From the NCBI RefSeq assembly GCF_042453785.1, contig NC_091670.1:3557501-3621500 (forward strand): a DNA stretch of 64,000 bases. The letters run 5' to 3'. The DNA is from Malus domestica. Taxonomy: Eukaryota; Streptophyta; Magnoliopsida; Rosales; Rosaceae. Within the stretch, counting starts at the first letter, position 1. Each line of letters begins with the position of its first letter. Under the pieces are notes generated by a model. That model was given only the letters and a program-made list of their open reading frames with translations, did no database searches and was not told the DNA's origin. Positions 1-64,000 of this stretch are shown piece by piece. The translations under genes were made by a program, and so were the position numbers.

Positions 1-738
1 AGCTGTCCTTCCCAACGCTGCCAAAGGCAGCTTTCCTGCTTGTCTCTCTGACCTCCCCTTTCGTCTTCACTATTTTTCCCCTTTTTTTTATTTTATTTCC
101 GCTGGCAGCTTTGCTGCTACTCTCTCTGACCTCCCCCTTGTTTCTTTCCTTTGTTTTTCTTTTATTCCTTTTTTTTCCTCTCTGCACTGCTGTCCACTTC
201 CTCTTCTTTTCTTCTTTTAATCCGTCAGTGCTCCACCTCTCTGACCTACTCTCCCTCTTATTCTTCTTTCATCTATTTTTTTTCCTTTCCTTTTTTTATT
301 CCTTTCTTTTCTTCTTCTCCATCCGTTCCTTTCTTTTCTTCTACAAAACAAAACCATCATGATGAAACATCATCATGACTTATCATTATTATATTTCTTT
401 TTAATTTAATTTAAAAGTTGATCTACACAGACAGTTTTGACAAATTTATTACATAAAATTTCACTTGTTCTATTTTTATTTTCTTTGCATAACAAATCCT
501 ATAAACACAAAAATAACGTAAATAACTCAAAAATATAAGGAACTAACTAAGAAAAGACGAGTGAATTTGAAGTAAAAATATATATAAATATGATCCGATC
601 ACTTGTCGTTGTACTTACACCCGTTACTATTTATGAACTTTTGTTTAATAATATATTTGTACTTACAACTTGGTATAAGTTGCTACTAGGTTATGTTTGA
701 TGCATTTAAAATGCTATTCGTTTATCTTGAAGAGTGGT

Positions 739-796
<58 letters not shown>

Positions 797-1046
797 GTTT
801 TGTGCATTTTTTGAATCTGTGCAGAACTGCAGTTTTTGCTTCTTCTGTGTTATGCATTTCTGTGTGTTGTGCATTTATGTGTTGTGTGCTGAGCTTAGCT
901 GTGTGTGTTTTGATTACTATATGGTGGGAAAACAGTGAACGTGCTTCTTTTTTGTTTTGATTATTAATTGGTGTGCATATTTCGAAATATCTTTATTTGA
1001 TTAATGAATATACTTTCATTATTTAATTTTTACAGATTCTTACATA
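1..1046. other. Non-coding, CT-rich and AT-rich leader
   Basis: No gene is seen here. Positions 1-360 are strongly C/T-rich with loosely repeated phrases (GGCAGCTTT, CTCTCTGACCTCC), so the open frames are low-complexity. From 360 the sequence is AT-rich. A polypyrimidine run and TTTTTACAG just before 1037 could be the 3' splice site of a 5' leader intron of the hAT gene that follows. Confidence 0.5.
739..795. repeat. Compound microsatellite (TA)n(TG)n(CG)n
   Basis: Uninterrupted dinucleotide runs pass from TA to TG to CG. The small open frames across it are artefacts of the repeat. Confidence 0.95.
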
Positions 1047-3566
1047 ATGTTTCAATCTCAAAGCCAAAGTACCCTTAGTACTAATGTAGGATCATCTACA
1101 GCTACATCACCATCACCATGTCCTCCACAACCGCCAACACAAGCACAACCCACACAGTCAAAATCATCAATACCTCCCCCAAATCCCTCCTCCTCCAGGA
1201 AAAAAAAAAAAAAGCACCACCTATTCCAAAGACAAAACAATCAACTATATTGCCTACACTAGAGAGATCTTTTGAGAGATCTTGGGTTTGGGATCATGTC
1301 ACTAAGTGTACCGTCTTAGAAATACAAGAAGTAGAAAAGGATGGAAAGAAAGAGATGGTGGAGGTACAAGTATTGAAGGCTAAATGTAACCATTGTAAGT
1401 CCCTTTTTAGATGTGATACTAGTGGGGGTGGAACTAGTACTTACATTAAACATATCAATAAACATTGCAAGTCATATAAATCAACTGATGAGTTGCAAAA
1501 GGTTCTAGGCAGTTCTGGACCTTATGGGGATGTTAAAAACATGGTTGTTGCTAGAGGGTGGAGCCAAGAAGAGGCAGTGGAAGGTATTGTTAAGTATATT
1601 ATGATCGACGAGGTAGCTTTTAGTTGTGTGGAGAGTGAGGGGTTTAGGCGGATGATGTGGAAAGTTCAGCCTAAATTACATGTTCCATCTCAGAGAACTA
1701 TTGTGAGGAATTTATTCATTATGTATGATACCATGAAAGATCAGTTAAAAAGGGAGATACACATGCATAGAGTGAGCTTGACCACTGATACATGGACAAG
1801 TGTGCAAAATTTGAACTACATGGTGCTAACTGCTCATTTTGTAGATGATGAATGGAATATGCACAAAAGGATTCTAAACTTTTGTTTGATTTCAAGTCAT
1901 GAAGGCAAAGAAATTGGGAAGCTTATTGAGCAATGTTTGGTCTAGTGGGAGATTGAAAATGTGATGTGTATCTCAGTTGACAATGCATTGGCTAATAAGG
2001 TGGCAATTGAGTATGTTGTTCGTAAAATGTAGAAATGACCTAATACTAAAATGATTATGAATGGCAAGTTTATGCATGTGAGGTGCTTAGCTCATATTAC
2101 CAACTTGGTAGTGAAAGATGGTTGGATACAAGTGTGGATGCTCTTAGAAATGCCGTGCGGTTTGTGAGATCAAGTCCCCAAAGGTTTAGTTATTTCAAGA
2201 AATGTTTGGAGAAAGATAAGTTGGATAGTAGGGGTCTAGTTGTTATGGATGTGCCTACTAGGTGGAATAGCACATACATGATGCTAGAATCTTGCTTGAA
2301 GTTTAAAAAAGCATTTGAAAGGATGTACGAAGATGATGAAGCCAATATATACTCCACCTATTTCAGGGAAAAAGGTGTTTAATGATGAAGGAGAAGAAGT
2401 GGCAAGTAAAGGGAGGGTTGGACCACCTAAGGAGGAAGATTGAGATGGTGCAAAAGTGTTTGTGAAAATTTTGAAGGCCTTCTATCTTGTAACTTTGAAA
2501 GTTAGTGCAAGTATGTATCCCACATCTAATACAGTTGTTCATGATGTCATTACTGTGGAGAACGAGATTGAAAAGCTTTTTTTGCCAGAATATATGCAAA
2601 CTGGATGAACTGTAGAGTTTGTGCTACGTGATATGGCAATGAGCATGAGAGCCAAATATCGAAAGTATTTTGGTTCAATTGAGTCCCTTAATCAAATATT
2701 TGTAGTTGCCCTTGTCTTAGATCCAATGTTCAAATTGAGGCACTACATACACTTGTGTAAAAAGCAATTACAGCTTCCTGAAGAAGAGATTGAACAGAAA
2801 AGTAATGAAGTGAAGACATTGTTGAAGGCGATGTGTGATATATATGAGCTTTCAGTTCACAAACACAACAAAAGGGTAGAAAAGATTTAGTTGTTGACAC
2901 TTTTTGTTCAAGGGTAAAACAATCATCTTCTAGTGTGGCAATAGAAAATCCAATGATATTTAGTCAAATGATGGATGATTGGGAGAAGGAACTAGAAGAC
3001 ACCGGGGATATTGTGCTTGCACATGAGGTGGATAGGTATCTCCTTGACACTCTAGAGAAAGCACCACATGGTTCACCATTTGACGTTTTGAAATGGTGGA
3101 AGTTGAAAGGGATGTGCACATATCCCACACTTGCTTTAATAGCGAAAGATGTGTTGCCAATTCAAGTGTCAACAGTTGCCAATGAGAGTGCATTTAGTGC
3201 AGGAAAGAGAGTAATTGACCCCTTTAGATCATCTCTCCTTCCTCAAACAGTGGAGTCATTGATATGCCTCCAAAACTGGTTAAGAAGTGAACCAGTTAGT
3301 AACATTGAGTATGAAGCAAGTCCGGCGGAGCTTGAATTTTATCAAGAGTGTGAAGAAGGTAATTATTTTGTTTTGTATAGTTTGGTTTATAATTTTATAT
3401 TAATTGGTTTACAATTAACGTGCTTTTGTTCTTTGTTGTAGAATATAAAAGAAGAAGAGCAGCAGCAAATACTATATCTACAACTACAGCTACAAGTTCA
3501 ACAATCTCACCAGGTGTTCCTGAAATTGAAGCTCTTCAAACAACTCGAACGAATAAAGGAAAATGA
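1047..3566 (+). pseudogene. Broken hAT-superfamily transposase (BED finger, ricesleeper-like)
   Basis: This is a decayed hAT transposase of the plant Ac/Tam3-like, ricesleeper-type group; intact members are nuclear DNA transposases of roughly 650-700 residues. The order of parts is correct. There is a BED-type zinc finger near 1280-1470 (W-V/W-DH, then CNHC with H..H). The RNase-H-like start follows at 1780-1940 (DTWTS, NYMVLTAHF). A middle block has DVPTRWNSTYMMLE (about 2250-2290). A DUF4413-like segment lies at 2621-2890. The C-terminal dimerisation region is at 2935-3340, with DVLKWWK and VANESAFSAGKRVIDPFRSSL. An intron at 3359-3441 leads to a short last exon ending in TGA at 3566. It is broken by a probable frameshift in the 13-A run near 1200, a TAG at 1943, further stops and frameshifts at 2030-2130, 2380-2620 and 2888. 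Terminal repeats were not located. Confidence 0.9.
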
Positions 3567-4742
3567 ATTGCGGTAATATTTTAAACTCAAATGAATAAAC
3601 TTTAAATTTCAATGATTCAATAAGGATAATATGATGTTAGACGTTAAAAATGTCATGTTTATATTCTATTTTTCCTTACATATTCAATGAGGAATGTTGT
3701 TGGAACATGGACGATGGATGTGGTTTGATTTTTGTTAATCTATGAATTTGGAGTCTTGGACGATGTATTGTTATTTTGGACGATGTCATGTAATATTGTT
3801 ATTTTGGACTCTCGGAATTTGGATATGTTGTTATTTTGGATGTTGGTAGTGCCGTGGTAGTCTAATAGATTATGTGCAATTGCAATCTGTGTAATTGCTG
3901 CAATCTGTGGTTTGCAGTATGTGTAAATTGCAATAATCTCCTATAACCAACATAATCTGCAGCATTGATCTTCCTTTTACCAAAAGCCAACTTTATCCGC
4001 AAGAATTGTTAAAGTTGAACATGTGCAGTTGTGCACCAGAAGATGGCTGCAATATATTATATATAGCTAATAGCTTTAAATTTTTGTAGGATGAATATTG
4101 GGCTCCTCAAGATTTCAAGAGGCTATTATCGAACAATGTTTGAATCTGTGCCGGTGTAATGGTTGGAATGTAATGTTTGAAACTGAATTTGTGCTGTTGT
4201 AATTGTTTTTTCCCAAAATGATTATTTGGTAAAAACCAATTGAGCAATCTTTAACTCAAAATTGTCTCGAAACTCAAATAGTCATGAAAACAAGTTCATT
4301 TAATCATGCATGTTTATGTCACATTTTTTAGCAAGAGACATAAACTGTTTTTTTAATTCTTTACTGTATAGCCATCACAATAAATGAAGATAAAATAACG
4401 CTTTAATAACTTAATGCAAAAACTTTACAAAACAATATGATAAGAATAAATGCTGCAGCTTTGAGAAGGGGAAAAATGGCTGCTGCTTATTTTTCAAACA
4501 TGGTTTATTAGTGCAATAGCATCGAGTGCAATCATTTTCATCTCATTGTTTTGATGATTCCCAGGTTAATGCATATTCACGAATTTAGTCTGTTATTTTA
4601 TCTGGTTTGTCTCGCATAATAGTGTTTGCACAGGGAATATTATTTGAGTGTTGCAGCAGTAGTGTGTGAGGAAGAAAGAAGGGTTTCTAAGCCGCGTGGT
4701 TTTAAAAGAACAACTCCCACTAACTTTTTAGAATTTATACAA
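3567..4742. other. AT-rich downstream region of the hAT relic
   Basis: No gene is seen. Short phrases recur (GACGATG, TTGTTATTTTGGA, AATCTGTG), as is common in sub-terminal hAT DNA, but no terminal inverted repeat or 8-bp duplication could be fixed. The open frame at 4626-4850 runs into a MITE and is not believed. Confidence 0.4.
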
Positions 4743-4861
4743 GGAAGTGTTATTGGCACTCCAAAAATCTCATTCTACACTCCTCACAATGTATTTTTCT
4801 TTCCTAATATAGAAAGTTTGGAGTGTAGAATGAGATTTTTGAAGTGCTAATAACAATTTCC
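4743..4861. mobile_element. Mutator-type MITE, 119 bp, 9-bp target duplication
   Basis: The element starts GGAAGTGTTATTGGCACTCC. Its right end is the inverted copy with two mismatches and one indel over about 40 bases, so nearly the whole element folds back with a loop of about 35 bases. It is flanked by TTTATACAA at 4734-4742 and 4862-4870, an exact 9-bp duplication. That size fits Mutator-like elements. There is no coding capacity. Confidence 0.88.
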
Positions 4862-4873
4862 TTTATACAATTA

Positions 4874-4960
4874 GGGAAGTATTATTGGCACTCCAAAAAT
4901 CTTATTCTACACTCCTCATAAGTGTATTTTTCTTTCCTAATATAGAAAATTTGGAGTGTA
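4874..4960. mobile_element. Truncated second copy of the same MITE
   Basis: It begins GGAAGTATTATTGGCACTCC, follows the 4743-4861 element for about 75 bases with a few changes, then loses the right terminal repeat after GGAGTGTA. It sits 12 bases beyond the first copy. Confidence 0.8.
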
Positions 4961-5570
4961 TTTTCATTAATTCTCCCACTTGGGCAAAAACTCAATAATA
5001 TACTCTTTCAAAAAAATAAAAAATAAAAAAAAATATATATATATACACACACACTAAAGAGTATTTTCTTCCAAACAAATCATCTCCTATACATGCCATA
5101 AATTAGCCATGAATGAATCCAATACCTCATGCCTTTTAAATTCATATGTTCATCACTTCTTTATAAGCATAATCACATGACCAATGCATAATTCTCACAT
5201 AAGACTAGATAAAATATAGATGAGAATTATCACATAATTACTACAAACCTCATTCATTTGTATAATGTTCTTGTCGCTGAATGCTTTCTTTTGTTCCATG
5301 CATGAGTAACTAATGATAAGCAAAGAGAAGCTTAAGCACAGCCTTCAATTCCAATAAACATCCCTCATCAGAATCAGTCGCGAACTCACACCAATGACAA
5401 CAACTTGAGATATTACTAACTGCATTGCATCAAGTTAACTCTAAAACAGTCTTTGTTTCTTCCAGAGGAAACAAGTCAAACTCATCCAGCACAAAGGTAA
5501 TTGTTTTATGACCTAATCCACACTCCCTTAACATCATCAAATGATGCCATTCTCGAAAACACCAACTGAT
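4961..5570. other. Intergenic, AT-rich
   Basis: No gene is seen. A short A-rich/TA/CA run lies at 5005-5055. The last three bases (GAT) are the left target-site copy of the following CACTA element. Confidence 0.5.
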
Positions 5571-6052
5571 CACTAGAACAAAACAGTTCATCCACCACAT
5601 CAATTCTATCACGGGCATATATAACTCGTGGTAAAAACTATTCAATTACCACGGTCAAGTTTAACTCGTGGTAGATAACATTAATTCATCACGATCAAAT
5701 TTTGGCCCGTTCTTAAAAACGAATAATCTACAACGAACATTTTTATTTGTGATGGAATATCATAATTACCACCAAATATGCTCGTGGTTACTTCAAACTA
5801 CCACATCGTCTTTTGTGAATTCACCACGCCTTTGGCCTGTGATAGATGTTTTTAATTTTATTTTCATAATTGAAAACTTTTGGAGAAGGCGGGAGATTAA
5901 AAATTTGGAGGGCTGCCAAAATTTTGGCATAGCGCCCAAAATCTCTAACTCCCTATTTTCAAAGAGATCACGTTAGCTCTCCCTCCTCATTTTCATTTCT
6001 CTCTCGCAACTTCTCTGCCTTTCCTCTTCAGAAATTTCCAAACGCCTCCACC

Positions 6053-6289
6053 ATGTGTTCTGGATATGAAAATCCATACGAGAATTCTCTGAAATTCGAT
6101 CACGGCGGTGGCTCCGGCGGCTCCTATTTAGATGATAGGTATGGGGGATACAACCGAAGCCGATCCGATTTGGGTTCGGATCCATATGGGAAGTGGTATG
6201 ATGCAGGTCCCGATGCGGGTAGGGCGACGGTGTTTATGCTTACGGAGGTGATAATTCTATTCCTGCAATGGCTAATAATCTCACTCCAG
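6053..6289 (+). pseudogene. Captured first exon of an unrecognised Gly/Tyr-rich protein
   Basis: A C/T-rich leader resembling a 5' UTR (5950-6050) precedes CCACCATGT, a good plant start context. The peptide is rich in Gly, Tyr, Asp and Ser (GGGSGGSYLDDRYGGYNRSR) and I do not recognise it. Near 6217-6221 the frame slips. The original frame continues after the slip as GDGVYAYGGDNSIP and ends at a plausible donor, CCAG/GTTCG, at 6289/6290. The simplest reading is a one-base deletion within GCGGGTAGGGCG. Leader, exon and the start of an intron were therefore probably copied from genomic DNA, not cDNA. Whether it is expressed cannot be seen. Confidence 0.6.
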
Positions 6290-7127
6290 GTTCGTTAAAT
6301 CTTCCTTCCATGTTTTGATTGTATACGATGCTTCTGATCATATACGTACGTCCTGATTAAATTTTGGGATTTCAATCCATTAGTATTATATTGGGCGGTT
6401 TCACATCTGGGTTCTTTGAGTTACATTTTTTAGCTGAAAGATCATTGATTTGCAAAAAATATTGATGTTTTCTGAATTCTCAGGCATTTCTTTGTATTGA
6501 GTTTCTGTATTTTTTTATCTATCTTTCGCAGCAATCAATCTTTTTCTTTACGTGTTTGATGAAATCTCTGGTACAAAGTTTACCCACTTGGGAATCTCTC
6601 TTAAAAGTTAACTTCTTTCAAGTGAAAAATTCATGTTATGGCTATATATGCTTTCTAGTATGTGATTTGGAATCTTATTGTATTCGAAATATTGTTTCTT
6701 GCTTCGTATGGATTCACTGTGTTACGATTTACACTGCATGTGTGTTCGGTAGTTGATCTGTTATCTATTTGAAAAATCACGATTAAAACAATAAAGGATT
6801 AGTCGGGCAACAGATGCTTTGTAAAGATGAACAATTTTTGTTTACTAAACATGCAGTTTCGAGTTTCCGAATCAGTTAATCTGTAGTTTTAGTTTTAGTA
6901 CCAAAATTGGATAAAAGAAGGTGAATTGATTCTAACATAGTCCCAGTTGGAGCAACTGTGTGTTTTTTAGCTTAATTAATTGCATAGACGATGGGAAAGT
7001 TTTTGTATTAATTAACGTTAAACATATGTCCATGGCGGACTATTGCATATGCAACATTGAGGCGTAGATATAGCTTGTTGAACTTCTTTGCAATTTGATT
7101 AATACTGCTTAAATGATGTGACTGCAG

Positions 7128-7372
7128 CTCTGGACAAAAAATTGGTTTTGCATGAAGATTCTAAAGATGCATCCTCCCATAAAAAAGGAGGGTCACAAGA
7201 TGACAAGTCCCTGGTTGTTTGCTTTGGGGAAATGCTAATTGACTTTGTGCCCACCGTTGGTGGAGTTTCACTTGCTGAAGCACTTGCTTTTAAGAAAGCT
7301 CCTAGTGGTGCTCCTGCTAATGTCGCTGTTGGAGTCGCAAGACTGGGTGGTTCAGCAGGTTTCATAGGCAAG
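7128..7372 (+). pseudogene. Captured fructokinase N-terminal exon (pfkB family)
   Basis: Fructokinases phosphorylate fructose with ATP in the cytosol or plastid and have about 320-390 residues; here only the first exon-sized piece is present. The reading frame contains the family's N-terminal block [17 protein letters not shown], followed by [20 protein letters not shown] and GGSAGFIGK. The family normally has GGAPANVA; here the first Gly is Ser (PSGAPANVA). The exon is bounded by CTGCAG/CTC at 7127/7128 and AAG/GTACAT at 7372/7373, so intron flanks were captured too. The substrate-binding C-terminal half and the catalytic GAGD motif are absent, so it cannot be an active kinase. It lies in the same orientation as the other captured pieces of the CACTA element. 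Confidence 0.88.
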
Positions 7373-7793
7373 GTACATTAGATTCTGTGGATGCTGGTAT
7401 TAATTTCTCCTCTTGGCTTTTGCCTTTATTCCTGGGATTTCTGTTAAGAAGAAGGATTTCTCTAGTAACATTTTGTTCCACACATGTAATAATAATGAAA
7501 CATAGAAAGACGCTTTCAACCTGTTTACTGAAACCCCCCAACGGTTCAACTCTATATTGACTTTGTTGAGCATGGCATGATTCAAATATGCATCTTTCTC
7601 ATATTGTGTATTTAACCCATTTCACAATCTCCAGCAGACATGTATTCGAACGATGTTTTCTCTCATATCCCCTTGACACCGTTACAAGATGTGATGTAAG
7701 TTCATTTTACTTTAGCATCAAGTTTGTTAAGGAACTTTTAATTTATGTATTGAGGTAAAAGTAATTTGTATGTTTATTTTTTTTCTCATGCAG

Positions 7794-7925
7794 AAAACCG
7801 ACTCATCTACCTTTGCCTTTTGGTCAAAGAGCTCTGTGGATATTGAGCCAATGCGTATTAGATTGCAGTCAAATAGTTACACTACCAACGCCTTTTTGGA
7901 TACAGTGACTGCTGCAACTATACAG
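7794..7925 (+). pseudogene. Captured 44-codon exon of an unidentified gene
   Basis: A fully open 44-codon stretch lies between TTTCTCATGCAG (acceptor, ends 7793) and CAG/GTTGG (donor, 7925/7926). In frame 1 it reads DSSTFAFWSKSSVDIEP, then RIRLQSNSYTTNAFLD. A second possible exon lies just upstream (7637-7695, frame containing YSNDVFSHIPLTPLQD). I cannot name the donor gene. The exon-like boundaries inside the CACTA element are the main evidence. Confidence 0.5.
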
Positions 7926-8342
7926 GTTGGAAATTACTGAGATGTATAAACATTGATACTTGTTTTGAGATGTATATGATGCTTTTGTTCTATGTGAAAA
8001 TTACTGAAGGTCGGCTGGATTAATCATTTTGTTATCAACGCCTGTTTGGCCTTCTTTCTTATTTCGTTACTGCTGTTATTAGGTCCCCGATGAGGCAGTT
8101 ACAAAATGCACGGCCTGTGGGTGAGATTTTGGGGCTTTATAGATCTCAGGGAGGCAGTATAGATCTTCTGTTGTTTATGTATTCATTAGGCACTACATGG
8201 ATGGTACTTTATGACTTCCATTGTTTATGTATTCATTTGGAAACTCAAGTATTTTTAAATTAGGTTATAATATTATCAAGTAATTTTTAGGTAGTTATTA
8301 TATTGTAGTAAATATGCAATTTTCTTGGTTATTCTGTAATAA

Positions 8343-8373
<31 letters not shown>

Positions 8374-8828
8374 ATATAGTTTTCTTTTTTTTTTAATTTT
8401 GGAAAATAATTTATAACAGGCATTAGCTGTGGTCAATTAGTAATCGACAACAGTCATAGCACGTGGTGTTAGATCGCAATCTACAACGGATACAATCCGT
8501 GGTTATATTGCATTTGACAACGGGCATTGCCCGTGGTAAAAACTGAGACTTTTTATCACATCCAGAATACTAACGGGCATAGTATCCGTGGTGAATTGCA
8601 ATTTATCACGGGCTTTCACTGTGATAGATAAGTTTTTTTCTTCTAGTGGATGTTCTATGCATAGCTCCCTAGTGATTTCCTTGAATGCGCAATTGTCACC
8701 GATATGTAACAGGCCACTTAACCACTACTTGGTGCATAATGTTGAAACTTTATAAGGGTTAGCTCATAATCAAGTATTACAAAGTTAGGGAATAAGGTTA
8801 AGTACTTATCTAGGATTAGAAGGCAATT

Positions 8829-9120
8829 ATGGTGACAATGATCCTTTTACAGAGGTTACCACCAATTCCAAGACAGAGTTCATGGAAGCAGCCCAAGGAT
8901 ACAAGGCAGCTGAAGAATTCACATGTTGGTAATAGCAAGCCAGCTTTGATCACTCAAGGCTCCATGGATTCCAAATCCGGAAACAAGAAACTTCTTCCTG
9001 CCAAGAATTGTTAATAATCATGCTTTTCCACATGCATCGTCTATGTCAGGTTTTCAACCTTTTGTTAAGCCTAAATATGCTCATGACTCTGAAGGTGATG
9101 CTAACGAGAAGTCAAGATAA
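8829..9120 (+). pseudogene. Gene fragment of unknown family with a frameshift
   Basis: This is an exon-like frame (LPPIPRQSSWKQPKDTR, then SKPALITQGSMDSKSG). It hits a stop at 9012, but the next frame continues convincingly from about 9004 (FPHASSMSGFQPFVKPKYAH) to a TAA at 9118-9120. This looks like the tail of a hydrophilic nuclear-type protein broken by one frameshift. It sits 180 bases beyond the CACTA element, so it is not part of that capture. I do not recognise the family. Confidence 0.4.
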
Positions 9121-9453
9121 TAACCCAAAAATACTTACATATACATATATATATATATATGTAAGCGTGCATATTATGTACAGGGTATGTGTAAATGCAA
9201 GCATTTAGTGGAAACACAGAAAGATAAGATATTCCCTTTTATGACATTTGAAACTCGAATTCACAAGATCCATAAATCAAACCACTCAAAATTTCCCTTC
9301 TTTGAAAATAAATATATGCATGTTATGATAGATGAATTACAATTTCATGCAACCTAATTCAACCTAATTCATGTAGCAATGTTTATTAGAAACCCATTTT
9401 GATGTGGTTTTGACAAGCAAATCCAAGTCGACTAACTTTGTTCTGATACCAAA

Positions 9454-9912
9454 TGTTAGACCTATAAATGGTTAGTCTTCAACAAGAATCACAAAGCACA
9501 TATCTTACATATAACATTGCAAGAGTTGGGATGAAGAAAGAGATCAACCAGACCTGAGGACCCCATCGATCAAGCAGCAAAGACAGCAACACCAAGAGAG
9601 TCTTCTACTCACTGAGGAACTTGATATCAAAACCCTAGCGATAGTTCCAAATCTTGTTTTGATGTAATCTTCCTGTAAGCAGGGACACCTCCTATATAGA
9701 CTTATCACCCAACTGCATCCCAACTATCTTGGGATCGTCGAAGCCTAAAAAAACCTCCACGCTTGTTAGTTGTTAAACCACAACTAATGCACGTACATTT
9801 AGTGTCCTACAAACAAGGGATTTTATCCTCCAAATGGTTTTGTCATTAATTAATTAATTTCATGTTTGATAGTTCTTATTATGCTTAGTGACAATTCAAT
9901 ATAGTCCTAACA
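9454..9912 (-). mobile_element. LTR of a Copia-like retrotransposon, minus orientation
   Basis: The sequence runs from TGTTAGACC to CCTAACA with matching ends. Just outside its left edge, read on the minus strand, is TTTGGTATCAGAAC. That matches the initiator-tRNA-Met primer site TGGTATCAGAGC at 9 of the first 10 bases or more, so this is a 5' LTR with a stub of internal DNA at 9385-9453. A TATA-like TCTATATAGG (minus strand, near 9690) fits an LTR promoter. The rest of the element and the second LTR were not found. Confidence 0.7.
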
Positions 9913-10370
9913 ACTTAGAGTGTCTATTTCAATGGTTATACCCCCTTAGATCAACTCCAATTGTTGGAGCTAAAACCTAAACTTCTAGCCCAAAAATTTT
10001 AGGTTCTAATGTCAAAATAATTTTTCATCTCCAATGGTTTTAGCTTAAAATTTTAGCCCAGGGTTATTAAAGAATGAATTTTAGCCTAATTTTTTTTTCG
10101 GTAACTATTTTAAAATAAAATTTATTTAAATTCCTAATTTATTTTTATGAACATTTAACCCTAAAAATATTTAGATTCCGAAAAATAATGAAAAATCACT
10201 AAACCTACCCCATGAAACATGTGTTCCACGTAACTCATGGAAAACCTTTCTATACATATGAAACACATGAAACAGGAGTCGTATACGAAAGTCATGAATA
10301 CATATGAAACACATCCATGAAACTCAACCAATATGAAACACATGAAACATCATCCATCAACCACCACCAT
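9913..10370. other. Repeat-derived filler
   Basis: No gene is seen. At 9955-10080 there is a TIR-element-like phrase (ATCTCCAATGGTTTTAGC, AACTCCAATTGTTGGAGC). At 10200-10345 short imperfect repeats of ATGAAACACATGAAAC make false open frames. Confidence 0.45.
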
Positions 10371-13203
10371 TGATACATCCCGACCCAGGATGTCCACTTG
10401 GACTTTCAAATCGAGCTGTGTTGGCCAACACCATGAAGGTGACGAAGTTATAAAGTGTAGTGATGTGGAAAATGTGAATAAATTTAACTCTAAAAGTGCC
10501 TAAATATAATAGTGCGTTTGTGAGCGAGAATGAACCCATTTCACACGTGATGTCTGAGTATAAGTAAAGTACAGTAAAAGTAAAAGAGGAATTATACTGT
10601 CGGGAGCATTTCCATAACAATGTTTTTCCAGAATTCCTCGTCGACACGAAAGCTTTGCCACTAAAACCTGGAGGGGCGAAAAACAAGGGTGAGTGGGCCT
10701 AAAATAAAGCTTTGTAAAAACCTTTTCGAAAACATAATAACCTCTTGCCATAAAAATAGTATAGTTTCTAAAATATACATACTACGTATAGTATGAAAAT
10801 ACTTACCATAGCCTGCAATATCTCAAGAATTTAATATGTCTCAATATATTTCGTAAATAAACATCTAACGTCCAGTAATCACATAATCTCGCATAAACTA
10901 ACATATTTTATTGAGTGCTCATCGACATATGTTGACACATGAGTTCATGCAGAGGTTTTCTGACATGAACATGATTGGTTGTAATAATGATTTACGCTCT
11001 AGTGCTACAATCACGTGAAGATTGATGTTATGCGCATCACATACGAGTCCTAATTGCCTATAGCAATCTAGGACATGGCTAGCACCTACAATGGATCCAA
11101 AGTGAGCATACGATGCAATGTGAACATAATGTAACGCCAGGCCCTGGCCCGGACGAGTACTAACACCAATGTAGCACACGATGAGCAGATAACGTAAATA
11201 TAACATGCCACAACAATTCAATAATTCTAGCCAATATAACATTATTCCTGGCCGTAAATATAACTAAGGCATCCCTGCCATAGTACGCTTACCTGTGCAT
11301 CCCGTAGGATTATAATTTCTCCTAATTCTCATCATTACGTCATTTCTTATAAACGTTAATTTAATTATGGCATCACATAGAAAATTTGTTATTAGATGTA
11401 TATATGGAAACTACATAAATACAAAAAAAAAAAAAAAAAAAAAACACACACACATGCACAACACACACACTATATGAAAGAAAAGACCCACTCACAGATA
11501 CTTGCAAGATCCGTTCGGACTAGGGAAGCTGGAGTCTCCGATAGTAATCGTACCTAAACATAATATTGGGACCTGTTAGTAAAACTCTACTAAAATGATT
11601 AAATTTGGGAAAACAGAGTGCGAATTTGGAATCAGGGTGTCAAAATATGCCAAGAAGGGTCTCGGGTAATTTTTGTAAAAAGTCACAGACAATCCTAAAA
11701 TGTCAACAGAGCCGCCTTGACGGTTAACTACGCTAAAACTTTGGAATTTCACTAAATGGATGCCAAAATGGACCCAGGGCGTCAAAATTAGTTTAGGAGA
11801 GTTTTCAAGAAAATTTCAAAAAAGTCAACAAAAGTCAATTAACGATCAACAATTAACTTTAACGGAATATTCCATTCTTAGACGGAATATTCTGTTAAAG
11901 TTAACGAAATATTCCAAGGAAATATTCCCTCCATATTTTAAAATGGAAACGGGCTAGATCCGGGTTAGGGTTAACAGGTCATGGATTTGGGCCAGGTCTC
12001 GAATAGAGTTTGGGCCTTTTTTTTTTTCGGTTGTCGCTGCAACCACCAAAAACTACAAATTTGACCGGGGAAGTTCAAATCACCATAATGGTTTCAAAAA
12101 TCAACCAAAATCAAAGATTTAAAAGCCAAAATGAAGCTAAGACAACAAGGATTTGAAATATACCTAACTGGGACTAAGTCGTGGCCAGAGTTAGCTGAAA
12201 AATGGCTCGAAAACCACTAGATATCTGCCAGAAAACTAGGTAAAAGCTTCCCGAGGTGTTTCACTATGTCAAATGTCATAATGAAGCCAGAAACAACATG
12301 AAACTGGGATCTAAGACAACCTACATAAGTTTCAAGGTTTACCTTGCACGGAAACTTGAGGGTTCGCTGAGAACCCATCAGGGAAGACAATGAACAGTGG
12401 CTAGGCCATTGTCGGGACTCCATGGTCTTGGCCTAGGTCCAAGACGTGGAAGATCAGACGGTGGTGTAGGTCTGATTGGGTGGTGCAGCTTGCCAGAGAC
12501 GGCGAGGCAAGGTGGTGGTGTCAGTGAGATCTCGGCCGTGAGATGTTGCAGACAGAGGAGAGTGTGAGAGATGAGAAAAAGGGACTTAGATTGTCTGCCC
12601 TCTAATTGTGGTGCCCTCCCCGTGCCCTCCTGTTTTTGTGGTCACGGTTAAGCCACGTCAACATTTTATATTACTATTTCTTTTTGTTTTATTATTTTTA
12701 TAAAAAAATAATATAAAATATTTACGTGGCTTAACCGTGACCACACAAAACAGGAGGGCACGGGAAGGGCACCGAAATGGGAGGGCAGACAATCCAAGTC
12801 CGAGAAAAAGAGCTAAGAGAGATGTGAGAGAGAGCAGAAAATAGGCTAAGAGTTTGGAGAGGGGGACACATGGCAAGAGATAAGAGGAGAATTGGGTGAG
12901 TATGGGCCCCACAAGCCAAAAATATTAATAAAGCTCTAAAAAAATATTAAAATAATGATATAACAATATAAAATTTTGAACAAATAATCATGTTTAAGAA
13001 AGTATTTTTCGGATTTGTAGTTCCGTAAAATCTTCGTCGTAAGTTCGAATTCAATTATTCTTATGCCTACGCATTCATACCGTCAAGTACTTTGAGAATA
13101 CGATAAAATAATAGTTCGTATGCATCACGAAATGACGGTCAACAAAAGTCAACGATCTCGTCACTAAAGGCGTTTTCGCCAATTCACTCTTTTAAATAAA
13201 TAA
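10371..13203. mobile_element. Long LTR-like repeat A (Gypsy-type solo LTR, 3' end unclear)
   Basis: It begins TGATACATCCCGACCCAGGA and shares an ordered series of phrases with the LTR at 23604-25927. Both have TTGGCCAACACC..GGTGACGA near the start. Both also carry the block with GGGAAAAC, GGACCCAGGGCGTC, AATTAG and TTAGGAGAG, followed by runs of AAGTCAA. The two are therefore relatives. The 3' end has no ACA terminus; it is cut at or near 13203 where another LTR-like unit begins. There is no coding potential. The MITE at 12582 interrupts it. Confidence 0.65.
12582..12801. mobile_element. Mutator-type MITE, 220 bp, near-perfect hairpin
   Basis: The ends are GGACTTAGATTGTCTGCCCT and its inverse (GGACTTGG.. 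inverted). The two arms match over about 80 bases each (through GCCCTCC, GTGCCCTCCTGTTTT, GGTCACGGTTAAGCCACGT) around an AT-rich loop. GAGAAAAAG flanks both sides exactly (12573-12581 and 12802-12810), a 9-bp duplication as made by Mutator-like elements. The arms are similar enough that a read-through RNA would form a long double strand. Confidence 0.92.
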
Positions 13204-13239
13204 TGTCGCGCCCCGATCCCGACATACTTCCAAGATCGA

Positions 13240-13252
13240 CACGTGACGTCAC
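13240..13252. promoter_or_regulatory. CACGTGACGTCAC: G-box fused to C-box, in the LTR
   Basis: An ACGT-core site CACGTG overlaps the palindrome TGACGTCA, both bZIP targets in plants. It lies 36 bases inside repeat B. The same 13-mer occurs at 56604 and 59601. Confidence 0.5.
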
Positions 13253-13959
13253 CAAATACTTGTATAACTCATATACCTCATCTCCAGAATATGGCAAATC
13301 ACAATTTGAGAATCAAATTGCAAAGTAATTTTTCGTTTACCTTATGGCTGCATCTAACCTCCTCGTTAGACTGCCTACGTACCCTCAATAGGGATCAAGT
13401 CATTCGTAATTCACTTATCACAAAATCAGACGTTTATTCCACTAAGTTCAAGCAGAAAAGCATAGCATTCTTCAATCATTTATTATAACTTGTCAACATG
13501 TAATTCCTGGACTCAGGCTACATAACCAATCCCCATGAAAACATGATTTATCTCCCATCCAACATATAAATCATTATGTCTCATCATGATATCATAATTC
13601 ACAACACACATCATATTTAAGAGCCGACAAACACAAAACCATTCTCTAGCCGCATTAATTAATTAATTTGATCAAGTAATAATAATCATTCTTATATCTT
13701 CTAAATTCATACCTTATGAAATCATAATCGAATCATAGAAAATCCCGAAGGAGTCACTCAGACGTCCAACATCTTTTCTAACTCAATTCACAAGACTCTC
13801 GAAACCATTGACATAAATATATATATATATAAAACTAAGGCTAGAGTGACACAGTTAGGCCAAGCCTACTTCTCCAAATAATGGGATTTTAGGCCACTCC
13901 ACGAAATTCAACAACCTCGGGTTTCAGACCACTCAACGGAACCAACCCAAATATGATCG

Positions 13960-14290
13960 CCTATAATATGTACCAGGTACAACCAATCATCATCACCTCT
14001 AAAATGCGTATGGTCCCCCATCGCGGATATACCAAGCAGAACCATAGGCATAATCTCATCGTCCAGGCAGTGATCACCCATTGTGGATATACCAAGCATG
14101 ATCACCCATTGTGGATATACCAAGCATGATCACCCATGAATACATATGGTCCCCCATCGCGGATATACCAAGCAGAACCATAGGTATAATCTCATCGTGC
14201 AGGTAGTGATCACCTATCACGGATATACCAAGCATGATCACCCCTAAATACATATGGTCCCCCATCGCAGATATACCATGGAAGACCATC
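13960..14290. repeat. Tandem repeats inside LTR-like repeat B
   Basis: Imperfect units are built from GTCCCCCATCGCGGATATACC, AAGCATGATCACCCAT and CATAGGYATAATCTCATCGT. They create false open frames on the minus strand. This is array decay in non-coding DNA; no CRISPR-like regular spacing is seen. Confidence 0.8.
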
Positions 14291-14723
14291 CATGTACCAC
14301 GGCTACATAGTGCAGTTAGATCAGCACACAAACCACTTACCATTATCTCATCCACTATGATTTACATCGTAATCACTTGCACTATCAACTTCTCATGACC
14401 ACTATCTTATCATACAAGCATAAAAGTTCTACATAAACTTCTCATAAGATTTTGGGTTCACATCGTCATAAAAACAATCATTCACATCATACATATCTAA
14501 CCACATTTCATAAACGTTTCCAAGCTACAGCAGATTCACAATTACTAAACATAGATCGATGCTAAAAATTAAAAATAACAATTCAATAAGAAGCACATTT
14601 AATCAACAAGTATAACTCAATATGGGGCCACTAATACATATATCGAGACACACGTCAACTGGGAACGACAAGTCATCGTGATGAGCCAACTAAGCTCCAT
14701 CAAGCCTCAACAACATACTAAAG

Positions 14724-14945
14724 GTAAGCTACCTCAAGAGTAGAGCACGTTGACTAGAACATAAACCGTCGATAAGGTAGGTCCATTAAGGTCAACAACC
14801 TAAGGTTATTCAATCCGGAAGATCCACACATCTAGAAGTAAGCTACCTCAAGAGTAGAGCACGTTGACTAGAACATCAACCGTCGATACGGTAGGTCCAT
14901 TAAGGTCAACAACCTAAGGTTATTCAATCCGGAAGATCCGCACAT
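14724..14945. repeat. Direct duplication of a 108-base unit
   Basis: 14724-14831 and 14838-14945 are nearly identical (start GTAAGCTACCTCAAGAGTAG), separated by six bases. Only about three differences are seen. Confidence 0.9.
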
Positions 14946-16410
14946 CGGATTTCCAATCTGTAAGTTCTCAAAGGTCCAACAACTGATAACTAGGGTGTTC
15001 ACAAAATTGTACGATGAACCAACGATCGGATTGTCATCAATCACACAAACAAGTGGCGGTCCAATTTGATCCCCACACCAAACAATTGAATTTCGGGAAA
15101 CCGAGCTAGACATAGATTTACAAGTTCACTAGAAGGTATTTGGTACTTAGACAACACTCATGGACGGTCCCACGCATCGCCACAAGCGGGGTAGTCAAAG
15201 TGGAGGGTTTAGTAACCCCGAATTTCCAACATTAACTAAATGAGTTCAAATTTACGTGGAAGCTAGAGTTCAACAAGGGAAACATTTTTCACAACTAGGC
15301 CGACGACAAATTCTAACCGAAAACCGTCCAAATTCATGAGAGAAAACCGGATTTCTATGGTTCTAAACACCCAACTCTAAAACAAATACTAAAGCATGAA
15401 CAAAGCATACCAACTTGAAGATTAGGAAGAGTAGATGAAGTTTCATACCTCACTTGAATGAAATGGTTGTCGTAATCACCGGAAAAATGATAAAACCGCC
15501 GAAAACCCATGGGACTTTGCTGCCTCGAACTGGAAAAATGGAAAAGAAAAAAAAAATCTAACACCACAGAGATGTAGGACTCGTCAAGAACTTTCCATAG
15601 ACACCAAGATCACCCAAAATGAAGCTCGGATGAAGGAGATATGAGCGGGTCAAGTTGGCGGGTTAAAGGGTTGAAATCGCCCCAAAAAGTGGTCAAAATC
15701 AGACCCCTCCTTCTTCTTTTTTTTATTTTTTTTTTTCAGAAACCTCCCCCCCCCCCACCCCCTTTTATTTGATTGGTCATTCTCCTTCTAGCTAATTGGT
15801 CCTCTTATTTTTGCTTAAATCTAATTAAGCTTCTTCCTTGTGGAAGTTTAATCGATTTAAAATCTATAGTTTAGTAAAACAACTTCAAATGTCCGTAATT
15901 ATACCGTTATAATCCTGACTCGCAAACGGCTTTCGCCAATACGTTCGTGGTTTCGAGATTTATTCGAAAACGCTACTTGTGACCTCGAAAGGTCAACGAG
16001 TAAATAATAATTTTCCAAACTTCACTCTTTGTAACTAGTTTAATTGAAATCTAAATTCAAATAAATTAATATAAATTCTCGAAAAATAATATAAAATCTC
16101 AATAATACAAATACGTAGATTATAACAGTGAAATCCAGAAACGGGATTTCACAAATAAAATCATAAAATTAGGGATAGGTTGTTACAACCACCTTCTTCT
16201 ATATAAGTATAGGTTGAAACTCAAACCATTTTGTTAGCTTTACGTTTCTCACTCGTCCGCCAGAATTATTTTTAATGAGTGAGCGACGCAAAGTAAACAA
16301 AACGACATTTATCCTCTACTTCCCCTTCTTCTTCCTCTTCCCCCTTTTTGCCATTTTTCTTCATGTCGTTTCATGCCTCCACAGTGTCGTTTCGTGCCTC
16401 CTGAGTGTCA

Positions 16411-16740
16411 TTATATTCGTTTCTTCCCTTTTTCTTTTGTCCAATCGATGCCTTGTGTTTCTTCTCCTCTATCTTGCTCATCCTCTTTAAACTTGAGATC
16501 CATGTTAAACTGCTTTGCAAGTGTTCTCATCAGGTTTCGTTTGGGATTATTCCTATTGGCGTTGAACGACGTCATTGAATTGTGCATATCCGAAGAGTTA
16601 TTACCAACTCCAGATTGTTGAGAGTTTGGAAGTACGCTTTGGTCTAGAGCTTCACTTGATGTTGCTAGTGAGATTTTGGTTGGCTTGTTCAACAGCTTTC
16701 TACAATCCCACCACAATGTGGAGATCAAAAGGCGAATCAA
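16411..16740 (-). pseudogene. Orphan coding fragment, left arm of palindrome
   Basis: The minus-strand frame is open for 109 codons and contains SFNANRNNPKRNLMRTLAKQ followed by FNMDLKFK. The same protein segment is on the plus strand at 17129-17300. It is also related to the frame at 58240-58570 (shared pattern SF.A...NP.R..MR.LA.....DLK..RM). I do not recognise the family. Being open in one arm does not show that it is expressed. Confidence 0.45.
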
Positions 16741-16974
16741 ACTTTAGTGGACCGCGGACCATTATGACTTTTAGAGTAGCCATTATGAGGGAGAGAATCT
16801 TACTGTTAGAGATAGTAGAGTAAAGTTTGATTCGCTACTCTCTCTCTCGAACAGTATGATTCTCTCCCTCAGAATGGCAGCTGTCAACATTGTGATGGTT
16901 TCTCTCCCTTAGAATGGCAGCTGTCAACATTGTGATGGCCAATGGTCCACTAAAGTTTGATTTACTTTCCGATA

Positions 16975-17310
16975 TCCACATCCTAGCATGATCGCAGAAG
17001 CTATTGAGCAAGCCAACAAAAATCTCACCAGCAATATCAACCAGGTGAAGCTCTAGACCAAAGTGTACCTCCACACTCCTAACGATATGAAGTTGGCAAT
17101 AACTCTTCAAGATGCACATAATTGAACAATGTCGTTCAACGCCAACAAGAATAATCCCAAACGAAACACTATGACACGACTTGCAGAGCAATTCGATATG
17201 GATCTCAAGTTTAAGAGGATGAGCGAGATAGAGAAGAAGCAACACAAGATGTCGATTGGACAAAAAAAAAAGGAAGAAACAAACATAATGAAACTTGGGA
17301 GGCACAAAAC
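16975..17310 (+). pseudogene. Orphan coding fragment, right arm of palindrome
   Basis: The plus-strand frame reads EAIEQANKNLTSNINQVKL, has a stop where relatives have Trp (TAG for TGG at 17055), and continues through NDMKLAITLQDAHN. A second stop (TGA) follows, then SFNANKNNPKRNTMTRLAEQ and FDMDLKFKRMSEIEKK. It aligns along its whole length with 58320-58570, so this was once a real protein-coding sequence. It is dead here. Confidence 0.5.
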
Positions 17311-17317
17311 GACATGA

Positions 17318-18807
17318 TGGGTGTTTGGGTTAAAACTGAAACTTTGGGCTCAAAAGGAAGTTAGCCCATAAGAAGATATAGAAGGAAGGAAGCCCAAGGC
17401 TCAGCCGAAGCCCAGAAGGCGTAAGAAGCCATTTTCTCGACTAAGTGCAGATCACTTGAGCCACTTGCTCACCTACCTAGAAGTCAAGTGGTGTAGACTA
17501 GCCAGCTAATCAGCCCAAAAGTACTTTACAATGGTAGTACAAGTAAAAAGCTAATGAGTCACTACCCTTCAGCCGTATTCGGGCAAGACGATGCTGCAGG
17601 CAGCCAAGCCAAATCATCTATAAAAAGGGAAAAAGAAATCAGAGATAAGGACACTTAATCAAACAAACAAATACACAAACTCTGCTTAAGCCAGATTTGC
17701 ATACGAAGCTGTAGTAAACACCAAGCCTTCATCCTTTTCAGGATTAACCTTCACCGAAAGCCTTTGTAAAAGCTCTGCTACCTTGTCTGAATCTTGTTGT
17801 AGTATCGATTCCCTTCTGTAAACTCATCTCCTAATCTTCCCTTCTAGCATTCAAACCCTTTGTAAATCACAAAGAGAGGAAATTGCAAGACGATCAGTCT
17901 TGACCGACAAAGTGAAACCTTGCCCTACCCTCTTTGTTCTGTCTTTTCATTCAGAAATCTAGTAATATGATGTATACTTCCATCTGTATCCAAGTTATTT
18001 CTAGCAGGTTTATGATTAAAAGGCTTCTTGGATCTGGTCGGTTTAATGGTGCCCAACCATGCAAAAGATAAAGTTGGAATCTGCACTCATAGCTTGACCA
18101 GATCTAAGTTCTAACCTTTCGGGCATACAAGATTTATCAATCAAAAGTCCTTGGTCTCAAGGCATAAAAAAGAACTTTATGTGGACTTAACCCATCCACG
18201 ACAATCCTTGATAATAAGAAGTCCGAAGTTACTTGGGGCGCAAGTAATCAGCCTATTTCTTAGTTTTACTTCTGTTATATTATGATTGCCACAGAACGCT
18301 TGAGTATAGAATTAACTCTGATGGGAAGCCTCAAGGCCTATACTTAAGGCTCTACAAAGGCACCTATCTGGGTTCGTTATGCTATTCGGGCTCGGGTGAT
18401 TAAAGTATAACAGTTGTAATACTTCTGCAACAATAAACAACCACTATATATTAGAGTACTTGGTTAAGTTTTGATTGCAAGCCTCAAGGCCTACACCTAA
18501 GACCCTACAAATGCACCTTTCATAGCTAACTTGGTCTCTCGGGCATATACAATTAAACTAAACATCTATTTTACATCTGTCATGCTAAAGATGGCAGTGG
18601 CACGCCTGAACACCTAAAGTTAATTTTGATTGTGAGCCTCAAAGCCTACACCTAAGGCCCCACAAAGGCACCTTTCAGAATTAACTCTGTCCTTCTCTTA
18701 CAGCCCGCCAATAAGCAAAAACCCGACAGACAATATCAACCGGCGCCAACCTCTTAGGGAGTTATGTGCTCGTCGGCCAGAAAACGTCCCCATCGGAAAT
18801 TCCTCCA
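17318..18807 (+). mobile_element. LTR-like insertion (about 1.5 kb) in the foldback locus
   Basis: The segment begins TGGGTGTTTGGG and ends ATTCCTCCA, and interrupts the palindrome's right arm at a point that is continuous in the left arm. It has a TATA box (ATCTATAAAAAGGG near 17616) and three copies of a phrase built on GCCTCAAGGCCTA..CTAAG..CTACAAA.GCACC (18330, 18480, 18635). Flanks are CATGA and GACGA, only a weak match, so the exact ends are uncertain. No coding region is seen. Confidence 0.55.
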
Positions 18808-18907
18808 GACGAACAAAGGGCAAAAAGGAGAAGGGGAACATGAAGGGGAAGTAGAGGACAATTGCCGTTTTGTTTGCTTTGTGTCGCTTACTCGTTTGTC
18901 AGAATAT

Positions 18908-19430
18908 TTTAGTAGGTGTAGTCAAATTAGGATTTGATGAGATTTTAATAGACTTTAAAATTTGGTGTAGTCAATTAAGATTTTGAAATTGTGGTGTAAT
19001 CAAATTAAGATTTAAGAGATTTTAAAAAATATATCCATTCCACGTTTAGTCAGTTAGGATTTTAAAAAAGTCCATACATGTTTAGATGTATTGAGAATGC
19101 CAAAGATCTACTAGAATTTTAACAAGTGAAGAATTTTAATAGATTTGATTGAGGGTGGTGGTATAAATACCAAATGCCATTAAGAATTTAAATATATAAT
19201 ATCTGTCACTTCATATACCATTAAGAATTTATGCCCAAGCGAGGGATTTTAATAGATTTTTTTTTCTTTCTAAATTTGTCATTTCATATGCCATTAAGAA
19301 TTTTAATAGATTTGAGGATCGGTGCTATAAATTAGGGTGGTTTGTATATAATATTTATTAAAATTTTTGAAATCTGTCAATTCAAAAAAAATTTATTAAA
19401 ATCCTCTGAAATCTAAATTAACTACGTCTT
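18908..19430. mobile_element. AT-rich TIR element (MITE-like)
   Basis: The left part GGTGTAGTCAAATTAGGATTT reappears inverted near 19380-19425 (GTAGTTAATTTAGATTTCAG when inverted). The interior repeats AGATTTTAATAGATTT and CATTAAGAATTT. No gene is present. The ends are approximate. Confidence 0.5.
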
Positions 19431-19941
19431 TTTCGATAAGTTCTTTTTGTTGCCTTAATTTCATTAATTCTCGATTGTCACCATTTCTCGTTTTTTTTCT
19501 TGGGAAATTAAAAGCACAGTCAAAGATCGTTCGTAATCATGGCGTTCGTAGACGAATATAGATTGATGAATGAAAAATTTCGGAAATACCTTCTTTTCCT
19601 TTAAATATTATTTAGGTCCACTTTTCCTTTAATTAAATATTTTCCTTTCATCTTTTGAGGAAAAAAAAAATTTCCTTCATTTGCAGTCGATTTGAATTTG
19701 GGATTGTTGAATGGTTGCTTGAATGTTGTTTCTGTGATCCAATTTTTAGGTTTATCTTTGCGTTTTCTGCATAACGGCGAGAGGAAAAATGATGTATGTA
19801 TCAAGTTTAATTGTTTGAAGATGTATATTTGAGTTTCAAATGTTTTTCTTTCAAGATGACCCCTACTGTCGTGGACATGATGGAGTTCATAGATGTCTTT
19901 TAATTTTTTATTAATGGTGAAACTTATAATAATTGAGTTGA
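19431..19941. other. Unassigned
   Basis: No credible gene is seen. The minus-strand frame at 19601-20029 runs antisense into the LINE relic and has no family features. Confidence 0.4.
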
Positions 19942-20907
19942 TATATATGATGGAGCAAGGACTGCCGTAAGAACTCATGAAAGACCAACTGAAAGTTTTC
20001 CATAATTGTAGGGTTACATCAAGGGTCATTTTAAGTCCTTACCATTTTGCATTGGTAATGGATGAGTTAACTTGACATATCCAAGATGATATTCTTTAGT
20101 GTATGCTTTTCGCAGACGATATAGTGTTAATAGATGAAACTTTGGAATGAGTAAATGTGAAACTTAACCTTTGGAGAGAAGTGTTGGAATCTAAAGGTTT
20201 TCGCCTAAGTCGATCAAAGATAGAGTATATGGAGTGTAAGTTCAAAGCGAACGGAAGCTCAAATAAGTTGGGTGTGAGGATCGGAGATCAGGAAGTACCA
20301 AAGAGCGATCGTTTTTGCTACTAGGATCTATCTTGCAAAAGAGCGAAGAGTTGGATGGAGACCTCAACCATAAAATACAAGCTGGATAAATGAAGTGGAA
20401 GAGTGCATCGAATGTGTTGTGCGACCGTCGTATGCCACTAAAGCTCAAGGGAAAATTTTATAGGATGGTAATAAGGCCATCAATGATTTATGGCACAGAA
20501 TGTTAGGCGGTGAAGCATCAACACGTACATAAAATGAGTGTAGCGGAGAATGAGAATGCTTTGTTGGATGTGTGGGCACACGAGAAAGGATAAAATTAGG
20601 AATGAGGATATTCGAGGTAAGTAGGAGTAGCTGAAATTGAAGGAAAGATGAGAGAAAATCGGTTATGGTGGTTTGGACATGTGAAACATAAGCCTACTAA
20701 CGCTCCGGTTAGAAGATACGATTACAAAACAAAGTTTTAGGACCGAAGGGGTAGAGGAAGACCTAGGAAGACTTTGGAAGAGAATCTAAGAAAAGAATTG
20801 AAGTACTTGGATATAACGAAAGACATGGTACAGAATTGAGTGCAATAATGTTCTAGGATTCATACAGTCGACCCCACTTGGTGGGAAAATACTTTGTTGT
20901 TGTTGTT
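19942..20907 (+). pseudogene. RTE-type LINE reverse transcriptase relic, 5'-truncated
   Basis: This is the C-terminal half of a non-LTR reverse transcriptase, which copies its own RNA into genomic DNA. Recognisable parts are GARTAVRTHE (19950), LFADDIVLIDET (catalytic FADD, about 20105-20140) and WREVLESKGFRLSRSK (20170-20215). LGSILQKS.ELDGDLNH (near 20325), GRRGRGRPRKTLEE (20745) and AYLD-like residues follow near the end. Several stops and frameshifts make it dead. It finishes in CTTTGTTGTTGTTGTTG, the microsatellite tail usual for RTE elements, instead of poly-A. The 5' half is missing, as expected from incomplete reverse transcription. Confidence 0.88.
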
Positions 20908-20971
20908 GTGGTGGTGAAACTTATACTTTCGGGATGGCGTGATTTGTGAATGATCAATTTAGATTCGTGTT

Positions 20972-21122
20972 TTTTTTTAACAAACGATATTATCTACACT
21001 AAGGAAAGTGGGGTGAGTTTAGCCTCACAATAGATTAGTAATAACGTGATTCAAATTTACCTTTGACGAGAATCAAACCTAAGACCTCACTGAAGAGGAA
21101 TACCGCTAGACCTCTCGCTTAT
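20972..21122 (-). mobile_element. tRNA-derived SINE, minus strand (copy 1)
   Basis: Read on the minus strand it contains GGTCTTAGGTTTGATTCTCG (B-box-like), the unit GTGAGGCTAAACTCACCCC, and a poly-A tail. Related copies lie at 48698-48846 and 54739-54822, all in the same orientation. Confidence 0.75.
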
Positions 21123-21302
21123 GTGTTTAACGATGTCCAGTAAGAAATTCTACTTTCAGCAAGAATATTGATATTTTCTAATAACTATAAGTAAAGTATA
21201 ATTAAGAAAAAATATTGTAACTAATTTAAAATATTGTAATTGCCATTCCATGATTTGTGGATCACGGCTCTCTAGCATTAGAATTAGGTTTTGACTTTTC
21301 TA

Positions 21303-21331
21303 TTGTGTTTGTGTGTGTGTGTGTGTGTGTA
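21303..21331. repeat. (TG)n microsatellite
   Basis: A pure GT run precedes TACACACA. It lies in the leader of the Copia relic. Confidence 0.9.
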
Positions 21332-21473
21332 CACACAGCCATCGTTGAATAATATACAAGCAATATTCAGCCAACTTCTTCCTTCATACACTATTCCCAG
21401 GAACTACCCGACTCTTTTGGTATCAACAAGAAGTTTCTTGATCCACTTCAAGCCCTAGCAAAATACAAATATC

Positions 21474-21716
21474 ATGGGAGACGACCAAACATCAACACCC
21501 AATCCCACCAATTCCAAGAAAAACAATTCCAGCAACCCTAGTATGGATTCATCAAATCCATACTACATCCATCCTTCAGATCAGCCTGGCCATGTACTTA
21601 TTTCTGAAAAATTGAATGGTACAAATTATTCATCCTGGAACAAGTTTATGTTGGAATTTAATATAGCTGCAAACATAGATTACGAACATGCATCAAGTAC
21701 TGTGATTTGAGTTCAG
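21474..21716 (+). pseudogene. Copia gag N-terminal fragment
   Basis: The frame opens at ATGGGAGACGACC. It has a Ser/Asn/Pro-rich start, then HPSDQPGHVLISEKLNGTNY and SSWNKFMLEF, the N-terminal gag block of plant Copia elements (UBN2_3-like). It ends in a stop at about 21708 where intact gags continue. The following 900 bases hold decayed and rearranged gag sequence. Confidence 0.82.
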
Positions 21717-22778
21717 AGACCTTGGGAAGCCATTGATCGCAAGGAAAGAAAAGGAAATCTTCTACTCAAGGAGGACCTTATGTTCTTTCTAGAATATGGC
21801 TAGATTTTCTGATATACGAACGTGTTCCTCTTGAGCAGGGACTTTTCATTTTATAAACGTGCAACCATAACCATTTCCTCCTATCAAGGAAAACGGTTTG
21901 TTCAAAACACACGTCTATAATGCTCCAACGTGGGATATCCACTCACCAACATGTTTAACCCTTCATGTCCTACTTTAAAGGAAAGAAGTTTATTCACCTA
22001 TTAACTCTAACCGTTCTCAGTTTCCACTAAATTCAAAACCTGAATGAGATAAGTTTGGAGTCCAATAGGGTTCCAACAGTTTATGCTTCATTACCTTCGA
22101 GCCAAGAATAAAACTGGCTTCATCAATGGATCCATTAAACCTCCTTCAGAAACCAAGAATTCAGTAACTATGCCTATGGACACAGTGTAACAGTATGATC
22201 CTATCATGGATTTTACATTTGGTGGAAACCCATCTTTTGTGCACGCGGAATTTGCATACAAGGTATGGCAAGATTCCAAATACCAATTTTGAAAGTTGAA
22301 TGCTCCAACGAAAGATGGGCCTCTTTATCGCAAGGCACCATGACTATCTCAACATAATTTACAAAACTCAAAACTCTCTGGACTCAACTTGATGCATATG
22401 AAGACCTATCATCTGCTTTGAAAATTGGTACTTGAAATCTTTCCATACCTTATATGCAAATTCAGCGTGCACAATCCTTTAGAAATAGGATCATAGTGTT
22501 GCATTTTGTCCATAGAGCATGTTCACCTGGATTCTCGGTTTCTGAAGGAGGTTTAATGGATCCAATGGTGAAGCCAATTTTATTCTTGGCTCAAAGGGCA
22601 TGAAGCATAGACATGCTCCATCCAATCCTTTGAGTGCACTTTCTGCAAATCAAATTCAACAGTCAACTCATGCTCTCTCGCTGCTTTCTCCTGGTAGTAG
22701 GAATACTTATGCAAATGCTGCAAGTCTGAATTCTTTTTCTGCTGCTTCGATTAATTCTATGTTTACTAAGCATGGATC

Positions 22779-25700
22779 TTGGATAGCGAAGTTACCGATC
22801 ATACAATTTTTTATTCCACTTTACTTACTAAAACCAAACCTCCATCTATACCCGTTGTTAATTTACCCACTGATTCTTCAATCCTAATCACTTCCACTGG
22901 CACAATACCATTTAATTCCGATATCACTTTAAACGATGTCTTGTGCGTACCATCTTTTCATCTCAATCTCATGTCCACTAGCAAAGTCAATGACTCTCTG
23001 TATTGTTGTGCCATTTTTTCCCTCACCTTCTCAGTTTTGCAAGACTTGGCCTTGGGGAAGATGATTGATTCGGGTAAGATGCATGGTGGTCTCTATTACA
23101 TGTCGCCTATACAACGGATACCTACTTCTCATCAAGTCTCCCATCCTTCCAATTTATGGCATCAACAACTTGGACATCCATCTCCTTCTTGTCTTAAATT
23201 AGCTTCTTCATTGTTATCTTCTAGTGATGTTTCCCTTGATAATAATTTTAGTGTTTGTCCTCTAGCCAAACAGACAAGACTTCCATTTTCTTTAAGTTCA
23301 ATATCGACTCATGCACCTTTTGCTCTATTACATTGTGAATTTGGGGTCCTTACAGAATTCCCAATCACTCTGGGCTCATTTCTTTCTTACAATTGTGGAT
23401 GATTTTACTCGATACACTTCGATATTTTTAATGTGTCATAAATCTGAGACAAAAGTTTTTAAGGTCTTTTATCACTTTTGCTCACACTCAATTCAATGCC
23501 ATAGTCAAAACTATCAGAGTAGACAATGGATCTGAATTCCTATCCATGGGGGATTATTTTCAATCCAATGGCATCGAACTTCAACGCATTTGTGTTTACA
23601 CTTTGACACGCCCCGATCCTGATATTCCCCGTGCCCCGTGCTGGCCGACACCCGAGGGTGACGAAAGCCATTTATTGAGTGCAAATGTTGAAAACAAGGG
23701 ATAGATAAGACTTATAAATATAAAAGAATAAAGAATAAGCATTTAAGGAACGTGTTTAGAGCATATGACTAACTAGAACACCGAAAGAAATAATATAAAG
23801 TTTAATGAAACAAAGGATGGGTCCTGAACCGAGAGGACTCGAAGATGCCGATGCGGAATTGCCTTGACGTCGGGATTGTATGCCTCGATTCTAAGCCCTG
23901 AAGGGGGCGCAAAACAAACATGAGTGGACCAATTTGATATATATATATAAAACAGTTATCAACGTACTAACCCCCAGGTTTTATGAAAACACATATATAA
24001 TGATAAACATAGGTTTTCTGAAACCTAGCATGTCGTGCAATGTCTCAAATCATAACTTGTATATATAATAATCACTAGTGAATTGTCCGATAACCCCCAG
24101 GCCCCATGCCGACTCCCCGTCTTTGAGCAGACAGTCAGAGGAAAATACACTTCAGGCCCTTTGCCGACTCCCCGTCCCTGGTCTTAAATGCCAGAGGAAA
24201 CACCATCCAGGCCCTATGCCAACACCAAACCGTTGCCCGGGACGGACCAGAATCTATCCCTACATCTCGTAGTGGAAAGGACCACTAGGTAAGTACAAAA
24301 TCATTGAACATATCTATATTGAAAAGCAACTTTATAGTATAAAGTCATCCATCATCTATACTATAAAGAGGTGTTCGAAACGTGTTCTAAATATCATATC
24401 GTCATCCATCAGATATTCTATAAGAACACGGGTTATAGGAAAAATAGTAATAATTCAAACTAGCCTCAATAAGCATGTTATCTCAAAGCGTTTCATAAAA
24501 CATAATTGTTAAATCATGATTTTCATGTATGCATTTCTACTATCAAAACATGCATTTTAGAAAGGGTCCACTCACCGTACACCGATGGTGCAAAACTGTA
24601 CCAAAAAGGTATAACGGAATCACCGTTAATAATTGCACCTATTCACATAAAGGAGTACCTTTAGTCAAATTCTATTCAAACGATTGAATTTGGGAAAACG
24701 GACTTCAAAAACGGATCCAGGACGTCGAAATTAGCCTAGGAGAGGTCCTGGACGAAATCCCAAAAAGTCAACTCAAAAAGTCAACGTTGACCGTTGACCG
24801 GTCAAAGTCAACTCTAACAGTTGATCGAGTCAACAGTCAGAATCAACTGGTCAAAGGTCAAAGTCAGACTTGGGCTTTGGATTGGGTTGGGTCGAATGGG
24901 CTTTAAGGGTTTTGGGTTGGATTAAAGGTTAATGGGTTTTGGGAAAGGGCTGAAAGCCCACTTTCTAATTGGCCCTAAGGCCTTAATCCTAAAACAGAAA
25001 TTAAATAAAACCTTAAAAAGGTTTTGGGTTGGACTAATGGCTACGGGCCCTAAACATAATGGCCCGAAGGCCTTAAGGTCCTAAACAATTAATTAAATAA
25101 AAATAAAAGGAAAACAATTGGGTTTGGGTGAGTTGGGCTAGGCTCACCACACGGGCCTATGGCCCGATTGAATTGGAACCGGCCTGGGAGGCCTGGTCTC
25201 GCCGGAGAACAAACACCGGAGCTTCAACAGCTCTGGCCAACCACCACACACCACCCTAAACTTCGATTTAGGTATCAAAACGAAGAGCAAGACGAGGGGA
25301 GTGTTTTTATACCTTCCTTTCGTCGTGGAACGGCCGGAGGTGGCCGGAATCTCCCTCGACACTCCTGAGGTCGCCAGAGATGGGTGTGCCTACACCCGTG
25401 GTGATTTCGTCCTAAAAAACCTCCCAAAATCACGAAATAAAACCAATTAGAACCCATTCTCACAAGATTCTAGGACGAAAGAAAGGGATATTGAGGCTTA
25501 CCTCACCGGAAAATATAAAAATCTCGCCGGAGATCCTTTCCGGTTTTCTGGGTTCGCATACACGAGAGGGAGAGAGAACAGGACGCGATTGATGATGGCA
25601 ATGGGTCTTCCTCGCGCAGGGGAGATAGTGTGCGTGTGTGTGCTTGTGGTTGAGTGAAGAGAAGAGAGATATGAAAGAGCCGAGAGGGAGAGAGACAGGA

Positions 25701-26120
25701 CAGACATGAAAAACAGAAAAGAAGAAGGAAGAGGTTCACCGGGGGGGGGGGGGCAGAGAGAGAAGTGAGGGAATAATTGGGGTGCTACCACGTGGCAGCT
25801 TGAGGGAGAAAGAATCCAATGCTTTAGATCCTAATTGGGTAGATAAAATAGGACCAAATAGATATATTGAAAATGTTGAGGGGTTAAATACATTAATATA
25901 TTTTATAAATAGGGGGTGGGTGTTACACACTTCCCAACAAAATGGGGTTGTTGAACGTAAACATCGCCATATTCTTATAGTAAACGTTCCTTACGCTTTC
26001 AGTCCAACATGGGGGTGATTGTGTACTCATTGTCGTCTATCTCATCAACCGTTTACCTTCACCCCTACTTTCCAACAAATCACCCTTTGGACTATTAGTA
26101 AATTTCATCTATCGTTTGGG
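22779..26120 (+). pseudogene. Copia integrase region, split by an LTR
   Basis: The pre-integrase motif LWHQQLGHPSPSCLKL lies near 23155-23205. Next are a decayed CxxC (SVCPLAKQTRLPF, 23260) and the first integrase strand (LLHCEFG, one frameshift after it). IVDDFTRYTSIFLM (23390-23435) carries the conserved Asp. The frame reaches FQSNGIELQRICVYT and is cut at 23603. It resumes at 25933 with QQNGVVERKHRHIL, the conserved Copia block that carries the catalytic Glu, and continues to LLSNKSPF near 26085. Frameshifts at about 23395, 23530 and 26015 would inactivate it even without the insertion. Confidence 0.87.
23604..25927. mobile_element. 2.3-kb LTR (solo-LTR-like, repeat C) inside Copia integrase
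   Basis: It starts TGACACGCCCCGATCC and ends GGGTGGGTGTTACA, with CACTT on both sides (23599-23603 and 25928-25932), an exact 5-bp duplication. The host integrase reading resumes directly after it. It is related to repeat A (10371). Inside are a tandem repeat of about 53 bases starting CAGGCCC..TGCCGACTCCCCG (24098-24245) and a G13 run at 25741. There is no coding region, so it is best read as a solo LTR left by LTR-LTR recombination. Confidence 0.85.
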
Positions 26121-26289
26121 AAAAAAATAACCTGTGTCCACGCTATGAGGGAACATACTTGTCCACCCACTAGTGATTTAACGTATTTTCATATTATAAA
26201 CATCAAAATCGAAATTGTCCATTACCCTTTATTATCATATAAATATCATCTTTGGAAAAGAGTAGTTCAAATTGGAGATCATATAGCTA

Positions 26290-26960
26290 TCCATGTGTGT
26301 CAAACACAAGTGGGTGGACAAATGGATTCCTACCATGGGGTTCAATACAAGTAATTTGCTAAAAAATAATATATAAAATTGTCTATTTTTAACTATTTAA
26401 AATGTTAAACAATTATGCAGGGCAGTTTCGTGACGGATGTGCTATTACCATATCAGACCTTTCAAGCCTAAAAGATGCAGATTCTCCCAATTATCCATAT
26501 TCGTGGGGATTTTCCCGCATGTTCTTAGGTTTAAGAGCTCTCAAATGTTTTTGTTATCTAGAAGCATGACATGAGCTCAATTATGAAGCTTAAGGGCTGT
26601 AAGATTTTTGTCAAACTCAGGGGTAATATTACGTAGTTTACTCACTTGGTTTTAATGTAATCTTTTTCCCACAGGTCAAGAATACTTTTCCCCCACTGGG
26701 TTTTTGCAAACATAATGAGATTTGAATTTGGCACCCACATCGGGTTGGTCCGACCCTTGACATGTGTGTTTACCGTTGCTTATTCATCTCAAGCCTCAAC
26801 ATTGCATTAACTCATATTTTTTTCCCTTAGACTACGAGTTTGTCCTATTGGGTTTAATGTAGCCAGGTTTTGGTGAGACTATATTCTATATGCATCCCTC
26901 AATGTAAGACTCGTGTATGCATTGCATGTGCTTGACGAGAAGACTTCATCAACTGATTTC
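26290..26960 (+). repeat. Repeat D, Copia 3'-region-like, copy 1
   Basis: It contains TTTTTCCCACAGG..CCCCCACTGGGTTTTTGC, the phrase common between pol and the 3' LTR of plant Copia elements. Part (26290-26530) recurs at 30585-30940. The rest recurs inverted at 53960-54440. No open frame is present. Confidence 0.65.
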
Positions 26961-27164
26961 ATATTGCCTAAAGACCTAATGCAACTACTTCTTTGGTTCT
27001 ACACACTCAAGGAAGAGTGTTGCAATTAGTACTAAAGAAATGTGATTGTGTAACTAGAAGTAAGAATCCTATAGGATATAGAAGATCCTTTCCTTGTATG
27101 AGTTGTATTACTTGGAGAGCAAGTAAAAACCATCATAATTAGTGCAAATAAAGGCACAAAAAAA

Positions 27165-27387
27165 GGGAAAAGGATCCTCTCTGGATCCTCATTGTGGGGA
27201 TCCAGGAGATCCATCAATCACGGTTGTTCATCGTACATCATGCGGTCATAAATTATTTTTAAATTTAAAATTTAAAATTGAATATAAATAGTATATAACG
27301 AAAACTAACAGCACGATAGACGATGAACTGTCGTGATTGATGGATCCCCGGATCCTCACAAAGAGGATCCGGAGAGGATCCTTTTCC
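27165..27387. mobile_element. GGATCC-rich MITE
   Basis: The ends GGGAAAAGGATCCTCTCYGG are inverted copies of each other and the arms extend about 70 bases (GGATCCATCAATCACGR). The flanks are A-runs, so the duplication length is not informative. A decayed relative lies at 30645-30755. Confidence 0.8.
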
Positions 27388-27396
27388 TAAAAAAAA

Positions 27397-27549
27397 GGGA
27401 ACTTTAACGAAAAACTCCCAGTACTGTTCACTTTAACTAAAAACCACATTTTTACACTAAAAAGTCAATCATGATACTATTTATTTTACCCTTTATTTTG
27501 TCCTTATCATTAAAACTCAAAGTTTTCAAGCCATTTTCATTAGTTTTCC
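27397..27549. mobile_element. Second short TIR-like element
   Basis: It begins GGGAACTTTAACGAAAAACT and ends TTTTCATTAGTTTTCC, an imperfect inversion. It directly abuts the preceding MITE across an A-run. Confidence 0.6.
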
Positions 27550-27588
27550 TAAAAAAAAAAACCATCATAATTAGTACAAATAAAGGCA

Positions 27589-28118
27589 TATGGCCTAAGG
27601 AAAATCAATCAAGTTAGACCGCTAGACTCCTTTCACATCTCTCTATCGTCTCTCGCTCCCCTCTTTCTCTCTCTAAATACTATTTACAACCACAACTTTA
27701 ATAAATTAATAATTAATTAACTAAAAATAATTAGTGAATATACGAAAGGCTATTTGGGCTGATAGAGAATTAGAAGTGCTTTCTGTAACTAAAAGTACTT
27801 ATGGCTGTATGACTACATTTTTCAAGAAGTACTTCGATTTGAATGAAAATTCTAACTTGTTTATACTAAAAACACTTTTAGTAAAAACATTTATGAGCAG
27901 AAGTACTTACAAAAATAGTACCCATTAAACGAATCTCAAGTTACATGGTTATACTTTGAATGGAAGCTTGCATTGCATTGACATGGAAACACCTCAAAGC
28001 AGTTGGTTGTAGATGGAACACAGATATATATATACATCAAATTTGTCCATTGCAGAAAATACATAGTGTGTATATAAAGCTAGCTAGCTAGCACGATAGT
28101 TCACTTCAGCAATAATCA
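27589..28118. other. Intergenic, 3' of the citrate-binding gene
   Basis: No gene is seen. A CT-rich patch lies at 27635-27675. The frame at 27734-27928 lacks family features and looks like a decayed MITE of the AAGTACTT type. A TAGCTAGCTAGC repeat lies at 28079-28091. Confidence 0.4.
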
Positions 28119-29650
28119 TCAGTATTTTTTATATATTTTGATGTCTTTCCAACGTGATTCCATGTAGTAGCTTATGTTAGCCGGTGCAGCATAAACTCCA
28201 CATTTGAAGTACAAATCTCCTGGCCCTTGATCCTTCACCCGAAATTTCTGGACTCCGTCAATGAAAACAGTCACGCTCCCTACGTCGACGTCATGGATTA
28301 TGTTAAGTCTGAACCACTTATCGTAAAGATTTGTAGCCACCAAATCTCGACTATAATACCTCATGTCGCCGTTATAGATTCTTAGGATTATAGTCGTAGC
28401 ACCCTTAGCTGCTCCATGGATCTGTGCTACTGTAGCACCAGAGGTTCCATTTGGCACAAATCCATAGCCTTCAAATTGCCATATTCCAGATGAGTAGTCA
28501 AGTCCCTGCATAAAACTTAGTTAGCTCTAGCTGATGATTGCTTTTTCGTCAGATGATATGTGGACCTGGACCACCCGTTCTAGAAGCGTTCTACATAAAA
28601 CCTATACAACGTATAGCAAAAAGCACAAAACAAATAATTTATGGTTCGTTTGGAAGTATTTTTAAAATAACTAGAAACGTTTTTGATGAAAATGTTTTTG
28701 AAACCAATCTTTAATAAAAATCGAACGAAATCCTGAAAAAAAACACTTTAAGTGCTTCATGCAAGTAACACATATTTGGTGCTTCTTCTAAAAAACATTT
28801 AAATTGCTTTTGAAACCCCGAATTAATTTTCATAAGCACTTCCAAACAAATTCTTATACGGAAGCATTTTTTCTAACTTATACAGAAGCATTTTTTCTAA
28901 CTTATGCGGAAGCATTTTTTCTTGCTAGATTTATGCTGGCAAGACTATATATATGAATATGGACCATATAAGTCAACCTGAGCAATAGTTTATATTCCCT
29001 GTCTAAATGTAAAATCACACATTTGATAAAATTTAACATGATCAATGACTAAGGTTCATATTTTGAATACTCACTGTCTATACAGAAAAGTGTTCTCTCT
29101 AGTCGAATCACCTGACAACGTAAAAATATTTATAATATGTAAATAAGACAAACATATTCTATTACACAGTCTGACAACATAAAAGATTTATCCGCAAAAC
29201 TGTGACCTTGAACAACATATTCGGTCAAAAAGAAACTTAATCAAATCCACCATATGCGAACATAAACATATATCAGTAGGGTTATGGGGCTTGTGAAATC
29301 CACCATATATGAACATAAACATATTACATATATCAGTAGGGTTATGGGGCTTGTCATATATAGCAGGTTGGGAGGCGTACCCGTATGCGAACTTCAGTAC
29401 GTGGTTGGGTTTGGCTATTAGGGTCATGGGGCTTGTCATCAGCATAGACCCACAAACGCCTTACTCCATTGACAAAACTGTAGCGCTCCTCCAGTGGTAC
29501 GTCATACGGTTTCTGTAATTCGAAATTATATTCTGTTAACGGAACATCGGTGAAGCCATCAGTCGGATCAGCACCGCATAACTGAATAATTTCTTTCAGT
29601 GAGCCCAGAAAAACCAAGGACAGAAGTATATAGCAGTAGCTACCTCTCAT
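28119..29650 (-). CDS. Citrate-binding-protein-like secreted protein (two exons)
   Basis: Exon 1 is 29650-29381 and exon 2 is 28505-28119. The intron has CGG/GTACGC and TGCAG/GGACTT borders and leaves the frame intact, giving 218 residues. It starts with a hydrophobic signal peptide (about residues 1-27, YILLSLVFLG). The rest matches the plant citrate-binding protein family of the alginate-lyase-2/jelly-roll fold (PF08787-type): DGFTDVPLTEYNFELQKPYD, TEVRIRGLDYSSGIWQFEG spanning the junction, FVPNGTSGATVAQIHG, and DLYFKCGVYA near the C terminus. Rubber-tree CBP binds citrate at the vacuolar lutoid membrane; substrate and location here are inferred from family. Relatives in plants are often stress-responsive. 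No break is seen. The intron carries a local tandem duplication next to the donor. Confidence 0.9.
29243..29355. repeat. Tandem duplication in the intron
   Basis: A unit starting AAATCCACCATAT and ending GTAGGGTTATGGGGCTTGT occurs twice; the second copy has an extra ATTACATA. Its phrase ATGGGGCTTGTCAT also occurs in exon 1 (29426-29440), so the unit may derive from the exon edge. Confidence 0.8.
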
Positions 29651-29705
29651 ATTTCTTTCTCCACTACCTCCCTCCTATAGTTGGTGGGAGCTTATATCTC
29701 TGCAT

Positions 29706-29718
29706 GTAGGTATATATA
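29706..29718 (-). promoter_or_regulatory. Candidate TATA box of the citrate-binding gene
   Basis: A GTATATATATAC stretch lies about 60 bases upstream of the ATG on the minus strand. Nearby TA-rich alternatives (29725-29740) make the exact box uncertain. Confidence 0.45.
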
Positions 29719-29759
29719 TACATACATAGATATATATTATACATTAGAACATCGATCAC

Positions 29760-30584
29760 ATTAGATCATTGATTGTTCACACATTAGATATTTTTATCCT
29801 TAATTTTAATATATTTTCATTTTGTAAATTGACATTTACAGCAACAACCACCAAATCATATCTCAATAGTCTCGTTTTTGCATCAACTCTTCCATTAGTT
29901 CCAAGTATTAAATATATTATCTTATATTTAATTTTATATGTGTAAGTTTAGCTTATGTTGCCGGTCTCATGCCTGGATAAAGAAGGAGTGCGTCAGATAG
30001 TAGTTGACAACCAACGATTTGTTCTTCACATCAAAACCCTGTGATATAAATCCTAAACGTAATATTTTACTATTTAGCCTAATTAATTAAAGTCTTTACA
30101 CTAACTCTAACATGGGCTGCATGGAAGGCAAACTAAAGCTTTTTCAACAAAATGTAATTATACATCGGAGGAGAGTGTAAACCAGTGAGGGTATTTGCAG
30201 GGTAGTTAGCATAATATTATTGTTTAATTGAAGCTAATTAATAATGTAAATACCCACAAGATGACAAAGCATGTGAAACTACAGAAGTATGGTTTCTTGA
30301 ATTAGCCCTTCAGGCGGCAGGGTTGTTAGCAAAATATAGTGCATGATGCCGGCGGAGGCACCAAGGGTCTAGAACTGGTCTCGGCCTATATGTCCTGACT
30401 TTTCTAAAATAAAAAAATTACTGTCGCGCAACCTTATTGGTTTTTGTCGAAATCTTCTGTTGTCAAACTTCTTTTTGTCCACTTACTATTTGTCCGATTC
30501 AAATTCTATCATATCCCCTTTGGCCAATTCAACAATCTTAAATATGTTAATTGATATTCCTAACACAAGTTAATCACAAGTGAT
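29760..30584. other. Intergenic, upstream of the citrate-binding gene
   Basis: No gene or clear repeat is seen; ordinary AT-rich sequence. Confidence 0.4.
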
Positions 30585-30940
30585 CGGGTGGACGAATGGT
30601 TGCGGGTGGGCGAATGGATTCCACCATGGGGGTTCTATATAAGGAATGAGGATCCTCTCCGGATTCTCTTTGTGAGGGTCTTTAAAAGTATTTAAAATGA
30701 TTTTCGATCATACGATGTATAATGAACGGACATAATTTGAGGATCCTCCTGACGATACAAGTATTTTGTTTAAAAAGTAATACATAAAATTGTATTTTTT
30801 TTAATAATTTAAATTGTTAAACGAGTATACGGGGCGGTTTTGTGACGGATGTGGTGATACCATAGCTAACTTATCAAGTTTAAAAGGTGCAAATCCTCCC
30901 AATTATACATTTCGTGTAGATTTTCCACATCATGCATGTT
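30585..30940 (+). repeat. Repeat D, copy 2, with a MITE fragment
   Basis: It follows 26300-26530 (GTGGACGAATGG, ATGGATTCCACCATGGGG, then GGTTTTGTGACGGATGTG and TCCCAATTATACAT). The two halves are separated by a decayed GGATCC-type MITE (30645-30755). Confidence 0.65.
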
Positions 30941-30944
30941 TTTA

Positions 30945-31425
30945 GAGCATCTCCACTCTTTAGTGGAAGACAAGGGCAATAAAATTACCTTTATTATTCA
31001 CTCTAAACAGTCATTGCCTTTTGTTCAAGTCCATCCATTTGGAAGGAGGGTAAATGTGATTACTATTCATACATATCTTTTTTATTTTTTAATGTTTTCT
31101 TCGTCTTATCTTCCACATGTCATTATCGCCGTAGATTTTTGTTTAATTTTCAAGTGTGTTTAACTTGGTAAGTTATTTTGAATTTTTTTTTAGAGTAATT
31201 TTTATGAATTTTTTGGAGTTAGATTAATCATGGTTGTTGAATTGTTCAATTTTTTAACATCATAGGCTTCACAAAACGCCACGTGGCTCATCAACAAAAT
31301 TTTCAATCTTTTTAACCGTTGGAAATCCAACGGTTGTAATGAATCAAATTCGAGCTGGGAGGCTCTGCTGGGATTCACGTGGGGCCCCTTTGTCAGCTAG
31401 GCTCCACGCGGGCGCAAGCTGTGCT
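30945..31425. mobile_element. Short Harbinger-derived element, first link of the chain
   Basis: It begins GAGCATCTCCACTCTTTAGT after TTA (30942-30944) and ends GCAAGCTGTGCT before TTA (31426-31428). Its first 100 bases match the inverted right end of the element at 37640-39443. It carries GCCACGTGGC and CCGTTGGAAATCCAACGG (31278-31333) as the larger elements do. There is no gene. The right terminus is diverged. Confidence 0.6.
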
Positions 31426-31649
31426 TTAAGAGCAACTCCAGCGTATCAAAGGCCCACTAGGGCAACTTCCTATTCAATCCCCTCCAGTTAACAGTAACTG
31501 CCTTTAATGAACAGTAATTGTCTTTTGCATCTCCACCCCTAACTAAATAGTCATGGCAATAGGCAATAAAATATTAGTATTTTTTATTTTATAAAATAAT
31601 ACAAAATAATTTTATTTCTAATTTCGGATAAGATTTTAATCGTTTTTGT

Positions 31650-31880
31650 TGCACCACGTGTCATTATCCGAAAAGATAATTTTTGGTGATAGATTTCGAT
31701 AAGATTTTTATCCAATGTCATCGTGTCATGTGTCGTTACCTTTTCAGAATCGTTGAAGATAGATTTCCAATAAGATTTTTAACCAATCAGATTGCGCCAC
31801 ATGTCACAATCTGTTTACAATCTTTGAGGATAGATATCGATCAGATTTTTAACAAATGACAACATACCATATGGTATTAT
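31650..31880. repeat. About 71-bp array with CCACGTG-like cores, element 1
   Basis: Units of the form GATTTTTAACCAAT..CGCCACRTGTCA lie at about 31654, 31726, 31798 and 31868. The same array is better preserved in element 2 (39700-40020). Confidence 0.7.
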
Positions 31881-32011
31881 CTACAACCTAATCCTTTCTT
31901 TTTCCTTCCTATAACCCACCATCCATCCTAAGAAATCACACACCAAAATCGAAATCACACACCAAAATCAAAATCTCCATCATTATTCATAGTTTCTGCT
32001 TCTTTCTTACA

Positions 32012-33422
32012 ATGTCTTCTTCAATGATGTTGTGGGAAATCGATGAGCAAGAGAAAGAATTGTTTAAGCAAGGGGAAGAAATGTTCAATCTCCAGATGGG
32101 TGAAATTGAGATGGAAGAGGATGAGGATGAGGAGCATAGAATGAGGGATGAGGAAGCAAGAAGCCAAAGAACCTCACATTCCCGTCGAGTCATCCAAGAT
32201 GTATCTCAGATCTCCAGGCCCAGCTGTTCCACAAACATTGATAGAAGCAAGCAACGACGAGGTATGGATCTCTTGGACGATTATTTTGTTTGTAACAGTG
32301 CATTCCCTGATACGTACTTTAGACATCGTTTTAGAATGGAACGACATTTGTTCAACAAAATCATGAATGCTGTTTGCAACCATGATTCTTACTTCGTGCA
32401 AAAGAATGATGTTTTTGGTGTTTATGGGTCTTCTTCTTGAGCAAAAAACTATTGCTGCCTAGTGGATGCTTGCATATAGAGCATCTTCAGACCAAGTGGA
32501 TGAGATAGTGAGGATGGGGAAATCAATCATTCTTGAGTCCCTGATGAGGTTTTGCTCCGCAATCAAATCTATCTACACCACAGAATAGCTTTGGAGACCT
32601 ACTGAGATGGACTTGCAAAGGCTTCTGAAGAAGGGCAAGATGCGAGGTTTTCCTAGGATGATTAGAAGCATCGACTATATGCACTAAACCTGAAAAAACT
32701 ATCCAAGTGCATGGCAAATAGCTTATGGGGACAGAAAAAGAGCAAAAAGTATCATTTTGGAGGCGGTGGCATCATTTGATACATGGATTTGACATGCTTT
32801 TTTTGGTGTTCTGAGAGCTCAAAATGACCTCAATGTCATTGCCCAATCCCCAGTGTTTAATGACGTCCTGCAAGGAAAAGCACCAATAGTCACGTACTGG
32901 GTCAACGGACATAAGTACCATGGACCATACTTCCTAGTAGACAGCATTTACCCAAGGTGGTCATCGTTTGTCAAAACAGTGCCACGTCCGCGAAGTGCAA
33001 AGGAAAAACACTTTGCAAGCTATCAAGATGGGTGTAGGAAGGATGTGGAGCATTATTTTGGTATCCTCCAAGCTCGTTGGGTGATTGTCAGGGGTGCTGC
33101 CATAATGTTTGATTTAGGATCGCTTTGATCCATCATGATGACGTGCATCATTCTTCACAAGATGATTACGGAAGATGAGTATGATTATGATGCCGTTGAT
33201 GAATATGAGCCAGACATGATGAACAATTCCAGAACACAAATATATTGTGCTCATGACGCCACCAAAGAACCTGTGCAACACGAGCCATTACAAAGGGATA
33301 GACGTTACAATGAAAGGCTCATTCAACGATATACTTCACTTCAAGACGTATATATTCACAATGCCCAGCAAATTAACTTGATAAAGCACCAGTGGGAATT
33401 GAAACAAGCTCAAGAAACTTAA
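32012..33422 (+). pseudogene. Harbinger transposase pseudogene (DDE_Tnp_4), element 1
   Basis: The intact start (ATG at 32012) opens an acidic N-terminal segment (EMEEDEDEEHRMRDEE) followed by SHSRRVIQD and LLDDYFV. The frame slips near 32430. Stops replace conserved residues in the catalytic core: TAG near 32590, TAA for Trp near 32685, TGA for Trp near 32790. Catalytic-region remnants are recognisable: SIDYMH where the family has SIDCMHW, LRAQNDLNVIAQSP, GIYPRW-like, and EHYFGILQARW. Here DVEHYFGILQ keeps the Glu. The C-terminal tail is open from 33135 to 33422. The element 2 transposase at 40158-42506 is the close relative to compare. Confidence 0.88.
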
Positions 33423-33628
33423 GTTCATTTAGTGTGTTTGTTTTTATTTGGTGTTTTTATTTAATTTTATTTGGTGTGTTTTTTAAGTTCATTTAGTGAG
33501 TTTTTTTTTCTTTGGTGTGTCTGTAATTTTATTTGGTATGTTAATGTAATTTTATTTGGTGTGTTTATATCCTTTGAATAAAGATTCTCTTGGTTTAAAT
33601 AAATATACTCTTAGTTTAAATAAAGTAA

Positions 33629-34936
33629 TGTTGACCCTAAAAAACTACTAAGCCTACATAGCACGCATGCCGAGTAACTAATGAGCTAACTACGTCATTC
33701 AATTATGTGCGGGGCGTGCCAACTCGATGGCCGAGCTTGGCCGGAGAGTAAAATATGTTGATATTGCGTTGAGCGCACTGCTAACTTCTTGATCTTGCAA
33801 CTACGGCCGAGGAAGGAACACGCCTCGACCTTCGGGTTCTAGAGCATGAAGATAAGACTGCTAGTTTTGCGAAGTTTAATATTAGACTCGGCTTTCAATG
33901 TGTCGAATGTAGTAACCTGGTAATACCTCACTTCACCGAGAAAGCTGATGAGATGACATCTACCAACAAGGATTCAAAAATCCTTGTCGACCGAGACTTG
34001 GATAGGCAATTAGTCGACTTCGAAGCAGTGCTGTTTATCCAAATTGAAGGTGCTCTGCGATCGGCTGACTCTTTGGCAACGTCGTTGTTTATCCAAATTG
34101 AAGATGTCACCGGTTGCCTTCACAATGCTGTTTGTCCAAACTAAAGATGTGTTGGCAAGAAAAAAGAAAATAAAAATCTCAAAGTTGTTTAGAGGTTTTG
34201 CATAAAGCAAGAGTTTACGCAGGGCAATTTGTGTGTTAAATTGGAGAGGGGCATCTCCTGTTGCCACTGCCTCTGTATTTATAAGGACGTGCTGACTTGA
34301 TCCTTGAGTATTGCATTTAATCTTTAACGCGGTTTAGCATGGATCAGACTTAACTAAATGCATGGAGTTATTATGCAATTATCCAACCGATTTAAAATCT
34401 CCATCATTATCTCCTTATTTTGTGCTAAGCAATCCTAATCCAAGTATTTGATGACCTCCTGTGCTGGAGCCAAGGCATGCAAATAATTAGCATGCAAGTT
34501 TATCTCCCAGCCATGCATTTCAACTGAGGCATCACATCAATCAACTCATAATCTTTCCACCAAGTCTGTCCAGGTGCAATCATGCATTATCAAAAAATTC
34601 AACGTAATCACATCTCCCAACCCTCCACATGTATGCATGTGCCAACTAGAGAATTGCAAATGAATTGCAATTCTTTTTCTGATCATTGGTTATTGTATAA
34701 CCATTCTTCTTTAATATTATCTCATGCAGAAAAACCCATTTCCAAACAAATGCCAGGTTATTGCTCATATTCAATCTAAATAAATTGATATATTATTAAA
34801 AGATAATATCATGATTAAAACCACAATATATCCTTCAATAATAATTATCTTAACTATTCTGCCATCCAACAGTTGAGAACTATGTTCATCAATGGCCTTG
34901 ATTGCACGAGCCGATAGTGTAAAATCAGGTCCAAAC
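33629..34936 (+). mobile_element. Solo LTR (1.3 kb) in Harbinger element 1
   Basis: It runs from TGTTGACCC to GGTCCAAACA with imperfectly matching ends. Flanks are AGTAA and AGTAC; element 2 has AAAGTACAA at the equivalent site, so AGTAC is the original target and the left copy has mutated. A TATA box (GTATTTATAAGG) lies near 34272. No genes are present. Confidence 0.75.
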
Positions 34937-35047
34937 AAGTACTAAATTCAATAAATTGGAAACAACATAAAGTACTCTATTCAATAAATAAGAAATTACA
35001 ACCTAAAGTGATTGGAAAATTATGGGCTCCGATTAAAAAAAAATTCC

Positions 35048-35480
35048 CTAGTCCCTCGTGAATGGAAAAGCATCACCTAACCAATTTGTGGTGCTAAGAC
35101 CATCTTCTCTTGCTCTCGCTTTTCTTGCACGCCTCCTTCGCACCACGTCCACTTTCTCCAAATTCCAAAAATATTTAGAATTCAGAGACATCGCCTCTGC
35201 AGGCTCCTTCATAATGTCACGATCTTGTTGAGCCATTTTTTCTTCTTTAAGCTCTTCCCTTTCTTGCCTAAGTAGCTCTCTTTCTCTCTCATTAGCTTGA
35301 AATAATCTCTCAGCAGCTGCAGCTTTTGCCTCCTCTCTAACCTTATCAGCTTCAAATTTAGCCATTTCCTGCGCCAAAGTCAATTCACATTGGCCAGAAA
35401 GTTCTTCCATATATTTTACATAATCATTCTTGGAAGCACTCCCTTTTCTTTTTGAAGCCTTCTTACCTTAAGGCTTAGTC
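35048..35480 (-). pseudogene. Accessory-protein C-terminal fragment, element 1 (NAM-associated type)
   Basis: The minus-strand frame contains a basic Ser-rich stretch, YMEELSGQCELTLAQEMAKF, a long charged helix (ERERELLRQEREELKEEKMA), and SLNSKYFWNLEKVDVVRRRR. It aligns to the C-terminal half of the intact accessory protein of element 2 (42974-43705). Upstream coding sequence stops at about 35480, where a foreign repeat replaces the middle of the gene. Confidence 0.82.
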
Positions 35481-35481
35481 A

Positions 35482-36785
35482 AGGGTGTGTGGGAAGTAAA
35501 AGTAAAAGTGGGTGTGTGAATAGCAATATCCTAATGCAAATCCTAGTGCAATACTGCAATGCCATTCCAAACCGAGATAGAGTGCGTAGGGAGCTGGTTT
35601 TTAATGAGTTATGATAGTAACTATGGTACAATTTTTGTATGGGAAATTTAGTTCCCTTTGTTCGTTGACCGACTGTTTCAAAGTTTTTTTGTTTACTACA
35701 ATTTGCATGTAGTTAGGGTTTCAGCCCTTTGCCATGTAGCCCTGTGCATCTTTGAGGCGGGCAATGTTAGTGCTAATACTTAGCATAATATGTATATGCC
35801 CGAACAAAGATTTAGGCCAACCCACGTATAACACAAACTTAATGCTGTTAAAGGTTCCGCCTTTGTATGTTATTCTAAAATGTCTTTTCAAATCTTTAAG
35901 CTAAGAAATTATCATATTGATTCTTCTAAACCTTTTCACCAGATTGTCTTGGACTGTTATCATGAAAATGCAGTGTCATAGATTTTTGAATGAATAAATA
36001 TCATATTATCTTATCAAGATTGGTTTTGTTGTATAAGATATGTCAAGTGGTTGCATTCTTTTGTAGACCATGGTTGTGGCTGCCCTTTATGGGCTATAAA
36101 AATCTCCGCAACACTTGTTGATGACACAACGTGTCGGAGAACGTATTGAACATTAGGAGATGGTGAGATACCGATGTGGGGACTTCCAAAGACCACCCTT
36201 TGGGCTTGTGGCAATCGACTCAATGGGAGATCTGGGATTGTGGATACATTCCATCAGAATTAGTCAGCAATTAGAATAAAAACTGAAAATGAATTATATT
36301 CCACCAGTTTTAAACACAAATAGTGGCACTAATCACATATTTTGCAAGTATAGCAGAAATATGAACACGAACTAACAATTGAAACCTATGGTAGATACAA
36401 ATTGCCTAAACAATTGAAACTTCTTTGATCCCTATGTATTTTTGAGTTGAAGAAGTGAAATAATCCAGGCCCGAGCTGTGTCATCGACATTCAGTCAGGA
36501 AAGCCTCGATAGGAGAGTGGGTTGTAGGTCAATGCTGACTCTGATAAGTCAGTAAGAAATTTAGGAAAGTTAGGAAAAAGAAAAGGCCTAGTGTTTGATC
36601 CTGGTTGATGGCTTTTCAGTCAAGCTAAAGTTCGATGGGCCAGTTGATTGCTGGCCAAACAGTGAGAAAATGTTTAGAGGAATAAAACCAACTGTTACAT
36701 GAAGGAGGCTTAGGCTTACCATGGCCACACCTTCCTATGTGGGAAATAAATAGATGGGATGGGTGTACCACAGCAACATGTATAT
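35482..36785. repeat. Repeat R, copy 1 (inside Harbinger accessory gene)
   Basis: It is near-identical to 48937-50300 over its whole length, starting at GGGTGTGTG and ending at CAACATGTATATG. It replaces about the middle third of the accessory gene. No matching short duplication flanks it, so it looks like an insertion with deletion (filler) and not a clean transposition. Confidence 0.8.
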
Positions 36786-36794
36786 GCTGTGATT

Positions 36795-36953
36795 GGGTTT
36801 AATTTTCTCAAGAAAAAGAGTATGAATAAGACTCCACATTTCTCGCAACTGCATCTTATTACCCGTAATCGGATCATGAGTAACTTCAACCCAGCTAGAA
36901 CACAACGTAACATCTTCAATAAGCGTCCAATTCGTACCTGCATCATTAGTCAT
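36795..36953 (-). pseudogene. Accessory-protein Myb/SANT N-terminal fragment, element 1
   Basis: The ATG at 36953 (minus) opens TNWTLIEDVTLCSSWVEVTH and continues DPITGNKMQLREMWSLI, the Myb/SANT-like domain of Harbinger accessory proteins. It aligns with residues 1-40 of the element 2 protein. The rest is lost at repeat R. Confidence 0.8.
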
Positions 36954-37639
36954 TTTGTTGGAAACCAATTGGATTGAAACTTTGAGAGAAAGATTGGAAT
37001 GCGGTTGAAAGTATTTGAGAAAATATAAAATTGTGGTGTAAGGTAGAAGATAATAAGAAGGTAACATATTTGAAATCCATTGGATTAAAAAAAAATTGAA
37101 ATCCAACCCTCCAGATTGTGCCACGCAGCACAACGGTAACATATTTGAATTTTTTATTTTTTCTATTTTTTTATTTTTTTATTTTTATAGGCGAATAACG
37201 TGGACCATTGATCTCAAATCCAACGGCTGATATTGCAAAAGGTTTGAAATTTTTTTTGACCGTTGGAAATCCAACAGTCCATACAAAGTATCCATTGAAT
37301 CCAATGGACGAGAACGTGCCACGTGGCCCACCAATAGTAACATTACATACCTCTGGACCGCGGGCCCCATTAATTGAAAAGTTGTCAGTGACGTGCCCCC
37401 ACACACACATGTGTAACACGCGCCTGATGCAAATTTTATTATAACATGGCTGACGTTAGCCTTGCATCATCGGGCCTTAGGCGCTCGGGCCTGCTATTCA
37501 AGCCCGCCCTCTCACTTGGGCCCCCCTCAGCCCAATCGCCGGCATGGACTGGAGCAAGGAGCTAGGGCTATTAGGTAGGAAATTTAGCCGATCCATCGGG
37601 CTGGAGCATACGGTGGAGTTGCTCTAAGAGGCAGAGTAA

Positions 37640-39443
37640 AGCAACTCCACCAATGATCAATTGCCTCTGCGATTGGGTTTAATTTCCATCCAATCCTTGA
37701 AAAACTGCTCTAGCAATTGAAAAAAATGAGGGCAATTGATAATGGCAGATAGTACGATAGCTATCCTGCTAATTGTTGCAAGGACAGGCGCCCAACATTT
37801 CCACCAGTAGACCCCCCCCCCCCCCGTGATAAGCTTTGAGCCAAACAACTTTTTCTCTTTAAAAAAGAACCGTTGGAAATCCAATGGTTCTTTAATCTAG
37901 ACCGTTGGTTTTCCAACGGGAAAAAAGTTTTACCCTTTTATGGTCAACTACCACGTGGTAGAATCCTAACCTTTCAACGGTTATAATTTTGAAAATCAAC
38001 GACCAAGATTATTTTAACGGAAATAAATTTTAAAAAAAATATTAAAAAATTCCTATAAAATTTCAAAAATATTCAAATTTTTTTTTCTATAAATGCCAAC
38101 CATATTCTTCATCCTTCACACCACAACTCAATATTTTTTTTTTTTACTACAATCCTTTTTGTTACCAAGAAATATGAGTGACAAGTCAAATTGGATGATT
38201 AAGGAAGACGTTGCTTTGCTTTGGGCTTGGGTGCTTGTTACTCATGATTAGATCATTGGAAATGAGATGAAAGTGCAACACATGTGGCATAAGATTCATG
38301 ACCATTTGTCAAGCTAATTCAAGACACATCTCGGAGAGGACAATCAATGTCGAGTAAATACAGACGCTTGCATAAAGATTTGAAAGCTTGGTAAGAAGCC
38401 CTTGCAAAAGCGGAAGGACTTTATCAAAATGATACTAATCTAGCTGATATGGTAATCTTATTTTATTGTTAATAAAAATGAAAATAATATGTTAATTTTT
38501 TACTTTTATTAAGTAAATCTTTATGTTGTCCCACACTTTTTTTTTTTTAGAAACTACAAGCTCAAATATGGTTCAATCTTGACAACAAGAAATCATTCAC
38601 AAGGCACGAATGTTGGAACATTGTGAAGCAAACTCCAAAGTACAAAGTTCTGCCTATTGGTCCACATGTTCAGTTGAACCAGACTTCATTGCACGAATCA
38701 AGTACTGAAGAGTCTCCATTGGAGACCCCATTGGAGACACCATTGGTAACCCCTATTGAATCGGTCACACAAACTGAAGAAACAACAGGGCCTATTGGTA
38801 AGAAGGTTGTTAAGAGAAAAGCTGCAAGAGGGAGTTCTTTGAATAAATGATTATTCAAAAACTATTGATGAATTGGCTCGCCAACATGCATTGAATATGG
38901 AACGAGGCAGATTAATGTATGAGCAAGACAAGGCTAGAGATGAAGCAATGGCGAGAGAAAGAGAATTGAATCGGCAAGAAATGCAAAAGGACAAGGATAG
39001 GGAGATCATGTCTTGACCCATCGATGGTGAATCTCCTAATTCAAAAAGTTTTTGGAGAAGTGAAAAAAATCGGGTCATGAGAAGAAGGTTTTCCTTGGAA
39101 GATGAGGAAGTTCCACACACTCCAAGGGAAGACGAACCGAGCCACATTGATTTTATCCCCTAGTTTAAAAATTAGTTATATTTGTTGTAATGCGATAACT
39201 TTCCGTTGTATTGTAATTATTTATTGGAATTAGACTTTAATTATGTTTGCTATGACGCCCACATTCATTAAAAAACTAAAAAAAAAATATTTGTAAATAG
39301 TAATCGCCCTTGCCCTTGCCCTTCGTCCTTTCAAACTGGTAGACTTGCACAAAAGCAATTACTGTTTAGAGTGAATAGTAAGGGCAATTTTATTGCCTTT
39401 GCTCTCCAATTGCCATTGCCTTCCACCAATTGGTGGAGATGCT
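37640..39443 (+). mobile_element. PIF/Harbinger element 3 (1.8 kb, no transposase)
   Basis: The left end AGCAACTCCACCAATG follows TAA (37637-37639). The right end GGTGGAGATGCT precedes TTA (39444-39446); the inverted ends match after one or two terminal base changes. It carries only a broken accessory gene (38174-39163). Its orientation is reversed relative to elements 1 and 2, with the accessory gene reading inward from the left end. A C15 run lies near 37811. Confidence 0.7.
38174..39163 (+). pseudogene. Accessory Myb/SANT plus NAM-associated protein, broken, element 3
   Basis: The frame starts MSDKSNWMIKEDVALLWAWV and then reads LVTHD. A TAG follows at 38249, where relatives have a sense codon before IIGNEMK. 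An intron-like stretch follows, with exon 2 from about 38551 (LQAQIWFNLDNKKSFTRHEC, then IVKQTPKYKVLPIG). The frame slips near 38845, then continues IDELARQHALNMERGR and ERELNRQEMQKDKDRE. After a further TGA at about 39015 it reads SPNSKSFWRSEKNRVMRRR, ending in TAG at 39163. It is the counterpart of the element 2 accessory gene. Such proteins are thought to bind element DNA and bring the transposase into the nucleus. Confidence 0.83.
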
Positions 39444-39699
39444 TTAAGAGCAAGTCCACCCCTAAGGACTTTGTGCCAGCACCCAGCCCATTTATCCACT
39501 CCAGTGAACAGTAACAGACTCAAATGAATAGTAATAAGCCAATGCATCTCCACCCCTAAAAAAATGCGCTGGCACCCAGTGAAAAAATGCACTGGCACAA
39601 ACGATCTCCACCCCTACAAAATGCGCTGGCACCCAGCCCATTTAAAATTTTTTAAAATTTTTTCTAAAAGAATAAAAAAATAAAATAGTTTTAATTTTG

Positions 39700-40020
39700 G
39701 ATATGATTTTTAACCAATCTTGTCACGCCACGTGTCATTATCTGAACGTACTATTTTGTGAATAGATTTCCGCTAAGATTTTCAACCAATCCCGACACAC
39801 CACGTGTCACTTCCGTTTTACAATAATTTAGCCAAGATTTCGATAAGATTTTTAACCAATCACGTCATGCCACGTGTCATTATCCGAACGTACTATTTTG
39901 TGGATAGATTTCCGATAATATTTTCGACCAATCCCGACATGCCACGTGTCACTTCCGGTTTACAATAATTTAGCCAAGATTTCGATAAGATTTTCAACCA
40001 ATCACGTAGTGCCACGTGGC
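39700..40020. repeat. Five-unit 70/72-bp array with CCACGTG cores, element 2
   Basis: CCACGTG occurs at 39728, 39800, 39870, 39942 and 40012, spaced 72, 70, 72 and 70. Each is preceded by AACCAATC and sits in a unit containing GATTTYCGATAAGATTTT. It lies about 140 bases upstream of the transposase start. Confidence 0.9.
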
Positions 40021-40157
40021 ATTGTCCAAAACCTCATCCTTTCTTTTTTTGTCCATATAAACCCTACATCCCTACATCCATCCTCACACCAAGCTCAGTC
40101 TTTCTTTTTAGCTCAGAATCCTAGTTCATCGTTTTCAAATATTGAGTTCTTATTACA

Positions 40158-42506
40158 ATGTCTTCTTCAAGAAGGGTGTATAAACAGTTGCAGGAGCAAC
40201 AACAAAGGTTGTTGGCACAACAGGCAGAATTGGCCAATCTCGAGGAAGATGGAGGTGGAGATGAGGCTTTCTTCATGGAGGAGGATGAGGATGATTGTGG
40301 ATGCAAATTTTCTCCGCTTCGATCTTGGACGATTTTGCACCTACAAAACAACTAGCACCTTAGGTTAAGACCAAGAGCCTCACGCGCCCACGATGAATGG
40401 GGGGGGGCTTTGGCCGAAGAACCTCCGATGCCAAAGTTAGAATTTTAGAGAGAAATAGTGTTTAGAATATTTGGGATTTTTTCCAAAGTGTTGGAATTGG
40501 CTTTTTTGGTGAGAATGAGAGTATATTTATAGGGATAGGAGGTGGCTAGAGTTTTTTGGGTTTTGTTCATGATTGATGGTAATTTTAGGAGTTATGTAGT
40601 TAATTGACTAATTAATTTGGCTAAATAGAATTATTGCCAAATTAATTAGCTAATTAGTGGGATGAAATGGGCAAATATGGGGAGATCCACTAGGATGGCC
40701 GGCCATTTGGGAGTTTTGGGGTTAAATGGATGACTTTCAATTAACAATTAATATATTATTTAGGTAAATATATTAATTGGCTAATTAACATTACAAAAAG
40801 GAATGAATATATGATTTTTATGGCATGATCAACTAATCAATCAAAAAGATTAGCTAATCAGATGTGAAAAAGGTAAGTCAAAGTGGGAAAATAAAGGAGA
40901 TGGCCGGCCCCTCTTTTGGGAGAGAGATAACCGGCCTTACGGGTGTTTTTTGGTGTTATGGCTAATTTAATTGACAAATTAATGAGTAATAATCCCATTA
41001 ATTTGTCAATTATCTTAATTTATGTAGGATAATTGGTAGGTTATGAAATAACTACCTAAAATGTGGATGGATGAGATATTTGGAATTGGTTACCTTTTCT
41101 GGAGCATTTTTGACTTGGTTGAGGATGATTGCTTGCTACTCGCACGTAAGATCCTCGTTATACATCAAGGGTATTTTTGTCTTCTTTTTCCCAAAATCCA
41201 CGTGTCGCCTTGTGAATATTTTTTACTCCACAATGATCACCATAGAAGGCAGAAGGCCTCACATTCCCGCCGTGTCATGGAAGCCGTGGGTCAAATAGTC
41301 AAACCAAGACGTGTTGCAAACCTCGATAGAAAAAGGGAAAAATGAGGTAAAAATCTATTGGAAGATTATTTTATTCCCAATAGCATATTCCCTGATCATA
41401 TTTTTAGACGGCGTTTTAGAATGCAACGAAATTTGTTCAACAAAATCATGAGTGATATTTGTAACCATGATCCATACTTTGTGCAAAAAGAGGATGCTTT
41501 TCATGTTCTAGGTCTTATTCCCGAGCAAAAAATTACGGCGTCCTTGCGAATGCTTGCATATGGAGCATCTGCAGATCCAATGGATGAGATCGCGAGGATG
41601 GGAAAAACAACTGTTCTGGAGTCCCTGATGCGGTTTTGCTCTGCAATTGAAGCCCTCTACACCAATGAGTACCTCCGGACACCCATGCCAAGGGACATGC
41701 GAAGGCTTCTAAGGAAGGGTGAGATGCGAGGCTTCCCTGGCATGATTGGAAGCATCGACTGCATGCATTGGACTTGGAAAAACTGTCCAAGTGCGTGGCA
41801 AGGAGCATATGGCGACAGAAAAGGAGCCAAAAACATCATTTTGGAAACGGTGGCTTCATTTGATACATGGATTTGGCATGCTTTTTTTGGTGTTCCAGGA
41901 GCTCAAAATGACCTAAATGTCCTTGCCCAATCCCCAGTGTTCGACGAACTGCTGCAAGGAAACTCGCCGAGATGCACATATTGGGTTAATGGTACCCATT
42001 ACGAGGGATCATACTACCTTGCAGATGGCATTTACCCAAGGTGGTCAACATTTGTCAAAACAGTGCCACATCCACAGACTGAAAAGGAAAAACACTTTGC
42101 AAAATGTCAAGAAGGGTGTAGGAAGGATGTCGAGCGTTGTTTTGGTATCCTGCAAGCTCGTTGGGCGATTATCAGGGCTGCAGCTAGAATGTTTGATGTC
42201 GAGGCTCTTCGATCCATCATGATGACGTGTATTATTCTCCACAACATGATTGTTGAAGATGAGTATGATTATGATGCCGTCGATGAATATAAGCCGGATC
42301 CGATGAACAACTCAAGAACACGTATCTATTGTGCTCATGACCGGACCGAAGATCCAATGCAACACGAGCCGTTGGAACGCGATGGACGTTACAATGAATT
42401 GATCGTTCAACGGTACACTAATGTGCAAGAGCCATACTGGCACGTAACCCGCCAGAATGACTTGATTGAGCACCAGTGGGGATTGCATGAAGGCGAAGAT
42501 AATTAG
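40158..42506 (+). pseudogene. Harbinger transposase, catalytic core intact, interrupted by solo LTR and one stop
   Basis: The family is DDE_Tnp_4 nuclease that cuts and joins the element at TTA/TAA targets. The ATG at 40158 opens a Gln/Glu-rich start ending in EEDEDD, where the solo LTR (40296-41232) splits the frame. Immediately after it the same frame continues HHRRQKASHSRRVMEAV. A TGA at 41343-41345 then interrupts, followed by an uninterrupted run from 41346 to a TAA/TAG at 42506. From the Met at 41358 (382 residues) the core carries the expected acidic triad: D134 in GSIDCMHW, D185 in GAQNDLNVL, E259 in DVERCFGILQARW. Only the LTR and one stop separate it from an open gene. A shorter product starting at 41358 would keep the core but lose the N-terminal region. 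Confidence 0.9.
40296..41232 (+). mobile_element. Solo LTR (937 bp) in the transposase gene
   Basis: The ends TGTGGA and TCCACA are exact inverses, and ATGAT flanks both sides (40291-40295 and 41233-41237). A TATA box (GTATATTTATAGGG near 40510) marks the plus orientation. The transposase reading frame joins cleanly across it. Confidence 0.93.
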
Positions 42507-42529
42507 AATGAGGCTTGTGGTTGAAGAAT

Positions 42530-42780
42530 AAATTGTATTTTTTTTTAAGTTTATGTAATTCTATGTAGTGTGTTTTGTTTTTAAGTTTATTTGGTGAGTT
42601 TATGTAATTCTATTTATTTGGTGAGTTTATGTAATTCTATGTAGTGTGTTTTGTTTTTAAGTTTATTTGGTGAGTTTATGTAATTCTATGTACTGTGTTT
42701 TGTTTTTAAGTTTATTTGGTGAGTTTATGTAATCTTATTTCATGTGTTTAAATAAAGTACAAAAGAAATAAAGTTTTAAA
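42530..42780. repeat. Tandem TTTAAGTTTATTTGGTGAGT units between convergent genes
   Basis: Three or more units of about 50 bases (TTATGTAATTCTATGTAGTG, TTTGTTTTTAAGTTTATTTG) lie at the shared 3' end of the two element 2 genes. A looser form occurs at 33430-33560 in element 1. Confidence 0.8.
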
Positions 42781-42973
42781 AATAAATAAATAATTACATT
42801 AAAATTGCATAATAAATTAAAGTAAAATAAATAAAGTTTTAAAAATAAATAAGAAATAACATAAAAATTACATAAGAAATTAAATAAAGTTCAAAAGAAA
42901 AAAGAAAGAAAAAACATAAAAAATACATAAGAAATTAAATAAAATTCTAAAAAGATAAGAAATTACATAAAAA

Positions 42974-44254
42974 TTATACAAAGTCTGTCGAGTTAGGATA
43001 TGTGGTGCTAAGATCTTGGTTGCCATGATTTGTGTAGCTAGAACCCCCTTGACTTGTTTCCGCATCTCTTGCACGCCTCCTTCGCATGACATCTCTTTTT
43101 TCCGATGTCCAAAAATATTTAGAATTCGGAGACAGTCCTACTAGAAACTTGCTTATAGTGTCACGATCTGCTTGAGCCATCCTTTCTTCTCGAAGCAATT
43201 CATTTTCTCGATGAAATGCTTCTCTAACCAGCTTGTTCTCTCGATTAACTACTTCTCTTTGTCTCTCAGTCGCCGCATCACAGGCCTCAGTAGCTGCTAA
43301 TATTGCTGCCATAGCAGCAACTTTTTCCTCATCTCTAGCCTTTTCTTGTGCCATGTTCAGTTCACCTTGGCGAGCAAGTTCTTCCATATATTTAGTGTAG
43401 TCATTTTTGGAAGAACTACCTTTTTTCTTTGACGCCTTTTTACCTTGAGGCCTGAGGGACTGACGAGTCGGTTGGGTCTCGGGCACTTGTTCAGGCATCC
43501 CTTCCGTGTCTTGAAATGTGTCGGCTTCTTGTTCAGCCATGTCTGGTTCTGGAGAACTATGTAGACCCATACCGTGCATGACAACTTCTGGACTGGTTGC
43601 CACAATTTTGTATTTAGGGCAATCTTTGACAATTTGCCAACATTCCCATCTAGTGAATGATTTGTTCTCGTTCTTTGAATTGTAGAATGCTTGAGCTTGT
43701 AGTGTCTATAAAAATGTGGGATAACATAGTGTTAAAAAATGTGAGTGTAACACAAATAAATAAATTCAAAATATTGATACGGGTGGAATGCATATAAATT
43801 ACATAAAAATGACATAAGAAATTAAATAAAAATTACATAAGAAATTAAATAAATTAAAATTTTGATGCGGGTGGAATGCATATAAAAATTACATAAGAAA
43901 TAACATAAAAATTACATACGAAATTAAATAAATCAAAATATTGATGTGGGTGGAATGCGTATAAATAAATAAAAATATTGTCACCTGATCCGCTAAACTT
44001 GTCCCACTACGGAGGTTACCGGAAGCATGAGAGATGGCGTTTTTCCAACAAGTAAAGGATGCGTTGAGTTTTTTCCAACGACCTTGAAGACCTTGACTTG
44101 TTCTGGCGTCTTTTCCATGTACATCACAAAACGCTTTCGTAATTTTACTCCACATTTCTCGCTTATCCATCTCATTACCCATAATCGGGTCATGAGTAGT
44201 GTGAACCCAACATTCACACAACGTAACATCTTCAATGAGCTTCCACGAAGACAT
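42974..44254 (-). CDS. Harbinger accessory protein: Myb/SANT-like plus NAM-associated C-terminal domain
   Basis: There are two exons, 44254-43985 and 43705-42974. The intron has CAG/GTGACA and TATAG/ACACT borders and both exons are in phase, giving 333 residues with no stop. Residues 3-75 form the Myb/SANT-like trihelix (KLIEDVTLCECWVHTTHDP, REMWSKITKAF, SLQ-like GLQGRWKKLN). The second exon has AFYNSKNENKSFTRWECWQI, an acidic linker, a Lys-rich SLRPQGKKASKKKGSSSKND, then a coiled-coil (about residues 190-280). It ends with SPNSKYFWTSEKRDVMRRRR. In Ping/PIF elements the equivalent protein works together with the transposase and binds element ends. That it is intact while the transposase is interrupted means this copy could still supply the partner protein. 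Whether it is transcribed is unknown. Confidence 0.88.
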
Positions 44255-44479
44255 TTTTTTCTCTTAAAGTGTAGAAAATATTGAAATGTAGATAGTATAG
44301 AAAGTGTAGAAAATATTGAAATGTGGTGTAAAGGTGGAATATGAGGGTTAGGTATTTATAGGAAAAAAAATTAACATTTTTCAAAATTTTCTGTAATTTG
44401 TTTAAAATTTTATGTATTTTTTAATAATTTTTCTGTATTTTTTAATAATTTTTAATGAATTTTAATATAGTTAATTAAT

Positions 44480-44700
44480 CTGGACCGTTGGATTTGAAAA
44501 ATATTCAAATCCAAGAGCCAAGGAGTTGCCACGTGGCCAATGATCATATTTCTGACCGTTGGGCCCTTTTTTTTGAAAAAAATGTGGACCGCTGATCTTT
44601 GATCCGATGGTCTATTTTAAAAGTAAAATTTAAATTTTTTTTACAGTTGGAAATCCAACGGTTTAGAAAACTAGCCGTTGGAAATCCAACGGCATGGAGG
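44480..44700. repeat. Palindrome cluster at the accessory-gene end of element 2
   Basis: It contains GCCACGTGGC (44527) and two copies of a CCGTTGGAAATCCAACGG-type palindrome (44645, 44671). GACCGTTGGATTTGAAAA is also present. Matching sets lie at 31278-31333, 37255-37326 and 37868-37957 in the other Harbinger elements. Confidence 0.8.
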
Positions 44701-44973
44701 GAGCCACGTCGCTAACTCGGGAGGGGGGAACTGAGTGGGCCTGTGATGCGGGCCTACGCTCTGAAAGCCTGTCGGGCACTCGCGCCACGGCTCCGTGAAG
44801 CGCACGCGCCAGGCAAACAGCCTGGCTTTTTGCTCAGTCTCTTTTGGGTTGGCCCAGAGCCCAGCACGGGCTGGGTACCAGTCAAGTTGAGGGGGTGGAC
44901 TTGGTTGACAGGGTGCTGGCCTATTTTTTCGGCTGGGTGCTAGGCAAAAAGCCCTCCGGTGGACTTGCTCTAA

Positions 44974-45358
44974 GGACTCTTGCCTTCCACCCTATTGGTG
45001 TATGAACATTCAGCTGCAGTATCACTGTTAATAACATCCAAAACAGATTATTTTTGTTTGTAAGAATGTTGCACACTCAAAGTCCTAGCTTATTCATACT
45101 AGAATTCAAGACTTAAATCCAAATAAGCCAAGAAGCAGTCACCAATTTAAGCCAAGCTCTAATATTTGGAGCAGGACCTCTACGAGCAGAAGTTGAAGGG
45201 AAAATAAAAGTATTATAGAAAGACAAATAATTTTTGGGCCAATATGTTCGGATGTTTAGAGCTAGCAATACGAACATAGGAGAGCTATCCATCTTGACGC
45301 GATGATGTGGAGGTGGTGGTGGCAACTCGCGATTGAGAGGATAGTCAGGAGAAGATGA
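44974..45358. other. Intergenic
   Basis: No gene is seen. The first copy of the hAT target site (TGGTGAAT) is at its right end. Confidence 0.4.
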
Positions 45359-45366
45359 TGGTGAAT

Positions 45367-46310
45367 AGGGGTGGGCAACGGTTATGGTGGACGGGTAACC
45401 GCGGTTATTTACTCATAACCAGTTATGCTCATACCCACATAATCGTTTAACCGTTGGGTAATTGCCTAAACAGTTATACTCATACCCATAACCATTTATA
45501 AACGGTTAACCATACACATAACCGCATACTCATTTAACTGTAACCGTTTAATACCCGTTTACCCATTTACCCTTTTTAACCCGTTTATCTACTTTTTTTT
45601 TACCTTTACCCCTTTTTCACTTATCTACATATTTTTTTAACAATTTGAAAATTAAAAAAAATTGTCATAATTTTTATTTTTAACAATTAAACACCGTTAT
45701 ATGTACATTCATCATACATTTCCGTATTTTAAAAGGATATATAAATGACAGTAACAATGCTAACAAAAGTGAGGGATTAGCTGAAATGGCAAGTCGCAAC
45801 ATGTTTGAGGAACAGGTCTTGGGTTGAATTAAGTGAGTGGGGCTGAGGGGAATTTTTATTTATTTGCCTAATCTTTTGGGAAAACTTTTACTACTAATCC
45901 ATGTTACCAATGAAGGTGATATAATATTTGTTAAGTATTTTTTGTTACAAAAACTGTTTAGAAGACAATATTCTTGAGTTATTTAACCTATAATGTAAAG
46001 TATTAACATAATATATATATATATATATATAAAATTAGCTATATAAACCATGCACTATAGTTAATAGCATTGATCTAAGTTTTGTTCGATAGAGAACATG
46101 GTTTGTGTTAATTTTACATATATAAAATAAATGGGTAAACGGTTACCCGTTTATAACCGCAGTTAATACCTATAACCACCCATTTAAATTTCACGGGTAA
46201 ACGGTTATACCCATAACCGTTTATTTATCTAAACATTTACCCATAACTGTAACCGTGAAATTTAAATGGACGGGTAACCACGGTTACCCATATCCGCGGA
46301 CATTTTGCCC
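45367..46310. mobile_element. Non-autonomous hAT element (944 bp) with 8-bp duplication
   Basis: It starts AGGGGTGGGCAAC and ends TTTTGCCC, with TGGTGAAT on both sides (45359-45366 and 46311-46318), as hAT elements make. About 200 bases at each end are packed with variants of GGTAACC, CGGTTATACCCATAACCG and GGGTAAACGG in both orientations. The middle is AT-rich and has a (TA)n run (46013-46031). There is no transposase. Confidence 0.9.
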
Positions 46311-46478
46311 TGGTGAATTGGTGATGGTGGCAGGTTGTGTGATGTTGAGGAGAAGGAGACTCAGGACTCAGAAGAGAACTAAGAAAAGAAAAAGTTGAAT
46401 CGAGATAGTGGGGACTAGGGGCTCGGCCAAGTGAGAAAGAAATGCAATCCCTTGATCCAATCCATTCATTTTATATTA

Positions 46479-46897
46479 GAGCAACTCCACCCTTGGAGCC
46501 ATTCCCCCTGGCAATCCACTATTGAATCCACCCTATTGAACAGTAACTGCCTTTAATGAATAGTAACTACCATTAATGAACAGTAATTACCTTTTGCATC
46601 TCCACCATTGGAGCCCTCCCCCCTGGCAATAGGTAATAAAATAGTAGTTTTTTTTGTTTGATTAAATAATATAAAAAAAAAAAAAAAGGGAAATGGGGCT
46701 GTAGGGCCTCGGGCTGACATAAAAAACAATAAAAAAATGCCTTGGCCCTCGGGCTGCAGGCCTGTCAACTCTCCACCCCCCTTGTGCTCGGGCTCCCACC
46801 CTCACTTGGGCCCTCCATGGCTGGAGAAGAATCAACCGGCCCTCGGGCCCATTCCTGCAGCCCGTCCCTCGAGCAAAGTAAAAGGCTGGAGTTGCTC
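46479..46897. mobile_element. Tourist-like (Harbinger) MITE, 419 bp
   Basis: GAGCAACTCCA.. is inverted at the right end (TGGAGTTGCTC), with TTA on both sides (46476-46478 and 46898-46900). Interior phrases (TTAATGAACAGTAA, TTTTGCATCTCCACC) match the ends of Harbinger element 1 (31490-31545), so it is probably a deletion derivative of that family. Confidence 0.88.
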
Positions 46898-46900
46898 TTA

Positions 46901-47789
46901 GAGACGAGCCCGCCCAGGCCCCATGCTTCCTAAGTTTTGGACCTACCCCGCCCCGTAATTACATTCGACCCGCCCCGTACCGTCTCGTTTCTTCTTTGAT
47001 AAACTTGTACCATCACAAATCCCCCTCGAATCGCGAGTATCCACCCTGACCTGCGGGTCGTGGACCGGTTTGCCCACCCTTAACCTACACTTAATAAATG
47101 AAAATATTACTATATTATAGTAGTATGTGGTAAGATGATTTTAAGTAACTGATTATTTGCTTTATATGGGGACGACTGCTCTAAATTTTTTTTGTTTCAT
47201 TTTTCAAAAATATCAGAGATCGATTTTAACTGGGCTTAACAATTTCTTGCACAACTCGTTAACCAAACACGAAATGATACAAAAATAACAAATTTTGAGT
47301 CCACCCGTTAACGAGTTAAGTCGTTATCGTGTCGTCTGTTAAGAATCTAATAGGAAATCCTTTGCCAGATTTAGACATTAGGCATGACAATTTCTTGTAT
47401 GACCTGTTAAATCGAATCGAATCGTTAACGAAACGACACGACCTGTTAAGATAATACGTATGACATGAACACTACAAACACAATTAGTTTGTCATACCTA
47501 AAATTAGACATAATAAACCAATAATAATTTGATATCGAACATTCCGGCTAGTGGAAGTTAAAAACATCTGTTTCCAAGTGGCATGGAATAGGAACCCATC
47601 AAAACAAGGGGTGTGTCACACCCCATTTTACTTTTCACACATCTCTTGATAATTTATGTTCGTTGATTTTCTTCAATTCATTCGATCTGACAGCTAAAAA
47701 ATAAAAAAGTATGTGAAAAGTAAAATAGGACGCCCTGAAACAAAACAACTAAACTAATATGGGAGAGTAGAGTAGACTCCATACTTGGA
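46901..47789. other. Repeat remnants upstream of the sphingomyelin-synthase-like gene
   Basis: No gene is seen. 46905-47085 looks like the end of a hAT-type element (GACCCGCCCCGTA.., GCCCACCCTTAA). 47215-47515 is a decayed relative of the hAT MITE at 53224. 47608-47745 has inverted halves of a MITE (GTGTGTCACACCCCATTTTAC against GTAAAATAGGACGCCC). The host gene's promoter must be short or lie within these. Confidence 0.5.
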
Positions 47790-47876
47790 ATGTTCAAATC
47801 CCCAAGACCCAACTTCCAGCTCCCGGTTTTCTTTAAACCAGCCACGCCGTCAGCTCACTCTTTCTCATTCACCACC

Positions 47877-50800
47877 ATGCGGTGGCTGCCGCTGAGGTCC
47901 GGTGGCCTTGGAATCGTCGCCGTGGCCTATGTGGCAGTCGACTACCTCCGCCACCTCTCGCCCACGTGGCACGGCCGTCTCCAGCCCGCGCTGCACACCG
48001 TACTCGCCGTCATTGCCGTCAGTCGGGTCCCTTTCTACAGGCACTGGACCTCTGAGTTTCGCGTCGTCTTTCCCTTCATCGGTTCCATGCTCTTTATGCT
48101 CTTGGCTCTTCTCTTTGAAGCTCTCTGCGTCCGCTTTGTCACCGCCGCCCTCGGCCTTGATTGGAACAGGTATTGTCCTTTATTCCTTATTCTTCCATTC
48201 ACTCTCTCTCTCTGTGTCTCTATGTGTATTTTGATCTACGTTTTCTGCTCATTGAGCTTAAATACAAGTGACCCAGATGTTTAATCAGCCAGAATTTCGA
48301 GTTCTCTACTTTATATTTCGGGTTTTAAATTCCTAAATATTATGTGGGTCGAGTTTGATTGTGTTGTTTTTTCGGAAGTTCATCTAAATATGGCAACATC
48401 CGAATCATCTGTTGTGTTTATTGTGCTAATTTATTTACCAGATGTGGTCAATTTTGTGCAAGGATTAGTGCCAGCATTTTAAGGATCTGATCTTACAATT
48501 TGTGCAAGGATTAGTGCCAGATTTAATGCTCATATAGATAATTAAAGATGTCAGCGAAAATGTTTGTTAATGGTATGCTTCTTGTGAGCAATTACCCTCA
48601 GGGAGATGAGTTTTTCCTTTTTTAGGGCTTACAAGGAGTTTGAACTCAGTTTCTACCCATTAATGCAAAGGGTAGTGCCATCCACATACCCATGTTTTTT
48701 TTTTTATGAACAAATAGTATTATCTATACTAAGGAGGAGGGGGTGGGCTTAGCCTCATAATGGCTAGCAATATTGTGGTTCATACTTGCCCTTGGCGAGA
48801 ATTGAACCTAAGACCTCTCACTTACAAGTGAAGAGAAATACCACTTCACATACCTATGTTTACTTCTCACACACCCCTCTCAATTTTCGACCGTCAGATC
48901 AAATGAATTGAAGAAGATCAATGGCCAAAAATTAACAAGGGTGTGTAGGAGGTAAAGGTAAAAGTGGGTGTGTGAATAGCAATATCCTAATGCAAATCCT
49001 AGTGCAATACTGCAATGCCATTCCAACCCGAGATAGAGTGCGTAGGGAGCTGGTTTTTAATGAGTTATGATAGTAACTATGGTACAATTTTTGTATGGGA
49101 AATTTAGTTCCCTTTGTTCGTTGACTGACTGTTTCAAAGTTTTTTTGTTTACTACGATTTGCATATAGTTAGGGTTTCAGCCCTTTGCCATGTAGCCCTG
49201 TGCATCTTTGAGGGGGGCAATGTTAGTGCTAATACTTAGCATAATATGTATATGCCCAAACAAAGATTTAGGCCATCCCACACATAACGCAAACTTAATG
49301 CTGTTAAAGGTTCCGCCTTTGTATGTTATTCTAAAATGTCTTTTCAAATCTTTAAGCTAAGAAATTATCATATTGATTCTTCTAAACTTTTTCACCGGAT
49401 TGTCTTTGACTGTTATCATGAAAATGCAGTGTCATAGATTTTTGAATGAATAAATATCATATTATGTTATCAATATTGGTTTTGTTGTATAAGATATGTC
49501 AAGTGGTTGCATTCTTTTGTAGACCATGGTTGTGGCTGCCCTTTATGGGCTATAAAAATCTCCGCAACACTTGTTGATGACACAACCTGTCGGAGAACGT
49601 ATTGAACATTAGGAGATACTGAGATACCAATGTGGGGTCTTCCAAAGACCACCCTTTGGGCTTGTGGCAATCGAGTCAATGGGAGATCTGGGATTGTGGA
49701 TACATTCCATCAGAATTAGTCAGCAATTAGAATAAAAACTGAAAATGAATTATATTCCACCAGTTTTAAACACAAATAGTGGCACAAATCACATATTTTT
49801 ACAATATATTTTGCAAATATAGTAGAAATATGAACAAGAACTAAATAGATAAGAGATATAAATCACATAGCAATTATGTTTTCTTACATGTAAACCTATG
49901 GTAGATACAAATTGCCTAAACAATTGAAACTTCTTTGATCCCTATAGTATTTTTGAGTTGAAGAAGTGAAATAATCCAGGCCCGAGCTGTTTCATCGACA
50001 TTCAGTCAGGAAAGCCTCGATAGGAGAGTGGGTTGTAGGTCAATGCTGACTCTGATAAGTCAGTAAGAAATTTAGGAAAGTTAGGAAAAAGAAAAGGTCT
50101 AGTGTTTGATGCTGGTTGATGGCTTTTCAGTCAAGCTAAAGTTCAATGGGCCAGTTGATTGGTGGCCAAACAGAGAGAAAATGTTTAGAGGAATAAGACC
50201 AACTGTTACATTGAAGGAGGCTTAGGGTTACTATGGCCACACCTTCCTATATGGGAAATAAATAGATGGGATGGGTGTACCACAGCAACATGTATATGGT
50301 GTGTGCTTCCATTCCAATCAACTGTTTCCATATATCAATTTCTTCTTGGAATTTTTTTTTTAACTTATGCACAGATAGACACCTCCTTCTTTTCATCCTT
50401 TAAATCTTGCACAAAAGACTTATTCAGTACAAATGTCCCTGGTATAACTTATTTGTGGCTTCTTTCTCTTTGTTTCTTTGCCGCCCTTGGTATAGGGGTT
50501 CTTGTTGCTGCAGAATTTCAACTTGGGTTCTTGTTACTGCATAAATGCTGCCTGTGGTATCTATTAATTTTTGTTGCTGCTCACAACACCATTAGAACAC
50601 CTCCATAAGCTTCTCCTTAGGCTTCCGTCTTATACCTATTTAATTCTATCTTTGGACTAACAGGTATAAATTAAGTATAAATTGCCTTCAGTTGCTCCAA
50701 TCGGGACCACCACTCGTCTGGAAGGATTGATATGGTTCTAACTTATCAATAAAGCGACTTAATGATGAAATAACAGAGTTGCTTGGTATCCAACCATAAT

Positions 50801-52989
50801 TTATGTCAAACTCCCCTATATTCTTAGAGAACACTAGCACATCCAAGAACTCAATCTGACTTTAGGGTACTGACATACAAAACAATTTGTGCATCTTTGC
50901 TCCACTTCTGCTAGCTCTTTTCTTGGATGTGAAAATGTGTGCTTCAATATAAATGCAAATTCCATCACGATAGTTAGACAACCATTGGGCCACAAAAGCT
51001 TTAACTGTTAGGGAATGAATCAGCAAACAAGTGAGGAATGAGAATTGTAGTATTCAAACTAAGGACCTCCCACAACCAAGGATCTAATACCATGTTAGAT
51101 GACCATGAGACCTCAAAAGCTTATGCTGCTAGGGAATAAGTTACAATGTAATGTAATATCAACCAAACAAAAGGAATCTGAAAAGAAAATACACGGAAAA
51201 ATATCATCTTATAAATTTTCTTGTCTAATTTCCACACGTAAGCAGCATTTTTCATTTAATTTCTATTTAATAAATGCCCTCGGCATTGTTTTTATAATTG
51301 AATGATTTGATACAATGACATGTAAGGTCTATCAGATGATTTGATGTAGTCTGTTTTCTTGTATTTCATAGCATCACTATAGAGAGGATACTTTTTCATT
51401 TCTCATGCAATGTTAGCCATAGTTTTTAGTTATTATGTAATGAGAGTAAAACTGATTGTCTTCTTCATTTTTGGTACTTGACAGTCGTACATCTCCTCTT
51501 CCTGACACTGGCCAGTGGTTGCTTTTGGCACTGAATGAGAAACTTCCTCATACCTTAGTTGAAATACTGAGAGCCCGTGTTATTGGACTGCATCATTTCC
51601 TCATGTTGTTTATGCTGTTGGCTTTTTCCGTACTCTTTGACTCTGTGAAAGCTCCTGGCCTTGGACTAGGTGCACGGTACATGTTCACCATGGGTATTGG
51701 CCGTCTTCTTCGTGCCATAACTTTCGTATCAACTGTTCTGCCGTCTGCCCGTCCTTGGTGTGCTACTGCTCGTTTCACAGTCCCTTCATATCCTCATCGC
51801 TGGGCTCAGAAGTATTATGTACCTTATGCTTCGGATTCCAATGCTATTCGTGAATTATTACGACAGGATATGGCTTTTGGTAAGTACTACATAATAGGTT
51901 CATTTTCTTCTCAAACCGACCCTGGGTTTCATTTCCTTAATTGCAACTTCGGCCCCAAAAGTACCTTTTTATCTGACCTTCTGACCCAAATTTGTTCTGA
52001 TCTGGGAACGTATGAATGATTCCTGATATCGATCACTGCATGAGTTATACATTAAAAAGATGCTAACAAACCAAACTCTTTTCCCAACTCTCACACATGG
52101 ATGGGGTCCTAGATGGGCCTCATTTGAAGGACGGAGAAAAATGTAGGTAAAAGAGTTGGGTTCTAAAGTATTTTCCGTTACAGTGTTCCACATTTCTAAT
52201 GTTGCACCCTTTTCTACGGCAAATACATCCTCCTTTGAGGATAAGGTGGCTGTGTATGTTACAACATTTTTTTATTTGTTTCCCTCAGCTGATACTGGAA
52301 AAGTACTTGCGGACTTCCGGCCGGATTGGGGTCGAATGAGCTTCCTAATAGAATTCTTGCGACCAACCGCAATGGATGGACCATGGTATAATTTACTGAA
52401 GAATGCTGGAGGTGGCTGCAATGACCTCGTTTACAGTGGACACATGCTAGTTGCTGTATTGACAGCTATGGCCTGGACGGTACTGCCTAATGTGTTTTGA
52501 AATTTCTCTCCATTGCCACTTTTGTCCAAGAAGCAACCTACTTGTGCTGCTGATTTTGATTTCTATGAATCTGATCGATTGTTGCAGGAAGCTTATGGTG
52601 GTTATAGCTCAGTTATCATATGGTTGCTTGTCGGGCATTCTGCACAAAGAGAAATACGGGAACGTCACCATTATAGCGTAGACTGTGTCGTGGCCATTTA
52701 TGTGGGAATCCTTCTTTGGAAGATGACAAGTTTTTGGTGGCCAGCCAAGGATGCATCCAGAGAAAGGAGGATCGCAATGCTTGAGAAGATTCAAAGTCGA
52801 CTCACCCAAGCTGCCAAGGACAACGACATAGATGAAGTGAGAGAACTTCTTAGAGAAGTTGAGTTGGGAAGTCAAGAGAGCCAGAATAACAAAGGACCGA
52901 GCACGGGTATGTGGTTATTTGGTTGTGCTATCATAGTAACTGCCATCACCATTGTTCTTCTTGCCTTGACGTTGACAAGCGGTGGATAA
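47877..52989 (+). CDS. PLM: Sphingomyelin-synthase-like membrane protein, PHLOEM UNLOADING MODULATOR type
   Basis: There are four exons: 47877-48169, 51485-51879, 52289-52479 and 52588-52989. All have GT/AG borders and consistent phases, giving 426 residues. The ATG in CACCATGCGG is preferred over the in-frame ATG at 47790, because MRWLPLRSGG begins the conserved protein as I recall it. The protein is polytopic, with at least six hydrophobic segments and a C-terminal one (WLFGCAIIVTAITIVLLAL). The PAP2_C/sphingomyelin-synthase catalytic parts are in exons 3-4: CNDLVYSGHM (His281), RERHHYSVDCVVAIYVG (His321, Asp325), an intact His-His-Asp triad. It resembles Arabidopsis At1g43580 (PLM), linked to sphingolipid synthesis and to phloem unloading at plasmodesmata. 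The transferase activity is inferred. Intron 1 is 3.3 kb because repeats have inserted. Confidence 0.9.
48671..48982. mobile_element. MITE with GGTAGTGCCATCCACATACCC-type ends, in PLM intron 1
   Basis: The left end (48671) and the right end (GGGTGTGTGAATAGCAATATCC, to 48982) are imperfect inversions. A SINE at 48698-48846 splits it. The right half is also the start of repeat R here and at 35482. Confidence 0.6.
48698..48846 (-). mobile_element. tRNA-derived SINE, minus strand (copy 2), in PLM intron 1
   Basis: It is flanked by CACATACCCATGTTT (48683-48697) and CACATACCTATGTTT (48847-48861), a 15-bp duplication with one change. On the minus strand it carries GGTCTTAGGTTCAATTCTCG (B-box) and ends in a poly-A tail next to the left duplication copy. 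Confidence 0.88.
48937..50700. repeat. Repeat R, copy 2, in PLM intron 1
   Basis: The first 1.36 kb match 35482-36785, apart from an extra segment of about 55 bases near 49798-49890. From 50300 it continues with sequence shared only with copy 3 (57560-57930), ending near CAGTTGCTCC. It contains a conserved but short minus-strand frame (RLPQAQRVVFG..PHIGIS) with no recognised domain. The nature of the element is not settled; it may be an LTR or a non-coding part of one. Confidence 0.7.
50700..51484. other. Rest of PLM intron 1
   Basis: No gene is seen. Two related phrases at 50970-51010 and 51094-51140 (GTTAGAYRACCATKRG.C..AAAAGCTT) suggest a local duplication of a tRNA-like or LTR-like scrap. 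Confidence 0.4.
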
Positions 52990-53223
52990 TTTCCGGGCAT
53001 GATTTCTTTCCACGACTTAGACGGTTAGACATACATCGTAGTTGCTTGTGTTTGTAGAACTTTTTGAAGAATTGTTTGTGTTGTACCTGGTTGAGGTTTT
53101 GTCACATGATATATGGAGAGAATCTTTTGAAATGTAATACATGAAGCTAGTGAATGATTACATTAATTTGGATTTTCTACGTAATTGATAACATTGATAT
53201 TTTGTTTAAACCCACGTCTCGGG
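52990..53223. other. 3' flank of PLM
   Basis: This is AT-rich 3' UTR-like sequence with several AATAAA-like or ATAATACATGAA signals. No other feature is seen. Confidence 0.4.
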
Positions 53224-53560
53224 TAGGCCTGGCAAATGGGTTGTATTTCTTGTATTCGTATTGTTTCGTGTCATTTTGTTATCTTAATGGGTAGTTTCGT
53301 GTCAAACCTGTTATCTTAACGGGTTTTTAATAGGTAACCTAAGCTCGATTCATTAACGGGTTGTGTCATTTTGTTTCGAATTTACAAGTTATGCAAGAAA
53401 GTGTCATGCCTAATGTGTAAATTTGACATACGATATCTTATTGGATTCTTAAGAAGTGACCCCATAGTGACCTGACTCATTAGCTGGTTGACTTGAAATT
53501 TATTATTTTCTTGTCGTTTCATATTGGTTTAACAAGTCGTACAAGAAATTAACAAACCTA
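53224..53560. mobile_element. hAT-type MITE, 337 bp
   Basis: The ends TAGGCCTGGCAA and inverse-TAGGTTTGTTAA flank repeated phrases (ATCTTAACGGG, TTTCGTGTCA). GTCTCGGG precedes it and GTCTCGAG follows it, an 8-bp duplication with one change. Confidence 0.78.
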
Positions 53561-53625
53561 GTCTCGAGTAGCTATTATGCATGGGTTTGCATTGCTGAGA
53601 TACCAGATTCGACTCAAATGCAAAT

Positions 53626-53955
53626 GCAGGTGAGAAGGATATCTGTGTATATATATATTTACAATGAGTTCGGTATCTTGTCGTGGCTAACTAATGTGGT
53701 TAAGTACCTATTATGCGTAGGTTGGTTCATTCCAACTTCTAAGGGTACTTGCATATATCCCATTATAGGTTTTAGGTTTGACCCCGATGAATGATAAATT
53801 TAATATTAATTATGTTAGGTACATTGTGCGGCTTAGTCTAAATTCTCAGTTAACAATTGTATAAAAAAAATTAAAAATAATCTAGGCAAATGATCCATCA
53901 AAATTCTAATAATTAATCCAACAAAAAATAAGGTTGAAAAAATAAACAAAATTAG
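53626..53955 (+). repeat. Repeat U, copy 1
   Basis: It starts GAGAAGGATATCTGTGTATA and includes CGTGGCTAACTAATGTGGTT and AATCTAGGCAAATGATCCATC. Copies follow at 56137 and 59153. Confidence 0.8.
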
Positions 53956-53959
53956 TTGA

Positions 53960-55075
53960 TGAAGTCTTCTTGTCAGGCAGAGGCAATGCATAAGCGAGTC
54001 TTACAAGTAGGAATGGATATAAAATATAGTCTCACCAAAACTTGCTATATTAAACCCAATAGGACAAACTTGTAATCTAAGGAGAAAAATATGAGTAAAT
54101 GGAATGTCAGTGCTTAAGATGAATAAGCGGTCGTAAATGCACATGTCAAGGGTATGACCAATCCAATATGGGCGCTTGGTTAAAACCTCGTTAGGTTCGG
54201 GAAAACCTAATGGGAAAAAGTGCTCAGGATCTAAGAGGAAAATAATATATTATGGCCAAGTGAGTACACTACATAAGACTACCCCTACGTTCGACAAAAC
54301 TCCCCATGAATTTGATAAACTCCCCCTAAGTTCGAAAAAAATCATACAGCCCTTAAGCTTCATAATTGAGATCATATCATGTTTTTAGATAACAAAACAT
54401 TTGAGAGCTTTTAAGCCTAACAAAATGCGGGATGCGGGAAACCCACACGAAACTTATATATAAAGTCAATGGCCTAATGAATAGTGTTTTTTTGGTGTCA
54501 CAAGCTTCATCAAAAAAGGAATGGGACAAAAATGCCCCTTAAACAAAAAACTTCAAAAGCAACCCAAAATAATGCATCAATAGGCTAGTAATAATGTGAT
54601 TCAATCAGCTGTTCATTAAATATTATTTTCTCTATTTTTAAATTCGTTCAAAACATCTTAAAATGTGTGTAATGCCGGTTATAAAAAAAGTATTTCGCCC
54701 CCGGATAATAATGTGATTAAATTAGTTGTCAAATGATATTTTTTTTAACAAATAATATTATCCACACTAAGGGGAAGGGGGTGAGTTTAGCCTTGCAATG
54801 AGATAGCAATAATGTGATTCAATCAGTTGTTTATTAAATATTATTTTCTCTATTCTTAATATAAATTCAATAGAGACCGATTTTATTATATGGATTCAAC
54901 TGTTTTAATTGGTTTATGAAAGGTTTCATCTAGCATGATTTAAGATTATTCATTTATTTCCAATATTTAATTTTTCTTTTGACAATTTACTTCTATAAAT
55001 ACATTTAAAACACCACACACGAGCATAAAGGCTAATATGGATAATTGGGAGAATTTGCACCTTTTAACCTTGATA
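53960..55075 (-). repeat. Repeat D, inverted copy 3
   Basis: On the minus strand it contains ATCTTTTTCCC-like and ..CACTGGGTTT phrases matching 26570-26960. At 55030-55070 it has GGTGCAAATTCTCCCAATTATCC, matching 26480 and 30890. Inserted within it are a SINE fragment (54739) and two 55-base direct copies (54589-54645 and 54806-54862). Confidence 0.6.
54739..54822 (-). mobile_element. SINE fragment, minus strand (copy 3)
   Basis: It shares TTTTTTTTAACAAATAATATTATCCACACTAAGG and the GAGTTTAGCC block with the copies at 20972 and 48698 but lacks the tRNA-like head. Confidence 0.7.
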
Positions 55076-55589
55076 TAGGTACGATACTGTATGTATGCTT
55101 GTTTATCGTTCTACTGAAACATTATCTTTTTGCACATTTTACTCTAGTTTTGCTACAACATTGTGAATGCAAGATAATGTATAAAACCAAATTGTGTTAA
55201 TATGAAAAGGTGTGTTAATACACCAACGAATGAGAGAGTGCCGCGTCGGTTTGCAGTGGAACTTGACCATGTTTACTTGACAAGACTAATTTTTTATTTA
55301 TATTTTTTGGTCTGAAAATGTTACCATTGGCAATTTGCCATTGCACATATGTAGCTGGTTACACACTGAGAGAAGTACGAAACTAAGCCTTTAAAATGAA
55401 AGTTACAGATTACACTTGAAATCGCAAAGTCCACCCCAATCTGAACGAACTAACAGGAACCCTAAAAAAGAAAAAAATTGCAATTACAAAGAACCCTCGA
55501 CTTTCCCAATTTGCCTCCAATCTGAATGAACTGACAGGAACCCTAAAAAACAAAATTGCAATTACACTTTAAATCCCAAATACGCTGTG
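55076..55589. other. Intergenic
   Basis: No gene is seen. The phrases CCCTCGACTTTCCCAA, AATCTGAACGAACT and ACAGGAACCCTAAAAAA occur two or three times (55420-55610), a small local duplication. Confidence 0.45.
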
Positions 55590-56746
55590 ACTAAAGAACC
55601 CTCGACTTTCCCAACTTGCCCTTACACTTTCACTCTTGCCATTCTGCCCTTCTTATTCACATGGCTTCGTTCCTCTGTCTATTTGCCCTTTCCTCTTTTT
55701 CGATGTTCCCTTCTTGCCCTGTTGCTGCACAGTGGATGCCTTATTGCTCATCTTCACGATATCGGTCATTCTTTGGAATTTCAGATCAACTTTGGATGCA
55801 TCTACAAGTTCCCGCATAACCTTGTGTTGAGGGTTACTGCAGCTGGCCCTAAAAGAAGCATTCCAGTGGTGCTCCTTGCCAAGATCGATGGTTTTCTTGA
55901 GAGAGAATTTTCGACTAAATATTTGGACTGGGTGGCGCAGCTTATATAGCCATGTGTTCCGATGGGGATTGGAGGGAAGGAAAGAGTCGGTTACCTCAAG
56001 TTGTTATTTCTGTTATTAAATTTGTTGCTTTCTGTTATTTTCTTGCAACTGAAACATTTTTGTTAAAGATTATTAAATTTGTTGCAATTACACTTTTAAA
56101 TCTCAAATACGCTGTGACGATATGCTTAAGGGCTTGAGAAGGATATATGTGGATATATATTTACAATGAGTTTGGTATCGCATCGTGGCTAACTGATGTG
56201 GTTAAGTAGCTATTGTGCGTAGGTTGACTCATTCCAACTTCTAAAGGTACTTGCATATATCCCTATTATTATAGATTTTAGATTCAACTCCGATGAATGA
56301 TAAATTGATATTTAATTATGTTAAGCACATTGTACAATTTAGTCTAATTCTCAGTTTACAGTTGTGTAAAAAGGATTAAAATAATCTAGGCAAATGATCC
56401 ATCAAAATTCTAATAATTAATCCGACCAAAAAAATTAAGGTTGAAAAAATAAACAAAATAAATACAACTCTATCTACATAGACTCTCTGTCACCTCATAT
56501 TTTTTGGTATAATATTTTATAATACGAACACATAAATTGACGTTAAACAAGTCTATGGAGAGCCTCATTTTGATTTGGTGAAGAAGAGTGCAGTTTGCAG
56601 TAGCACGTGACGTCACAGGAACGTCCTCCGGGAACTCAGGAACAAGGCAAACAGACGATCGCCGAATCGTGTTCGATTCGGGTTCGCAAGACTCAACTGC
56701 CTCTCAAACTTATCATCCGTCCGATCAACATACTTTTGTTGTTCCA
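55590..56746. repeat. Duplicated block, copy 1 (antisense orphan fragment, repeat U, thioredoxin-promoter copy)
   Basis: It holds, in order, the antisense of the orphan coding fragment (55610-55945), repeat U (56137-56460), and 190 bases matching the region upstream of the thioredoxin y gene (56555-56746). Copy 2 is 58690-59800. The thioredoxin gene itself is not present here; after TTGTTGTTCCAAC the sequence jumps into repeat R. Confidence 0.85.
56604..56616. promoter_or_regulatory. CACGTGACGTCAC site in the duplicated promoter copy
   Basis: This is the same 13-mer as at 59601 upstream of thioredoxin y, here without a gene downstream. Confidence 0.5.
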
Positions 56747-58110
56747 ACCTGTCGGAGAACTTATTGAACTTTAGGAGATACCGGTGTGGGGTCTTCCAAG
56801 CACCACTCTTTGGGCTTATGGCAATCGAGTCAATGGGAGATCAGGGATTGTGGATACATTCCATCAGAATTAGTCAGCAATTAGAATAAAAACTGAAAAT
56901 GAATTATATTCCACCAGTTTTAAACACAAATAGTGGCACTAATCACATATTTTGCAAGTATAGCAGAAATATGAACACGAACTAACAATTGAAACCTATG
57001 GTAGATACAAATTGCCTAAACAATTGAAACTTGTTTGATCCCTATAGTATTTGTGAGTTGAAGAAGTGAAATAATCCAGGCCCGAGCTGTGTCATCGACA
57101 TTCAGTCAGGAAGGCCTCGATAGGAGAGTGGGTTGTAGGTCAATGCTGACTGTGATAAGTCAGTAAGAAATTTAGGAAAGGCCTACTGTTTGATGCTGGT
57201 TGATGGCTTTTCAGTCAGGCTAAAGTTCGATGGGCCAGTTGATTGGTGGCCGAACAGTGAGAAAATGTTTAGAGGAATAAAACCAACTGTTACATTGAAG
57301 GAGGCTTAGGGTTACTGTGGCCACCCCTTCCTGTATGGGAAATAAATAGATGGGTTACTGTACCCCCTCTCTTGCTCTGTGTTTGTTGCTTTCTGTGTTG
57401 TTCCCCCTTGGGTGGGCTTCGTGTTCATTTGGCTTCGGTCCTGGTTATTTTATTTCTAGTTCTCCAAAAAAATAAAAAATAAAAATAAATAAATAGATGG
57501 GATGAGTGTACCACAGCAACATGTATACGGAGTGTACCACAGCAACATGTATATGGTGTGTGCTTCCATTCCAATCAACTGTTTCCATATATCAATTTCT
57601 TCTTGGAATTTTTTTTTAACTTATGCACAGCCAGGCACCTCCTTCCTTTCATCCTTTAAAATCTTGCACAAAAGATTTATTCGATACAAATGTCCCTGGT
57701 ATAACTTATTTGTGGCTTCTTTCTCTTTGTTTCTTTTCCGGTTTGTTATAGGGGTTCTTCTTGCTGCAGAATTTCAATTTGGGTTCTTGTTACTGTGCAA
57801 ATGCTGCCTGTGGTATCTATTAATTTTGTTGCTGCTCACAACACCATTAGAATAGCTCCATAAGCTGCTTCTTAAGCTTCCGTCTTATACCTATTTAATT
57901 CTATTTTTGGACCAACAAGTATAAATTGCCTTCAGTTGCTCCAATCCTTTAGTCCTTCCCAGATCGTTAAAAGTTTTCTTTAAACTTTCACCTAACAAGA
58001 AATGGTCATTTCCTTCAATTACCATTTACCAATCAAGTTCTGTTCTTAACTAGGTATGCAACTTTGCCTTATTTCAAATATCCACTGGGACCACCGCTCG
58101 TCTGGGATCC
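56747..58110. repeat. Repeat R, copy 3 (left-truncated)
   Basis: It begins CTGTCGGAGAAC, inside the unit seen at 49592, and then follows copies 1 and 2. It includes a retro-insert at 57355 and a small duplication of GTGTACCACAGCAACATGTATA (57507-57552). Confidence 0.75.
57355..57486 (+). mobile_element. Short poly-A retro-insert
   Basis: A 132-bp insert (TTACTGTACCCCCTCTC to an A-rich tail) is flanked by exact AAATAAATAGATGGG copies (57340-57354 and 57487-57501). The duplication and A-tail fit a SINE or a truncated LINE 3' end. Confidence 0.8.
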
Positions 58111-58295
58111 TTTGGCGAGATCCTCCTTGGCTTTCTCAACTGCTTCCTGGCTTTCACCGAGTGCAGATCAGAGAGAGACTGAAATCTGCGTGCACCACCA
58201 CGCATCACCATCTTCGCAGCTGCCATTGTCAAGGTTAGAAAGAGAGGGGGCAGAGAGCAGAGAGAAAGCCAAGGAGGATCTCGCCAAAGGATCCC
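58103..58295. repeat. 36-bp perfect inverted repeat at the start of the orphan fragment
   Basis: 58103-58138 (TGGGATCCTTTGGCGAGATC..) is the inverse of 58261-58295, giving a stem with a loop of about 122 bases. Confidence 0.88.
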
Positions 58296-58570
58296 AGGAA
58301 GTAGTTAAGAAAGCCAAGGAGGATCTTGCCAGAAACATTGAGCGCCTCAAGCTCTGGACTCACGCCTTTGTACAGACCAAGAAAGACCTACAACTAGCCA
58401 TCGATCTTGGCGAGGAGCACCACTGGAACGCTTCTTTCAGCGCCAGCTGCAGTAACCCTCAACGCAAGGTTATGCGGAAACTTGCAGACACGTCCAAGGT
58501 CGATCTGAAATCCCAAAGAATGACCGACATTGTGGAGATGAGCAATAAGCCATCCACTGTGCAGCAATAG
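58103..58570 (+). pseudogene. Orphan coding fragment, best-preserved copy
   Basis: The frame is open to a TAG at 58570. The part that looks like real protein starts near 58240. It has two near-repeats (KAKEDLAKGSQEVV, KKAKEDLARN), then ERLKLWTHAFVQTKKDLQLA, IDLGEEHHWNASFSASCSNP, and QRKVMRKLADTSKVDLKSQR. It aligns along its length with the decayed copies at 16975-17310 (plus) and 16411-16740 (minus), and with antisense copies at 55640-55945 and 58714-58945. The bases before 58240 are an inverted copy of 58261-58295 and are not part of the original gene. The alternating Lys/Glu/Ala helix recalls LEA-like proteins but this is not an identification. Whether it is a functional gene or a captured piece is unknown. 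Confidence 0.5.
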
Positions 58571-58945
58571 GGCAAGAAGGGAACAACGAAAAGGGAAAAG
58601 GGCAAATAGACAGAGGAACGAAGCCACATGAATAAGAAGGGCAAAATGGCAAGAGTGAAAGTGTAAGGGCAAATTGGGGAAGTCGAGGGTTCTTTATTTG
58701 CCCTTTCCCCTTTTCACTGTTCCGTTCTTGCCCTGTTGCTGCACAGTGGATGCCTTATTACTCATCTCCACGATATCGGTCATTCTTTGGAATTTCAGAT
58801 TGACCTTGGATGCGTCTGCACGTTCCCGCATAACCTTGCGTTGAAGGTTACTGCAGCTGGCGCTGAAAGAAACGTTCCAGTGGTGCTCCTTGCCAAGATC
58901 GATGGTTTTCTTGAGAGAGAATTTTCGACTGAATATTTGGACTAG
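58370..58945. repeat. Palindrome of the orphan fragment
   Basis: The plus-sense fragment 58370-58600 is followed by its antisense copy 58714-58945, with a centre near 58690 (GTCGAGGGTTC). The arms are about 85-90 percent alike by eye. This is the same arrangement as at 16411-17310. Confidence 0.85.
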
Positions 58946-59800
58946 ATGGCCTCGACTTATATAGTCGTGTGTTCCGAAGGGGATTGGAGGGAAAGAAAGA
59001 GTTGGTTACCTCAGGTTGTTATTTCTGTTATTAAATTTGTTACTTTATGTTATTTTCTTGCAACTGAAACATTTTTGTTAAAGATTATTAAATTTGTTGC
59101 AATTACACTTTTAAATCCCAAATAGGCTATGACAATATGCTTAAGGGCTTGAGAAGGATATATGTGGATATATATTTACAATGAGTTTGGTATCGCATCG
59201 TGGCTAACTAATGTGGTAGGTTGACTCATTCCAACTTCTAAAGGTACTTGCATATATCCCTATTATTATAGATTTTAGGTTCGACTCCGATGAATAATAA
59301 ATTTGATATTTAATTATGTTAGGCACATTGTACGGTTTAGTCTAATTCTCAGTTAACGATTGTGTAAAAAGGATTAAAATAATCTAGGCAAATGATCCAT
59401 CAAAATTCTAAGAATTAATCCAACAAAAAAAATTAAGGTTGAAAAAATAAACAAAATAAATACAACTCTATCTACATAGACTTTGTCATCTCATATTTTT
59501 TGGTATAATATATTATAATATGAACACATAAATTGACGTTAAACGAGTTTATGGAGAAGCCTCACTTTGATTTGGTGAAGAAGAGTGCAGTTTGCCGTAG
59601 CACGTGACGTCACAGGAACTCAGGAACAAGGCAAACAGACGATCGCCGAATCGTCTTCGATTCGGGTTCGCAAGACTCAAATGCCTCTCAAACTTATCAT
59701 CCGTCCGATCAACATACTTTTATTGTTTCAACAATCAAGACTCAACTACCTCTCAAACTTATCATCCGTCCGATCAACATACTTTTGTTGTTCCAACAAT
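58690..59800. repeat. Duplicated block, copy 2, leading into thioredoxin y
   Basis: The antisense orphan fragment, repeat U (59153-59465) and the promoter segment are in the same order as in 55590-56746. The final part has a 57-base tandem duplication (CCTCTCAAACTTATCATCCG at 59685 and 59750). Confidence 0.85.
59601..59613 (+). promoter_or_regulatory. G-box/C-box (CACGTGACGTCAC) upstream of thioredoxin y
   Basis: The site lies 391 bases before the ATG at 60004. ACGT-core palindromes like this bind bZIP factors such as HY5 and are common in light-regulated plastid genes. Its position in the intergenic region and its presence in the duplicated block are visible; use by the gene is inferred. 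Confidence 0.55.
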
Positions 59801-60003
59801 CGACCGGTAAATAATTAAACACCACCATAGCATCATACACCCGAAGGAACACCGCAATCTTATCTCCTCTCGGCGACCGGGAAGCGCAAGTGTTCTTCGC
59901 TGGAAGTATTTGTTTCTATTCATTTTCTTTTCCGATTATCCAAACAGAAGCTAAGAAGAAGAATCCGTCGGACGAAATCTCACTGACCGGAGCGCCCAAT
60001 CCA

Positions 60004-62368
60004 ATGGCGATTTCCGTGACGGCGTCCGCGATTCCTTGTCTCAGCTCTGACCGTACGGCTCGCATAGTTGCGGCGGCGGCATCATCCTCTTCTTCTTGTT
60101 CAAAGCTGTCCTCCTCGACTTCTCTGCGATTTCCATCACACCTTCGACACGTTCGGATCGGAACACGGGACTCACGGCCTCGGATTCTTCCTCCGGTAAT
60201 CAGTTTTCCGATTTTGTAGTTTCGCGGTTTGTTTGTTTCCCGAGAAAATCAAGGAAAATATTTAAAATTTCTGCAGCTCGCAAGTTAAATTCCTTTTCCG
60301 AAATTTCTCTAGTGGATTAAATTGCAAAATTTGAATTTAGGGAGCAAAGCATACAACTGGAAATCTTATTGTTATCATATTTCTGGCAAGAAAGCCAATT
60401 GCTTTGTATTTCTTTGCCCTTTCCGTTTCCTCTAAGTTGTGAGAAAACCACATGGGTTGGTTTTTCGGGTTTTCGAAATTAAAGTCTTTTCGGGTGAAGA
60501 AATATAATTCATAGGGAAGTGCAGGCAAAGTAAACTGTTAGTGAGATACCGATAGCATGCTATGAGCTTAAGAAGGAGATGGAACTCACTATTGATTGTC
60601 TTTGAAATGTTTCTATTTGATGTTGGCGCACTCTCGTTTAGTTATCGGTAAACTAGTTTGGTATTGAACCTCTCCCAAATAATTAGAATTCACATTGTCA
60701 CCCATGTAGGGTATTAGGTTGCGAGAATCTGATCTACCCTACCGTTTGGGCATAAAGTTGGGGAGGGACAAACCTAGAAACAAAACTATTGAATGGGACG
60801 GAAGGTATAGATTATAAAACTGGGATACTATCTACTAAAGATGTGAATGCTAGTGACGGTGAGGAACCCATATTCGGGACCTTCATGCATGGACTCACTT
60901 GTTCTTTAATCATCTAATCAGCAGTCAAGTATTTGTACCAGTCAATCAACAACGGTCCTCCTATCACCACTCGCTGTGCCCCAAGTTAAAGGTGCCGCTT
61001 TCCATTGAGGATGATATGACCTATCACTTATGTAGTTATCCATGTGGACAATGTTGTGACAGATTCGAATAGCTGTGTGTACTCTTTCTTTGCTGTCTTT
61101 GGAATATTTGGCCTATATAGCTGAATTACGAAGTTTGACCGAATTGGTGATACGGTACTTACATGTATGTTTGAAAAAAATTAATTTTCGTAGGTTGAAG
61201 CAAAGAAGCAAACATTTTCCTCCTTCGAAGATTTGCTGGCTACCTCCGAAAAACCTGTGTTGGTTGACTTCTATGCAACCTGGTAAGCTTTGCTTGTATA
61301 TCTTGCTTCTTATTTTGTTTGTACAGAAATTCTCTAATATCAAAAGTGAATGCTCATAAAGGTGCGTCTCTCATGTGTGTAAGAGAATAGCCCTTTATTT
61401 AACCTATCTGCAAGGGATTACGAATAAATGGTCCTATAATCCTATGAGGCTGTATTACCATTCATCTAGGATTCTACGTAGGGTCCGTTACTTTCAAACT
61501 ACTATAACAGTTTGCATCATTGTAATTATTGTTGTATTGTCAGTTAAACTTTTAGTTCCTAAACAACGTGATGCTATTCACCTTTTAGGTTTTCCATCTC
61601 TCTTTGTCTTGCCTTGAAAGGAAGTATATAAAGGTAGCACGGACAATTAAGTAATAACCTGTGGTTGACAGGTGCGGTCCTTGTCAGTTTATGGCACCTA
61701 TCCTCAATGAAGTCAGCATTACGCTGAATGACAAGATCCAGGTTGTGAAAATTGACACGGAGAAGTATCCTAGCATTGCTGATAAATATAGCATACAAGC
61801 ATTGCCTACTTTCATCATATTTAAGGATGGAGAGCCATTTGACCGCTTTGTAAGTTGAATTTGTTCTACTTTTTCCTTTGGGAGATGATTATTATGTGTC
61901 TCTTTTAACAATCAAATACCTAGCAATGTGTGATCTGTCAGATAACATATTGACTGCAAGCTTTTCGTACAGCCATAACATGGAGGGGTATTGTTAATGT
62001 TGTTATGCTTTGCTGTTAATTCCACTTTTTAGATTTTGTAAGATATCCTATGTACATGCATCGGTTTCCAATTTCATCAGGTGTGTTGCTTCGCATGCTT
62101 TTCTTCTTCTTTTGTTTGGTTTTGATTCCGAAATGTTGAATTTGAAGGATGTATGTCCTCTTTGATCCAAAATATTAAATAAGATAAATATTGTATGTTC
62201 TCTGTGCATGTGTTCAAGCCACTGCTAGATTAATAATAACCGATTCACCATCATCAGTTCGATTTTAAATATCTTTGATTATTTTGCTTTCATTACTTGC
62301 AGGAGGGTGCTCTGACTGCTGATCAGCTTGTCGAACGAATAGAAACTACTTTGAAAGTTAGGAAGTAG
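60004..62368 (+). CDS. Thioredoxin y, chloroplast
   Basis: There are four exons: 60004-60195, 61194-61282, 61672-61849 and 62303-62368. All have GT/AG borders and join in frame to 174 residues. Residues 1-64 are Ser/Ala/Arg-rich with almost no acidic residues, a chloroplast transit peptide. The mature part has the thioredoxin fold with VLVDFYATWCGPCQFM (active-site Cys95 and Cys98, split across an intron in the Trp codon), KIDTEKYPSIADKY, the cis-proline segment ALPTFIIFKDG, and a C-terminal EGALTADQLVERIETTLK. The sequence is closest to the y type, which reduces antioxidant enzymes such as 2-Cys peroxiredoxin Q and methionine sulfoxide reductase in plastids. The expected length is about 167-175. 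An upstream ATG at 59890 is in a different frame and is not used. Symbol y1 or y2 cannot be told apart. Confidence 0.93.
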
Positions 62369-62682
62369 CGGGTGAGCTCTATAATATTCACGAGTTGAGA
62401 AAACTCTTATAGCAAGCTGTTCTTTCTCTGCTTCCCCCTCCCCATTTTCAAACCTTTCCCTTTTCTTCACTCTTCTTTTATTGGTCCAGCTTCTCAGGTT
62501 GAACCGAATCGATTCAGCCGCATCTGAGGGGATATGGATGAAATTTATTAATTGCCTTCGGGACATTCATTTCATATGTGATGAAATTTATTCTAGGCTT
62601 GTTTAGTTTGGCACGGTTGGAGCTTGAATTGGACATTCAGTTACTGCTTGCTTTGATACCATGTCAAAATTAGTGTCACTAA
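62369..62682. other. 3' flank of thioredoxin y
   Basis: Probable 3' UTR and intergenic sequence. No gene is seen; the antisense frame at 62279-62566 overlaps the last exon and has no family features. Confidence 0.45.
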
Positions 62683-62702
62683 TTAACAATGGCATATCAA
62701 AT

Positions 62703-62868
62703 AAAGGTCGTACCCAGTGCACAAGGCTCCCGCTTTACGCAGGGTTTGGGAGAGGTGAATGTCGGCTAGCCTTACCCCCATTTTATGAAGAGGCTGCTCC
62801 CAAGTCTCGAACCCGAGACCTACCGTTCATGGGCGAAGACACTTGCCATCGCACCAAGTGCGACCTCT
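62703..62868 (-). mobile_element. Au-like tRNA-derived SINE, minus strand, very clean
   Basis: It is flanked by TTAACAATGGCATATCAAAT at 62683-62702 and 62869-62888, an exact 20-bp duplication. On the minus strand it begins GAGGTCGCACTTGGTGCGAT, with an A-box-like TGGTGCGATGGCAAG and a B-box-like GGTCTCGGGTTCGAGACTT. It ends in a short T-run, the tail type of Au SINEs. The perfect duplication suggests recent insertion. Confidence 0.9.
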
Positions 62869-62888
62869 TTAACAATGGCATATCAAAT

Positions 62889-63409
62889 GAAGAAATTATT
62901 TCGGCATGCCTCCTTTCAATTTTGCATTCTCCTGTTTACTTCACAAGCGCACGAGTCAATTGTAGTAAAGATGTGCAATACGAAATCAAATTCACTGGGA
63001 TCGATTGAATCCTATAAGTATTATTTTAATGTACCAAAGATTTGATTTGTATTGAACTAATATTTTATTAAGCGACTACCCAACTAACAAATATTTGATA
63101 CCGCTACTCGTACCGAATGCTTGGAAAATTTTCGATTTTGGTTACCGGTTCGGTATTGTCAGTTCAGATTTTTATTTCGGCTCACGTTGGAAACAAATGA
63201 AAGACGAAGTTGAGGCCACAGTCGAATTAAAGAACCAAAATTGTCATCTCCTGATGCATACCTGTTTCTGTTTGTGTCAAAAATACATCGTCATCGACGC
63301 AATGAATGTTCAAACAGTTGCATACATGACAAATTTTGGTTCTTTAAGGTACCTTAAAGTGACTTCTTACTGAATGTTACAATAGTTGCATACATGACCG
63401 TCACTAACG
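62889..63409. other. Intergenic
   Basis: No gene is seen. Short direct phrases (GTTGCATACATGACA at 63317 and ..GTTGCATACATGACC at 63385) are the only structure. Confidence 0.4.
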
Positions 63410-63837
63410 TCAATGTTTCTTCTTTTTGTTGGACTTTGAGCTGGAGCCATGCTCATTTTTACGTCGCTTTTCCCCGCTCTTGTGACTCTCTCTCTCTTTT
63501 CCCTTATCCGTTTTGTTTCTACTTGATTTCACACTAACGAGACCACCAGCTGGTAAGTTTACACCGCCATTCTGTAATGCATTCTTAAAGTCTGCATCTC
63601 TGTCCCCAATCGCATACTGCTGAAGCAACTTGGGATCTAATGATCCGTCTGTGTTGGATCTCACCCCGTCCTGTATGTGCGAAGTCAAGTCAGCCCAACT
63701 CTTGGAATCCAGAACGCAGGAAAGAGAGGTAGGTCGGGTAACAGGGAAGGTAAGGAAGGAAAAAAGCATACCTCAACTTTTCTTGCAGCATCATTGAGAT
63801 CATCATCAACAGAGATTTTGTGAGGTTCCAAGAGAGT
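63410..63837 (-). CDS. 3' end of an unidentified gene with a Lys-rich C terminus (partial)
   Basis: Two terminal coding exons are on the minus strand: 63837-63772 (22 codons, TLLEPHKISVDDDLNDAARK) and 63670-63410 (86 residues plus TGA). The borders are TTCAG/ACTCTC, GAG/GTATGC and TACAG/GACGGG, and both joins are phase 0. The last exon reads DPKLLQQYAIGDRDADFKNA, NGGVNLPAGGLVSVKSS, then a strongly basic tail (GKERESHKSGEKRRKNEHGS, SNKKKKH) that looks like a nuclear localisation signal. The alternative of reading through the intron is rejected because exon-like codons and splice sites agree better. More exons must lie beyond position 64000. I feel this is a conserved plant nuclear protein but cannot name it. 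Confidence 0.75.
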
Positions 63838-64000
63838 CTGAACCAAAAGTTTCGAATCAGAGTGGAGTTACAACTTAGGCAGAAGAAAAGCACAATAGCA
63901 TACATACATGCACACAAATTTTATAATGTAATAGACGATGTTAAGCTTGCATTAAACAACTTCTGTTGCAAAGCTTTGCTTGACTGATCAAATAAATAGG

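Follow-up and report, generated by a model that had tools for sequence, protein, structure and literature searches.

Does a run of PIF/Harbinger elements lying within a few bases of one another mean that each insertion used the target of the previous one, or only that one region was hit repeatedly? The question is raised by the 64,000-nucleotide stretch of DNA analysed here (the window), which is of plant origin to judge by its elements, and in which the first-pass annotation had described four such elements, E1 to E4 from left to right, forming a regular chain. Harbinger elements are moved by a cut-and-paste transposase together with ORF1, and insert at TTA/TAA targets. We consider it probable that PIF/Harbinger elements belonging to several related subfamilies inserted here independently of one another, and that the locus is an ordinary cluster.

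The elements with the clearest boundaries are E2 (31430..37624, + strand; terminal inverted repeat (TIR) GAGCAACTCCAGCGTAT / GAGCAACTCCACCGTAT, target-site duplication (TSD) TAA/TAA, its left copy at 31427..31429), E4 (39448..44970, + strand; GAGCAAGTCCACC at both ends, TSD TAA/TAA, its right copy at 44971..44973) and a short separate element, E5 (46479..46897, TSD TTA/TTA), which had been correctly noted as a fifth member and has matching TIRs. In these three, TIRs of 13-17 bp with at most one mismatch begin with GAGCAA, and each element has an identical TSD pair. The TIRs of E2 (17 bp) and E5 (16 bp) contain one mismatch each; that of E4 is exact and 13 bp long, one below the minimum of the 14-25 bp given for PIF/Harbinger elements in one passage of PMC2213677. 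G(N)5GTT, a motif applied to the elements of Medicago, was not seen in E2-E5. A 3-bp TTA/TAA TSD is present in four of four elements (E2-E5), in E3 only if its TIRs are allowed to be asymmetric by one base.

The coding content agrees with the superfamily that had been assigned. The transposase reading frame of E4 (382 aa, 41358..42506, + strand) matches PF04827 (E=4.2e-93) and PF13359 (2e-11) in Pfam. Its ORF1 region (42974..44254, - strand) consists of a Myb/SANT-like part (43889-44254), whose match to PF13873 is weak (1.4e-4; 22.1 bits, just above the cut-off at 21.7) and whose match to PF12776 falls under the cut-off, and a second part at 42974-43603. In E2 both transposase and ORF1 are broken: the transposase is 67% identical to that of E4 at the protein level, with six in-frame stops and a frame change; its piece at 32853-33128 matches PF04827 (3e-28), while two further transposase pieces, each submitted alone, and the two ORF1 pieces submitted gave no Pfam match. 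Pieces of E2 and E3 do match the E4 ORF1 by tblastn. Together with the TTA/TAA TSDs, the predicted DDE transposase, of the type found in plant Harbinger elements, and the ORF1 with its Myb/SANT match support the placement of E4 and E2 in the PIF/Harbinger superfamily, whose element anatomy is listed, for PIF, in a section of PMC6327408. E2 also carries a nested repeat (35480..36791), further copies of which are found at 48936-50303 (93%) and, as pieces, at 56745-57560. When viral contigs were scanned with the E4 transposase, two stretches were matched by pattern, neither of which was confirmed as a relative.

E3 (37640..39444, - strand) is a shorter element with decayed ORF1 pieces, which run in the direction opposite to the ORF1 of E4 and contain two stops within the parts aligned by tblastn. 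Its 15-bp TIR (AGCAACTCCACCAAT / AAGCATCTCCACCAAT) has one mismatch and a one-base offset, and the TAA/TAA duplication requires the left TIR to be one base short (AGCAACTCCACC vs AAGCATCTCCACC). A single TAA (39445..39447) is common to E3 and E4 and constitutes the only demonstrated end-to-end joint, with the order TAA-E3-TAA-E4-TAA along the DNA; taken alone, this joint fits the reverse order of arrival or a joint move equally well. Since E4 is less decayed, it would have arrived later, and is probably the younger element, inserted into the duplication made by E3. Use of one insertion's TAA as the next target is supported at this joint only. The ORF1 pieces of the two elements share 54% and 39% of their amino acids, and by this comparison E3 and E4 are diverged relatives, so that the proposal of a single family targeting itself finds no support.

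What gave the locus its chain-like appearance is a motif, GCTTTAAGAGCAA, which was rightly reported at two junctions and has exactly two mismatch-free copies in the window, at 31423-31435 and 39441-39453. Allowing up to two mismatches there are five matches against 2.39 expected, a count reached in 8 of 100 shuffles. The right half of the copy at 31423-31435 is the start of E2, and its left half is no recognisable Harbinger end. Successive elements from E1 to E4 are separated by 4, 15 and 3 bases; the last spacing had been given as 4, with E3 ending at 39443 instead of 39444. The E2/E3 spacer (37625..37639) reads TAA GAGGCAGAG TAA, i.e. two TSDs around nine other bases, and these elements are close but not joined. 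Thus, E2-E4 are real elements, and sharing of one TSD can be shown at one of the three joints, E3/E4; at E1/E2 no E1 terminus is recognisable, and a regular end-to-end series of four elements is not supported.

In E1 (30945..31425, + strand) we see the left portion of a Harbinger-like, non-autonomous element; its left end is good (GAGCATCTCCACT), and its right end is not established. The sequence around the TTA target site at its left end (30942..30944) is uninterrupted in two paralogous repeats that lack E1, at 26345-26959 (+) and 54458-53949 (-), where it reads GCATGTTCTTAGG and GCATTTTGTTAGG, and the outer repeat copy to the left of E1 stops at this TTA; judged by these copies, the left boundary is secure. 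Positions 30971-31094 are 75% identical to the inverted right end of E3 (39401-39266, 137 columns). As the sequences inward from 30945 and 39444 are inverted repeats of each other for about 150 bp, we considered a single outer element bounded by these two positions, but set it aside, since E3 is provided with a left TIR and TAA of its own. Read inward, the claimed right end of E1 is AGCACAGCTTGC, compared with GAGCATCTCCAC at the left. It matches the 13-base family repeat at two positions if the element ends at 31425, and at six if it ends at 31426, which is the fairer register of the two, as E3's own end likewise falls to 2 under that shift. Among the window's 6345 TTA/TAA flanks, 8.3% score at least 6; the true right ends, those of E2, E3, E4 and E5, score 12 or 13. 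E1 accordingly shows a left end only, rather than two matching TIRs with a TSD, and the claim that it is complete and stops at 31425 is not confirmed, the claimed right end being near chance level.

Where, then, could E1 end? To the right of E4, at 44980..45000 (+ strand), lies a possible remnant of an E3-type terminus, TTGCCTTCCACCCTATTGGTG, perhaps the far end of E1. It is identical to the right end of E3 in 19 of 21 alignment columns, and under strict scoring none of 5000 shuffled versions of the region attained its score, nor did more than 1 of 10000 shuffled random stretches; besides the E1 and E3 ends, only two of 6344 windows reach it, both of which contain the remnant itself. Its orientation is that expected of an E1 right end. 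Cut-and-paste insertion does not, as a rule, remove flanking DNA, so the owner of the remnant should extend leftwards into the bases preceding E3 and E2, which is to say into E1. The chances are about evenly balanced that E1 is an older element reaching to about 45007, with E2 and E3+E4 lying inside it, near its right end. Its supposed end at 44995-45007 matches the family repeat at 5 of 13 positions, a score reached by 21.8% of flanks, and so has no advantage over the rival end at 31426. Compared with E1's own left end the remnant is not significant (116 of 6344 windows do as well; in a separate comparison it scored 20, where the windows had a mean of 17.2 and an s.d. of 4.3), and no TSD survives at about 45007.

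Joining the flanks of the insertions and aligning them with looser gap scoring was tried as further support for E1 running through the cluster, and gave none. The score against the E3 end was reached in 101 of 3000 full shuffles and that against the E1 left end in 57 of 3000; when the remnant was kept and the pieces adjoining the joints were shuffled or randomly replaced, 1394 and 2211 of 3000, respectively, equalled the score, so these pieces contribute nothing. The continuation of the outer repeat interrupted by E1 was also sought to the right of the cluster and was not found there, and therefore a deletion may have removed the true right end of E1.

The history that we favour would begin with an old non-autonomous element, E1, inserting at a TTA inside a dispersed repeat. 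E2 would have come next, at a TAA within or just beside E1, E3 would have landed 12 bases further along, and E4 would most likely have used the right target duplication of E3, hence the common TAA; each insertion would proceed by the standard transposase and ORF1 acting at TTA/TAA. What speaks for a nest inside E1 is the lack of a recognisable right TIR at 31425, together with the E3-type remnant at 44980-45000. With one clear joint and an explanation of a known kind, the locus as it stands changes little.

Nested and clustered MITEs and Harbinger elements have been published before, as the available sections of the papers cited here attest. In maize and rice, MITEs are said to have commonly inserted into members of their own family (PMC3695323), 11% of rice MITEs are said to be in multimers (PMC10664404), and a nested architecture is expected of transposon multimers (PMC5907723), all three citing Jiang and Wessler 2001. 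The maize and rice multimers, known to us through these citing papers, resemble our cluster in that elements inserted into or beside each other; ours differs in having two members large enough to be coding and, at one joint, a single common TAA. For MtPH-M-2-IIa of Medicago truncatula, a Harbinger composite formed by nesting is described, in which an old copy of a related PIF/Harbinger element was hit by later nested insertions, in a sequence of 21,696 bp (PMC2213677); the part of that account available to us is silent on the joint bases. The carrot DcSto clusters are attributed to insertions that arose independently where other elements already lay, or very near them (PMC3695323), although DcSto is of the Stowaway type with a TA target, unlike the Harbinger elements found here. 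Tandem MITE arrays in corals have been ascribed to replication slippage (PMC2872659), and self-insertion has been raised as a possible cause of the rarer reinsertion by longer elements (PMC10288884). The words nested, multimer and tandem do not occur in the review PMC12595863. In the available parts of the literature on end-to-end or self-inserted elements we found no description of a Harbinger joint with a shared TSD, and we do not claim that it is absent from print.

The independent-insertion reading has to be weighed against a chain in which E1 did end at 31425, with a decayed right TIR and a TTA, E2 then used the overlapping TAA of the resulting TTAA, and E4 did likewise at E3. We regard this as unlikely. 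It would make both flanks of E1 TTA, and the eight bases TGCTTTAA at the claimed end of E1 are identical to those at the right end of E3; yet the supposed right TIR does not rise above 6 of 13 matches, near chance level, since 8.3% of flanks reach as much, and E2 and E3 have no joint. It is quite unlikely that E3 and E4 instead moved in together as a composite bounded by the left end of E3 and the right end of E4. A composite would also give outer duplications that are both TAA, as observed, and MITEs can transpose alongside another MITE (according to a passage of PMC10664404), but nothing in the sequence requires it, and the more decayed appearance of E3 suggests separate ages for the two.

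Could the transposases of this lineage prefer a TTA/TAA beside Harbinger ends, the terminal GAG with TTA forming half a target, so that end-to-end arrays of different subfamilies would build up genome-wide? If shared-TSD joints proved to be enriched across the genome, Harbinger ends would serve related elements as places to insert, and this would go some way towards explaining MITE clusters, but we think such a preference very doubtful. In 20000 trials in which five elements were placed at random on TTA/TAA sites, one or more shared sites arose in 0.4%, and two or more gaps no longer than 15 bp in 0.005%. The cluster thus exceeds random placement within one window, but the locus was chosen for having a cluster. 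Even with no preference, the density of this window (5 elements and 3173 TTA/TAA sites per 64 kb) leads one to expect 12 pairs with a shared site in 200 Mb of genome and about 37 in 600 Mb, figures that are probably too high, as that density is probably above the genome average. A single shared-site joint is therefore no evidence for self-targeting. Compared with CWCTTAGWG as a 9-bp target consensus, the insertion sites match at 8 (E2), 7 (E5), 6 (E4), 5 (E3) and 5 (E1) of the nine positions, against a background mean of 5.0, with 26% of sites reaching 6, 6.1% reaching 7 and 1% reaching 8. An extended 9-bp target preference is stated for PIF and mPing in the available text of PMC2836001.

Finally, it is extremely unlikely that E1-E2 or E3-E4 was a unit whose segmental duplication made the block, which would explain why the E1-E2 and E3-E4 junctions read alike. 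Since the matching ends of E1 and E3 are inverted but E2 matches E4 in parallel, neither pair was copied from the other as a whole, and the divergence of E2 and E4 argues against such a duplication as well. E2 and E4 are 76% identical at the DNA level in the transposase region (1442 columns) and 68% (424 columns) and 82% (99 columns) identical in stretches of ORF1, and each has inserts that are absent from the other.

A dispersed repeat is present in three copies (26312-26959, 30604-30926 and 55075-53949), the middle one of which is broken off at the TTA where E1, the left part of a non-autonomous Harbinger-like element, starts. We searched for the right half of this middle copy to the right of the cluster of PIF/Harbinger elements to which E1 belongs and did not find it there.

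Within the cluster, the Harbinger-like element E4 holds an insert of about 0.94 kb (40295-41233) in the 5' part of its transposase region. This insert has the termini TTGTGGA...TCCACAA, is flanked by TGA at either side and is possibly a different DNA transposon. When E2, a Harbinger-like element with a broken transposase, was compared with E4 by BLAST, about 1.2 kb of E2, at about 33630-34930, had no counterpart in E4 and is apparently another insertion. Also nested in E2 is a repeat of about 1.3 kb (35480-36791), of which a second copy, 93% alike, lies at 48936-50303 and a further one, in pieces, at 56745-57560; close to either end of the E2 copy we observed TCAAG, a possible 5-bp duplication.

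The left subterminal region of E4 contains a tandem duplication (39696-40030; period 142 bp, 90% alike), and a related, more diverged pattern is seen in E2 at 31621-31861. Outside the cluster, two 176-bp repeats that are 76% alike (47241-47416 and 53550-53375) lie in inverted orientation.
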